Origin: Eunapius fragilis
Taxonomy: Eukaryota; Porifera; Demospongiae; Spongillida; Spongillidae
DNA length: 64,000 bases
NCBI GenBank assembly: GCA_963681505.1
Contig: OY811986.1
Location: 4,710,423-4,774,422 of the forward strand
Direction of reading: 5' to 3'
Shown: positions 1 through 64,000 of the stretch, piece by piece
How the letters are laid out: the number at the start of each line of letters is the position of its first letter
Position numbering within the stretch: the stretch's first letter is position 1
Program-made: the position numbers and the translations under genes
The notes under the pieces: model-generated
What the model saw: the letters and a program-made list of their open reading frames with translations, nothing else
Databases searched by the model: none
What the model was told of the DNA's origin: nothing

Positions 1-2
1 TT

Positions 3-164
3 GGCATTCAGGGTGTCTGGACAACTCCCCAGGTGGAAGCGTTGTTTGATAAAAAAGTCTTAGACACAGATGCACCATCACACCTGCATCGAACACCAGA
101 ATCAATTTTGGACTCAGGGGCTCTAGAAAAGAAGCTATACAAAAAGGCAGTGGAAGATAGTTGA
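3..164 (+). CDS. C-terminal end of an unidentified ORF (partial)
   Basis: An open frame runs in from the left edge and ends at TGA 162-164, giving 53 codons with a mixed, protein-like composition (it begins GIQGVWTTPQVEALFDKK and ends KAVEDS). The start lies outside the window. I recognise no family. It could be the tail of a host gene or of a mobile-element ORF, since several elements follow to the right. Confidence 0.3.
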   Translation, partial: GIQGVWTTPQVEALFDKKVLDTDAPSHLHRTPESILDSGALEKKLYKKAVEDS

Positions 165-1371
165 GGTACATTTACTCCATTTGTAACATCCGTTGATGGG
201 CTTCTCCACAGAGAGGCAGAACATTTTTTGAAGCACTTAGCAGCATAGCAGCCAAATGGGAAAAGTCATATGCAGAAACGTGTGCATTTGTCAGAGCTCG
301 ACTTTTATTTGCACTGGTTCGAGCATCAAGTTTGTGTCTAAGGGGATCTAGGGTTAAGTGGAGGAGTGGACTAGGCTTTGATGATGGGGCTTCACTTCCT
401 AAAATCATGCAATAGGCTTTAGCATTTTTTTTTTGTCATTCTTTGAATGTTATTCCTATGTTGTTTGTTTGTACTGTGTATATTTAATTTGTTGAAAAAA
501 AAACCATCTACTTCTAAGCATATTACAGGTAGTGTTCCTGTACCTTACCTTGAGGAACTGGATGCGGTCATCTATGAGTTGCTGTTGCTCGCATTTGTCG
601 TCATTAGCTTTGAAGAAGTTAATTTGCATGGATAGAGCAGTGGAAATTTTCCACCCATGAAAAGTTGACCAACTTGACCTGTTCCATCTGCTGTTCACAA
701 AATTGTACGGTAAATATATGAATAGTGCACATGAAGTAAAAATGGTAAAAGTAGGTATTGTTATACTATGCATGATCTGCATGTGAGCTGTATATTACAT
801 TGAATTTATTTGAAAGAAATTACACCAGCAAAATTGATAGTCCTGCCCCCCTTCTAGAAATGCTGGGGGCCCATGGCCTTATATGTGCAATGACAGTGCT
901 ATTGTTTTGTGCCTCAACAGTTACAAGGACGTTTTATGTTTTACTACTTATAGGGTTTAATTGCTGCACAAAGCAAGACCATAACAATGTACTTAACCTC
1001 AAGCCCATGCACCCTCATTACATCAATCGGAATTAGCTAGAGTGTGGTTCAGTAAATAATGGGTAGACTCAGGTATTGTTGTCATTGAATTTCATTCTGA
1101 AGTTACAGCCTTGCCAAATATGGGAAGAGCGTTAGTTGAGCTCCCTCCCCCTCCTCCATCCTCTCCTTCCACACTCTCTGAAGAAATACCAAGGTGGCAT
1201 CATTAGGCCTTTTGAGAGATCCCACAGTTCTAATTGAGAGATGTGATCTGAGCTGCCAGAAATGCCTCTTGAATGAATTATTCAGAGATAGCATCCTTGG
1301 CTAGTGATATATCTATTATATGACCATACAGGAATAGGTCATTATTGTCTCTGGGGATTTAATAATTCAAA
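165..1371. other. No gene recognised
   Basis: AT-rich sequence with only short ORFs on both strands. None has a recognisable motif or a convincing splice context. No repeat structure was noticed. Confidence 0.5.
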
Positions 1372-1654
1372 AGTAAAGAAAAACATTCTCTAACGAGAAA
1401 GTTGGTGGGATATAGGAATTGGAGGCAATGGTGGTATAAAAAGGAAGGAAACAAGGTTTTGAGAAAATGGTAATGAGACAAAAATCCTATATTTAGCACG
1501 TGTAAATGTAACAGAAACCAAAATAATTGCTAAATATAGGATCTTTATCTCATTACCCTTTTCTAAAACCTTGTTTCCTTCCTTTTTACACCACCATTGC
1601 CTCCAATTCCTATATCCCACCAACTTTCTCGTTAGAGAATGTTTTTCTTTACTT
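1372..1654. mobile_element. Foldback element (family F), copy 1
   Basis: A near-perfect inverted repeat: two arms of about 125 bp around a short loop near 1500-1530. Outer ends read AACATTCTCTAACGAG and CTCGTTAGAGAATGTT, followed inward by GAAAGTTGGTGGG, a GGTGTAAAAAG-like block and GGAAACAAGG. The loop is flanked by CCTATATTTAGCAC. The same outer and loop motifs recur at 44212-44514 and 49733-50029 (and as one arm near 9218-9295), while the DNA between them differs. There is no coding capacity, so it would be non-autonomous. Confidence 0.8.
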
Positions 1655-2011
1655 GTTTCCTCTTTTTTATTATCATTTTTTATCGTAATGGCAAGTGCAC
1701 CCCCGCTTCAATTACCGTCACGAGCAGACGCCCGCTTTTGTTTGGGATCACTGTAACTCGTCGTCTCAGCTCTCCTCTTTCCTTGTTTAGCTCTCCTCTT
1801 TTAATTTGTTTGCACAATTCACGTAAATGTCGCCATGGGAACGCTTTTATTTAACACTACGCATTACGTAATGATGACGTATGTCAGTTTTAAGCTTTAT
1901 TCATACATCTGATGCTTGAAGATGTCCTTCCAGGGAATTCTAAAGCAATCGGTATAATTGGCGCTCTTCAAAACCATTCCTATCCGGAGTTATACTCATC
2001 CGAGAAGAATT

Positions 2012-2138
<127 letters not shown>

Positions 2139-2355
2139 TGGCCTGGGGACGAGGTAAAACACGAACTTTTTTTGTTCTCTTAAAGCAAACAGTTTGAAGA
2201 CTGGAACAAAACATTTAAATGACCGACTTTGCCTTCTGGTTCGATAGGAACAAAGAGCAACACTATCCGTTTCTTGGTACGCGAGTTATACGCGAGTCGC
2301 GTTTTTTAATGATTTCACGACCCGGGTCAATTCCTATATAGGAACTACTATCGTA

Positions 2356-3667
2356 GTTCGATACCAGTTGGCGGTTCCCCTGAGTCTTCGACAGAGGGTA
2401 CTCAAAGAAGTGCATGAAGGGGTATTTGGAGGTCACTTAGGTGAGGAGAAAACCTTTCACAAACTTAAAACTTCATACTACTGGCCAGGCTACCGAAATT
2501 CAGTTAAGGGATGGTGCAATACCTGTTCGTCCTGCTCCCAGCGCAAAACTACAACTCCCCACAACAGAGCTCCCCTTCATAGTGTATCTATAGGATCACC
2601 TATGCAAACGGTGGCTGTTGACTTCCTTGGTCCACTGCCACAGACATCAGCTGGAAATAGATATGTCCTTGTGGCCGGAAACTATTTCACTAAGTGGATT
2701 GAAGCATACCCAATTCCAAACCAGGAAGCTGTAACAGTTGCACAGAAGCTGCTTAGATGAGATGTTCTGCCGCTTCTCCCTACCTGAAAGACTACACTCG
2801 GATCAGGGAAGGCAGTTTGAAGCAGACATAATCAAGCAGTTGTGCCAACTCCTACAGGTTGAAAAGACAAGGACCACTCCATACCATCCGCAGTCGGATG
2901 GCTTCATTGAGAGATTTAACAGGACTCTTTTGAATATGCTCAGCACCTGTTTAGATCACCACAATTCTGATTGGGATGTGTATGTGAGCAAAGTCTGTAT
3001 GGCATACAATTCAAGCGTACAAAGCACGACAGGCTAATCGCCCTTTTACCTCATGTTTGGCAGGGATGCTCGGTTGCCAACTGACATCATTCACGAGCCC
3101 CCCCAGTGTATTGCTGACATTCCTATGCAACAGTTGTATGGGCAGTATGTTGTGAATCAGCAAGAAAAGTTTCTTAAAGCCTTTGAGGCTGTGCGGAAGA
3201 GTATCTCTACTAACAGTGTCATCAGAAGCAGCTGTCGGGGACCCTTTCAGACCAGGGGACCTAGTGTGGTTATACAATCCAGCAGTTGCTAAAGGCAAAT
3301 CAAGAAAACTTCACATACCTTGGAAAGGACCTTACCGGGTCCATGCAAAACTATCGGACGTGAATTATAGAATTCAACACACAGGTAACAATAAATTCAC
3401 AGTTGTCCATTTTGATCGGCTAAAGCTTTGCCCCCCAAATATTCGATTACCAAGGGAAAGGTGCACCCCCCTGCACCTGAAAAGAGGTCAGTGAACTTAA
3501 CACCCCCAGGGACATCCCTAGAGCTGGTGGAAGATGAATATGGGTTGGACCCTCAAGATGGTGATGATACAGCTGATCCCCCAGCCACAGCAAACCCCCC
3601 TGCTGATGGTGAACGGTGGTATCCACAACGTGCAAGACAGCCTCCAGATCGATATTCAGTAGAATAA
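2356..3667 (+). pseudogene. Ty3/gypsy polyprotein fragment (integrase), element 1
   Basis: Remains of a Pol integrase. The zinc-binding HHCC domain is readable (VHEGVFGGHLGEEK, then C-x2-C in WCNTCSSC), as are the catalytic-core landmarks VDFLGPLP and LHSDQGRQFE, and a region near YHPQSDGFIERFNR that holds the third acidic residue. A C-terminal segment (GDLVWLYNP, WKGPYRV, VVHFDRLK) and a Pro/Asp-rich tail ending at 3667 follow. The frame is broken at least near 2750, at a TAA at 3036-3038, and near 3230 and 3440. Gag, protease, RT and RNase H are absent, so the copy is 5'-truncated. It is the same lineage as the element at 22.6-25.1 kb. Confidence 0.85.
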
Positions 3668-3700
3668 ATCCGGGACATATTCTTTGAGGAAGGGGGCATA

Positions 3701-3871
3701 TGTAACGGACTAACCGGATGGAGAAGTGTTAACTACCTACCCTAAAAGTGTTGATTGATCATGTGCATGTCATGTCTCTAGAATATTATGTGATATATAT
3801 ATAAGTCACTATACTTGATACATAGCTGTGCTTGTACTGCCATTTTTATGATTAAAGGACGACCTGTTACA
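3701..3871 (+). repeat. 3' LTR of gypsy element 1
   Basis: A 171-bp segment starting TGTAACGG and ending CTGTTACA, with short inverted ends TGTAAC/GTTACA. It is preceded by a purine-rich tract (GAGGAAGGGGGCATA) typical of a polypurine primer. It contains a TATATATATAAG box near 3794. It ends only 13 bp from the stop-side end of the GABA-B-like gene on the other strand. No 5' LTR is present. Confidence 0.75.
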
Positions 3872-3884
3872 ATCTCAACAAGCA

Positions 3885-6800
3885 TCAAGAACTAGATTCT
3901 ATGAGCTGATTGTGAGATATTATGCCATCGGAGGAGGATTGATCACTCTTCACACTACAGGACATAAGCTTCTCCTGCAAAATAAATAAGTACATAAATA
4001 ACCACACTGGTGCAGTGCAGTCTGGTTACCTTGAGCATTGAATTTTCTTATCTTAGCTCCAAATTTATGACCTGTGTCAGGTCTGCATCTGACTGAGCAT
4101 TTTCCGGTGGTGTTTTTAAGCATTCATCTGTGGCTCTGGCTCCCTGCACACCAATGTTTTGACCAGGTTCAGAGTTAAAAGATGCGCCCTCAGGGTCTTT
4201 GTATAGGAGATACATCTGAAAGGAAAATGTTACGATTGTCTAGACTGTAAAATAAAATGTTTAAGTCATTTATTTAGTGGAAATGGCTGAACAGCTAGAT
4301 TGCATTAAACTTATACCTTTGGTACAAAGGTCAGGGCTAGGAATGCAGTTGTCAGAATCATTATTCCAAGTGTGAAGATGGCTCCAAATGTATTGAGATA
4401 AGTGTCAAGAACAAAAGCACCCACAATTAAGATCACAAGTACAAGACTTGAAGTGTAAATTATTGCGGCAACATGGATTGAGTCATTCAATCCTGGGACT
4501 TTGACCTTCCTTGTCTGAAATGCCAACATGATGCCAACAATTTGGAGTATGCCAAGATAAGTATAAATTAAGATTCTCCAGTAGAAGGCAGGAGTAGATG
4601 AAGCGTAGCATATCCAGATGAAATATTCTTCCTTGATACCGAGGTTCTGAAGACAGAGAGGTCTGGTTATAGACTCATCCAAAACAGTATCAGACATACA
4701 GCAATTCCACTGGGGTTTTCCAGGCTCTTTTCCTTCACCATATGCCCTCTCAGCTGAGGAACAGCACTTCCAAATATGAGGAGTATAACACCAATGCAGG
4801 TTATGCTCAGTGCAGCTATTATCAAGTACGAATCCTTGACTACCTACAACAGAAAGAAATTACTGAATGATTACATTGGTAAATAACTAGTAAACCCACA
4901 TTTTTCTTAGCAGTTGGATTTTGGAAAATGTAGTATATCCTCCACATCTTTGCAAGTACTGATCCAAAACACAATGCATAACCTACCACAAATAACCACT
5001 CCCTCAGCTGTGTGTAGAGATAATGTGACATCGGTTTCATTATTTTCATCATCCATACCACACATGTGCCTCCTATCCCACTGATATCTGTGATTGGAAG
5101 AATGTAAATATAAATGGAACTGTACATAGAGACTGCTCCTAGAATGATGATATAATTTACGTTGGGACTGGAGCGTTTTATCACTCTGTATGTTGGGAGA
5201 AATCTGCATCATGGTGGCATTCCCCAAATCATATCTTTTCCTACCTCTGTTTCCTGAAATATATATTGAAGACAAGACACACAGCTGCAAATACAATGCC
5301 ACATGCTGCTAAGATGTACACGATAAAAACTAATGGAACGGCTGATGACAGAGTAACTTCCACTGGTGAACCATCTGGTGGTATTCCATCTGCCAATGAA
5401 TTAAAACAACACAATGCATGCCCAGTAACATTGCAATTGGCTGCTAACTTGGATATATTATTAGGTCAGAGAAGCCAGACTCAAACCTAAATGTGTAGTT
5501 TTCCAGATCATTGAAGTGTGCAAATTGTGATTTTGTTAGATTTCCGTAATCTTAATAAACAATATGAGCAATGTCAGAGGAATTCGATAGAAATCACGTA
5601 CGCTCAAATCTGTATTGCTTCAGTCTCAGTATGTGCTGAATGCATGTTCCATTTGAATCAAATTGGATATTTCCCTGTCAAAGGCACCATCCATAAATTA
5701 CTCATGCACTAAGTTTACATGTTACTAACTTACTGAGACTCCTGAAAAGTTAGTTATTTGAATGTTGTATTGGATCAGACATCCCATCTTTTCATTTGAG
5801 TACTGGAACTGTTCCAGTGGTACCAGTGAACCAGAGGTGTTCTCACATCCTGTTCCATTGATGTTACCACTCTTCACCATGGCCATAGTACGGTTCAGGG
5901 CAATAGCTAATATCCACACAGCATCATACATCCTCCCTCCACTATCGGTTGGATTGTATCTGCCTTGAAGAGCCAACCGTCTGTATTCATCTTGAAACTG
6001 TTGAGGAGTCTGGAAATAAAAATAATTTTGTAATGCATATGCACGCATGTGTGTCAATGTGCGAATGTGTGTGAACATGTTCTGCATCCATACGTACATT
6101 CATTTGGAAGCGTATTTTCAAATGAGGTGACATTGCAATTGTATTGCAATAGAAAGCGTATCAAATGGTTATTTTTAGATTGTTGAATTCACTTGTTTAC
6201 TAAATACTATGACCATCATGAAATTTCACTTGCACATGATCTAATATTGATTAACTACTATGACACATGTGCATAGACTGTGTGAAGGTATGCAGCATGT
6301 TGTTGAAATCGAGATTTTAAAACATGCAGGACTGTTAAGTAGCACAGGTACTTGGACTGAACAAACTAAATTCATTTGCGTTAATCAAAGCCTTTAGATA
6401 TACATTTGTTCCTGCTTGCAAAGGTGAAACATATAAAGCACACTTAGCTGTACTGGAGAATGTGTTAATATATTCTAGCCTGATGGCATTACATAAAATT
6501 ATACATTCTTGAAGGCTGTTGAATCCACATAAGAAACACTTACAATTCCAGTATCAGTGTAAACAGTGTTGGATTCTGGTGATAGGTATCTCTGTAGGAC
6601 AAGTGTTTTCTCCAAGAATATTTCCAGCTCTTGGTCTGTGCAGCTGATGTTGCCTCCATCAACAGCTGCTGTCCACCAGTTATCGACGTACCAATCAGGG
6701 AGTATCCAGGCATAATTGGGGTAGGTATAACCTCGCTTGCTGGCCTGTGGATATGTTCCCACATGCATGCATAACAGCAACTTGTCTATTCGTATACATG

Positions 6801-9800
6801 AGACTTCCATTGCAGTTTACCTCACATATCATTTTTCTTGCCGGTCCAGAGTAGCAATTGAGGTAAAAGATTCTGTAGTCATCGTTCTCAGTAAGCTGAG
6901 AATTTAAGTTTTAAGTGTTAAGGTATAGCATGGTACTCATTACTTCTTGGAACTCACACTCATAAAGATGGCTTTAAACATTGCTACAGGATCATCAGAT
7001 GTTTTGAATGTTATACTTCCGAGTGTGTAGTTAACTTGAGACAATGCCACCTGAAGGTTGGTCTTACCCTGTTGGTTTTTGAACAGTTCCATGCACAGCA
7101 TATATGCATTCATATGTACATGTATATGCACATATCAAGTAGATGTGTAAACTGAGAGTTTGCATCTTAACTGGTGTTAGCTCTGGCCTACTTTGTAGGG
7201 TATCTTTTGTGTGTTCATCAAATAATAAAACTTTTTAATGTGCTAATTAACTTGTTTTCAATGTTAAGTTTGAAAGAGTGTGGCTACATAATGGATACGT
7301 GGGACTTTAAGCACATGCTGAAAGAACTGAATATTGCCTTTAGAGTGGTATATTTTGTCAAGGTAAATTTTAACATAGTAGATAATTAAAAACCTAGCTC
7401 AATTTCACATGTGTATTAGTTCAAATGAAACAATTATATTAGTGTTACATGTATTATAAGCTTTCCACAAGAGATCTTAATACCATAATAACAAAATACT
7501 TTGCTAAACATTTCAAAAGTGATACAATGTCACACACTTACATTAGTGAAGAGGGCTTCATTCTGTGTAATAGAGAAGAACCTCTTCCAACCAAAATGCT
7601 TCATAAGACTGAGAAACGCTGGTGGGTCCAGTGAATTGGAGGGTATGTTCCTAAAGAATCTCTTGTACCTGCTTCTGTCACTAAGGACTGCACTTCCAGA
7701 AAAGTATGCTATCTGTATGTATATATGGTTGTGCCAGTGACAGTCATGCATGCAACAGGCAGGCTCTGCATTTATGCTAATCCTTCGTCATATTATATCC
7801 ATCGGGTACTTATCTCCAGGTACGCGCGTCAAATTCGGTACATATATCTAGGAGTTCTTTAGCTATTGGACAGTCCATATTGATGACTTCCATTACGTAG
7901 ACATTGCATGCCGTGCAAAATGAGTGCATGCTTTCCCGCTCGATTCGTGCTAACGATTAAACTAACCATGAATATTCGGGAGGCGTGTGCATGCATACAT
8001 CATTGGCGCATCAAGCGGCTAACTTTACATAGCTGTATCCGCATAACGGATAACATTCAAGTCGACGATCTGAGCAATTACATAGCTACAGGTACCGAAT
8101 TTGACGCTCACGTACCTTGAGATACGTCGAATTGTAACCAGTCGGTTGGTGAACTTTGTAGTTTGTACCCACAGTAACGAAAATAGCTAACTTTAACAAA
8201 AAAACACCAAATTTAGTAAGAGAAAAATGGTGTGGAAACATGGGTACGACATTTGAAAGGAAAGCGCTGTAGGATTGCGAATTGGGAAGATATATCGATT
8301 TATGATAAAATTATAACCCCCCAAAAGTTGATTCTGCTAGACACAGTCCTATATATATTTTTATAATAATTGTAGGGTTTGGGCGCTTTGTACTTACGGC
8401 AGAGAAAATAGCTAGACCCCCAAAATCGTTTTAATAGAAGGGGGAAGACATGTACGAGATTAAGCGTTGTACAGCTGCGAGGTATGTATATACTACAATT
8501 TTTTATGCGTAATCCCAGAAGGACGATTTTGCTGGACACTAGCTGTCCCATAATTATAAATTTAATTGTGAGTTGGACAGTCATCATCTCATATGCCATG
8601 CAACATAAGTACTTTTATTGAAGCGCAGCGGTGTTTTTTTCATATGCTTGTACTAATAAAGTAATAATGTACTTCTTGTTCCAATTCCATATTTAAAGAA
8701 GTGTTCCTTACCTGTGATATGTTCCAATGGTGGCTGATGGCAGCTACAGGCTCAGTAGCTACAGAACATCCACATCCAATCATAGCAAGCTTCACTGGTG
8801 CGCTTTGGATCCCTTGAAAGAAGGCATCCAGAGATCTGTCATATTGGCACTAAGCAGTGAGATGGTACAAAGATATGACCAATAATTACCCCCATTTTCC
8901 ATCCACAACTCTAATATTAGGTTAGATACTGGATCTATTTAGAATCGTCGAGGCCCTGGGCTGTAGCAGCCGAGGGGTTTCTATGTCACGTATATCCCGC
9001 TAAAGCGCTGAAATACACCCCCATATTCCCGCCATATTTGATAAGCTCTGAAACGGTCTGCGCTGAGCCACAAGTAATAACTCACACCTTGTGCATTGAT
9101 GGTTTCGTGTATAGCTTTGGTCGAGTGTTTTGAAAAGCCTTTTTTCCCTCATTATGTCGTACTACAAGTAAGATTATATGGCTCGCAAAACTGGTGCCGT
9201 TTAATGAGACATGTAACTAAAAACATTCTCTACGAGAAAGTTGGTGGTATACAGGATTTGAAGGCAATAGTGGTGTAAAAAGCAAGAAAACAAGGTAATT
9301 TTAAAAATCACTGAAATCACTGTGAATATTATGTATCGCTGCTTCCCCATCAGCACGAGCGAATGATGTAATCCGTAGATCTGGTGGGTCCAAACTATCG
9401 GAGAGCGAAGTTAACTCTTTGACGTCGCTCGATCAAAACGGCTCCTGAAATCATGCCCGTCCTGATTCTAAAACATCGTCTCGAGTTTGAGGTATTTCGC
9501 ACGTCGTTTCGCTTTATTCTTTCTCTGCATGACGTGAAGGCATTTCGAGAAAAACAATTGCACTGACAAATAGGTTTCACACACCAAACGACGATTAAAG
9601 CATCAAAGAGTTTACCACATTTATTTTGATACCTTAATTAATATCCAGCGGCAAACACCCGTGAGGAGGGGGGGGGGGGGGGGGGGGGGGGGATCTCAGT
9701 GTGCCGGGTATGATTTCATGTACTTAGAATTAATCATTCTGCTTTCCCAACTAACCAATCAGATTGAGTGAATCGCATCAGATATAAATCATAGTAAACA

Positions 9801-11070
9801 ATTTGATGAGATGTAATATAAGCTGGGGTCTCTCATCTGAAGCGCTCAATAGGCAACGTTATCATAAAAAACGGACAACTTGTGATAATGATATTTTGAC
9901 TACATGCATCAGTGTACTGAACACTGAATCAGATAAGCTGTTGTGTACTCTCAAGTTACGAAATCTTAATTGCTAGGTCAATAATCTGAGTAGGTACCTT
10001 AGCGCCGCCATGCAAATCAAGGGACCATATTATTATCTGATGCATAGTTACGTTTCAATTCTCCGTTCGCAAGAATTAACACACTTCGGATTTCGGAAGG
10101 CCATGCGTACATGAGTGCATGCTTCATATATATATACCTCACCGCCGAAGTCGCCGCAACAACACTAAATGCACATTCATGGAATACTAAGCCGGGATGA
10201 TATACTATAATGCGTTCCGGGATCAGCGATTCATAATAGTAAGATAATTGACGCCTTCTACCGATGCCAAGCACATGCATTCACGAGCTGACGTTGCTGC
10301 GAACTTTACATGGACATATATAAACCCATTGCATGCACAGGCTGCACGCTTAATTTAATAAATATATAGGGCTACATTCGATCGATAAAACAATTAACTC
10401 TTAGCGCTCACTATACAATTGCATTAATTTGCATATCAGTCAGCAATAGTGCTGTTAGGTTAGACACCACTACAGGTTATTTTTACACTTATATGCAACT
10501 ATACAGTTTGGGGTTTGGTTTGTTGTGTCACTAAAGTACAGTTGTACGAGCATGTAGCTGCTCTGTAAGCTGCGTCATCAGTAAATAATGCCACGATCGC
10601 CATATAAGTACATAGCGTTTCCCGGCGGTCATATATCCGAGTGATGAAAAGGGTCTATGTACATATATACCGAGCCGGTCAAATGATGAATGCATGCAAC
10701 ATGATGGGATGCTGCATGCGTGCTTGCGGCATTTATATTTATATTACGTTTAAGCAGTGCTTCTAACAGCGATGGCTACATATATATGACTCGCCCGATG
10801 AAAGCTCACCTGCGAGTTCCTAACGACGTCATAATTCAGCACGTAGCCAGGGAGGAGTGAGGAGCGGTTGTTAATGTCCCTGACGGCCATCTCCGCCGCG
10901 GGAATCACGCCAGAGGAGTTGAGACCATACTCACCGAAGGACGTGATAAACATGAAGCTGAGAGTGTAATTTGGACTGCCTTCTACCAGTCCATAGACTG
11001 GAAGTAAAAGTAGATAGTAAACGTTCATTTTGGCTAATTTTCTCCCCGAGTTGTGTCGCATATCTGCCAA
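3885..11070 (-). CDS. Metabotropic GABA-B-type receptor, copy 1 (15 exons)
   Basis: Class C GPCR predicted to sit in the plasma membrane and bind an amino-acid-like ligand. Exons (5' to 3'): 11070-10810, 8849-8712, 7712-7542, 7068-6958, 6895-6821, 6744-6544, 6009-5734, 5674-5602, 5550-5449, 5389-5245, 5203-4900, 4843-4700, 4646-4317, 4215-4030, 3974-3885; phases agree throughout. A hydrophobic signal stretch (MNVYYLLLLPVYGLVEG; M15 may be the true start) precedes a Venus-flytrap domain (residues about 20-470) with VIPAAEMAVRDIN, AMIGCGCSVATEP and LSDRSRYKRFFRNIPS. Seven membrane segments follow (about 480-777: RSSPNVNYIIILGAV, WRIYYIF, GIMLAFQTRKV). An in-frame TAA at 4048-4050 ends the protein at about 832 residues, before the tail that copy 2 retains, so coiled-coil pairing may be lost. 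Intron 1 is 2 kb and holds element debris; several others are 41-66 bp. Ligand unknown. Confidence 0.85.
7900..8560. repeat. Decayed TIR-element debris inside receptor intron 2
   Basis: Two outward-facing ends, near 8325-8350 (TTCTGCTAGACACAGTCC) and 8530-8556 (GCTGGACACTAGCTGTCCCA), resemble the ends of the 264-bp element at 30637-30900. Between 7915 and 8110, stretches such as TTTCCCGCTCGATTCG and ACGGATAACAT resemble the outer arm of the 12-kb palindrome (near 31260-31310). It is probably an old relative of those elements. No coding capacity. Confidence 0.45.
8850..10809. other. Intron 1 of GABA-B-like copy 1, with repeats
   Basis: Non-coding. It contains one arm of foldback family F (about 9218-9295) and a run of 25 G at 9668-9692. 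The left half of a 36-bp inverted repeat lies at 10384-10419. No further exon with a consistent phase was found. Confidence 0.6.
9218..9295 (+). repeat. Single arm of foldback family F
   Basis: AACATTCTCTACGAGAAAG, then GTTGGTGG, GGTGTAAAAAG and AAAACAAGG match the outer 80-90 bp of the three full foldback copies. No partner arm is found nearby, so this is a half element or a decayed copy. Confidence 0.65.
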
Positions 11071-11387
11071 GAATTTGAAATCTGACTCGGTAACTCTGGA
11101 CCCGTTTTATGTAGGTGCTATGCGGAGACGTTCTGCAAAGTGTCCGGAGATGCCAGCATAAAACATGACGGGATATAATGAATACGTATACCAATCATTA
11201 TTAATGATGGTTCCATTCAGCGTTGCATGATTCAATTCATAGTTGCTGGTCACGGCTACAGTACCGGCTCGTACATTGGGCTGTTCCAGTAAATAAGTGC
11301 ACAGGGGGGGGGGGGTTAATATTACGAGAGGCTGTCCAGAGGGGGTTTAATATTGTATAGTGAGCGCAAAGAGTTAATTGTTTTATC
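10384..11387. repeat. 36-bp inverted repeat pair flanking receptor exon 1
   Basis: 10384-10419 (GATAAAACAATTAACTCTTA and following) and 11352-11387 are reverse complements with one mismatch. They lie about 1 kb apart on either side of the first GABA-B-like exon. They could be TIRs of a decayed element that surrounds the exon; no target duplication was seen. Confidence 0.55.
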
Positions 11388-11401
11388 CTGTAAGACAAAA
11401 T

Positions 11402-12078
11402 TGGGGTGCATATCAGCAGTCACAGTGCTCCTACATGATCATTGAGGTACACATCAGCAGTCACAGTGCTCCTACATGCTCATTGGGGTGCACATCAGCA
11501 GTCACAGTGCTCCTACATGATCATTGAGGTACACATCAGCAGTCACAGTGCTCCTACATGCTCATTGGGGTGCACATCAACAGTCACAGTGCTCCTACAT
11601 GATCATTGGGGTGCACATCAGTAGTCACAGTGCTCCTACATGATCATTGAGGTACACATCAGCAGTCACAGTGCTCCTACATGATCATTGGGGTACACAT
11701 CAGCAGTCACAGTGCTCCTACATGATCATTGGGGTACACATCAGCAGTCACAGTGCTCCTACATGATCATTGGGGTACACATCAGCAGTCACAGTGCTCC
11801 TACATGATCATTGGGGTACACATCAGCAGTCACAGTGCTCCTACATGATCATTGGGGTACACATCAGCAGTCACAGTGCTCCTACATGATCATTGAGGTA
11901 CACATCAGCAGTCACAGTGCTCCTACATGATCATTGAGGTACACATCAGCAGTCACAGTGCTCCTACATGATCATTGGGGTGCACATCAGCAGTCACAGT
12001 GCTCCTACATGATCATTGGGGTACACATCAGCAGTCACAGTGCTCCTACATGATCATGGGTGCACATCAGCAGTCACA
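11402..12078 (+). repeat. 41-bp minisatellite, about 16 units
   Basis: Tandem units containing CACATCAGCAGTCACAGTG, CTCCTACATGATCATTGGGG with small variants (GGGGTG/GAGGTA, GATCATT/GCTCATT). The same unit in opposite orientation forms the array at 51081-52710. The ORF through it is a by-product. Confidence 0.95.
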
Positions 12079-12244
12079 TGTGTGTGTGGTGGTGCTGGTT
12101 TGTATGATGTTAGTGGTAGTGCTGGTGTGTGTGTGGTGTTAGTGGTAGTGCTGGTGAGTGGTGTATGTATGTGTGGTGGTGCTGGTGTGTGTGTAAACTA
12201 AGCTTAATAGATATAGCAGTATTATTCAAATGCACACGTTTGTA

Positions 12245-12278
12245 CGCGCGCACGCACGCACACGCACGCACGCACACA

Positions 12279-12331
<53 letters not shown>
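12245..12331 (+). repeat. (CA)n microsatellite
   Basis: Mixed CGCA/CACA start passing into an uninterrupted CA run. The corresponding CA tract at 57325-57389 forms the 3' end of an intron in the Pro/Gln-rich gene. Confidence 0.9.
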
Positions 12332-12334
<3 letters not shown>

Positions 12335-12842
12335 CACCCCACCCTTCCCTCTCTGGAATGCTCTCCCAACTGTCACAGTAGCAGCTGCTGCCTGGAGGGG
12401 GGTCACCTGCCCAACAACAGCAACAGCCTTCCCCACAGCTTGGGCCAAACCAGAACCCTCCTCACCTCCAGGTCATGCCTGCAATGCCTTCCCCTCAGGG
12501 GGCAGGACCAGGGGGCCACCCCCTCCAGGTTACCCTGCTGATGCCACCTATGCAGCAAACAAAAAGCCCTCCTCCCCAGGGCATGTTGCCATTGCAGAAA
12601 ATGGTAACCTCTCCTCCTCATGGTAGGTGTTGGTAAATTAACCTTAACTTGTATACTCCATTTTTGTGGGCTTGTGCCACGTTTGGTTGCTATGACCCTT
12701 CCACATGCACTGGGTCTTCTACCCGGCATGCCTTCCCCCGGGGGAATCCCCATGCCCCCGCACTAGATGTCCCCCCTCCACCCTTTGGCTGGGGGGTCAA
12801 ATGGCTCAGCCTCTTCTGAGGCTGCCCCCTCCTCTGAATAAT
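12332..12842 (+). pseudogene. Pro/Gln-rich gene fragment (duplicate of exons 4-5)
   Basis: Matches 57405-57924. The exon-4 start is altered (the CACAG acceptor and the first codons are replaced by CA repeat), the Gln run is disrupted, and a one-base deletion just after the stop separates it from the other copy. No exons 1-3 lie upstream; the minisatellite is there instead. It is a non-functional duplicate. Confidence 0.7.
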
Positions 12843-13854
12843 GCGCCACTTTGAATGCACAGGTGAGAGAACTGAAAGGGTTAAACCATTGTTGCATGCT
12901 TTGCTCTTCTAAGGGTACACTTCTCAGACATTAAGTATTAATCAAGTAGGGGCTAGGCTACTACTATTAGCATTAGATGGTAGGAAGAAGAAGTGGGAAT
13001 GGAATGAAGTTTTTTTTTAAGGGATGAAATCATACGTTTGAAACAAAAGATAGGGATGATGGAATGTATGTTACAGGTGGAAATGCAGGGGCAATGGCTG
13101 ACCAAGCAGAGAAATAGAAGTCAGAAAAATTCCCGATACATCACATGTTTATTGCTAACTTTTTTATGTTTGGTTCATGTCTAATGTCTGTCAGATCAAA
13201 AGTGATTCTGACAATTGTGTGGTTGCATAAGTGTAGCAGGTCATGACAACAGCATTGGAAGAGAAGACAATCCTGGCAGACATACTCATTGATAAGGGTG
13301 AAAGGGTTGTAGGTATAGTCTAGGAACAGGATATTTAAACTTGTTAACTTGTGTACAGTGTGTGTGTGTGTGTGTGTAGTCAGACAAATTCCCGATACAT
13401 CACATGTTTATTGCTGCTCAAGAATGACTTTTTTTATGTTCGGTTCATGTCCAATGTCTGTCAAATCAAAAGTGATTTTGACAATTGCGTGGTTGTATAA
13501 GTGTAGCGGATCATGACAACAGCACTGGAAGAGAAGACAATCCTGGCAGACATACTCATTGATAAGAGTGAAAGGGTTGTAGGTATAGTCTAGGAACGGG
13601 ATATATAAACTTGTAAACTTGTGTACAGTTGTGTGTAGTCGTTGCCAATAAAAGTTTTGTCCTCAATGCATCACAATAATTATAGCCTGGCCAACCATAA
13701 TTTCAGCAATACAATTCTAAATGTGTGTAATGAAATGCACTGCATGCATGACATTTGTAAATGTTTCAAGTGCACTACTGGTTAGGTCAACAAAATAAAG
13801 ATTCTCCTACGTATTATGCGTATACATTAATATATGCATACATACTCTTTGCAG

Positions 13855-14126
13855 ATGTATTTCCTATACAAAGACCCCAAAGGCACATCCATTGATTCAT
13901 CCATAGCTGTTCCAAGTACAAATGTGGCAGTATCCAATGGACATTGTTATAGATTTAGCCTCAATAGTCACTATTCTGGCACATACAAATCAAAAGATTA
14001 AGGAACTCAGATTAGAAAATTCCATGTTGAAGGTACACTTTTATGGCATAATATAAAACTGACCTACTGTATCACTTTAATTCCTTACAGGAAAAGCTTT
14101 CATCCTCAATTGGAATGGTTAATTAA
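13855..14126 (+). pseudogene. Relic of GABA-B-like 3' exons (copy in left duplicate)
   Basis: 13855-14032 starts after TTTGCAG with MYFLYKDPKGTS, matching MYLLYKDPEG of exon 14 in the full receptors. It ends IKELRLENSMLK before GTACAC, matching the ELRSENSMLK coiled coil of copy 2. A frame change lies between. 14091-14126 starts after TTACAG with EKLSSSIGMVN and a stop, matching EKLMSCS of the last exon. No transmembrane exons lie upstream, so only the cytoplasmic tail remains. Confidence 0.65.
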
Positions 14127-14545
14127 TTCGCAGGTTGCACAGGATCCTGGGTCTGAAAACATTCAGTAAAGCCTGTTAGATAATATAATAATCCTTTATG
14201 TAATTACATGGGGAAGCTAGGATTAGCATTAATAAAGTATGCTTTGCAATCTTTTTTCTTTGTAAGAAGGCTCTTACACTAGGCTAACTGTACTGCAGAG
14301 TGCAAAAAGCCTACAGTGTTTTGAATATATCCATTCATTATCTACTGCACATTATGTTTGATGCTGTGCTGTGAATATTTGGAAGGTTTTTAAAGGTGCT
14401 CTGCCTTCTCATTGTCCTGTACTTTTAAAGTTCCATTTTCATTTGGAAATAAATGTTAAAAGCTAGCATCACAATTTTTAATTCTTTGGCATACACACAA
14501 GCATGAGTCCTGCAAGTAGTGGTAACATCCTGTTGCCATATGAAG

Positions 14546-14854
14546 GTTTAATAATAATAATAATAATAATAAAGACTGGCTACCTATTTAGCAATCCATC
14601 TTTCCTGCCCCAAGTCCAGAGTTCTGGCTGACATATATGGCCGCCTAAACATCTGCTTGGTGAGAGCTGTGGCAAGAGCCATCCTGGCAAGAGGCCTTTG
14701 CCCAGTCCATCTCTAGAGTAAATGTATTGTTTTCCTTGTAGCTATAGTGTTAATAGTTAGGTTGTACATGGAGTTTACCTTTTTCAGGTGTATCTTATGT
14801 ATATGTAATAATTTATTATAATTAAAATAAAAATAAAAAATAATAATAATAATA
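14546..14854 (+). pseudogene. RT-element 3' fragment A with (TAA)n tail
   Basis: Begins in a (AAT)n run (14550-14572) and encodes LAIHLSCPKSRVLADIYGRL and NICLVRAVARAILARGL before a stop near 14716. This is the C-terminal end of the same protein as fragments B and C. About 140 bp of 3' untranslated sequence ends in (AAT)n at 14842-14854. Confidence 0.65.
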
Positions 14855-15166
14855 GGATACCCGTAAGCTACTCAGCAATGGCCCCAAATGTCAGGAATTG
14901 CTGTGGACTTGCATTCCCTTAGCGGTGGAGACCTTCTACAACTGGGGTAAGGAGGCTCACCTCACTTTCTCTAGGTTGGCATCCCACCTTGCAATCAGCA
15001 TGTCCTCTCCCAAACCTTCCATCTTGGCAGACATTTACGGCAGGTTGAATATCACTTTGGCTAGATCCATTGCCAGAGCCATCCAGGCAAGGGAGCACCA
15101 GATCTAGTGACTTGACGTTGTTTGTGTGTGTCATTGCAGTAATGTTGCAATAATAATAATACTTAA
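14855..15166 (+). pseudogene. RT-element 3' fragment B with (TAA)n tail
   Basis: Starts directly at the (AAT)n tail of fragment A. Encodes about 80 residues (CIPLAVETFYNWGKEAH, ADIYGRLNITLARSIARAI) to the stop at 15105-15107, then a short 3' end with (AAT)n near 15150-15164. It is longer at its 5' side than A and shorter than C. Confidence 0.65.
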
Positions 15167-15787
15167 TACTGTCCTGCGCCACAACAGCCTGCGTGATGTC
15201 GTTGCCCAATTCTGCCACAGGGCTCACCTGGGTGGTCAACTCGAGGTGGGAGGAGGGACTGAGGCTGATGGTTCCCGAAACCGGCCAGCTGACTACCTGG
15301 TGCCCAATTGGTCCACAGGCAAACCAGCTGCTTTCGACATCACAGTGACCTCTCCGCTTAACCCTATTTCTTTGCCCGAAGCGAAGGTCACTGGTGGTTC
15401 TGCAGCTCGGATGGCCGAGATGCGCAAATACATCTCCAACAACCCCAAGTGCAGGGCCTTGGGGTGGGTTTGCATTCCACTGGCCATCGAGACCTATGGG
15501 TGCTGGGGAACAGAAGCCAGGGACTCCGTCTCTCGTGTAGCAGCTCGGCTGGCCTTACAGCTACATTGCAGCAAGTCCAAAGCCTTGGTCAGCATTTACC
15601 AACGGCTGAACCTCACTTTGGTTCGATGCGTAGCCAGGGCCTTACTTTCCCGTGTCGGCACCCAGACCCCAGAGGGTTAAAAACTTTAGTTTAGGACTCC
15701 CTCGTGATTTCATTTTGTTCATGTTATTGATATGTGCTACTGTTTAATGTTGTAATGTTATGTTTAAATAATAATAATAATAATAAT
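15167..15787 (+). pseudogene. RT-element 3' fragment C with (TAA)n tail
   Basis: Encodes the element's C-terminal domain: LRHNSLRDVVAQFCHRAHL, then RPADYLVPNWSTGKPAAF, DITVTSPL, CIPLAIETYGCWGTEA and IYQRLNLTLVRCVARALL, ending near 15680. The D-x-D-x-TVTSP segment recalls PD-(D/E)xK-like nuclease cores, but that is only a suggestion. The 3' end is (AAT)n at 15764-15787. It is 5'-truncated and lacks the RT. Confidence 0.65.
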
Positions 15788-16905
15788 ATTGGAGCCAGGT
15801 TGTGCCAATCTGTTGTACCATGCTTGGTATTTGGATGATGGTGTTGTGGCAGGCTCGAGCACTGAGGTTTTTAGAGTGCTGGCTATTTTAGAAGAAAGAG
15901 GTCACTCTTTGGGACTACATGTCAACATTAATAAATGTGAAGTTTTTTGTCACAGCGACCTAAGTCACTTCCCCCCATCAATGAAGCAATCCCACCAGCC
16001 AAACATTGAAATCTTGGGGATCCCCATTGGTGACCTAGATTTTTGTACCACCTTTATTGCTCATAAGCATGGTTTGGCTAAACAACTCATGCTACAGATA
16101 GAAGAAGTTGGAGCACTTGATCCTCAAGTAGCTTTAATGCTACTTCGCACTTGTAGTGGCTTTTGCAAACTATCTCATCTGGCTCGCACTACTCCACCCT
16201 CGCTCTCCGTCAAAGCTCTGGAGCTTTTCGACCAGGATGTTAGATGTTGTCTGTCTCAGAGTACTTCGGTAGACTTGACTGATGTATCATGGAATCAGGC
16301 CCAGCTAAGTTTGAGTAGAGGTGGTTTGGGTATGCACTCTCTCATGCTTCATGCTCCAGCTGCTTACATTGCCTCCGTTTGTTCATCCGGCTATGGCCTC
16401 CAGTCTCTTACCCACCTCACCCATGCTGTGGAGATGTTCAATGTATGTGTAGCACCAGCTGATAAGATTTCGTTGGACTCTCTCGCATCTTCCAATATAA
16501 ATCAAAAGATCCTGTCATCCAAACTGGATGATTATCAACTTCAGGGCATATTTAACAGGTCCTCAGTCGCTGATAGGGCTCGCCTATTATCCATCTCTGC
16601 CCCTCATTCCTCTGCTTGGCTTTCGGTTGTGCCATCAGAAGGCCTTGGGCTCCTATTCGAACCAAACCAATACAATGTAGCCCTTAAATGGTGGCTAGGT
16701 TTAGACACATCATGTGGCTCTAGTTGTGCATTCTGCCCAGATTCTATCCTGGATCCTCTAGGCCACCATGCGTCCACGTGCAAACGAGGGGGAGACGCAG
16801 TTCATCGCCATAACCTGCTGCGAGATGTGTTTGCAGATTCCTGCCGCCTGGCTCACCTTCCTGTCAAGCTCGAAGTAGGTAATAGTTTAACTCCAGACCA
16901 AGCAT
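15788..16905 (+). pseudogene. RT-element fragment D: reverse transcriptase and zinc knuckle
   Basis: Open frame starting directly at the (AAT)n tail of C. It contains the RT catalytic box YLDDGVV, downstream thumb-like sequence, and a Cys/His cluster CAFCPDSILDPLGHHASTC followed by HNLLRDVFADSCRLAHL, which overlaps the start of C. It breaks off at about 16905, where sequence of another gene begins, so the C-terminal domain is missing. The upstream RT fingers are also missing. Confidence 0.7.
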
Positions 16906-16911
16906 GTATCT

Positions 16912-18773
16912 TTCCAGGAGCCAAAATAAATTGCTTACATGAAGAAGACATTGAAGAAGTCATATGGGAACAAAAACCATCTTTGAATGTAGTAGATCCA
17001 AAGGATGATTCACACCCTCAAGGCAGAGATCAGAACTCAATACAATCAAGCCCAACAGAAGGACGAAAAGATTGTGATTCTCCAAAATTTGACGAGAATC
17101 TGAAGCCAATTGTACAAAGTGAACCAAATTCTGAAAGTAGTCAGCTAAGGTTGAGTGAAAGTACTGAAGACGTCAATCTGGACAAGCCATCTTTGAGTAT
17201 AGTCTATCCAAAGAATAATTCACATGAAGGCACAAATCAGAACTCAATACAATCAAGACCTACATCAATACAATCAAGACCTACATCAACACAATCAAGA
17301 CCTATACATCAATATTACAATCAAGACCTACATCAATACAATCAAGACCTACATCAATACAATCAAGACCTCCATCAATACAATCAAGTCCTACAGAAGT
17401 ACCAACAGATTGTGATGGCCAGAGTCTCCAAAAGTTGAGAAGAAGCTGAAGCCTTACTAAATTCTGAAAGTAATCAGCTAAGGTTGAGTGAAAGTACTGA
17501 AGTTGATCATAAGGTGCTGGGGTTGGAAGTCACTGAGTCATTGTTGGATGGAAGACATATTAACGCCATCAAAGAAAAAGCTTTAAAGAGAACCAAAAGT
17601 GCAGCCATCCAATGTCCAATTATTACAACGAAAAGAAAGGAGTCAATGTCTGGCAGTACAATGTGGGACAAAGAGTAACTTTGAGTGTTCCAAAAGCAGA
17701 CCGCACAGCTACTGATTTTCCACGCATCCTTGTATTGTGTCAGAAGTTCATGGTGAGAAGGTAAAATCATACTCTCTAGCAACTAGCTATGGGGCATTGA
17801 AGGGAAGATATTGTGGAGGAGATTTGCAGCCATACAGTGGTATAGTTGAATCGGGTAGCTTGTCGGTGGTTCTTTCGCTTCGTGAGGTTGCACGAAATAT
17901 AATCCCGAAAACAGATTCCTTGAGTCTAACTGCAAATGCAAAGGTGGCTGTAAAAATAACCACTGCTCTTGCAAAGGCAATGGAATTGATTGCTCAACGC
18001 ACTGCCATCCAGCTTCAACTTGTACAAATCACCAAATTTGCCTCAAAGGAATAGGAGGTCAAACCGTACAGCCTTTTCTCAATGTTAGTGATAGAAAAAT
18101 ACTAGATTCAAATGATTGGCTGAATGACACACATCTCAATGTTGCAAGCCAACTGCTATAGGCTACTTTCCCAACCATTGGAGGCCTTCAGAATCCAGTA
18201 TTGCAACAAAACCTATCATGGGCTATACCATCAGGTGAATTTGTGCAGTTTCTACATGTAAATGGAAATCACTGGGTGGCTATTTCGCAACCTAGGACAA
18301 GAACATCCTAGATCATCCATCTCCATTTATGATTCAATGCAAAATAAACCTGATGAAAGCACCATTTTCCTTGTGACCAGATTTCTTCACAGTACGGAGA
18401 ACCACATTTGCATCAAAGTGATGCATGTTGAAAAACAAACAAATTCACACGATTGTGGCGTTTTGCCGTTGCATTTGCAACGTCACAGGTGTATGGACAA
18501 GATCCTACTCAACTATCATACAATGAACTATGAAAGCACACTGCAGGTTGTGTTGATGCTAAGAGCCTTACATCTTTTCCTTCTACAGTGGTATACAGAC
18601 AACCACAGATACTCTACGAAGTCAATGTTCCTGTCTATTGCAAATGCCGATCCCCAGATGATGGAGAATTGAAGGCACAATGTACGAATGCAAAGGCTTG
18701 TTTCACTACTCTTGTATTGATACCCATTCAATAGATACGTTATGGATTTGTGAATCATGCATCTCCAATTAAA
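16912..18773 (+). pseudogene. Integrase-type transposon gene, 3' half: CXC, Ulp1-like and PHD-like domains
   Basis: Several frames must be combined. 17650-17900: VWQYNVGQRVTLSVPKADR, GALKGRYCGGDLQPYSG and VLSLREVARNII, like the region after the integrase in KRBA2/Ginger-type transposase genes (known family; my assignment). 17931-18050: Cys-rich CKCKGGCKNNHCSCKGNGID followed by CSTHCHPASTC, a tesmin/CXC-like cluster. 18090-18470: Ulp1-like protease landmarks NDWLNDTHLN, GNHWVAIS (His), IYDSM (Asp) and NSHDCG (Cys). 18640-18765: MYECKGLFHYSC and LWICESC, PHD-like. Frame changes and stops occur near 17750, 18160 and 18475. No catalytic integrase core lies upstream; RT fragment D has replaced it. 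Confidence 0.55.
17240..17400 (+). repeat. 21-bp tandem repeat in a coding frame
   Basis: Units of TACAATCAAGACCTACATCA plus one base, about seven copies with small variants, reading as a QYNQDLH heptapeptide in one frame. It lies within the pseudogene, in a Ser/Gln-rich stretch. Confidence 0.85.
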
Positions 18774-18774
18774 C

Positions 18775-18832
18775 ATAATATATATATATATAATTATAAT
18801 TATATATATAATTATATATATATCTCATGTTA
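18775..18832. repeat. AT-rich palindrome
   Basis: Alternating AT with ATAATTATAATTATA symmetry, immediately after the PHD-like end. It may mark the terminus of the pseudogene's element or be a simple repeat. Confidence 0.6.
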
Positions 18833-20178
18833 ATGGACATGCAGAAAAAATGTTTAGTCCGCTGCTGTATTGTGATGTTTTTCACAATTGATCGATTTCT
18901 GCATGACGCCAGTGAGGGTAATCCATAGATTGCGCAAATCAATCGTGCGATCTATCGATAGCTGTACGATCAATATAGATTGCTGCGCAATCCCATCAAT
19001 GGCACTGCACAATCCATCGATAGTGCACTGCTATCAATTGATAGCGCGAATTGATCGATCGCGCACAACAGATACATCTCGATCATGTTACTTATGTTGT
19101 CTGTCTCACACTAAATACAATTTTCTGTCGTTTGAGGAACGAATTAGACAGAAAATATGCTCCCAGCAGAATATGGAGGCGTAGCCTACATGCATGTGTT
19201 GTGCACGCAGTGGACATGTAAGCATGTAGATCGATAAAGATGGTAAGGGGTGTATGTGAATGTGCAGCTGTAGATGTCAGGTGAGGGAGAGCACATGTTC
19301 TGTACAATGAGTCATCAGCTGTGTGTGCGTGCGCATTTGGGCTTAGATATAAGGTTAGGAATGCGTGTTAGAATCACTCTAGGCGTATTATGCACAGCCA
19401 CCGGCACCGCTAACCCCACTTTTTTTCCCCCTATGAGCAAGGAGATGTACGTTTACACGACGTGGGTTCGCAGGTGTGCCACTGAAGAGGCGTGTGAACG
19501 GGAAACTCTTCTATGAAAGCATAAATAAATTATTATTTGAGCAGACCTGAACTCGGTTTTTTCCCCGTTCAAAGGGTTTTTTCCGGAAGGAGGTGTGGGC
19601 CCACTTCCTCTAGATATAGGCAAATTTAATAGTTGGCCCCTCATCATGTGCTGGCAGTATGCTTTGTACAATGTACTTCGTGTACAGAATGTGATCTAGT
19701 GCTGGTGGCTTGCATAACGGACGCTGCACCAATATTGACAGAACGGGAATATATGCATGGCGGAGCATATGGCGTTGGGAGCAGTCGTGGTGCTGGAGCT
19801 GGCATTAATCTGCAACCTGCCTATCTGTCATCAGCTGCCCATCTAGAGCCAGTCCTTACATATAAGGGTGAGGTGTGTACAGGTAAGTTTGTTTTCATTC
19901 CAGCCAAAGGGTATGTGAAGGTAAGGCGCGTTTGCATGCCGTCAATAACTGCTGGGTGGATCAACAGGGGTATAGTTGACATAAACCACCTTCTAATGAG
20001 ATTCCATCACCAACTGAAATCATTAGCGGTGGGTTGTACATGAAGAGATTGCTACAAACACAAACACCTAGCTTAACATCACTATGAATGGGGCATATTT
20101 TCCCAATGTGGGATTGTCGCAATGTGCAAGCCGCTACTGTAGGTGGGTGGGCGGGCGGTGTATTATCATTTAGGAAGC
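18833..20178. other. No gene recognised; ATCGAT-rich stretch
   Basis: 18890-19075 is unusually rich in ATCGAT, GCGCAATC and GATAGC words in both orientations, like a decayed short repeat. An ORF at 19633-20043 (136 codons, plus) has no recognisable motif and is not called. Confidence 0.4.
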
Positions 20179-20240
20179 TAGTCTCGGCCCCAGACCCAAC
20201 GGACGCAGCTGCGGATGGATTACATCACCGCTGCGCGTCA
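20179..20240 (+). repeat. Solo relic TIR related to the gene-capture element
   Basis: TAGTCTCGGCCCCAGACCC, later GGATTACATCACCGCTGCG, is a diverged form of the 103-bp TIR of the adjacent element. No partner end was found. Confidence 0.6.
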
Positions 20241-20521
20241 GTATTCGACCCAGATTCACCATAGTCTCGTACCCAGACCCTCAATCCCACAGCTGCGGGT
20301 GGATTACATCACCGCTACGTGGAAGAGGGTCTGGCGAATAGATCGAACATTTTGGTTCTGACTTTCCTCGATTTCGGAGGACCAATCAGATTGCAGCACG
20401 GTCTGACGTCACGGTCGCAACATTGTAATTGCATTCCATAGCAATAATGAGCAAAGCAGCGATTAGAATGTCGGGGACTAACTTGGGGGAATCGCTAGAC
20501 GCCATTATTATTCGTGCATCC

Positions 20522-21490
20522 CAAAGACTGACTGCAAGATGGAGACAACCACAAGGACAGCAGAGAGCACCTCCCGATAGAAGAAGCTCATGACAAGGGC
20601 CTCCAAACCCACCAGGTGCACTGTCCCCTTCAAAAGCAGCACGCGATTGAGGTCCGCGTTCCGTGCCGCCTGGCAAGGGATGGCAACCAATCGCGTGCTG
20701 CTTTTGAAGAGGACAGTGCACCTGGTGGGTGTGGAGGTGGGTTTGGAGGCCCTTGTCATGAGCTTCTTCTATCGGCACGGAACGCGGACCCACGCACCAC
20801 ACATAGGACCAACAGACGAGAGGCAGCGCGTAGTACCAGTAATACTGGATGGGGGAGGATTGGTACCAAAGAACCATAACAATGGCCACCACTGTGGCTA
20901 CCTGAACTACACCATCTTAGGGCTACAGTGCCCCACCCCTCCACTGTTAGTCCCACCCTCCTACAAGAACGGGGCAACTTCTCCAAGACCCAGCAAAAAG
21001 TTCTTGGGAAAGATTCTTGCCAAGAAGAGCAAGATCTTGGCAGGAGGCCAAGACCTTGCCAGGAGGCTGAGATCTTGCCATATCTTGAGTAAGATCTTGG
21101 CCAAAACTTGGCCGGCATAATCTTGGCAAGTTGGGCAAGATCTTGGGCAGGAATCTTGTCCAAGAACTTTTTGCTGCGGATGGCCACAAGCACACACACC
21201 AGCCAACCCACGAAGCCTGCCGTCACAGCAACTTTGAGGGGCAGCCTGTGGTAGGTGTGGTAGTACCTCTTGCCCTCTTTGTACAGGGTTATGAGGCTGC
21301 GGGACAGGTCCGCGGCCCTCTGGACATGGTGGGCCTTTATTAGAGTATCGATCTCTTGGAAGCTCGGCGGGCAACAGCCCGGGAAAGGGTCTGAAGAGCA
21401 AGGGGAGAGAGCTGTTCTCTGTGTTCTCCGTCTTGACCCTAAGCTGCGCGGTACAAAGACTAGAGTCCTGCGTATGCCTTCCCAATTGTC
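20522..21490 (-). pseudogene. Captured exons resembling GPI ethanolamine phosphate transferase 1
   Basis: PIGN adds phosphoethanolamine to the first mannose of the GPI anchor in the ER; its C-terminal half is multi-pass. Read on the minus strand: about 21430-21340 VKTENTENSSLPLLFRPF; 21340-21180 EIDTLIKAHHVQRAADLSRS, then YYHTYHRLPLKVAVTAGFVG; after the AGATCTTGG-repeat region, from GTTCAG near 20909, VLWYQSSPIQYYWYYALPLV; then 20690-20525 LVGLEALVMSFFYREVLSAV. These follow the order and membrane-segment character of the PIGN C-terminus. One frame change lies near 21345. The 20590-20680 exon is repeated in inverted orientation at 20680-20785. Only part of the gene is present, so it is not functional as PIGN. 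Family assignment is from memory of conserved patterns. Confidence 0.55.
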
Positions 21491-21493
21491 GTC

Positions 21494-22344
21494 CAGGGGC
21501 GGATGCAGGATTTTGGCGAGGGGGGGGTCCGATATGAATATTTGATGAGGGGGAGGGGCGCGCGAAGCGCGCGAAAAATTTTTTGGTGCGCATTCCAATT
21601 TTCCCACAGATTGTACATTTAAGGGGGCCGGGGATTGGAAACTAAGGCAATCAACACCAATAAATGAGTGACACTCCGTTACATTCTGCCGGGTTTCCAG
21701 GCTATTGTAGTCTTATGGATTTAAATGGCTGTGTTGTTACATGCATGCGGTTTCCTTTGCTATTTGAACCACTTAAAATTTACCGAAAAATTGTTTTGTA
21801 CACATTCCACAGATTGTACATTTAGGGGGATTAGAAACGGAAACAATCATAACCAATAAATGCGTGCCACTCCGTTACGTTCTGATTTCCAGGCTATTGT
21901 GGTTTTGCGGATTTATACGGCTAGTGTGTTTCGTCGCAGATTTGCATTGTACGTTACATGCGCCGGCTTAGTTTCTTTGTTAAAATTTATAATTTAAAAT
22001 TTAAAATTGCAATGGTCTTGCAGCAAAATTGATGGGTACTAATAATAGAGCACGAATCAAAATAACTGCGGAAAGAAACGACCGTGGGTTAGCATTTTGG
22101 AATACATTTATCTTACGTATAAATACCAGCCTACTACGTATCTCGCATTTTACAGAACTAAAATATAGTACTAACCAATGAATAAGCAATAAGATAAGCT
22201 ATTTAGCAACTTCACGAAGTGCACTCCTTAGAAATGTATATCTCACGTGCGACACGTCAAATGCTAATTATATTCATATTCAGGTTCGAGGGGGGGGTCC
22301 AGACACCCTGGACCCCCCCCCCCCCCCCCCTGGATCCGCCACTG
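21494..22344. mobile_element. hAT-like non-autonomous element nested in the capture element
   Basis: Starts CAGGGGCGGATGCAGGATTT and ends CCTGGATCCGCCACTG, the CAGTGGCGGATCCAGG terminal type of hAT elements. Long G/C runs follow each end (GAGGGGGGGGTCC). Flanks share GTCGTC. No transposase is seen; the inside is AT-rich with GATTGTACATTTA repeated at 21608 and 21812. Confidence 0.6.
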
Positions 22345-22567
22345 AGTCGTCTTTGCGAGCAGTCCGACACAGACACCGAACAGACTTTGCAGTGATTCAT
22401 TCCGCACTTAATTACACGATGACGACACTTATGACGACACAATAACTGCATAAACATTCAAAACAAGTCAGAACCAAAATGTTCGATCTATTCGCCAGAC
22501 CCTCTTCCACGTAGCGGTGATGTAATCCACCCGCAGCTGTGGGATTGAGGGTCTGGGTACGAGACTA

Positions 22568-24957
22568 GATTCACCAGACCTATACGAATTTAAAGTAATG
22601 CCATTTGGTCTTTGTAATGCTCCTTCTACCTTCCAGCGACTAATGGATTCTATTCTGATGGGCCTACACTGGAGCAACTGTTTGGTTTACATTGATGATG
22701 TAGTGGTGCCAGGAAGGAAATTCAAGGACCGCTTACATAGTTTTTGACAGGTTCAGAGAAGCAGGGCTTAAACTCCATCTAAAAAAGTGTCAATTTGGAA
22801 AAAAGGGAGTGACCTTCCTGGGTCATCTTATATCAACATATGGAGTAACTGTTGACCCCACAAAGACTGACAAGATTGCTACTTGGCCAGAACCTCAGTA
22901 TCAACGTGACATTCAACAGTTCTTGGGGTTAGCCAACTACTATCGCCGTTTCATCAAGGATTTTGCTACCATTGCAAAACCCCTCCATCACCATACGGAA
23001 AAGACAATTGTATTCAAGTGGGCTGAGCAGTGCCACGCAGCTTTCCTTTCATTGAAGCAGATGCTTATCTCACCCCCTGTCCTGGCTTTTCCAGACCATT
23101 CAAAACCGTATATTTTGGACTCTGATGCAAGTGATGGTGGTATCGGCGGTGTGTTATCGCAAGAGCAATACGACGGACTAGAAAGAGTGATTGCTTATGG
23201 GAGCAGAGACCATTGTCCAAAACTGAAGAAACTACTGTGTTACGAGGCATGAACTCTTAGCAGCTGTTTATTTCATCGAGCAGTTTCGTCCCTATTTATT
23301 GGGAAGGCACTTCACTTTATGCTCCGACCATGGCTCACTAACTTGGCTAAAAAACTTCAAAGAACCTGAGGGTCAGTTGGCACGTTGGCACGTTGGTTAG
23401 AAAAGCTTGAGGAATATAGATTTGATGATTGGACCTGTTCTCGGTTATGTGGAACAAGACATGAAGCCGGACCACAACACCACAAGGAGTCAGCCCCCTG
23501 GAATACGACGCCTTCTGCAACAGTGGGAGCAGTTTGAATTGAAGGATGGTGTCCTATGGAGACAGTTCTTGGCAGGTGATCAGAGCATCAGACACCAACT
23601 CATAGTGTCACAAGTGTTGTGTGACCAAATCCTCGATCATCTACATGGAGGTATTGGAGGTGGTCATCTAGGTGAGGAGAAAATGCGGGCCAGACTACAG
23701 GAACGGTTCTATTGGCCTGGACAGTTTTTGGATGTGAGAAATTGGTGTCAGTCATGTTCATCTTGTACAACTAGGAAAATACCTGTCCCTAAAAGACATA
23801 CTCCTTTAGGAACTGTCTCAGCAGGCAACCCAATGCAGGTAATAGCAGTTGACATTCTGGGCCCACTTCCAAAGACAGGAAATGGAAATTGTTATGTGCT
23901 CGTAGCTACTAATTACTATACCAGATGGGTGGAAGCGTATGCCATCCCAGACCAGGGAGCTAGCACTGTTGCTCAGAAATTGGTGAACGAGCTGTTCTGT
24001 AGATTCTCACCACCAGAGCAGCTCCACTCTGATCAGGGGCACCAATTTGAATCTGAACTGGTTGCTGAGGTGTGTAAGCTTCTGAAAATTTGCAAAACAA
24101 GAACAACCCCTTATCAAGGTGGAAAGGTTCAACCGCACACTGCTGGACATGTTGGCCACCACCCTGAAGGAGCAACCTACAGACTGGGAGGATCATCTGC
24201 GGAAAGTCTGCCTTGCGTATAATTCCAGCATTCAGTCCATCACTGGATATACACCATTTTTCTTAATGTTTGGGCCTAATGTTCGTCTGGCAGTGGATTT
24301 AATGTATGGGATTGGCAAACCAGATGTGGTGACCTACGGTGAGTATGCAACCAGGTTGAAGAAAAGTATTGAAGATGCTACCTCAGAGTTAGAGAGAATG
24401 TATCCAAAAAGCATGAATGCCAGAAACAGTTTTATGATCTGAAGTGCCATGGTGATCCATTGGAGCCTGGAGATTTGGTGTAGCTACACTCCCCAGTGGT
24501 ACCAAGAGGCAAATCCAGGAAATTTCACCACCCATGGACGGGGCCTTGGAGAATCTCAGAGCGGTTGTCAGAGGTTACATATCGCATACGGGATTGCAAT
24601 CGGAAGCACCGGCAATTGGTGGTGCATTTTGATAGGCTTAAACCCTGTGCTCCCGGCACAGAAGCCAAGATGGGTCCTGAGCAACCTCGTCGCCCTGCCA
24701 CTGCTGCAACCAAACAGAATGCTGATCACTATCACTTTGAACTGGTCGAGGAATCTGATCATGAGGAAGACCAGGCTCTGCCCCCTCCAGTACTGGCTCC
24801 TGATCAACACAAAACGGATGTGCATCCTTTACCCCAGCATGCGGCTGCTGAGTTACAACACAGTACAGATCAAGAAGCTGCCACAGTCCCAGTAAGAAGA
24901 TACCCTCTACATGACCGGAGACCTACTGTTCGATACGGTGATTTCTTCACACATTAG
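22568..24957 (+). pseudogene. Ty3/gypsy pol fragment, element 2 (RT, RNase H, integrase)
   Basis: RT starts at the break made by the capture element ([20 protein letters not shown]) with the catalytic YIDDVV. After a frame change near 22745 come FLGHLI and FLGLANYYRRFIKDF. RNase H has LDSDASDGGIGGVL, then a frame change near 23215. Integrase has the HHCC domain (GGHLGEEK, WCQSCSSC), VDILGPLP and LHSDQGHQFES. Near 24115 a small deletion removes the conserved segment before ERFNRTLLDM and shifts the frame. The C-terminal WTGPWRI and VVHFDRLKPC segment ends at 24957. Several breaks make it inactive. Confidence 0.85.
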
Positions 24958-24991
24958 AGTCTGAGGCGGACTCACTTTTAGAAGGGAGTAA

Positions 24992-25144
24992 TGTAATGGA
25001 ACCATATTGTCTGTTGTCTTAAGTGTATTCATGTCTGTACCCTAACTCTTTGCCTTCCTTAGAAGTATTTAATCATTAGTGTAATGTGTATATGGAGATA
25101 GTTTTTGTCGACTCACATACCTGTGCTGGCCACGGGCGACTACA
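24992..25144 (+). repeat. 3' LTR of gypsy element 2
   Basis: 153 bp, starting TGTAATGGAACC and ending GGGCGACTACA, preceded by a purine-rich AGAAGGGAGTAA. The next base starts hAT-like coding sequence on the minus strand, which supports the right boundary. The 5' LTR is missing. Confidence 0.65.
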
Positions 25145-25370
25145 GTTGCATGAAGTTTGATGTATCATCATTGTGTCCTCTATATACTAGTCCTTGACAT
25201 GCCAAGTATCTAACAGTGGATGAAATATGTAAAAGCATTTGCTTATTCATTTCTTTTTCAGCCCTGTGAGCATCTGATAGCAACTCTCCAATGTCATCAA
25301 ATCTACAAAGCTTGAATTGCCATGTTATGATATGCGGAATGCTGATGTTTTTCAAATCCTTTTCTTGAAT
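25145..25370 (-). pseudogene. hAT-type transposase fragment
   Basis: Reads ISIPHIITWQFKLCRF, then REK-like EKEMNKQMLLHISSTVRYLA, CQGLVYRGHNDDTSNFMQL on the minus strand. This matches the DUF4371/ZMYM1-like hAT transposase pattern (RYLARQGLALRGH, then an SNF-like stretch). It is cut at the gypsy LTR at its 3' side and extends no further than about 25370 upstream. Confidence 0.6.
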
Positions 25371-25648
25371 CTAGCAGCTTTCCAATTGTGGGAAATAAAT
25401 GCTAAATCTCCCCTCTGTCCACAAGTAATTTTCAAAGCATGTGCTTTGGTACAGTAATAGTACAAGACTGAATCTGTCGCCTCCAAATAGTGCAACCAAG
25501 GCCAATGTTGAAACCACGAAGATTTAAAACAGTACTTAACATCACTGACCTTCTATGATGGTTCCAAGTTAACTTCATTGCCATCATTCTCTTCTCTGTC
25601 TAGGCATATTCATTAGAATACGCGTTAAAGAAATGTGGCATTGAGGGG

Positions 25649-27616
25649 CTAATGTGGCTTGGCACCCAGGCTAATCAACACATCTGAATCAGATCCTAAA
25701 TCCAAATGCACTGGACCCTTCTCTGGGTCACCTTCAACTAGAGCATCATCATCATTGTGCATCATACTCACATCAGTTGTCGCTGTTTCAATGTCCTCTG
25801 TTTCAACTGTCATACAAACAAACATTACCTTTATTGATTTGAACACATGCCCAATGCCAGATATCTGAGAGCAATTTGCTCTTTGATGAGATGACTTGTT
25901 TTGTAGAAGTGTGTCTCTTAATCCATCAATATCAGGAAACGGTAACTTCATCAATTCTTGAGCTGCATTTATATGTCTATCAGTTAGTTCTGAATACTCT
26001 GACAACTGGATTTTGTTCTGGTTTGTTACTTTATTAGCTGCATTACTATATTCTAACACTTTTGGGTCAGCTGTTGGAGAAAACCATGAACATAGTACTT
26101 CAATTCCTTTTGATTCTGTTTTAGGTAAAATATCAGCATACATTCCTTTGTACTGTTGTCAATTCCTCTTTTTTTCATGATGTGGCAGAATTAGAGAACT
26201 CTTCCAATCCTCCATTCATCATTAGGCAACATAAATAATACAAGAATATGGTTGTTTTGCTCGGACATGAAAAAGACGATCTGATGATACTCTTTCTCCT
26301 TCTTGAAATAACCAGACAGCTGGTGTTTTATGAATGAAAACAGTATGACCATTTTGCCGGACCTCAACAAAAACCTTTTCCTTTTCTCAAAGGAGTACAT
26401 AAGTTGGCAATAGTATGGTCTTATATTTTCCAGTTGTGAAAGCTTCTGCAACATATTGGAATCATAGTCCTTTAAAACCTGAAGAAATGTCTGTGTTATC
26501 TATAGAACTGCATGCTTCTTGTAATACTTCATCTATGATGTTGCTTTCATCTGCTAGTGCTTCTGATTTTTCCTCACTACCTTCTTCAGTAATATCTCTG
26601 TCTTCAACAAAATTATTAATTCTTTCAACCTTCAAACAAATTACATCTGACATGCATAATATTTCAAGATCTTTTATATAGTGCTCTGCATCTCTGTCTA
26701 CAGCATCAGAAATGTCACCATCAGATATGGAATCAAGAGAACATGAAAGATGCTTGTTCTTTCCTTATATTCTTTGCTTTTCGTATACTGGATGACATTC
26801 TCTGCTGATTCAGTTTGAAGTCTTAGTTGAATGTCTATTCTGTGTAATCGTCGCAACAACCCAAGCATTCCAAAGTTCATTACAGTAGACAAGGTACTAC
26901 TCATACTTCGCAATGTTCTAAACATTTGTTCACATGACTGTGATCTTAGATACAAAGGGCTAAACAAGGCATCATTTCCTTAAAAATTGTCTTGAATGGT
27001 TCATAAAAATGTGATCAAAGCATGAGCATTCAGTTCTATACCAACATAAGCATTTTGAGTTCTTCAAAGTGTAGCAGGGATTTGTCAACAGCCATTGGTG
27101 CCAGTATCGAATAGCATACCAAATTTTCTCAATTCTATCCAAAGAAGTTAGTTCTTTATGTACAAAGCTATCTGTAATACCTTCAGGTAACAAAGTGTTC
27201 CTGCTGCATCAGGTATTTGCATAAGCAAAGACAGTACACTGTTACTAGTGATATGCTGTATATTGGAATTAAACTTAGGACGTGGCTCCTGACTCCATCC
27301 ATACTTTTGCTGCTTGGAAATTATGTTGCAGGTGTTCATCATCTTCAATTGGTAAAGTACACTTTCACTAAGGACTAGCATGCTTTGAGAGAGCATGATA
27401 TAGAAACTGCAAAGACAAGAAAATTTATGCATCTGTATGCACAGTATCCTGGACATGGGCAACTGGTGCATTTGTCCTCAACAAGAACCATGGCTTCCAG
27501 CTGAGTGGAATGTTTGCATGGGTCACTAAACCATCCATACGTGTCACAGATTTGAACAGCTGCACTGATTGCTGCATGCTTGTCAATTCACGCGAATCTC
27601 CCTCCATCAGCACCAA
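25649..27616 (-). pseudogene. Decayed transposase with Ulp1-associated segment
   Basis: Minus-strand pieces in several frames: MEGDSRELTSMQ and a VAHVQDTVHT stretch (27616-27425); YIGLN-like NAYVGIELNAHALITF (about 27070-27000); LRSQSCEQMFRTLRSM and FGMLGLLRRLHRIDIQ (26967-26780); and finally ELTDRHINAAQELMKLPFPD (about 25990-25900), which resembles the lead-in to Ulp1-like domains in transposon genes. Multiple frame changes and stops. I do not recognise the superfamily with certainty. Confidence 0.4.
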
Positions 27617-29998
27617 AGCTGACCACAGTGATGTCTCATTTTATGCACTCAGCTAAAATGTATGACCATTACTCTGCACATCTTCTGCACAAAATGTATT
27701 TTCTGTACCTATGTGGCTAGTACAAATGCTGGAGCACCATGTAAAAGTGGTTAGGCCATACTTTTAAAAAGGCATATTTAGAGTACAGTACTGAATTTTT
27801 AAAGGATTCTTCTATTGATTGAAATGATTCAGCAAGATATGTGTATCAACAAGTGGCAAGCCATCACTGTCCAATGGAGCACAAATCCAACTAGTCATTG
27901 TCAAGTCTACTGGTCAGTGCAGCAACTGCTTCTCTCAAACGATTGCTCTGGATTTCCATATTTTAACAATATCCATTGCATTAGTCCACTAGGTCCAGCT
28001 GCACCTCTACAATGACATGCCACTTGTTCAGCATGAGCTGCAGTTACATCAAATGTCAACCAGATGTGGTAATGGATCTCAGTGTAAAAATGCATCAGGG
28101 TTGAGCTTGCCGGGTGGTGGGTGCTTCCCTTTGAGAACATCTAAACCTGTTTTCCCTGATTTCAGTAGCTCAAGTACCCAACCAGCAGTTCATCCCAACG
28201 GGTTGGTATCCTTGATTTTACCACATTTTTTGTAGCAGTGTGCGTAGTTTTATGTTGTTTTTGCTGAGTTGTTGTAAAATAACTTATACATTGAAGAACT
28301 TGGGAAGAGGATCACATTTCAAAATGCCTCTCAATATCTTTTGACAACAACTTTCAATTGCTATTCAAAGGGGAAATGCTGCCTCAATATTGGGGTGTAT
28401 GCCTAGCTAGTTTATATTTATTGTAACGTGTATGCTCTTATTGTACATTATATTATTACTTATAAAGGTTCCTTGTAATTTTTAAATCAACACCCTCCAT
28501 ATTCAAGAAAGTTGAATGTCACAACGGATTTTAATACGAGACAATACCTTGCTCATGCCACTTTAATTTTTTACTCAGGTGGCAATAGAGATGACTGGGG
28601 GTTTTGGATCACAGTTTGTATCAGAGACTATTATTGTCCAATGGGCATTATAATTTGTAAATATTAGCAATTAAGAAAATAATGCAGAATTTCATGCCTA
28701 CATCTTATGACGTATGTGTCTGATTATTGTTTTTCCATACTGAATAATTTGATTGAAAATTTCAATACACCTCTTATCATTTTAAAAATTTAAATGATGT
28801 ACTTTAACCAAATTATACTTCGTATCAAAATTAATATGTACAGAAGAACACTTGGTTAAAGCATCAATATCAGCACACAAGTGAAGATGCCATTGAATGA
28901 TACATCCAGCTCTCGAGGGGGTCAGGAATTGCATGGAGAGTCATTCTAATTGATTATATAATATCAATAGTGTGTCTAACTCCTGTCACAAAGGAGCTAT
29001 CTGCTGTGGAATTTTTCTTACACTATTGTTTAGGATTTGATGGAACACACCCAAACGCTGCCCTGTCAATCTTGATCGCAAGATACTTTTAAGAATGTGG
29101 TACGTTCGCTGTGGTTGTTGCAGTGCCAGAAGCAAGTAATGCATTTTCAAATGGACTGGAACAAAGGTTATAGTCTCACAGCCCAAACTTTGTGATAGTT
29201 TTGAAGACTTCATCTGACTACTGACTGATACGGACACAGAACCCAAGAAATTAAATGCTGTCAACCCCCTGAATAATACAAAATGCCTCTTAATAGCACC
29301 TGAAATGGATGAATGAAGATCCACTGGTAAGTAAGAGTATTGCACACATTAAAAGCACCAATTTATATTGCAAAATCAGGTGCAACTTCCAGTAGTGATA
29401 CTACATCTTGTATTCCATTGGTGGTTAAATTGATCACATAAGGGTGGAAAATCAGGTCCAATTTCTTAGCTTTCATTTTTTAACCATTTAGTGAATTATT
29501 TTCTGACTAATTCCCCTCTTCATCTTGAACTGGACATACAAGCCAAATGACCAGACAACCCTCAGCGGCTCTTATCACATTGGGCAGTTTGTCTTTCTAG
29601 ACTTGAGAGCCTAGCCTGTCTTCAATGTGTGTACATCGTTGGGATGTAAATTATATTGCATTTTGTGTAGTCGTGCCTACCACAATATTATGGTGTGACA
29701 GTAGAACATTAAGCTAATGGGCCAATAATAGACAATTAGATGGCATCTCAGCACACATAATTTGGTGGGCTGAATTGCTTAACAGTGAGGAGAGTGGATT
29801 TACGGATTAGGTATAAATGTTCTACAGCCAAAATACATTGTTTGGGCAATTCACGCTGTCATACTTAAATTACCATCACTTTTAGTGCACACACCCCTAA
29901 CTGTGGCCACAAATTAATATCAACATTGCGATCAAAAAAAAAATACACGATGGCACAGCAGATATAGGAATTGGTTTAAAATTCATAAAGCCTTTAAC
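27617..29998. other. No gene recognised; 3' flank of hexokinase
   Basis: AT-rich. An ORF at 28986-29345 (minus, 119 codons) has no motif and lies just beyond the hexokinase stop; it is not supported. No clear polyadenylation signal was identified for hexokinase. Confidence 0.4.
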
Positions 29999-32900
29999 TC
30001 AGTTCTTGTGCATGTTGTAAAGACGTGAAGCAACAGCTACCACAGTGGCTGCGCCGCGCCCAGACCCATCTTTTGATCTCTTGAGCTGCACTTTATTTCC
30101 AGGTGCCAACTCTTGCAAAGTGGAAATCATTCTAGAAAGTGCGACAGCCATCATGTGACATCACGTGACATATACATGTACATGACCATCATGTGACATC
30201 ACGCGACATATACATGAGACATGTACATGACCATCATGTGACATATAAATGAGACATGTACATAACCATCATGTGACATCACGTGACGTATAAATGAGAC
30301 TGTACATAACCATCATTGTTCACGACACATACCGTATCGCTTATAAGCCGCCTTTGCCCCGATCAAAAAAAAAGGTTCATGTTTGAAAGCTCACGGACGT
30401 GCATCATTGTTTCATAATCATGTACAAATACCATTTTATTTCCTGATACCTATACATATATAGTAAACAAATTTGTGATGGTAACAGAGTTGCACATGTT
30501 TAAACATGAACCGTTTTTTGTTGTTGTTGTTGGGGGTGGGGGGGAACGGGGTTATAAACGGTACCTTACGGTATACATGAGACATGCACATAACCCTTGC
30601 ATGTGTACATGCATAGCCCCCACCATGCTACATATATATATATGGGACAGTGTCCAGCAGAATCACCCTTCTGGCTAGTTTTTCAAGTTTTCAAATTTTT
30701 TGATTTTCCTGGAACACCAATGAGCTTCTGTCAAATGGTCCTTACGCATCCTAAATCGGACTCTCCATCAGAAAGTTATTCGGCACTGAATTTATAATTA
30801 GCCATGCATTTCAATGCGAGCGTTACTTTTCTTTTGCTTGTTCAAGAAATTTTGAAAAAGTACCATAAGGGTGATTCTGCTGGACACTGTCCCATATATA
30901 TAATTATAATTATGTATATTATATATATATATATGGGAAAGTTTCCGAGAAAAGGGACCTAGCGTGTATTATAATAAAGCATAATAAAAATGCATTACGT
31001 TTGAAATGCTATAACTTCCGAACGGTTAACGCTATCGTCTTCCTATTTTCAGCACTTCATACTATACCATTTCTCTATTGTAAAATACATTTTGGGATCT
31101 TGAACATGCTCCATGCCAGTATCGCGATGTCCGATACCCCAAGGGGTTCAAACCCGCCATAACTTTCGGCAGGAGTAATCAAATCGCTCCAAATTCGGTT
31201 TGTCGGTAGAGAGGTCCTGCAGCTATTGATTTGTTCTGTTCGTTAATTTTTATGTTATCCGTTGCGGAGATACAGCTGTGCAAAGTAAGTACAAGTTTCC
31301 CGCTCGAATCGCGCCGTTGTATCTGCGCGAACCGATTCCATTCACCGATGTATACATGAATATTCAACTACATCCACCCACCATCACTGTGACGCAATGT
31401 AAGTTGTCTGGGGACCTGAATAATTTGCTTTGCGCCTGTGATTTCGAAGACGAAGATCAAAGAAGTTTGAGAGCGGTAGCGGTAACTAGCTGTGGAGCAC
31501 CGCAGACGAGTTCCCGTAGTGGACAGCTGTGGAGTATGGCAGACAGTGGAGTAACTACATGCAGTACGCAGCTACTATACTACGGCATACAGCAGTGGAA
31601 TGAGCACCGCAGCAGACGGCATGGAGTAACCCTAAGGCAGGCAGCTATGCAATGGACCCTATGGCAGAAAATACGACAGAGGATAAGTATAACTGTGAAA
31701 CAAAACCAGGCAGAGCTGTGGAATGGACTCCAGCAGTAAACAGCTGTAGAGATGGCAGGCAGATAGGTGTGTCCAGAAGACAGTGGAACAACTACAAACG
31801 AGTGTGGAGTAGACCAAATAGTAGACAATACATGTAGGTAGTGGACATCAACACTGCACCATGGAATAGACTCTACTGCAGATATCTACCTGAATACTGT
31901 ATCGAGTGAACCCTACTGAGTGGACCCTGTGGCAGACATCTACTGTAAATGGACATCTACTGTATGAAGTGGACCCTATACTGCAGACCCAGTGGACAGA
32001 CATCGACGATAATGAGTGGACCAGCATACGGCAGGCAAACAGCTGTGGAGTGGCCCATATGGCAGAACCACACAGCAATGACATATGTGAAGCAGACAGA
32101 CATGTGTCTAACTTATAGCAAGCAGCTGTGGAGTGACACTACTGCAAAAAGCCATAATGTGACCCCTATGCCAGATACATGCACATGTACAGCTATGACC
32201 CCTCCACCCTACCTCCCGCACTGCACCCTACACCCATTCCTTACAGTGAACAGTGTTAGCGATGGAGTGGACTCTCTTTTGAGTGGACTCCACCCACCCT
32301 ACAGCTACATGAACAGTGTCAGCCATGGAGCAGGCCCTCTTTTAAGTTAGCTATTGAGTGGACTCCACCCTACCCCTGTGCTGCACCCTAAACACATGCA
32401 CACACAACACGTACACGCATGCACTTGTACACAGCACCTATGCACTGCCATGTGTGCTCAACTTGTTTCTTCATTCCGTCAACAGGACTGTTTAGAACAG
32501 GAGTGATTGCAGGTTTTCCCTGCCTTAAAGCCTACCTACACCCAGTGGACTGCACCTTCGTACATGTACGTGTACGTACACAGTCATTTGCTAGTAGTTT
32601 GTTATACATCTAGTTGTGCAGCTGTGCACACAGTACAATGTACGTTTATCATGTCCCCATAGGATTGAACCTCTACACGTGCATGCTTCTTGTCTCCACA
32701 CATACATGCGCACAACACTTGTACACACAGCACTTGTACACAGTTTCGCTGCACCTATGCACTGCCATGTGTGCTCAACTTGTTTCTTCATTCCGTCAAC
32801 AGGACTGTTTAGAACAGGAGTGATTGCAGGTTTTCCCTGCCTTAAAGCCTACCTACACCCAGTGGACTGCACCTTCGTACATGTACGTGTACCTACACAG

Positions 32901-35900
32901 TCATTTCCTAGTAGTTTGTTATACATCTAGTTGTGCAGCTGTGCACACAGTACAATGTACGTTTATCATGTCCCCATAGGATTGAACCTCTACACGTGCA
33001 TGCTTCTTGTCTCCACACATACATGCGCACAACACTTGTACACACAGCACTTACTTGTACACAGTTTCGCTGCACCTATGCACTGCCATGTGTGCTCAAC
33101 TTGTTTCTTCATTCCGTCAACAGGACTGTTTAGAACAGGAGTGATTGCAGGTTTTCCCTGCCTTAAAGCCTACCTACACCCAGTGGACTGCACCTTCGTA
33201 CATGTACGTGTACCTACACAGTCATTTCCTAGTAGTTTGTTATACATCTAGTTGTGCAGCTGTGCACACAGTACAATGTACGTTTATCATGTCCCCATAG
33301 GATTGAACCTCTACACGTGCATGCTTCTTGTCTCCACACATACATGCGCACAACACTTGTACACACAGCACTTACTTGTACACAGTTTCGCTGCACCTAT
33401 GCACTGCCATGTGTGCTCAACTTGTTTCTTCATTCCGTCAACAGGACTGTTTAGAACAGGAGTGATTGCAGGTTTTCCCTGCCTTAAAGCCTACCTACAC
33501 CCAGTGGACTGCACCTTCGTACATGTACGTGTACTTACACAGTCATTTCCTAGTAGTTTGTTATACATCTAGTTGTGCAGCTGTGCACACAGTACAATGT
33601 ACGTTTATCATGTCCCCATAGGATTGAACCTCTACACGTGCATGCTTCTTGTCTCCACACATACATGCGCACAACACTTGTACACACAGCACTTGTACAC
33701 AGTTTCGCTGCACCTATGCACTGCCATGTGTGCTCAACTTGTTTCTTCATTCCGTCAACAGGACTGTTTAGAACAGGAGTGATTGCAGGTTTTCCCTGCC
33801 TTAAAGCCTACCTACACCCAGTGGACTGCACCTTCGTACATGTACGTGTACGTACACAGTCATTTGCTAGTGGTTTGCTACACATGTATTGGTACGTGTA
33901 CATGCATACATGTAGTAGCATGCATTCAGCTGACAGTTCTCATTTTTCCTCTCTAAATACTATTCCTATGTTCACCTTGAATTTTCTTTAGCTGTTTCTA
34001 TGTGCACACATTAGTGTCTTGTGATTGGTCCTCTGTGCATAGAAATAGTGGTTACGGTTACATGTACATGTAGTTGTTCCATGGCAAGGACACAGTGCTC
34101 GATTTACTGAAGTGTCATATCATGAGCATTATGTTTGTCCTCAAAGTACATGTATGTTGCTCCTTACAACTGGTCCTCTGCCACGTTCCCATATGATGGT
34201 GCTTCCTAATGTGTCACCAATGTGTGTTTGTAAAATGTTGTCAAACTTGTACATATACCCCCTACAAAAGTCAAAGGAATATTGCATTTGTGTATTCAAG
34301 TAGGGGTAACTAGACCGATTCTGCAATTCATCCATCTTCACCCCTTGTCTACAAAGAGCACGCCATAGAAGTGTGGCTTTATCAATATTGGTATTGTAGG
34401 CCTCTCGTAACACTTTAGCTTCAGTTATATGCTGAATGTAGCTTGTGTTGATCCTAATTCTTTCACCCTCGCTTAGGCTGTGTCGTAATGACACTAAAGC
34501 CATATCGCAAACATCGCACAGATCACTTTTGCTGGGACAGAATTTTATATTGCTGCAAAACCTGTGCCATAAATGAGTAAATGCAATGTAGCTGACACAT
34601 CTATATTGCTGTTCTGTAGATGCTGCTGGAGTAGGTGACTCTGATTGAGTAGTAGTATGCACAAGTGTGTATAGCCTTCTTTTTTCGGTCAGTGTTGTTA
34701 GATTTTGCACCTTTGATGGCTGAGTTGGTGGGGATGCTTGGATTTGTATTGCCTGGCAATATTTGTTATACACTTCTCTCATAGTGACATTGCTCTCGAG
34801 CACATAATCTCGTATCGGTCCCTTTAGGCGTCCAGGGTCTGGGAGACCATTCGTTGCTGCATACTTTCGTATGAAATTCACTACAATGCTCTTATCCCGT
34901 AGTGACAATGCATGGTGAGGAATTTTTTTACTGTTACCATGCGTTTGAGGTACTACATCATTTTTTGAAAAGGATTTTTGCAATAACTTCATAGTTTTAA
35001 CTTTGAAACCAGTTACAGCACAGAATGCTGAATAGCAAATCCGAGAAGTCCAGTCAAGGCAATAGTTGAAAGATCTTCGAGATCGTTCACCACGGGAAAC
35101 AAATTCAGACTCAACATGGATCATAGCCAGCATCCCTAATATCACTGCCTTCTTTGTAGCCTTCCTTAGTTGGGACATTGCATAAGCACGCTTTGTAGCC
35201 AAATCTTTGTACTTAATCAGGCAATTACTACTACAGCACCCTCCATTTTTTAAGTACTCACGAAGCAAACTGCTGAGCCTACCTGGTCTGTGTGAGTTTC
35301 GCTGGTCATTATCATTATCATCTACTTCGGCATTTTCATTTTCATCATCATCACCACCATCATCATCATCACCATCATCACCATCATCAGACTTGTGGTC
35401 ATCATTCTGCTCATCACTATCATGACCCTCATCAACTTGCAGATGTTCATAATCCATGTCAACCTCATCATTTTCCTGGTCATCACTATCATTCTCATTG
35501 GCCTCTTCAGGACCATCACTTTCATTTTCACAACCCACGTCAGGACCATCACTTTCGTTTTCACAAACCGCTTCGTCTTCACAGTCCTCGTCAATTGCAT
35601 CGCTATCAGTCTGAAAATCATAAACACCACTGCCCTGTTCTTTGGCACTGTAGAACTCGGATTCCATCGGTCGGAAGGGTTTTTGCATTTTCAAGAGCGT
35701 AACAGGTTGCTATTATTATGAATTGGAATTGAAATGGCTCTGCAGACAAAGGTCTTCGAAACTAAGAACGGCGAAAATATAGAAAAGAAACGTATGTGAT
35801 TAATATTCAGAACGTGCGGATATTTATAGCCATAACGCATCGCATATAATTGAAACTCCTGCATGTATAGCCGCTATGAGTCTGACAGCAATAATAAGGG

Positions 35901-38900
35901 AAGGAAAACAGCTTCTGGACACAGCGATGGAGCAGGCAATCCAATATCTTGAAGAGAACGAGTGTAAGCGCATATACAGTTTCATGCGTGCATGCTGCTC
36001 AATTACTATGCTCAAGCCCTCAAACAAAACCTACAAGATGAGAAGAGTAGAAACAAGGAATTCAAAGAAAAAATTGCGAACTTAGAAGCGATTATATCAA
36101 AGTTAGTTTGAATACTACATGTAGTGATCAATAGTATCGCATGGGCATGGCTGTACTTCCATGTAGGCAAAAGGTCGAAATCGAACGTACCAAGGAAGCC
36201 TTATATCTGACCTCCACCCCAATGATTCCCACTACGAGTACTGAATCTCAATGTGAACCAATATCCCCTATCATTGGTAGTGCTCAGTAGGGTAGGTTAT
36301 TGTAGTAGCAGGTACAGTGGTCTTAGTAATGATACCATGCATAACCAGGTTGGAGTTATTCATCACAAATGCAATGAGCTTGAGGTCTGGGAAGGATCAC
36401 AGGAGCTCCTGAATACAGATGATGAAGAGTTAAACCCAGAGAAAACTGTAGTAGAGGAAACCGACCTGGAGGATACAGATGTCAACATGCCAGAAAATAA
36501 GTAAGTGCATGGACTAGCATGTGAGATCATTCAGCAAAAGCAATACTTTTTACGGCATGATATTGCTGCATTAATTGCAGGAACACAAACCAAACAAATA
36601 AAAGAGTAAAGGGTCCTAGTTACAAGTACTTGGTCCCTATCAGAAAAAAAAAAGATCGCGACAAGCTGAATGCCAAACCTTGCCATGATTGTGAAAAGGT
36701 ACTGTTTAAAATGTTGTATACTCAAAAGCTTTAACACTTAGTTCCAATGCAGTGGTTTGCATCAGGAGCCGGTGGTATACACAAAGATCAAAGAGAACAT
36801 CTCAGGAGTGTGTGCAGACACAAGCATCTTCACCTACCACCTGACAGTGACCCTCGTGTGTGGGACATTAGTTTTCCTGACAGTGAAGAGTGTGAGCGCA
36901 TCATGGCTTTGTAGATCTGTCGTATTATCTTAACACCGCGTCCACGAGTAAAGTGGGTGAAAACGGCCAAAATTTGGGGGAGGTTTAAAATATAAAAGGT
37001 CCGCTGATTAACATTTTTCTTTTCTGACGCAGGATACTATTACTACAACTCTTGAGACAACATTTGATGCGTTCAGTGAGAGGACCATTGGTCTGCCGCA
37101 TGCTATCAACGAGCTGGCAAGTGACCGGTCGACATCAGTGGCATCCGATGTTTTGCTCGTCCAAAATGTTCCAAAAGTGCATAGTATATGAATTGAAATG
37201 AAACTGTGACTTTAGGATTGTCATTTGTGTAGAAAATCGTTTTACAAGCAAACCGTTGTATGTATCGGGGTGGACTCTATACTTTAGCGCTAGCGCGGCT
37301 GGTTAGTGAATAGGAGCGCCCAACATGTACTTCATGTAAATCAATCCATACTATACAATAAAAGTCCACTAGTCACTGTACCAGTGTTGGCTGCGAATGC
37401 ACTACTTCCCTATAGTCACTGGAACCAGGCTAGCTGTACACAATGTCGCGAGGCAAACTATTCAGTTCGATAAAATAGCATATCGGTCTACACACCATGC
37501 ATTGATAACGATAATAAAAATTTACTAAATGTTTGCTTTCTCTCTGACTTTTCTTTTTCTTTTTAGACTACTAACTTTGGTTTTGATTGCTTTGTCGTGT
37601 TCAAAGGGATGTGGTAGGCAAAGTGCAACCTTGAGATTTCTCAAGTAATTGAACTTGAGCTTTGTGAAAGTCTGGCGCATCTAACCACTGCTGCAAGAAC
37701 GCTTTGAACCATCGTACTCCATCCTGAACCACCTGATTCCTTTAGCAACACTTCACCTTTCCTCAAATCTTCGTTAGGCAGCTTCTTCTTGGTTGCTTGG
37801 CTCCATCCAAACGCTTGCCATAGATCATGCACTGTTTCTACCTGTTTAATAGATGGCTCCGTCCCAATGGTTCGCTCCTCTTGCTCTGTTGCCTTTGCAA
37901 TCTCAATTCTAGCCCTTTTCGCTGCATCTTGTTGCTCGCTGCCGGTCGATAGTCGCTTCGGACCACGTTGCCCAGAACTCCGAGCAAGCGCCACTCTAGG
38001 CTCTACCCCATCACAAGCACATCCGCATCTTTTGCATGCGCTGCCACACAATGGACATGATCCAACTTTGCATTTGCAACGATGAGGCTGTTCTGCAGAA
38101 TCCATTGATCCCGTAGATTAACTATTGGTGGTTAGTTAACTGCAGTATTTGGACTGGTCCCATCAGCTTCATCGCAATTGTTTGGAGAATTGGCATTTGT
38201 TTAAAGGATAAAAACGTGATTTTTATTTCTAGCACAAGTAAGTACGTGATCGGGAAGTGTTTTAGTATTCGTATTAGCATTCAAAATCCACTTTATACAT
38301 GCCTTTTTGAGTACCGAACCGCATTATTAAAAGTATGTACATCTCTTCTACAACACATCCATTTGGTACAGGATAGATTCTTAGTATAATTCAATAGGTT
38401 CTTGTACTAGAATTTCATATAGTGGTTACGACTGCATTACTAGCGGACCTTTTTTTTTTTTAAATGCCCCCAAATGGTGACCCAGATTACTCGTGGATGC
38501 GGTGTTAAATACAACATACATGTACGATTTTGAAAGTAACAGCAGCCAATTACACAGAGGGACCACAACATTTATGACAGGAAGTGATCATGTGACATAA
38601 ACACACCATCATAAACACAACCTCAGTCTCAGTTAGCTCTAGTTGTTGCTAGATGACGATTCGTCTTTGATAGCACATTCAGACACATAAGCACACAGTT
38701 GGTCACAACTGTAAAAGTGTGAGATAAAGGTATACATGTAAAGGTATGCTCTACACATACATCCAGCTACAAAACAGATAGTTGTGCCAAAAGGCATCCA
38801 CAGATACTATTGTGCCAAAAGAGACCCTGTAAGGTACATGTATACACAACACCTGCCTGGGTTATCTTATCTTGATAGGCATGGCCTAATCAATTTTGCT

Positions 38901-41900
38901 TATGTAAACTCATCCTTAGGGGGTATATGTACAAGTTTGACAACATTTTACAAACACACATTGGTGACACATTAGGAAGCACCATCATATGGGAACGTGG
39001 CAGAGGACCAGTTGTAAGGAGCAACATACATGTACTTTGAGGACAAACATAATGCTCATGATATGACACTTCAGTAAATCGAGCACTGTGTCCTTGCCAT
39101 GGAACAACTACATGTACATGTAACCGTAACCACTATTTCTATGCACAGAGGACCAATCACAAGACACTAATGTGTGCACATAGAAACAGCTAAAGAAAAT
39201 TCAAGGTGAACATAGGAATAGTATTTAGAGAGGAAAAATGAGAACTGTCAGCTGAATGCATGCTACTACATGTATGCATGTACACGTACCAATACATGTG
39301 TAGCAAACCACTAGCAAATGACTGTGTACGTACACGTACATGTACGAAGGTGCAGTCCACTGGGTGTAGGTAGGCTTTAAGGCAGGGAAAACCTGCAATC
39401 ACTCCTGTTCTAAACAGTCCTGTTGACGGAATGAAGAAACAAGTTGAGCACACATGGCAGTGCATAGGTGCAGCAAAACTGTGTACAAGTGCTGTGTGTA
39501 CAAGTGTTGTGCGCATGTATGTGTGGAGACAAGAAGCATGCACGTGTAGAGGTTCAATCCTATGGGGACATGATAAACGTACATTGTACTGTGTGCACAG
39601 CTGCACAACTAGATGTATAACAAACTACTAGGAAATGACTGTGTAAGTACACGTACATGTACGAAGGTGCAGTCCACTGGGTGTAGGTAGGCTTTAAGGC
39701 AGGGAAAACCTGCAATCACTCCTGTTCTAAACAGTCCTGTTGACGGAATGAAGAAACAAGTTGAGCACACATGGCAGTGCATAGGTGCAGCGAAACTGTG
39801 TACAAGTAAGTGCTGTGTGTACAAGTGTTGTGCGCATGTATGTGTGGAGACAAGAAGCATGCACGTGTAGAGGTTCAATCCTATGGGGACATGATAAACG
39901 TACATTGTACTGTGTGCACAGCTGCACAACTAGATGTATAACAAACTACTAGGAAATGACTGTGTAGGTACACGTACATGTACGAAGGTGCAGTCCACTG
40001 GGTGTAGGTAGGCTTTAAGGCAGGGAAAACCTGCAATCACTCCTGTTCTAAACAGTCCTGTTGACGGAATGAAGAAACAAGTTGAGCACACATGGCAGTG
40101 CATAGGTGCAGCAAAACTGTGTACAAGTGCTGTGTGTACAAGTGTTGTGCGCATGTATGTGTGGAGACAAGAAGCATGCACGTGTAGAGGTTCAATCCTA
40201 TGGGGACATGATAAACGTACATTGTACTGTGTGCACAGCTGCACAACTAGATGTATAACAAACTACTAGGAAATGACTGTGTAAGTACACGTACATGTAC
40301 GAAGGTGCAGTCCACTGGGTGTAGGTAGGCTTTAAGGCAGGGAAAACCTGCAATCACTCCTGTTCTAAACAGTCCTGTTGACGGAATGAAGAAACAAGTT
40401 GAGCACACATGGCAGTGCATAGGTGCAGCGAAACTGTGTACAAGTAAGTGCTGTGTGTACAAGTGTTGTGCGCATGTATGTGTGGAGACAAGAAGCATGC
40501 ACGTGTAGAGGTTCAATCCTATGGGGACATGATAAACGTACATTGTACTGTGTGCACAGCTGCACAACTAGATGTATAACAAACTACTAGGAAATGACTG
40601 TGTAGGTACACGTACATGTACGAAGGTGCAGTCCACTGGGTGTAGGTAGGCTTTAAGGCAGGGAAAACCTGCAATCACTCCTGTTCTAAACAGTCCTGTT
40701 GACGGAATGAAGAAACAAGTTGAGCACACATGGCAGTGCATAGGTGCAGCGAAACTGTGTACAAGTAAGTGCTGTGTGTACAAGTGTTGTGCGCATGTAT
40801 GTGTGGAGACAAGAAGCATGCACGTGTAGAGGTTCAATCCTATGGGGACATGATAAACGTACATTGTACTGTGTGCACAGCTGCACAACTAGATGTATAA
40901 CAAACTACTAGGAAATGACTGTGTAGGTACACGTACATGTACGAAGGTGCAGTCCACTGGGTGTAGGTAGGCTTTAAGGCAGGGAAAACCTGCAATCACT
41001 CCTGTTCTAAACAGTCCTGTTGACGGAATGAAGAAACAAGTTGAGCACACATGGCAGTGCATAGGTGCAGCGAAACTGTGTACAAGTGCTGTGTGTACAA
41101 GTGTTGTGCGCATGTATGTGTGGAGACAAGAAGCATGCACGTGTAGAGGTTCAATCCTATGGGGACATGATAAACGTACATTGTACTGTGTGCACAGCTG
41201 CACAACTAGATGTATAACAAACTACTAGCAAATGACTGTGTACGTACACGTACATGTACGAAGGTGCAGTCCACTGGGTGTAGGTAGGCTTTAAGGCAGG
41301 GAAAACCTGCAATCACTCCTGTTCTAAACAGTCCTGTTGACGGAATGAAGAAACAAGTTGAGCACACATGGCAGTGCATAGGTGCTGTGTACAAGTGCAT
41401 GCGTGTACGTGTTGTGTGTGCATGTGTTTAGGGTGCAGCACAGGGGTAGGGTGGAGTCCACTCAATAGCTAACTTAAAAGAGGGCCTGCTCCATGGCTGA
41501 CACTGTTCATGTAGCTGTAGGGTGGGTGGAGTCCACTCAAAAGAGAGTCCACTCCATCGCTAACACTGTTCACTGTAAGGAATGGGTGTAGGGTGCAGTG
41601 CGGGAGGTAGGGTGGAGGGGTCATAGCTGTACATGTGCATGTATCTGGCATAGGGGTCACATTATGGCTTTTTGCAGTAGTGTCACTCCACAGCTGCTTG
41701 CTATAAGTTAGACACATGTCTGTCTGCTTCACATATGTCATTGCTGTGTGGTTCTGCCATATGGGCCACTCCACAGCTGTTTGCCTGCCGTATGCTGGTC
41801 CACTCATTATCGTCGATGTCTGTCCACTGGGTCTGCAGTATAGGGTCCACTTCATACAGTAGATGTCCATTTACAGTAGATGTCTGCCACAGGGTCCACT

Positions 41901-44900
41901 CAGTAGGGTTCACTCGATACAGTATTCAGGTAGATATCTGCAGTAGAGTCTATTCCATGGTGCAGTGTTGATGTCCACTACCTACATGTATTGTCTACTA
42001 TTTGGTCTACTCCACACTCGTTTGTAGTTGTTCCACTGTCTTCTGGACACACCTATCTGCCTGCCATCTCTACAGCTGTTTACTGCTGGAGTCCATTCCA
42101 CAGCTCTGCCTGGTTTTGTTTCACAGTTATACTTATCCTCTGTCGTATTTTCTGCCATAGGGTCCATTGCATAGCTGCCTGCCTTAGGGTTACTCCATGC
42201 CGTCTGCTGCGGTGCTCATTCCACTGCTGTATGCCGTAGTATAGTAGCTGCGTACTGCATGTAGTTACTCCACTGTCTGCCATACTCCACAGCTGTCCAC
42301 TACGGGAACTCGTCTGCGGTGCTCCACAGCTAGTTACCGCTACCGCTCTCAAACTTCTTTGATCTTCGTCTTCGAAATCACAGGCGCAAAGCAAATTATT
42401 CAGGTCCCCAGACAACTTACATTGCGTCACAGTGATGGTGGGTGGATGTAGTTGAATATTCATGTATACATCGGTGAATGGAATCGGTTCGCGCAGATAC
42501 AACGGCGCGATTCGAGCGGGAAACTTGTACTTACTTTGCACAGCTGTATCTCCGCAACGGATAACATAAAAATTAACGAACAGAACAAATCAATAGCTGC
42601 AGGACCTCTCTACCGACAAACCGAATTTGGAGCGATTTGATTACTCCTGCCGAAAGTTATGGCGGGTTTGAACCCCTTGGGGTATCGGACATCGCGATAC
42701 TGGCATGGAGCATGTTCAAGATCCCAAAATGTATTTTACAATAGAGAAATGGTATAGTATGAAGTGCTGAAAATAGGAAGACGATAGCGTTAACCGTTCG
42801 GAAGTTATAGCATTTCAAACGTAATGCATTTTTATTATGCTTTATTATAATACACGCTAGGTCCCTTTTCTCGGAAACTTTCCCATATATCTGAACCTGC
42901 GTCAGCAGGTTCAATATAGGATTGATTGAGGAATGATGAATGTCATTAAAAATTTTAAATCGCGTCGGGAGAGACAACGGAGAAACGGATCACTTATCTC
43001 GTTGCAGCAATCGAACGACAGCACCAAGATCTACGTTTTAATGCTAGTTTCATGTCATTAAACTATGCGCTTCCAGACAAACAAAGAACCTGCTTCTCGT
43101 GCCCATTCCCAAAAAAATTGTTCGTCGTCGTCGTCTTCCTTAGGAAGGTATAACTCGAGCTACGAACGGTTTTAAAGAACGACAATAGTACCAATCTCTT
43201 CAGAATTTACCGGCACGTTATCCTAGCATGTCATTTGGACACATATCACATCTAGAAAGTAACTACAGCGAGAAATACCCTATTTTGTTGCAAGTTCTAT
43301 GGCCATCTAGCAAGTTCTAGCAAGTTCTTAATAAAATGTATAATTTTAGGGAGTATAAATACTCCAACAGGCACTAGATTTATTTGGTGTTCCTATCGCA
43401 GTTTAGTCGTTACCTTACTTTGGCTAGTGAAGTTGTTTTTCTAAAAATGCCTTCGCGTAATCAAAAGAAGAGATCTAAGCAACGAGCGGAATACCTCCAA
43501 AAACGAGAAGATATTTTATCACAAGAGAACAAGGCTAAAGCCCGAGCGCGCTACAAGGCCGACCCTGAAAAGAAGAAGGCCTCTGTACGCGACACCTACA
43601 ACGCAAATGCTGTATCTAAGCGTACTGCTAAAAGGCAGCGATATCAAGAGGGCGTCGAGGAGAACCGTGCTGCTAAAAGGCAGCGATATCAAGAGGGCGT
43701 CGAGGAGAACCGTGCTGCTAAAAGGCAGCGATATCAAGAGGGCGTCGAGGAGAACCGTGCTGCTAAAAGGCAGGGATATCAAGAGGGCGTCGAGGAGAAC
43801 CGTGCTGCTAAAAGGCAGCGATATCAAGAGGGCGTCGAGGAGAACCGTGCTGCTAAAAGGCAGCGATATCAAGAGGGCGTCGAGGAGAACCGTGCTGCTA
43901 AAAGGCGGATATACAGGGGCAATTCAGCTACCATTAAGGCAGCTAGAAGGAGTCGGTATTGGAAGGGTCGTAGAACTACCACTACCACCCAAAGGTATGT
44001 TATAGCATGCTGTATGTAGCATTTAAAATCTAAGGGCTGCTTTGCACGTGGCTCATGGCTTCCCTGTCATGCACACATTAACACATTTCTTGTATGCCTG
44101 CATACCGTATTATCAGATGTACAGTAAGGCTTCCCAGTTTCCTTGTACACGTAAAGGTCAATGTTTGTACAAAAGGTATTTGTGCATGCATCTGTGTCTG
44201 TACATTATTGTACAAGATATAAAAATTTAATTAAAATAAAATTGGTGATGTAGGATTTGTAGACAGCAATTGAGTAAAAAGTAAGAAAACAAGGAATTAC
44301 GGATATTAGGCATTCATTTAATTATAAATATTACAGACCTACATTTAGCACAGAATTTCAAGGAGGTAGATTTGCTAAATAATGTAGGTCTGTAATATTT
44401 ATAATTAAATGAATGCCTAATATCCGTAATTCCTTGTTTTCTTACTTTTTACTCAATTGCTGTCTACAAATCCTACATCACCAATTTTATTTTAATTAAA
44501 TTTTTATATCTTGTTTCACACATTTTTATGCTAGGCGCTGTACATGTAAGCCGGGATCCGCCTGTGGTAATAATAAACATGTATTATATCAGAGATACAT
44601 GTATTGAATAATCGTGCCGTGTAATGCAAGATTACTTCGCATGGCGAGGAAGTATTCATCCCTGCGCAATCACATGCATGCTCTTAACTAAACTGTTTTA
44701 ACTTGGTCGGAAGATCGATACGGCGCAATCGGTAGCCCTGCTATATAGCATTCAAAAAACATTAGTTGTAATTATAAATTTATAATAAAGTATACGGCCG
44801 AGCTCCGAGAGGCCCCCAGTACGGATGGGGCCATATTCCCCATGGGGCTGGGGCCAGCGGTGGCGCAGGTGGGAGCAGCGGAGCAGGGGCCAGCGGTGGA

Positions 44901-47900
44901 GCTGGGGCAAGCAGAGCGTGGGCCAGCGGAGCAGGGGCCAGCAGTGGCGCAGGTGGAGCTGGGGGCAGTGGCGGAGCTGAGGCCAGTGGAGCAGTGGCGG
45001 AGCTGGAGCCAGCAGAGCAGGGGCCAGCAGTGGCGCAGGTGGGAGCAGCGGAGCTGGGGCCAGCGGCGGATCTGGGGGCAGTGGCGGAGCTGGGGCCAGA
45101 GCTGGGGCAAGCAGGACCGGAGCAGGGACCAAGACCGGTATCGGAGAGTAGGGAGGGCCCTCCTCACCCGAGTCAACAGCAAACAGATTCTCAGCTTCTT
45201 CTGCTGTAACCTACAAGGGTAATAATATATATTATATAGATATAATGCCATGCATGCAAATCCTATGTACACATGCATACTTCTTCCATATCTTAAAGTA
45301 AAGAGTGAGTGAGAAAGTTGCTTTATATAAACCAAAACTGATCTAATACGAGGGAAGGATTAAATTATTGGAATGGCCTCCCATAATAAATGTGTTGAAC
45401 AAACCAACTATATATGCAGTGGTGGGGGTGGGGTTGAATTAAGACGGCCTGCATTTCAAATGGCTAGTATTTGCTGATATATGTGAAACTGCACACAATC
45501 ATGTGTAGAGAGAGGCCTAGGGTTGCTGCCACTTTAACTTATGCATGGGTAAAAATATATAAACTACAATGATGTACTTGAGAACACAGGAATGTTCAGG
45601 TTTGCAGCCATAGAGATTTTAAGTCCACATGCTGGGACACCATACATGGAATCATGCAGGAAGTTAGTTAGTCCTGCAAAGCATAAATCTCTTATCCAAA
45701 TTGAAAAGAGCTGCATGTAATAGGTAACTGGTTCCAGCTGAAAACAGGAGAACATCATGGAGGATGATTGGTGGTCCATGTGCATGTTTTAGCAGCCATA
45801 GAAGCTAGGTTTTAGACCACACACTGTGCCACCATATATGGAGGAAGGGGCAGGCTTGTGGTTTTATGAATGCAAAGTTGCAAGATAAATGTTGACACAG
45901 AGAAACATGTCCACATGCCATGCAGCTGTAGACTCCTTGACATATGAACACATACATGGGAGGGAGGCAAGCCTATTTTTAAGAGCAGTCTTGTATAGAG
46001 AACGTACATCAACTGATATAAGGATTGGATTGTGAGTTAAGCACAACATATAATTGTGTGAACTCATATTCCGGGGTTAGGGCCTATAGAGACAGATCCA
46101 TTAATTTACATGCAGTCAAGGTCACAGCTGCAACTCCATTTGCCATTTGATAATCCTGCAAAGCATAATGTCTTAGTCAGAGTGACAGCTCTTAAAAGAG
46201 CTGTAATTGGTTCCAGATGATGTACTGCAGAACCCAGGGAAGGATTGCTCCATGTTCAGGTTTGCAGCCACAGTATATGTGTCAAAGTTTAAGACCACAT
46301 GCTGGGACACCACACATGGAATCATGCAGGAAGTTAGTTAGTCCTGCAAAGCGAGGCAGATAGATAGCTCTTAAGAGAGGTGCATGTAATAGGTTCCAGC
46401 TGAAAATTAGAGATCATCATGGTCCTGCATGTTTTAGCAGCCATAGAAGCTATGGCACATACTGGGCCACCAAATATGGTATCCATACAGGAAGGAGGCA
46501 GGCATGTGGTTTTATAGACTGTACAGCTGTAAGATAAAATATTGTTTACACAGAGAACCTAGGGAACATGTTTTAGCAGCCATAGATGCTACATCCTGTA
46601 TGGCAAGGTTTAAAAGACACATGCTGGGCCACCATACTGTATATGGTATCCATTGACAGGCATGTGGTTTTATCCTTGCAAAAATATAATAGTCAACATT
46701 CACAGACATGTAGTGTGAATGCATGTGGTATAAAAATCCCCTCCGAGAGTATCAAAGCTGGCAAGCATATACTCCAATGCAAATTGATCTGGCGTTATTC
46801 GTTTTCCTATCTCGCAGACGAACACACGCACACGATACAATACATCGTTCCCATGCGTGTAGGACATATTGCATCCAAACATTGCAAACACTCCTACCTC
46901 ATAATATTTCTTTTCCTGCAGTATTGGGCCTTAGCGGTCTCCTTCTTACTTTCCGGATCAAGGCAGTATTGGGCCTTAGCGCTCTCTCTCTTACTTTCCG
47001 GATCAAGCCAGTATTGGGCCTTCATGCTATCCTTCTTACTCTCATGATCGGCTTTGTAGCGCTTCCTGTCGCAAGTCTTCTTTTTTTCATGCGCTTCTTG
47101 AAAACTGTCACGCTCCTCAATATCTTGCGACTCGCCAACATCATTTAACTTTGCGATCTTCTTTGCACGATTCTTTTCTCTTCGCGATCGACGTGACGGC
47201 ATTTTGAAGAAAACAAACCAGACACGTCAAGCTTTTGGTATACAACCGTGACAACAATTGAATAGTAACTGTAGCGCATGCACTATATGAAATACATGTG
47301 TTCAACCACACGTTCCCGCCCACTTTTATGTCTTCCAAAGGCCGATAAAATCTGTTGTGGGCTATACTAACAAAACTAAGTTTGCTAGAGATTGAAATTT
47401 GTGTCAAGCATAACTCTCGTTACTAACATAATAAAACAAATCCAACTCGACAATAAGTTTCTAACTTGTTGGTTCTAGTGCTTCCGCATAACGGCTAACA
47501 TTACACTTAAATCGTGACAAAGATGCAATGCAATAAACCTCTTATCCGAGCAAATCTTATCTTATCAGATCCGGAAGAAGAAGAAGAAGAAGGAGAAACT
47601 TTTTTTTAGGTTCGAGTGTGGGAACGAGAGAGCGTTATCTCTGTTGTCTGAGCTTTCTAAGCGTCGGCAGTTTGATTACATTGTAGGTAATTGTTGGCTG
47701 TATCCAAATACGCTCGCTAAAGTCCAACTGATTCTACGGTGCATCGGCAATAGTGGAATCTGGTGTTTTGCTAATCGTATTCATCACACTTCAAATCCTA
47801 CATAGGACCTACTAACGTAGGTCCTGATATTAGTTATCTGATGTTGAAGAAAGGACTAGACACGTGTTTATAGTACAAGTCTGTCATGCGCATCCACCCT

Positions 47901-50900
47901 TTGCTGCAGCTGTGTTTAATTGTTATCAGATGTACAGTAAGGCTTCCCACAAGTAAAAGTTCCCCCATGTACATGTAAAGGGTTAGGTCAATCTTTGTAC
48001 ATGTCACGTTGTTTTAAAGGTCCACTACACGTGTGTACAGAAGTGTTACCCAAAATTGAGCTGTATGAAAATGAAATAATTCATGTAATGCGCAATTGGT
48101 GAAATGTTTTGATGCATGTATAAGGCATAATGTGTGGTAAAATAAAAGTACTGCAACCCTATCTTCTCCCATATAGTTACTCCCTGTTTGAGCCCAACTC
48201 TCGCACACTAGCAGAGTATGTAGTGAGTCTTGAAAAAGCAATTCTTAGGGATAGTGAGCTTCTCAGTGAAGTAAACAATGTTTTTTGCAATAGCCATCCA
48301 TTGCTAGCTCAAAAGGTTGTTACAAGATCTGCCCGTGCAGCAGTAAGTAAGATTAGTGCAGATGCATTACTTGCTAAAGCAATAAGTGTACTAAGATCAC
48401 AGGCAGGGTCACTGCTAAAAACTATCCGTAAGGTTAATGCAAAGAAGTTGCAAGAGAGTGATAATTTAGTCGGGCATAGGTTTCATACTGCTGGGGCTGA
48501 GCCTTACTTCTTTGATAATTCATACACTCACACAAAACAGCATGGAGCCATTCCAGTAGACCTCAATGGTAGGTGTGTAGTGGCAGAGGAGATAAAGGAC
48601 AGGGATAAGGTTACCATGCGCCCTTTGAAATGGAAATGTACAAATGAGTGTCGCAAGCTCACTAGTGAAGAAGCAGCAATAGTGATAAAAACAAATTCAT
48701 TGTTCCAAAAGTCCATTGAAGACCTCAGAGCTGGGCTCGATGCTCTTGATTCAGACCAATAGAATTTTAGCACACCTACACACACACACACAGTATGTGA
48801 TGTCATGCATGAATAAGCGACCAGTCAGTGAATGGACAGATGAAATTGGACCAATAGAATTATAGCACAGCTAGAACACGTGGCTGTGCATGTATATAAA
48901 CCATATACCCGTAGAACAGAACATTTCTATCTTGAAAAAAAATCAAAGGTAAATTCTAAATTGTTTTACAAGTTGATTCAATGCTCAGTCTCTCACGTAG
49001 ATGGCGGAAGAAGTAGGGGCAGAATTTTTTGATATAGATGAAGGAGAGGAGGTTGAGGAAGCTCAAACTTCCTCAATTTCTGCTCCCGCCAGCGCTAGCC
49101 CTACCACTAGCAGCAGCACTGCCCCGCCAATGCTAGCCCCACCACCAGCAGCAGCAGCGCTGCCGCCGCCAGCGCTACCATCAGCACCGCTGCCCCCGCC
49201 AGCGCTACTAGCAGCACCGCTGCCCCCGCCAGCGCTACCAGCACTGCAGCACCGCTGCCCCCGCCAGCGCTACCAGCAGCACCGCGCCCCCGCCAGCGCT
49301 ACCAGCAGCACCGCTGCCCCCGCCAGCGCTACCAGCAGCACCGCTGCCCCCGCCAGCGCTACCAGCAGCACCGCTGCCCCCGCCAGCGCTACCAGCAGCA
49401 CCGCTGCCCCCGCCAGCGCTACCAGCAGCACAGCTGCCCCCGCCAGCGCTACCAGCAGCAGCGCTGCCCCCGCCACTGCTCCCCCCAATGCTGCCCCCGC
49501 CTTTTTTCCTGCCCCCGCCACCCGCATGGCCATATCGAAGACGGGGGGGGGGGGGGGGGGGAGAAGAGGGAGAAGAGGCCGGGGACGTGGAACTATAATT
49601 AATTATATTAAAAACAATTATACTTATCATTATTAATTAACTATGTGTTCTATAATTTATTATTAAAGTCTTATTGTAAAAGTTTATACGTTCTTTGACA
49701 CGGAGAAAAAAAAAGAAAAAAAAACTTATGAAACAAGTAAATAAAAACATTCTCTAACGAGAAAGTTGGTGGGCATATAGGATTGACAATGTTGGTGTAA
49801 AAAGCACGGAAACAAGTGTGACAGAAATGTTACTGGAAAATTGAAATAGGCCTATATTTAGCCCATTTTCTCAGGCGTGCGCGGCCTAAATGTGACTGGG
49901 CTAAATATAGGCCTATTTCAATTTTCCAGTAACATTTCTGTCACACTTGTTTCCGTGCTTTTTACACCAACATTGTCAATCCTATATGCCCACCAACTTT
50001 CTCGTTAGAGAATGTTTTTATTTACTTGTATATATAAGGAGGTAACCAGCAACTATTTCATTGCATGGTTATAGAAATAATTACATAACCTCTTATCCTT
50101 GTGTACACAGTGTAGATTGCAAAGCAAAGCAATTGGGGGATGTCAACCCAATATGTGAATTCATTACTATAAGTGATTGTTTCACAGTACAGTGTAAACT
50201 GTGCACACAGGTAATGTGTAACTTTAGATGTACATCTACAACAACAGAATGAATCTAGTTCCTGGTTACCTTCTGACCAACACTACCTTCCCTAGGAGAC
50301 GGGCACCAATACTACCTTCCCTAGGAGAAGGGTACCAACACTACCTTCCCTAGGAGAAGGGTACCAACACTACCTTCCCTAGGAGAAGGGTACCAACACT
50401 ACCTATTCTTTCCTTAGCACATTACCATAGGGTAGCACATCGTCAAAATGGTCTACCACAAACCTGTCTCGAAAGTAAGGATGCTTCTCGTACAGAGTCC
50501 CGTCAATGGCCACCGTGCACTTGTCCAATTTGCCAATCTTCTGCAGGATAGTGTAAATCCCAGTGACTGCAAGGCGGGCTGCCCTGGTCGAGACGGCTTC
50601 ACACACACACCTCACAGTGACACAGACGTCATCAGTGGCTCCCTCGATGCCCAACTGGTTAAGGATGCCCTTGCATACAGAGATGGCGCTGCCATCTATG
50701 GATGAAAAATAAACAGATACAAGGATGTATGAGGTGGAGATGAATTGGTAGATGTATAATTGCAAGCTTAGTGCGTTAAGGTCACATTTCGAACCCTTCA
50801 GTTCCAACCACAATGAAGCTCTTTTTGTATTTCAGCTCAATCCCAGGTCATTATGAATACATCACTTTTTGTACACCCACACTTATCAATACACATCACA

Positions 50901-53900
50901 CAACGGCTTCAACCTACCCTGTTTCAATGTCCATGACAAAAGAGGACTCAAACACTTGCGGTGTGCGCAGCTTTTCAGAAGCAGGAAACAGGCCATCATC
51001 TTGAAGCTTCACCAGTACCATACGCACTATTTCCCCAAGGTACCGTTGAGAGATCATTTTCTCAAAGCTGAAAGGAGAGGAACACTAACTGCTGATGTGC
51101 ACCACAATGATCATGTAGGAGCACTGTGACTGCTGATGTGTACCCCAATGATCATGTAGGAGCACTGTGACTGCTGATGTGTACCCCAATGAGCATGTAG
51201 GAGCACTGTGACTGCTGATGTGTACCCCAATGATCATGTAGGAGCACTGTGACTGCTGATGTGTACCACAATGATCATGTAGGAGCACTGTGACTGCTGA
51301 TGTGTACCCCAATGATCATGTAGGAGCACTGTGACTACTGATGTGTACCCCAATGATCATGTAGGAGCACTGTGACTGCTGATGTGTACCCCAATGATCA
51401 TGTAGGAGCACTGTGACTGCTGATGTGTACCCCAATGATCATGTAGGAGCACTGTGACTGCTGATGTGTACCCCAATGATCATGTAGGAGCACTGTGACT
51501 GCTGATGTGTACCCCAATGATCATGTAGGAGCACTGTGACTGCTGATGTGTACCTCAATGATCATGTAGGAGCACTGTGACTGCTGATGTGTACCCCAAT
51601 GAGCATGTAGGAGCACTGTGACTGCTGATGTGTACCCCAATGATCATGTAGGAGCACTGTGACTGCTGATGTGCACCCCAATGAGCATGTAGGAGCACTG
51701 TGACTGCTGATATGCACCCCAATGATCATGTACGAGCACTGTGACTGCCGATGTACACCCAAATGATCATGTAGGAGCACTGTGACTGCTGATGTGTACC
51801 CCAATGATCATGTAGGAGCACTGTGACTGCTGATGTGTACCCCAATGATCATGTAGGAGCACTGTGACTGCTGATGTGTACCTCAATGATCATGTAGGAG
51901 CACTGTGACTGCTGATGTGTACCCCAATGATCATGTAGGAGCACTGTGACTGCTGATGTGCACCCCAATGATCATGTAGGAGCACTGTGACTGCTGATGT
52001 GTACCCCAATGATCATGTAGGAGCACTGTGACTGCTGATGTGTACCTCAATGAGCATGTAGGAGCACTGTGACTGCTGATGTGTACCCCAATGATCATGT
52101 AGGAGCACTGTGACTGCTGATGTGTACCTCAATGATCATGTAGGAGCACTGTGACTGCTGATGTGTACCCCAATGATCATGTAGGAGCACTGTGACTGCT
52201 GATGTGTACCTCAATGATCATGTAGGAGCACTGTGACTGCTGATGTGTACCCCAATGATCATGTAGGAGCACTGTGACTGCTGATGTGCACCCCAATGAT
52301 CATGTAGGAGCACTGTGACTGCTGATGTGTACCCCAATGATCATGTAGGAGCACTGTGACTGCTGATGTGTACCTCAATGAGCATGTAGGAGCACTGTGA
52401 CTGCTGATGTGTACCCCAATGATCATGTAGGAGCACTGTGACTGCTGATGTGTACCTCAATGATCATGTAGGAGCACTGTGACTGCTGATGTGTACCCCA
52501 ATGATCATGTAGGAGCACTGTGACTGCTGATGTGTACCTCAATGATCATGTAGGAGCACTGTGACTGCTGATGTGCACCCCAATGAGCATGTAGGAGCAC
52601 TATGACTGCTGATGTGTACCCCAATGATCATGTAGGAGCACTGTGACTGCTGATGTGCACCTCAATGATCATGTAGGAGCACTGTGACTGCTGATATGTA
52701 CCACAATGATCACGTACATGTACCCACTCAAGCCACACATTCACACATTACATAAGTACCCACACCATTCCTGTCTGCACACATATACAACCTCTATCCA
52801 CTCACACACCACTCCTATCCACACACACACACCACCCTGTCCATTCACACAATGCACACCACACATCCAAACCCATACCACCCCTGTCCACTCACACCCC
52901 TGAACCTACGTCTGCTGCAACTTGTTGTTTGCAAGGGAATCCAGCTCCCTGTCAAACGATGTCCTCCACTTATCAAGGGTCCCATCATCTCCAAATGCGC
53001 CCCACTCTGTGTTGATGATGACGTGGGAGTGGTGATCTACAGGCTCCGGGCATTTCTTCACAGCCTTCAGATCTTCCAGGTAGCAGGCATTTGTCCCAGT
53101 CCCCAGGATGACCCCTACGTAGCACTCCTGGTCCTCGATACCAATGGCCATTAGCGTGCCGGTGGTGTCGTTGACCAGGGCGACCACATCAGCGGTGACA
53201 CTCTGCAGGACAAAGGTACCAGGGAGCGTGTTGGGAGGGAAAGGTAAAATCATTTTAAATCTCCAAATACAAATGAATAACTGTATTTATTATAATTAAC
53301 TGCCACAGGCCATAGGAAAGGCTTCAACAACATAAGCTATTACACATTACACTACATTTTTGAGAGGGAGGGAGCACACCTATAGTAGGTGTATTTCAGA
53401 AAAAAAACATTGGTCAGCGACCACAAGCAAAAATCAATGTAACTTAAATAATGCTCAACAGCAATGGCAGGCTACGTACACCAGCATAAAACACACAGTG
53501 CAAGCTGCAAATATGGACTTCGCAAGGTGATTACATATATGGAAGTAAAAGTTTACTTTAACTCCTACATGAACACCAGCTTGCATCTCCAGGATGGGTT
53601 GGGTGGGGCATGACAGCAAACAGCATTGTACCACGCAGTGACCTACATCCACATAGCTAATAACACATGATGACCCACTACATGCATTGCTCATTCTTTG
53701 GCTGCCATTTAGCGTGTATACATGATATTGTTTCAAGCGTATTGATTTGTCCAGATAGTTCTAAATACCACCTAACATCACGTACATATATGGTAAATGT
53801 GGTAACATCTTGTAGTAATGAAAGGTTGCCGAGGAACCTGTTATTTTGCCTAGGATGATCGTTGGCTTGTGGCACTCATGATCACATATATATATTTGAA

Positions 53901-55385
53901 TGAATTGCAATGAGCATGTGTCCCAACTATTGTCTGCCCAAATTTATTATTGGTCTGCCTACCATTTTTTGCCCTTGGGAGAGGGGGGGGGGGAGGGGTA
54001 GGAATAGAATGTAGGAGAAAAGGGTGCGAAGGATGTGAGAAAGGGGAGGAGGGGAAGTGACCAATGGGATGGTATTAAACAAGCATATTTCCTTATACCC
54101 TTTTCAAAGTAAGATAATATAAAAATGGGATACCTATTTTTAACTCAGCCTTGGGCTTTCTGAATACTATGAAATTATGTGCTACAAAGTCGAACCCTAT
54201 CCCAAATGTACCAGGTGCTCAAACTAATGCACACAACACATATGCACTTGTAACTCAACTAATGGTACACCTGATATCAACCCTATTGTGTTTACATAGA
54301 CACACATACACACATAGTCCTTTCTCTGATGGTACACCCACCCTCCTGCAAACTCACCCCTTTTCGTCTCAATGCAGCCTCCAGCAACTTGGTGACATCT
54401 TGTCCCTCAGCACCTGAAGCAGTGAAGTCCTTGGTCCACCGGATAAGGGTGCCGGAGGTTAGGCCAGTCTGGCGCACAGGGAAGGAGAAGGTGAAGCTCA
54501 AGGGGAGCTTCTCCGTGATCATGTGCTCCTTCTCAAACTCGCACAGCGCTTCAGCTACAAAGTCGAACAGTACCTCCTGCGTAGACTGCTTGGTTTTGTC
54601 GTCTATCTTGAACCTCTTATCCAGCTGTGTGATTTTACAGTCATTGATTTCTACCAAGAATAGGAGGGAAAAAAGGAAAATCAATCAAGAGTTCTAGAGG
54701 ACTGGTAAACTTTACTTTACGGGGGGAGGGCAGTATACCTTTCCTAACATAAGCCTAAGCCCTGATAGCCTGCGTACCTTTCGCCCTGTTCGCAGGCTAA
54801 AATATACAATTTCTATTGTCTCCGTAAAGTAAAGGATATATATATCACAAAAAAAGAATACCTACCGCGCACCGACCAATGCTAGCAGCAAAATGCAACA
54901 GCTGCGGACGAAAACTTGCCTATCAGCACGACGCGGAAGTTGCTTCCACCCAAGTCGAGGGCCAAGAACTTCCCTTTCTCGGAGCCGTCGGGTAGAGAGT
55001 GCACGTATGTGTTGAGCATTTTAACCACAACGTCGTCTCCTTCCCTCTCGAGACCCTTATCGAAGTCTTTTCGCAGAAGACACGAGATCTCCTTCAGTCC
55101 CTGGAGGGGAATGTTGAACGACTCCAGAACGGCGTCCTAAAATGGAGGGAAAGGTTTGGTTGTGTGCTGGACAGCGTCATGCGGTGCCCGGGTGGACTTT
55201 TCTGCTATAAAGTAATTAAAGCTTTGGCTTCACCACACAACGTCAATCGGTAAATAGCGCAAATGTACCGTTTCGATAATAGCACACTCACATGCATGCT
55301 CACTATTTTTAGCACAGGGTATCTTCCGAAGCATGCAACGACATATCTAACGCTATCAAACAGCTGTAACACAACTCACCACCAT
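29999..55385 (-). CDS. Hexokinase (440 aa, 7 coding exons, 20.3-kb last intron)
   Basis: Cytosolic glucose phosphorylation by ATP, first step of glycolysis. Coding exons (5' to 3'): 55385-55380 (Met-Val only), 55136-54920, 54650-54358, 53202-52922, 51067-50918, 50688-50426, 30111-29999. They total 1,323 bp with consistent phases, matching the size of a single-unit hexokinase. Landmarks: [12 protein letters not shown] (about 60-71), SFPVRQTG and RWTKDF (glucose site), VNDTTGTLM (catalytic Asp near 184), [55 protein letters not shown] and the ATP-site glycines [18 protein letters not shown] (about 417-434). The final exon was found by phase and motif 20.3 kb beyond exon 6. Intron 2 is GC-AG (AG|GCAAGT). 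Intron 4 holds the 41-bp minisatellite, and intron 6 holds the 12-kb palindrome and several other genes. Transcription starts head to head with the Pro/Gln-rich gene. All key residues are present, so it is likely functional if the long intron is spliced. Confidence 0.88.
30149..30312 (+). repeat. Short tandem repeat CATCATGTGACATCACGTGA
   Basis: Three to four imperfect units combining ATCATGTGACATCACGTGAC with ATATACATGAGACATGTACA. It lies in the last hexokinase intron, about 40 bp upstream of the final exon's acceptor. Confidence 0.8.
30637..30900. mobile_element. 264-bp TIR element (MITE)
   Basis: Inverted ends of about 35 bp: TATATATGGGACAGTGTCC, AGCAGAATCACCCTT and the reverse complement at 30866-30900. 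No coding capacity. The first 15 bases of the end (ATATGGGACAGTGTCC) match the outermost end of the 12-kb palindrome (ATATGGGAAAGTTTCC) at 14 of 16 positions, so the two may be mobilised by related enzymes. Probably TA-type insertion, but AT repeats around it hide the target duplication. Confidence 0.75.
30929..34264 (+). repeat. Left arm of the palindrome
   Basis: 3,336 bp. From the outer end: about 450 bp of unique sequence, a region rich in GTGGAGTGGACCC and CAGCTGTGGAGT words (31480-32370), the 321-bp tandem array (32434-33890), and an inner 370 bp that contains the last 40 codons of the transposase-like gene. All ORFs in it are mirrored in the right arm. No convincing gene beyond that tail. 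Confidence 0.95.
32434..33890 (+). repeat. 317/321-bp tandem array, about 4.6 units (left arm)
   Basis: Each unit contains ATTCCGTCAACAGGACTG, TACACCCAGTGGACTGCACC and ACATGTACGTGTAC. Units of 317 bp lack one CTTA relative to 321-bp units (CAGCACTTGTAC against CAGCACTTACTTGTAC). ORFs of 100-140 codons in each unit arise from the repeat. Confidence 0.95.
34141..35694 (-). CDS. Transposase-like protein, N-terminal half (517 aa)
   Basis: A single long ORF. Residues about 28-135 are extremely acidic (Asp/Glu/Asn, with a GATGAT-type repeat near 35340-35400). Then come [74 protein letters not shown], a Cys pair in [11 protein letters not shown], and QYSFDF near the end. This order resembles a large family of metazoan transposon proteins in which an RNase H-fold catalytic part follows the YSFD motif (memory-based). 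That part is absent here. A GTAGGG at 34266-34261, right after QYSFDF, could be a splice donor, and it coincides with the inner end of the left arm; the 40 codons beyond lie in the arm. It is divergent from the CtIP-like gene, with 181 bp between starts, so the two may share a promoter. Confidence 0.55.
   Translation of the reverse strand: MKMQKPFRPMESEFYSAKEQGSGVYDFQTDSDAIDEDCEDEAVCENESDGPDVGCENESDGPEEANENDSDDQENDEVDMDYEHLQVDEGHDSDEQNDDHKSDDGDDGDDDDGGDDDENENAEVDDNDNDQRNSHRPGRLSSLLREYLKNGGCCSSNCLIKYKDLATKRAYAMSQLRKATKKAVILGMLAMIHVESEFVSRGERSRRSFNYCLDWTSRICYSAFCAVTGFKVKTMKLLQKSFSKNDVVPQTHGNSKKIPHHALSLRDKSIVVNFIRKYAATNGLPDPGRLKGPIRDYVLESNVTMREVYNKYCQAIQIQASPPTQPSKVQNLTTLTEKRRLYTLVHTTTQSESPTPAASTEQQYRCVSYIAFTHLWHRFCSNIKFCPSKSDLCDVCDMALVSLRHSLSEGERIRINTSYIQHITEAKVLREAYNTNIDKATLLWRALCRQGVKMDELQNRSSYPYLNTQMQYSFDFCRGYMYKFDNILQTHIGDTLGSTIIWERGRGPVVRSNIHVL
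35695..35875. promoter_or_regulatory. Divergent promoter region inside the palindrome
   Basis: 181 bp between the start codons of the transposase-like gene (minus) and the CtIP-like gene (plus). AT-rich; CATATAATTG at 35842-35851 is the only weak TATA-like match. Sharing of regulatory sequence is inferred from spacing. Confidence 0.4.
35876..36914 (+). CDS. CtIP/Sae2 (RBBP8)-like DNA-end-processing protein
   Basis: Family role: cofactor of the MRE11-RAD50 nuclease that starts DNA-end resection and helps open hairpin or blocked ends in the nucleus. Exons: 35876-35963, 36017-36101, 36167 to about 36284, about 36364-36500, 36581-36698, 36753-36914; the junction near 36285-36363 is uncertain. 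N-terminal about 60 residues are helical, with a heptad-like stretch [20 protein letters not shown] and LEAIISK, as expected for the tetramerising coiled coil. The C-terminus (exons 5-6) has [48 protein letters not shown] and [13 protein letters not shown]: the CxxC...RH...W-E/D-V/I-x-F-P signature of the Sae2/CtIP domain. About 250 aa, near fungal Ctp1/Sae2 size and far shorter than vertebrate CtIP. The CDK-site position (T-P in vertebrate CtIP) reads S-D. Introns of 53-80 bp match host style. TAG at 36912-36914. Confidence 0.7.
36934..38504. mobile_element. 1.57-kb TTAA-flanked TIR element
   Basis: TTAA at 36930-36933 and 38505-38508 directly flanks ends reading CACCGCGTCCACGAGTAA and, on the other side, the complement of CACCGCATCCACGAGTAA. 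Imperfect TIR similarity extends about 70 bp to GGTCCGCT. TTAA target duplication is typical of piggyBac and Kolobok elements. It begins 16 bp past the CtIP-like stop codon, so it could supply that gene's 3' end. It contains the Cys-rich ORF on the minus strand. Confidence 0.75.
37641..38105 (-). CDS. Cys-rich (CXC-like) ORF in the TTAA element
   Basis: 154 codons starting [20 protein letters not shown], followed by [13 protein letters not shown]: nine Cys with CxC and CxxC spacing, suggesting a metal-binding domain like those of transposon-encoded proteins. A basic stretch ([22 protein letters not shown]) and [18 protein letters not shown] follow. It ends near 37641 in a Ser-rich tail. It may be only the first exon. 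Function unknown; DNA binding is plausible from composition. Confidence 0.45.
   Translation of the reverse strand: MDSAEQPHRCKCKVGSCPLCGSACKRCGCACDGVEPRVALARSSGQRGPKRLSTGSEQQDAAKRARIEIAKATEQEERTIGTEPSIKQVETVHDLWQAFGWSQATKKKLPNEDLRKGEVLLKESGGSGWSTMVQSVLAAVVRCARLSQSSSSIT
38917..42890 (-). repeat. Right arm of the palindrome
   Basis: 3,974 bp, the inverted copy of the left arm. It is 638 bp longer because its tandem array has two more units (321 + 317 bp). The inner end repeats the last about 40 codons of the transposase-like gene on the plus strand (from TAGGGGGTATATGTAC) without the rest of that gene. A few array units carry a CAAAACTG variant not seen on the left. Confidence 0.95.
39300..41400 (-). 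repeat. 317/321-bp tandem array, about 6.6 units (right arm)
   Basis: Same unit as on the left, inverted. Successive unit spacings measured at a fixed point are 321, 317, 321, 321 and 317 bp. Confidence 0.95.
42893..42912. repeat. Short hairpin at the outer right end
   Basis: GAACCTGCGTCAGCAGGTTC forms an 8-bp stem (GAACCTGC/GCAGGTTC) with a 4-base loop, two bases outside the right arm. Role unknown. Confidence 0.6.
43354..43360 (+). promoter_or_regulatory. TATA box of the MPSR repeat-protein gene
   Basis: TATAAAT about 90 bp upstream of the likely start codon at 43447, in an otherwise gene-free stretch. A downstream TTTATTTGGTG could be the start site. It is a core-promoter match by sequence only. 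Confidence 0.5.
43447..48762 (+). CDS. Basic repeat protein with conserved C-terminal domain (two-exon model)
   Basis: Exon 1 43447-43994 starts [20 protein letters not shown], then [14 protein letters not shown], then about six copies of a 15-residue unit [15 protein letters not shown], ending before GTATGT. Exon 2 48177-48762 follows TATAG; phases join (2 + 1) to read [20 protein letters not shown], then [31 protein letters not shown] and [20 protein letters not shown], to the stop. Basic DPEKK repeats followed by a domain with EPYF(Y/F)D and KW-C-x3-C motifs is a combination I associate with abundant sponge proteins of unknown role, possibly element-borne. The 4.2-kb intron holds a foldback element and another, oppositely oriented family member. 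Linking the exons is inference; they could belong to two genes. Confidence 0.5.
43628..43905 (+). repeat. 45-bp coding tandem repeat
   Basis: About six near-identical units containing GGCAGCGATATCAAGAGGGC and GTCGAGGAGAACCGTGC, each encoding 15 residues of the basic protein. The near-identity at synonymous sites points to recent amplification or homogenisation. Confidence 0.95.
44212..44514. mobile_element. Foldback element (family F), copy 2
   Basis: 303-bp palindrome, arms about 135 bp. Outer ACAAGATATAAAAATTTAAT, then TTGGTGATGTAGGATTTG, GAGTAAAAAGTAAG, AAAACAAGG, and loop motif CCTACATTTAGCAC. The inner arm (GGATATTAGGCATTCATTTA) differs from copies 1 and 3. Confidence 0.8.
44840..45180. 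repeat. GC-rich minisatellite (GGAGCAGGGGCCAGCGGTGG type)
   Basis: Irregular tandem units of about 24-27 bp. On the minus strand, after CCTTGTAG at 45213, one frame reads [20 protein letters not shown] and then an Ala/Pro/Leu-rich repeat. That resembles in style the protein at 49001-49636 (acidic start, then AP-rich repeat), so it may be an exon of a related minus-strand gene. The frame choice is uncertain, so no CDS is called. Confidence 0.7.
45590..46670. repeat. Diverged dispersed repeat, at least three partial units
   Basis: Blocks such as GTTCAGGTTTGCAGCCA, CATGCTGGGACACCA and CATGGAATCATGCAGGAAG recur at about 45593, 46257 and, partly, 46430-46640. GTTTTAGCAGCCATAGA recurs at 45787, 46432 and 46570. 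Non-coding; origin unknown. Confidence 0.7.
46894..47202 (-). CDS. MPSR-type basic repeat protein, N-terminal exon
   Basis: Starts [20 protein letters not shown], related to the [13 protein letters not shown] start of the gene at 43447. After an acidic stretch ([16 protein letters not shown]) come [15 protein letters not shown] and two to three copies of a 15-residue unit [15 protein letters not shown] (45-bp DNA repeat). It ends at a possible donor GTAGGAG just before 46894. The downstream exon was not identified; an [13 protein letters not shown] frame after CCTTGTAG at 45213 is a candidate. Convergent with the 43447 gene and inside that gene's intron. Function unknown; strongly basic, possibly nucleic-acid binding. 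Confidence 0.5.
   Translation of the reverse strand: MPSRRSRREKNRAKKIAKLNDVGESQDIEERDSFQEAHEKKKTCDRKRYKADHESKKDSMKAQYWLDPESKRESAKAQYCLDPESKKETAKAQYCRKRNIMR
47210..48176. other. No gene recognised
   Basis: Contains a (GAA)n-like run near 47574-47592. A stretch at 47926-48000 (TTATCAGATGTACAGTAAGG, CTTCCCA) is also present at 44110-44170, i.e. just downstream of the 43447 exon; this suggests a local duplication. Confidence 0.5.
48893..48899 (+). promoter_or_regulatory. TATA box of the Ala/Pro-repeat gene
   Basis: TATATAA about 105 bp upstream of the ATG at 49001. A CCAATAGAATTATAGCACA block lies about 40 bp upstream of it (48850) and is repeated at 48757 as CCAATAGAATTTTAGCACA. Confidence 0.5.
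49001..49636 (+). CDS. Ala/Pro/Ser-rich repeat protein
   Basis: 211 codons. Acidic N-terminus [20 protein letters not shown], then an Ala/Pro/Ser-rich region dominated by a 10-residue unit ([10 protein letters not shown]) from a 30-bp minisatellite (about 49250-49480). A Gly/Arg tail follows ([16 protein letters not shown]), then [14 protein letters not shown]. No known domain. The acidic start with a proper start context and a TATA box 105 bp upstream support a real gene, but the repeat leaves all frames open on both strands. A run of 23 G near 49539-49561 makes the C-terminal frame length-sensitive. Confidence 0.4.
   Translation: MAEEVGAEFFDIDEGEEVEEAQTSSISAPASASPTTSSSTAPPMLAPPPAAAALPPPALPSAPLPPPALLAAPLPPPALPALQHRCPRQRYQQHRAPASATSSTAAPASATSSTAAPASATSSTAAPASATSSTAAPASATSSTAAPASATSSSAAPATAPPNAAPAFFPAPATRMAISKTGGGGGGRRGRRGRGRGTIINYIKNNYTYHY
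49250..49480 (+). repeat. 30-bp GC-rich minisatellite
   Basis: Units GCGCTACCAGCAGCACCGCT plus GCCCCCGCCA, about seven to eight copies with few changes. Confidence 0.9.
49733..50029. mobile_element. Foldback element (family F), copy 3
   Basis: Palindrome of 297 bp: outer ACAAGTAAATAAAAACATTC, TCTAACGAGAAAGTTGGTGGG, TGGTGTAAAAAGCACGG, AAACAAG, with CCTATATTTAGCCC around the loop. The inner arm (TGACAGAAATGTTACTGG) is unlike the other copies. Confidence 0.85.
50277..50405. repeat. 29-bp tandem repeat beside hexokinase exon 6
   Basis: About four and a half units of CCAACACTACCTTCCCTAGG, AGAAGGGTA. It lies just 3' (in gene sense) of the exon-6 donor, at the start of the 20.3-kb intron. Confidence 0.9.
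51081..52710 (-). repeat. 41-bp minisatellite, about 40 units (hexokinase intron 4)
   Basis: Units TGCTGATGTGTACCCCAATG, ATCATGTAGGAGCACTGTGA plus C, with a few recurrent variants (CCTCAATG, GAGCATG, TGCACC). It fills most of the 1.85-kb intron between hexokinase exons 4 and 5. Opposite orientation to the array at 11402-12078. Confidence 0.95.
52715..52905 (+). repeat. CA-rich low-complexity tract
   Basis: Irregular ACCCACTCACACAC/CCACACAT sequence between the minisatellite and hexokinase exon 4. Non-coding. Confidence 0.6.
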
Positions 55386-55484
55386 TGCTTTCTAAACGCT
55401 TCACTGGAAAAAAATGATGAGGCCTGGCCTTAAAAATAATCATGCGTAGGCGATTAAACAATACGTCATTGCACATGCGAAAAG
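55386..55484. promoter_or_regulatory. Shared promoter region of hexokinase and the Pro/Gln-rich gene
   Basis: Only 99 bp separate the two divergent start codons (hexokinase ATG at 55385-55383, the other at 55485). TACGTCATTG at 55462-55471 looks like a CRE/ATF-type site. No TATA box. A bidirectional promoter is inferred from spacing. Confidence 0.5.
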
Positions 55485-55674
55485 ATGGCTACCCAACAGA
55501 TGCCGCGGCTTCCTGTGCATTTTGCAGTACCGTCAGGCGTGCAACAACAGCAGCAGATACTTCAGCCTCCAAGCAATAATTCTGGAACGCCCCGAGGTTA
55601 GATGTGGTTTCCCTTTTCGCCTATTTTATCGCTTAAATTCAACCACAGAGTGAGACCGATGCTCCCTTCACATT

Positions 55675-55809
55675 TAGTCTCGTACCCAGACCCTCAATCC
55701 CACAGCTGCGGATGGATTACATCACCGCTACGTGTTTGCCACTCCTTCCACGTAGCGGTGATGTAAATCCATCCGCAGCTGTGGGATTGAGGGTCTGGGT
55801 ACGAGACTA
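55675..55809. mobile_element. 135-bp MITE of the gene-capture family
   Basis: Nearly pure inverted repeat with ends TAGTCTCGTACCCAGACCCT and its complement, the same as the TIR of the 2.3-kb element at 20262-22567. The left flank CTTCACATT and the right flank CTTCACC/TT (split by the next element) agree at 8 of 9 positions: a 9-bp target duplication. Confidence 0.85.
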
Positions 55810-55816
55810 CTTCACC

Positions 55817-56452
55817 TAGTCTGGGGACCCGACTGATGGCTGTACTATCAGTCTGGTGACTAGCTCGCATCCGTTTTGTGCACTACTGCACGAATTCGTG
55901 CAGTAGCATGAATCTAATTTATGCCCCACCTACGAGCATGTATGTCATTAACTAATACCACGTGTTTTTTGTAATGGCGGTTATACGGATGTTAGGCATT
56001 ACGCTGTGGAAAGTCTTTTGTTTACCGAGATAAAGAGCCTTCAGTTGGAAGTAGTTCTAGCTATAGCCACTGGTCAGGACGTTTTTGGAGTGTTACCAAC
56101 TGGATATGGCAAGAGTCTTTGTTATGCCTGCCTTCCTATATTGCGCGAACATCCGACAGAAACGTTCAACGCTAGATGATGATGTTCCTTTAAGGCTCCG
56201 CCTTTTGAGTGGAAGGTTGGTAAGGTCATATCCACAAGACAAACAAAGGAGAGAAAGATTAGCCGCCATACTAATGCTAAATAGTCTGGGGACTAGTACC
56301 GTTTGTGCAGTGATAGGTAAACCGTTATTGATAGGTAAACCGTTATCCACATTATTATATTCATGAGATTTCATGATACCAACTAGTGCACAAAACGGAT
56401 GCGATCAAGTCACCAGACTGATAGTACAACCATCAGTCGGGTCCCCAGACTA
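55817..56452. mobile_element. 636-bp TIR element carrying a RecQ-like fragment
   Basis: Ends TAGTCTGGGGACCCGACTGA and the complement, with about 70 bp of imperfect inverted similarity. TACTTCACC at 55808-55816 and 56453-56461 is a perfect 9-bp target duplication. The ends share TAGTCT-G with the gene-capture family. The inside (about 55978-56179, plus) reads AVESLLFTEIKSLQLEVVLA, then GQDVFGVLPTGYGKSLCYAC, the Walker A region of RecQ-type helicases, and stops at TGA 56177-56179. Non-autonomous, apparently a deletion derivative or a gene-fragment carrier. Confidence 0.8.
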
Positions 56453-57324
56453 TACTTCACCTTCGGGTGGTCCGCACCCGTCCTCCCTCCTTCCCATTCC
56501 ACAGGGTGTACTAACTAGCGGCGGTCCTTCATCTCACCAACAAGCAAGTGCCTGACCCCACTGCGTCTTGGGTTGTGTCTCGTGATTACCATACACAAAT
56601 GAACTATTATACAGCAGGAAAATGCAAGCCTTTCTCCGCTCTTCTCCCCCCTTTCTCCCTCTCTCTGCATCTTGGGGGTGTGTTGAACCAATCATGAAAC
56701 TGGCACTAGTTATGATTTCCATTAAACGCACACTTGTACTCCTTTTGTGTACCTTTAACGTTAGTGAATTATGGACTGCCATGTTAGACGTTTATTTTAG
56801 TAACTGCATAACCTTTGTGTGATATTGGTGTTGCATACACTTGTGCCTTTGCCAGAGGGCATTCACCCCTGTATTCACCGGTCTTCCCCTGGTGTTTTTC
56901 AGCAGGTCCAGGTCATTGGTTTCCTCCACCTGGAGTTCCACCCAGTGTAAGGGAGTTTAAAATTGATCTACACAACAAAGATTGCTATTTGATTTGATTG
57001 AATTTGTATGTGTGTGAGATATGGTGATAGTGGTGGTCCTGATTTAGTGGTGCTGGTATGTGTGTGGTGTTAGCGGTAGGGCTGGTGAGTGATGTATGTA
57101 TGTGGTGGGGCTGATGTGTGTGTGGTGGTATGGTAGTGCTAGTGTGTGTGGTGGTGCTGGTGTGTATGATGTTAGTGGTAGTGCTGGTGTGTGGTGTTAG
57201 TGGTATTGCTGTGTGGTATTAGTGGTAGTGCTGGTGAGTGGTGTATGTATGTGTGGTGGTGCTGGTGTGTGTGTAAACTAAGCTTAACAGATATAGCAGT
57301 ATTATTCAAATACACACGTTTGTA

Positions 57325-57347
57325 TGCGCGCACGCACACATGCACAT

Positions 57348-57389
<42 letters not shown>
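57325..57389 (+). repeat. (CA)n microsatellite at an intron end
   Basis: The CA run ends in CACAG, which serves as the acceptor of exon 4 of the Pro/Gln-rich gene. Length changes here would alter the sequence directly before the splice site. Confidence 0.85.
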
Positions 57390-57391
<2 letters not shown>

Positions 57392-58658
57392 TCCGCCTTC
57401 ACAACAGCTCGGAACACCCCACCCTTCCCTCTCCGGAATGCTCTCCCAACAGTCACAGCAGCAGCAGCAGCAGCTGCCTGGAGGGGGGTCACCTGCCCAA
57501 CAACAACAACAACCTTCCCCACAGCTTGGGCCAAACCAGAACCCTCCTCACCTCCAGGGCATGGCTGCAATGCCTTCCCCTCAGGGGGCAGGACCGTGGG
57601 ACCACCCCCTCCAGGTTGCCATGCCGATGCCACCTATGCAGCAAACAAAAGGCCCTCTTCCCCAGGGCATGTTGCCATTGCAGAACATGGTATCCTCTCC
57701 TCATGGTAGGTGTTGGTAAATTAACCTTAACTTGCCTACATCATTTTTGTGGGCTTGTGCCACGTTTGGTAGCTATGACCCCTCCACATGCACTGGGTCT
57801 TCTACCCGGCATGCCTTCCCCCGGGGGGATCCCCATGCCCCCGCACCAGATGTCCCCCCTCCACCCTTTGGCCGGGGGGTCAAATGGCTCAGCCTCTTCT
57901 GAGGCTGCCCCCTCCTCTGAATAATGCCGCCACTTTGAATGCACAGGTGAGAGAACTGAAAGGGTTAAACCATTGTTGCATGCTTTGCTCTTCTAAGGGT
58001 ACACTTCTCAGACATTATTAATCAAGTAGGGGCTAGGCTACTACTATTAGCATTAGATGGTAGGAAGAAGCAGTGGGAACGGAATGAAGTTTTTTTTTAA
58101 GGGATGAAATCATACGTTTGAAACAAAAGATAGGGATGATGGAATGTATGTTACAGGTGGAAATGCAGAGGCAATGGCTGACCAAGCAGAGAAATAGAAG
58201 TCAGACAAATTCCCATACATCACATGTTTATTGCTGCTCAAGAATGACTTTTTTTATGTTCGGTTCATGTCTAAAGTGATTTTGACAATTGCATGGTTGT
58301 ACAAGTGTAGCGGATCATGACAACAGCATTGGGAGAGAAGACAATCCTGGCAGACATACTCATTGATAAGGGTGAAAGGGTTGTAGGTATAGTCTAGGAA
58401 CGGGATATTTAAACTTGTAAACTTGTGTACAGTTGTGTGTAGTCGTTGCCAATAAAAGTTTTGCCATCAATGCATCACAATAATTATAGCCTGGCCAACC
58501 ATAATTTCAGCAATACAATTCTAAATGTGTGTAATGAAATGCACTGCATGCATGACATTTGCAAATGTTTCAAGTGCACTACTGGTTAGGTCAACAAAAT
58601 AAAGATTCTTCTACGTATTGTGCGTATCCATTAATATATGCATACACACCCTTTGCAG

Positions 58659-58959
58659 ATGTATCTCCTATACAAAGAACCCAAAGGCACATCCATTGAT
58701 TCATCCATAGCTGTTCCAAGTACAAATGTGGCAGTATCCAATGGACATTGTTATAGATTTAGCCTCAACAGTCACTATTCTGGCACATACAAATCAACAG
58801 ATTAAGGAACTAGATCAGAAAACTCCATGTTGAAGGTACACTTTTATGGCATAATATAAAACTGACCTACTGTATCACTTTAATTCCTTACAGGAAAAGC
58901 TTTCATCCTCAATTGGAGCGGTTAATTATTTCACAGGTTGCACAGGATCCTGGGTCTGA
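58659..58959 (+). pseudogene. Relic of GABA-B-like 3' exons (right duplicate)
   Basis: 58659-58835 begins MYLLYKEPKGTS after TTTGCAG and ends in an ENSMLK-like sequence before GTACAC. 58894-58959 begins EKLSSSIGAVNYFTG and stops at TGA. Same structure as 13855-14126. It faces the complete receptor copy 2 in convergent orientation. No upstream receptor exons, so this is a left-over tail of a third receptor gene. Confidence 0.65.
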
Positions 58960-60136
58960 AAACATTCAGTAAAGCCTGTTAGATAATATAATAATCCTTT
59001 ATGTAATTACATGGGGAAGCTAGGATTAGCATTAATAAAGTATGCCTTTGCATTCTTTTTTCTTTGTATGAAGGCTCTTACACCAGGCTAACCGTACTGC
59101 AGAGTGCAAAAAGCCTTCAGTATTTTGAATATATCCATTCATTATCTACTGCACATTATGTTTGATGCTGTGCTGTGAATATTTGGAAGGTTTTTAGAGG
59201 TGCTCTGCCTTCTCATTGTCCTGTACTTTTAAAGTTCCATTTTCATTTGGAAATAAATGTTAAAAGCTAGCATCACAATTTTTTTATTCTTTGGCATACA
59301 CAAAAGCATGAGTCCTGCAAGTAGTGGTAACATCCTGTTTCCATATGAAGGTTTCATAGATCATCACCATTGAACAAGGATGTTTCTATGCAAAGGAGGT
59401 AAATTCAACAGTTGGAAGATCACTTGAGGTGCCGCTTAGGGTGGAAATGGGAGTCATGACCCCTCTCCCTGGTAGTAGTTCCCTCCCCCCTACGCCCACC
59501 TGTAGTAATGATGCTAAGGTATTTTATTTTTACCTCAATATCAATATTAAACAGCCATTGATGTTTTTGAGGTAATTCAATAATCCGGTGGAAAACAGAA
59601 CATTCCTGTGCCTTTGGCACCCATGTAAGTAAAACTTCACCCTCCGAGTTGGTTATGGTTTAGTGTATAGGTAACTGTCAGCTGCAGTAACATCTTGAAC
59701 ATTATGGCTTCAAAACCAGTTTAGATAGAAAGCAGTAGGAGTCTCATAAACTTTAGATCTTCTAAATCACAACTGGAGTTCAAATACATATCTAGTTGCA
59801 TCCATAAGTTTTACTTTACCTGATCACTTTTGTGGCAGTTAATCTACCATGTTTGATTTTACCATGATCATAAATAACGTGTCGAAATGGCCCTAATTGG
59901 GAACCAAAGTCATGAATTTCACCAAATAATGTGAAAATTGATAAATAATATTACTTTGGCACCCTATTGGGCCACTGAAAAAGAAGGAGCATCTGGTGGA
60001 TGCAGAAGACAGTTTTAAAGTAATGACACAGGACATAGGTGTGTGCATGCTGCAATAATGGAGGTGGTTAATTTATTTGTTTATTGTGGCATCTATGTGC
60101 TACAAACCAGTATAGAACTGTATATCTCAACAACCG
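58960..60136. other. No gene recognised
   Basis: Intergenic between the relic exons and receptor copy 2. The first about 400 bp are shared with 14130-14545. Confidence 0.5.
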
Positions 60137-63100
60137 TCAAGAACTAGATTCTTTGAGCTGATTGTGAGATATTATGCCATCGGGGGAGGATTGATCATTC
60201 TTCAAACTACAGGACATAAGCTTCTCCTGCAAAATAAATAAGTACATAAATAACCACACTGGTGCAGTCTGGTTACCTTGAGCATTGAATTTTCTGATCT
60301 TAGCTCTATTATGACCTGCGTCATGTTTGCATCTGGCTGAGCATTATCCGGTGGTGTTTTTAAGCATTCATCTGTGGTTCTGGCTGCCTGCACACCAATG
60401 TTTTGACTAGGCTCAGAGTTAAAAGATGAACCCTCAGGGTCTTTGTATAGGAGATACATCTGAAAGGAAGATATCACAATGGTCTACACTGTAAAATTAA
60501 ACGTTTAAGTCATGTATTTAGTGGAAATGGCTGAACAGCTAGATTGCATTAAACTTATACCTTTGGTACAAAGGTCAGGGCTAGGAATGCAGTTGTCAGA
60601 ATCATTATTCCAAGTGTGAAGATGGCTCCAAATGTATTGAGATAAGTGTCAAGAATAAAAGCACCCACAATCAAGATCACAAGTACAAGACTTGAAGTGT
60701 AAATTATTGCAGCAACATGGATTGAGTCATTCAATCCTGGGAATTTGACCTTCCTTGTCTGAAATGCCAACATGATGCCAATAATTTGGAGTATGCCAAG
60801 GTAAGTATAAATTAAGATTCTCCAATAGAAGGAAGGAGTAGATGAAGCATAGCATATCCAGATGAAATATTCTTTCTTGATACCGAGGTTCTGAAGACAG
60901 AGAGGTCTGGTTATAGACTCATCCAATACAGTATCAGACATACGGCAATTCCACTGGGGTTTTCCAGGTTCTTTTCCTGCACCATATGCCCTCTCAGCTG
61001 AGGAACAGCACTTCCAAATATGAGGAGTATAACACCAATGCAGGTTATGCTCAGTGCAGCTATTATCAAGTACGAATCCTTGACTACCTACAACAGAAAG
61101 AAGTTACTGAATGATTACATTGGTAAATTAGTAAACCTACGATTTTCTTAGCAGTTGGATTTTGGAAAATGTAGTATATCCTCCACATCTTTGCTAGTAC
61201 TGATCCAAAACACAATGCATAACCTACAACAAATAGCCACTCCCTCAGCTGTGTGTAGAGATAATGTGACATCAGTTTCATTATTTTCATCATCCATACC
61301 ACACATGTTCCTCCTATCCCACTGATATCTGTGATTGGAAGAATGTAAATATAAATGGAACTGTACATAGAGACTGCTCCTAGAATGATGATGTAATTCA
61401 AGTTGGGACTGGAGCGTTTTACCACTCTGTATGTTGGGAGAAATCTGCATCATGGTGGCATTCCCCCAAATCATATCTTTTCCTACCTCTGTTTCCTGAA
61501 ATATATATTGAAGACAAGACACACAGCTGCAAATACAATGCCACATGTTGCTAAGATGTATATGATTACAACTAATGGAACGGCTGATGACAGAGTAACT
61601 TCCACTGGTGAACCATCTGGTGGTATTCCATCTGCCAATGAATTAAATCAACACAATGCATGCCCAGTAACATTAGGATTGGCTGCTAACTTGGATATAT
61701 TATTAGGTCAGAGAAGCCAGACTCAAACCTAAATGTGTAGTTTTCCAGAACATTGAAGTGTGCAAATTGTGATTTTGTTAGATTTCCATAACCTTAATAA
61801 AAATTATGAGCAATGTCAGAAGAATTCGCTAGAAATCACATACGCTCAAGTCTGTATTGCTTCAGTCTCAGTGTGTGCTGAATGCATGTTCCATTTGAAT
61901 CAAATTGGATATTTCCCTGTCAAAGGCACCATCCATAAATTACTCATGCACTAAGTTTACATGTTACTAACTTACTGAGACTCCTGAAAAGTTGGTTATT
62001 TGAATGTTGTATTGGATCAGACATCCCATCTTTTCATTTGAGTACTGGAACTGCTCCAGTGGTACAACGGAACCAGATGTGTTCTCACATCCTGTTCCAT
62101 TGATGTCACCACTCTTTACCATGGCCATAGTACGATTCAGGGCAGTGGCTAATATCCACACAGCATCATACATCCTTCCTCCACCATCAGTTGGATTGTA
62201 TCTGCCTTGAAGAACCAACCGTCTGTACTCATCTTGAAACTGTTGAGGAGTCTGGAAATAAATATAATTTTGTAATGCACATGCATGCATGTGTGTCTGC
62301 GTATGAATGTGTGTGAACATGTTCTGCATCTATACATATATTCATTTAGAATTAGGATATGGGCATATTTTCAAATGAGATGACATTAACGATTGTATAG
62401 CAACAGAAAGTGTATCAAGTCAAATTATTGAATTTCACTTGTTTCTAAATACTATGACCATCATGAAATTTCCTTTGCACATGAACTAATATTGATGAAA
62501 TACTATAAGACACATGTGCATAGAATGTGTGAAGGTATGCAGCATGTTGTTGTGCCTGTAAAATCGAGATCTAAAAACATGCAGGACTGTTAAGGAGCAC
62601 AGGCACTTGGACTGAACAAATTTAATTCATATACATTAGGTGTTTTGAAGCCTCTAGATACACATTTGTTCCTGCTTGCGTGGGTGATCATGAAACGTAT
62701 AAAGGACTCTTTGTACTGGAGAATTTGTTACCATTCTAACATGATGGTATTACATAAAATAGTGCGTTCTTGAAGACTGTTGAATCAACATATAAGAAAC
62801 ACTTACAATTCCAGTATCAGTGAATACAGTGTTGGATTCTGGTGATAGGTATCTCTGTAGGACAAGTGTTTTCTCCAGGAATGTTTCCAGCTCTTGGTCT
62901 GTGCAGCTGACGTTGCCTCCATCAACAGCTGCTGTCCACCAGTTATCAACGTACCAATCAGGGAATATCCAGGCATAGCTGGGGTAGGTATAACCTCGCT
63001 TGCTGGCCTATGGATATGTCACCACACGCATAACAGCACACAGCTATGAATACTTGTCTATTCTTATACATAATAGTTGCATTGCAGTTTACCTCACATA

Positions 63101-63804
63101 TAATTTTTCTTGCCGGTCCGGAGTAGCAGTTGAGGAAAAATATTCGGTAGTCATCACTCTTAGTAAACTGGGAATTTAAGTGTTAAGGGTATAGCATGGT
63201 ACTCATTGCATCTTGGAACTTACACTCATCAAGATGGTTTCAAACATTGCTATAGGATCATCAGATGTTTTGAATGTTTTACCGCTTCCAAGTGTGTAGT
63301 TAGCTTGGGACAATGCCACCTCAAGGTTGGTCTTACCCTGTTGGTTTTTGAACAGTGCCATGCACAGCTCATATGCATTCGTATGTACATGTATATGCAC
63401 ATGTCAAAAATGGTTAACTGGTGTTATCTCTGGCCTAATACATAGGGTATCTATAGTGTGTTTATCACATCCACATCATAGGACTTTTTAATGAGCTAAT
63501 TAAAGCAATATATTCAATGCTTAAGTTTAAAAGGGTGTAGCTGCATAATGTATACATGGGACCTTAGGTAACGCAATAGCATAACAAAATATTTGCTAAA
63601 CTTTTCAAAAGTGATGCAATGCCACGCACTTACATTAGTGAAGATTGTTTCATCCTGTGTGATAGCAAACATTTTCTTCCAACCAAAATGCTTCATAAGA
63701 CTGAGAAACGCTGGAGGCTCCAGTGAATTAGAGGGTATGTTCCTAAAGAATCTCTTGTACCTGCTTCTGTCACGGAGGCCAGCACTTCCGGAAAAGTATG
63801 CTAT
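60137..63804 (-). CDS. Metabotropic GABA-B-type receptor, copy 2 (exons 3-15; 5' end outside window)
   Basis: Paralogue of the receptor at 3.9-11.1 kb with the same exon pattern: 63804-63634, 63337-63224, 63167-63093, 63007-62807, 62251-61976, 61916-61844, 61792-61691, 61631-61487, 61444-61141, 61087-60944, 60890-60561, 60459-60277, 60226-60137. The Venus-flytrap domain has LFKN-side GKTNLEVALSQANYTLGSGK, RGYTYPSYAWIFPDWYVDNW and MYDAVWILATALNRTMAMVK. The seven-helix part has RSSPNLNYIIILGAV and WRIYYIFQNPTAKK. The tail keeps TQVIIELRSENSMLKEKLMS, a heptad-type coiled coil like the one through which GABA-B subunits pair, and ends ISHNQLKESSS. Exons 1-2 (signal peptide, first lobe) lie beyond 64000. 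Introns of 42-65 bp between exons 8 and 13 are preserved from copy 1. Ligand unknown. Confidence 0.85.
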
Positions 63805-63934
63805 CTGTATGCATATATGGTTGTGCCAGTGACAAAGTCATAATGCAACAGGCAGGCTCTGCATGCCGTGTATATGCTAATTCTTCTTCATATTATACAA
63901 TTATTATTATAATTTTAATAAAATATATATTTAG

Positions 63935-64000
63935 GACATTTGTGTGTAGTGTAGTGTATTGCAGTGTAGTGTAGTGCAGTGTAGTGTAGTGTAGTGTGGT
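63935..64000 (+). repeat. GTGTA/GTGCA pentamer repeat
   Basis: Tandem GTGTA units with occasional GTGCA running into the right edge. It lies in the intron between receptor exons 2 and 3. Confidence 0.85.

Follow-up and report, generated by a model that had tools for sequence, protein, structure and literature searches.

Sola2 transposons, including Sola2-Fanzor1, are described in the excerpts of PMC3627910 as having AT-rich 4-bp target-site duplications (TSDs; AWWT, ATAT, AAAT and ATTT), terminal inverted repeats (TIRs) of 12-21 bp and a transposase of 888 aa; Sola2-Fanzor1 also carries a second protein gene, Fanzor1. Galileo (P superfamily) and Foldback elements are described in the excerpts of PMC4168063 as having very long TIRs that grow by tandem repeats and also lengthen by recruiting internal sequence, and some copies consist of TIRs without the transposase segment.

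The element analyzed here lies in a window of 64,000 nucleotides (the whole stretch of DNA examined) from the sponge Eunapius fragilis. Its TSDs are AT-rich, 4 bp long and consistent with Sola2, although one target, ACAT, falls outside AWWT. The transposase (851 aa) resembles that of Sola2 in length, and the second protein gene encodes a CtIP/Sae2-like protein in the place of Fanzor1. Whereas Sola2 TIRs are short, the arms of the sponge element are kilobases long (11 of 15 elements have terminal inverted matches of 1.7-3.0 kb). Like Galileo and Foldback TIRs, the arms hold tandem arrays, and the family likewise includes copies without a transposase. It differs from Galileo in its DUF7869 transposase and 4-bp TSD, and no CtIP-like gene is mentioned for Galileo in the excerpts of PMC4168063. 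No P-type transposase match was found among the Pfam families listed.

Mobile elements that encode helper proteins are known, such as plant Helitrons with RPA, phage Mu with Gam and VANDAL elements with an anti-silencing factor; to our knowledge no resection factor of the CtIP/Sae2 type is among them. CtIP is the cell's own aid in the repair of broken DNA, and copy gain by cut-and-paste transposons depends on how the host mends the break left at the donor site. Among the matches listed in the literature searched, which took in few subscription journals, no transposon with a CtIP/Sae2 gene was found, nor any mention of DUF7869.

Structure of the window copy and of its complete relatives

The element proper spans 30935-42884 of the window (11,950 bp). 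Its features are as follows.

30931..30934, no strand: left TSD, ATAT (4-bp duplications are seen on other copies)
30935..34264, + strand: left inverted arm, ~3.3 kb; outer 392 bp conserved family-wide
32434..33877: 321-bp tandem array of the left arm, 4.5 copies (element coordinates 1504-2947)
34264..35709, - strand: transposase ORF, 5' portion only (residues 1-482; 851 in the relative), truncated by an internal deletion at ~34264
35689..35875: interval between the two start codons (first ATG in the transposase frame, CtIP-like ATG), ~187 bp; presumed shared promoter
35876..35963, + strand: CtIP-like exon 1, presumed oligomerisation segment
36017..36101, + strand: CtIP-like exon 2
36167..36500, + strand: CtIP-like exon 3, frameshifted in the window copy
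36581..36698, + strand: CtIP-like exon 4, CHDC motif; start of the C-terminal region
36753..36914, + strand: CtIP-like exon 5, SAE2 C-terminus with CRHK, assigned to the RHR position of human CtIP
36934..38504: nested unrelated transposon, TTAA on both sides, holding ORF 37641-38117 (- strand)
38917..42884, - strand: right inverted arm, ~4.0 kb; arm-derived sequence starts again at 38509
39304..41385: 321-bp tandem array of the right arm, 6.5 copies (element coordinates 8374-10455)
42885..42888, no strand: right TSD, ATAT

A reading of the window made beforehand from its sequence only (the sequence-only reading) had described near-identical inverted arms of about 3.3 and 4.0 kb around 4.65 kb, and these were recovered at 99.7-100% identity, with the innermost ends 4,652 nt apart. 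Two arm pairs, 30929-33893 with 39926-42890 (2,965 nt) and 33053-34264 with 38917-40128 (1,212 nt), were 100% complementary and gap-free, and a gapped alignment of the arms gave 99.7% over 2,962 nt. The left arm is the shorter because it holds fewer copies of the 321-bp unit. The 16-base end reported earlier consists of the 4-bp target (ATAT) followed by GGGAAAGTTTCC.

The two divergent genes that had been placed between the arms, transposase-like (ORF 34141-35709, minus strand) and CtIP/Sae2-like (exons from 35876 to 36914, plus strand), were both found, the latter with an SAE2 match above the cut-off. As a unit the pair is broken in the window copy, and part of the space between the arms belongs to the nested transposon. 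The window copy is a decayed derivative: the transposase carries a deletion, past which its open frame extends into the arm, to 34141; CtIP-like exon 3 is frameshifted and the final codons of exon 5 are altered; and the nested transposon has been inserted, its TTAA flanks lying at 36930-36933 and 38505-38508. In the relative at C9:3435537 the nested transposon is absent and a single TTAA stands at that point. An inverted duplication cutting the transposase was ruled out: compared with the C9 relative, the ORF has simply lost ~1.6 kb by internal deletion. ORF 37641-38117 was rejected as a component of the element, since it sits in a many-copy, TTAA-flanked nested transposon; a PDB sequence search with it returned one match, at chance level (E 0.13).

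The complete layout was found in two relatives (C9:3435537 and C23:1586647), where an ORF of 851 aa that contains a DUF7869 domain is divergent from a five-exon CtIP/Sae2-like gene of 261 aa. The DUF7869 (PF25273) match of the C9 relative scored 65.4 bits against a cut-off of 26; the window copy has no DUF7869 match, and its retained residues 1-482 lie upstream of the domain. The spacing between the two genes in the C9 relative is the same as in the window copy. The arms of the complete form start ~40 bp past the CtIP stop and ~100 bp past the transposase stop. The complete form is a DUF7869 transposase and a CtIP/Sae2-like gene, divergent, inside long arms that vary in their arrays. For a related transposase ORF of 891 aa, the 2.5 kb examined upstream of one copy showed no CtIP; the transposase family can therefore dispense with CtIP.

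Copies and mobility in the genome

A search for the end motif, as the sequence-only reading had proposed, found 79 places in the 219-Mb genome and none in the reversed control; 60 of the 79 ends formed 30 convergent pairs spaced 0.4-20.6 kb apart. Targets across copies were mostly ATAT, with AAAT, ATTT and ACAT also seen. Among seven examined pairs with a non-ATAT end, exact 4-bp AT-rich TSDs were present in five and mismatched in two. The insertion point of one relative has at least 40 paralogous empty sites. The suggestion of a mobile element was thus borne out by its many copies, duplications and empty sites: it represents a family of TIR-type DNA transposons inserting at AT-rich 4-bp targets. 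Two relatives have transposases 99.3% identical over 851 residues, and their CtIP coding sequences differ at 1 of 786 bases; the family is recently active and the window copy decayed. A small TIR element to the left, earlier likened to this one, does have a similar end and shares TATA-rich targets, but belongs to a separate high-copy family with 839 ends.

Fifteen elements were examined. The longest inverted match begins at the very ends in 11 of them, at 94-99.7% identity. Arrays of 317-323 bp occur in E0, E8, E12, E19 and E20, and 27-bp arrays in the remaining 10; in the four CtIP-bearing elements read the spacer separating the arms is 2.8-4.7 kb. Chance and misassembly were ruled out, the layout recurring on other contigs with differing array lengths. 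Neither the transposase nor the CtIP-like gene is present in 11 of the 15 elements, and arms therefore persist without a CtIP-like gene in cis.

The CtIP-like gene and its constraint

The two joined C-terminal exons matched SAE2 (PF08573) at 25.2 bits, and the relative's full 261-aa model barely cleared the cut-off (19.9 vs 19.8 bits). CtIP_N (PF10482) gave five matches in the genome, none above the cut-off, and the presumed host CtIP gave no match above it either. A PDB sequence search with the CtIP-like protein returned one match at chance level (E 0.78). The likeness to host CtIP/Sae2/Ctp1 lies in the C-terminal SAE2 region, with its CxxC and a basic motif at the RHR position; unlike host CtIP, the transposon gene encodes 261 aa, lies inside a transposon and has six close copies.

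The gene has four introns (53-80 bp) and occurs at six loci with at least 94% identity in the last exon, with the transposase or its remnant head to head with it at all six. That the element carries the gene, as had been claimed, is upheld: the CtIP-like gene belongs to the transposon family. The locus is not that of a single-copy host CtIP without arms, a distinct presumed host gene being found at C3:610521-611141. Exon 5 is ~74% identical between the two genes, and the last intron appears, from a reading of the sequences, to be in the same place. Diverged CtIP copies (C4, C12, C15, C9:9279 and C18) are degenerate and may lie outside this transposon.

The gene might be a passenger, that is, a host CtIP gene captured with its introns and without a role in transposition, the slow divergence of its exons reflecting recent spread from a source copy. 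This is unlikely, but deserves weight. For captured genes in plant transposons, pseudogenisation or loss is given as the most usual fate in the excerpts of PMC13317346, and the CtIP-like frame is open in three of the six copies and broken in three. Silent and replacement changes among close copies (5/7 in one pair, 3/8 in a second and 1/4 in a third) give ratios just mildly under neutral, or uninformative, and constraint at the protein level is weak among these copies. Against a mere passenger, GT-AG is preserved at all four introns in 6/6 copies, and in one pair of relatives exons diverged about three times less than introns (12/783, 1.5%, vs 12/243, 4.9%; P=0.005), with a smaller contrast in the other two copies (1.55 vs 2.38% and 0.64 vs 1.59%). 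The gene is, moreover, one of only two in a compact complete form, where it takes up all the room before the arm, and an IMAPK ending shared with related CtIP-like copies in two further degenerate groups suggests long retention. The dN/dS of exon 5 against diverged copies was 0.09-0.16, on only 27-33 silent sites that are near saturation, and the host-gene comparison takes in host evolution too.

Proposed role in repair of the donor break

With a movement gene and a CtIP-like gene side by side, this transposon may influence how its own breaks are repaired, and we infer that the CtIP-like protein takes part in transposition or in repair of the donor site. The full account, a TIR transposon whose CtIP-like protein steers donor-break repair to template copying, is judged about evenly balanced. 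Both genes would be expressed from the short divergent region, and the transposase would cleave at GGGAAAGTTTCC. The CtIP-like protein, predicted to combine the presumed N-terminal oligomerisation segment with the C-terminal SAE2 region and to lack the long middle of host CtIP, would act at the donor break and on the folded arms, recruiting or activating the MRE11-RAD50 of the host. Hairpins would then be clipped and resection begun, and the resected gap would be filled by copying a template still holding the element in place of end joining, which would lose the element copy. Human CtIP requires both its RHR motif, at the C-terminus, and tetramerisation through its N-terminus for DNA binding and bridging (PMC6344080, in excerpt). 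A reason why repair choice would benefit an element comes from C. elegans, where excised transposons are restored by homologous recombination, not end joining (PMC13148408, abstract). The general claim, that a DSB end-processing factor is encoded by a eukaryotic DNA transposon itself, with the CtIP-type protein and host MRE11-RAD50 acting on the donor break and palindromic arms to favour copy-back and make cut-and-paste effectively replicative, is advanced tentatively. If a resection factor is indeed carried by the element, transposon control of repair choice becomes directly testable; long palindromes and a palindrome-processing factor would be travelling together in one element, and a natural miniature CtIP would be at hand to study which parts suffice for MRE11-RAD50 activation.

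It is improbable that the short protein, without the middle of host CtIP, acts as a decoy that blocks host CtIP or MRE11-RAD50, letting the arms and cut ends escape clipping and resection. The transposon protein is apparently shorter than the presumed host CtIP, since upstream of the C-terminal exons of the host gene an acidic reading frame stays open for 140 aa or more, and human CtIP is tetrameric (PMC6344080, in excerpt), so mixed oligomers could poison the host protein. The C-terminal exon of the transposon gene is, however, among its least altered parts (0/165 sites between E12 and E20, 2/165 between E12 and C20), a pattern no less compatible with an active protein than with a blocking one. 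The comparable shortness of two active proteins, Sae2 of yeast and Ctp1 of fission yeast, also counts against a decoy.

That the protein serves only to bring the multi-kb palindromes safely through replication or to open hairpin ends that the transposase may make, leaving repair choice unaffected, is likewise improbable: inverted matches do run from the very ends in most elements and Mre11 nuclease processes short-loop hairpins (PMC11724301, in excerpt), but the spacers far exceed the hairpin loops of that description, which measure about 8 nt, and gene-free elements retain inverted arms too, though action in trans is possible.

Under the preferred account of steered donor-break repair, the window copy, without either function, would at best be mobilised in trans.

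Layout of complete and damaged copies

The element in the window (E0, 30935-42884; 11,950 bp) belongs to a family that is mobile, carries a transposase-like and a CtIP-like gene in a compact layout, and has been under some coding constraint. Minus-strand hexokinase-like motifs at about 54959-53007 and near 30067 flank E0 on both sides; an intron of this hexokinase-like gene is therefore its probable location. The near-identical inverted arms described in the sequence-only reading were recovered at 30929-33893/39926-42890 and 33053-34264/38917-40128; their innermost ends lie 4,652 nt apart, in agreement with the spacing of about 4.65 kb given there. The outer 2,962 nt of the arms were 99.7% identical in a gapped alignment, and 321-bp tandem units occur inside the arms in 4.5 and 6.5 copies.

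The complete layout was read from a related element, E12 (C9:3435537-3448464; C1-C24 are the contigs of the genome).

E12 6047-8599, minus strand: transposase, single ORF of 851 aa
E12 8766-9803, divergent to the transposase: CtIP-like gene, five predicted exons, 261 aa

The transposase matched DUF7869 at 65.4 bits (cut-off 26), with a C2H2 match under cut-off at its C-terminus. The five-exon model was predicted by eye from genomic sequence alone; its introns (53, 65, 80 and 54 bp) are all GT-AG. The first start codons of the two genes are about 187 bp apart. The left arm stops at 5944, about 100 bp past the transposase stop, and the right arm begins at 9845, about 40 bp past the CtIP stop. 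E19 (C23:1586647-1596714) has the same layout, with a transposase 99.3% identical and 1 of 786 CtIP-like coding bases different. In E20 (C7:9050706-9059207) the CtIP frame is open (262 aa) and the transposase lacks its N-terminal third.

Relative to E12, E0 has lost about 1.6 kb, covering the inner left arm and the 3' half of the transposase, and its transposase ORF consequently terminates within arm sequence. Its CtIP-like gene has a frameshift in exon 3 and altered final codons. Directly past the CtIP stop lies a second transposon.

36934-38504: nested transposon, 1,571 bp, TTAA on each side

E12 has one TTAA at this position. The nested transposon contains a cysteine-rich ORF of 158 aa, and 89 genome matches to it were listed, mostly partial, the longer ones at 83-100% identity.

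Family size, target duplications and empty sites

The genome (219 Mb, 24 contigs) was searched with the 16-base end, which comprises a 4-bp ATAT target and the start of the terminal inverted repeat; 54 exact matches were found (reversed control, 0). The 25-base inner end gave 79 matches at up to 2 mismatches (control, 0). Sixty of these ends formed 30 convergent pairs less than 25 kb apart, spanning 401-20,556 bp. The other 19 were without a partner; two of these lie 82 kb from each other, and for another (C7:9059183) the partner end is more divergent.

Fifteen elements were analyzed in full (E0, E1-E12, E19 and E20; E6 contains 5,000 Ns). The first 392 bp of E0 were 98-99% identical to E8 and E12, and 84-88% to the other ten of E1-E12. 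The longest inverted match begins at the element ends in 11 of the 15 (1.7-3.0 kb, 94-99.7%) and is internal in E2, E3, E4 and E7. Neither gene was detected by tblastn (E 0.01) in E1-E11, which are presumably mobilized in trans. E8 has a 317-bp array; the other ten gene-less elements consist of 23-66% tandem repeats, chiefly of 27 bp.

Since pairs found with an ATAT-containing pattern are uninformative on duplication, nine further pairs were examined. Seven had at least one end without a preceding ATAT: five matched (AAAT/AAAT twice, ACAT/ACAT twice, ATTT/ATTT once) and two did not (AAAT/ATAT, ATAT/GTAT). The remaining two were ATAT/ATAT. From the matching ends, the target-site duplication (TSD) is 4 bp and AT-rich. 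E4 and E12 are both inserted in copies of the same dispersed repeat. When the two flanks of E12 were joined, the resulting 244 bases had at least 40 contiguous genome matches at 85-96%, 34 of them full-length, a lower bound because 40 of 67 candidates were scored. Judged by their sequences, these are paralogous empty sites, although the duplication is unreadable there because the TATA run varies in length. The multiple ends, 4-bp duplications and empty sites bear out the earlier proposal that the unit is a mobile element.

The CtIP-like gene and its possible role

The assignment to CtIP/Sae2 held: the two C-terminal exons matched SAE2 with a score of 25.2 bits. For the complete 261-aa model the score was 19.9 bits, barely above the cut-off of 19.8, and no CtIP_N match exceeded its cut-off. 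According to PMC6344080, the RHR motif of human CtIP is required for DNA binding and bridging; in our reading, CRHK is its counterpart here.

Among 28 listed genome matches (exon pieces), six loci were at least 94% identical.

CtIP-like loci: window; C9:3445172; C23:1594056; C7:9053844; C9:7739118; C20:2880091

All six stand head to head with a transposase or its remnant, and exons 1-2 matched at E 1 or better only in the six transposon copies. The gene is thus not the single-copy host orthologue, the case that the sequence-only reading had set against mobility; the presumed host CtIP lies separately at C3:610521-611141. Its joined C-terminal exons scored 31.7 bits (SAE2) with open frames, and upstream of them, bounded by Ns, an acidic frame is open over at least 140 aa. 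As far as readable, the last intron position is common to this and the transposon gene. Six diverged loci have stops or broken exons: C4, C12 and C15, with common flanking sequence and no transposase found within 1.5 kb; C9:9279 and C18:3414, a second related pair; and C7:5306, similar to the presumed host gene. They hint at older transposon-borne lineages.

Between E12 and E20, 12 of 783 exon and 12 of 243 intron sites of the CtIP-like gene differ (P=0.005); for the same two elements, divergence is 3.2-3.4% in the outer arms and 2.05% in the transposase region. Pooling E20, C9:7739 and C20, which have a common history, gave 29/2345 for exons versus 22/747 for introns (P=0.003); singly, the other two copies gave 1.55 versus 2.38% and 0.64 versus 1.59%. 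Silent/replacement changes (E12-E20, 5/7; E12-C9:7739, 3/8; E12-C20, 1/4) are weak evidence of constraint taken alone. For exon 5, dN/dS of E12 against C4, C12, C15 and the presumed host CtIP was 0.09-0.16, based on 27-33 silent sites that are close to saturation.

The CtIP-like protein may work together with MRE11-RAD50 at breaks and arms of the element. The simplest gain from this would be donor-site repair by homologous recombination, restoring the element, as described for C. elegans transposons in PMC13148408. Alternatively, the protein could open hairpins formed by the arms or serve as a decoy, or the gene could be a passenger. Among the literature matches listed, with most subscription papers outside the search, there was no transposon with a CtIP/Sae2 gene. 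Sola2 elements, as described in PMC3627910, also carry additional proteins, and their TSDs and transposase length fit the present family; as the likeness rests on these two features and the arms here are far longer, the family was not filed as Sola2. Its arm growth resembles that described for Galileo in PMC4168063.

Related transposases and neighboring sequences

Searched with 201 aa of the transposase domain, the genome gave 69 matches, five of them equal-scoring.

DUF7869 ORFs, 891 aa: C3:742581, C6:4118655, C6:7668400, C6:7683525, C7:6758572
DUF7869 pieces on opposite strands, C1: 4267722/4268002, 18254131/18254429, 24135250/24135536, 24154780/24155075
DUF7869 pieces on opposite strands, elsewhere: C2:9733370/9733643, C4:4444003/4444289

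The proteins of the three 891-aa ORFs compared (C3:742581, C6:4118655, C6:7668400) were identical, suggesting that a related family has recently spread or been duplicated; no CtIP was found in the 2.5 kb upstream of the one copy examined. At several loci, two adjoining domain pieces are separated by about 100 bp and have opposite orientations, a rearranged form present in multiple copies.

30635-30902: small TIR element, about 270 bp, ends GGGACAGTGTCC at TATATA

As noted from the sequence, the small element's end is similar to that of E0, GGGAAAGTTTCC. Its 25-base ends occur 839 times in the genome at up to 1 mismatch (control, 0). In 5 of the 15 elements (E0, E3, E8, E9 and E11) a copy is located no more than 45 bp from an end, probably because both types of element favor TATA-rich targets. 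The window also holds an ORF of 213 aa with tandem peptide repeats of 19 protein letters (43378-44019) and an inverted repeat (44212-44514) whose 134-bp arms, reported to be 100% complementary, are separated by 35 bp.
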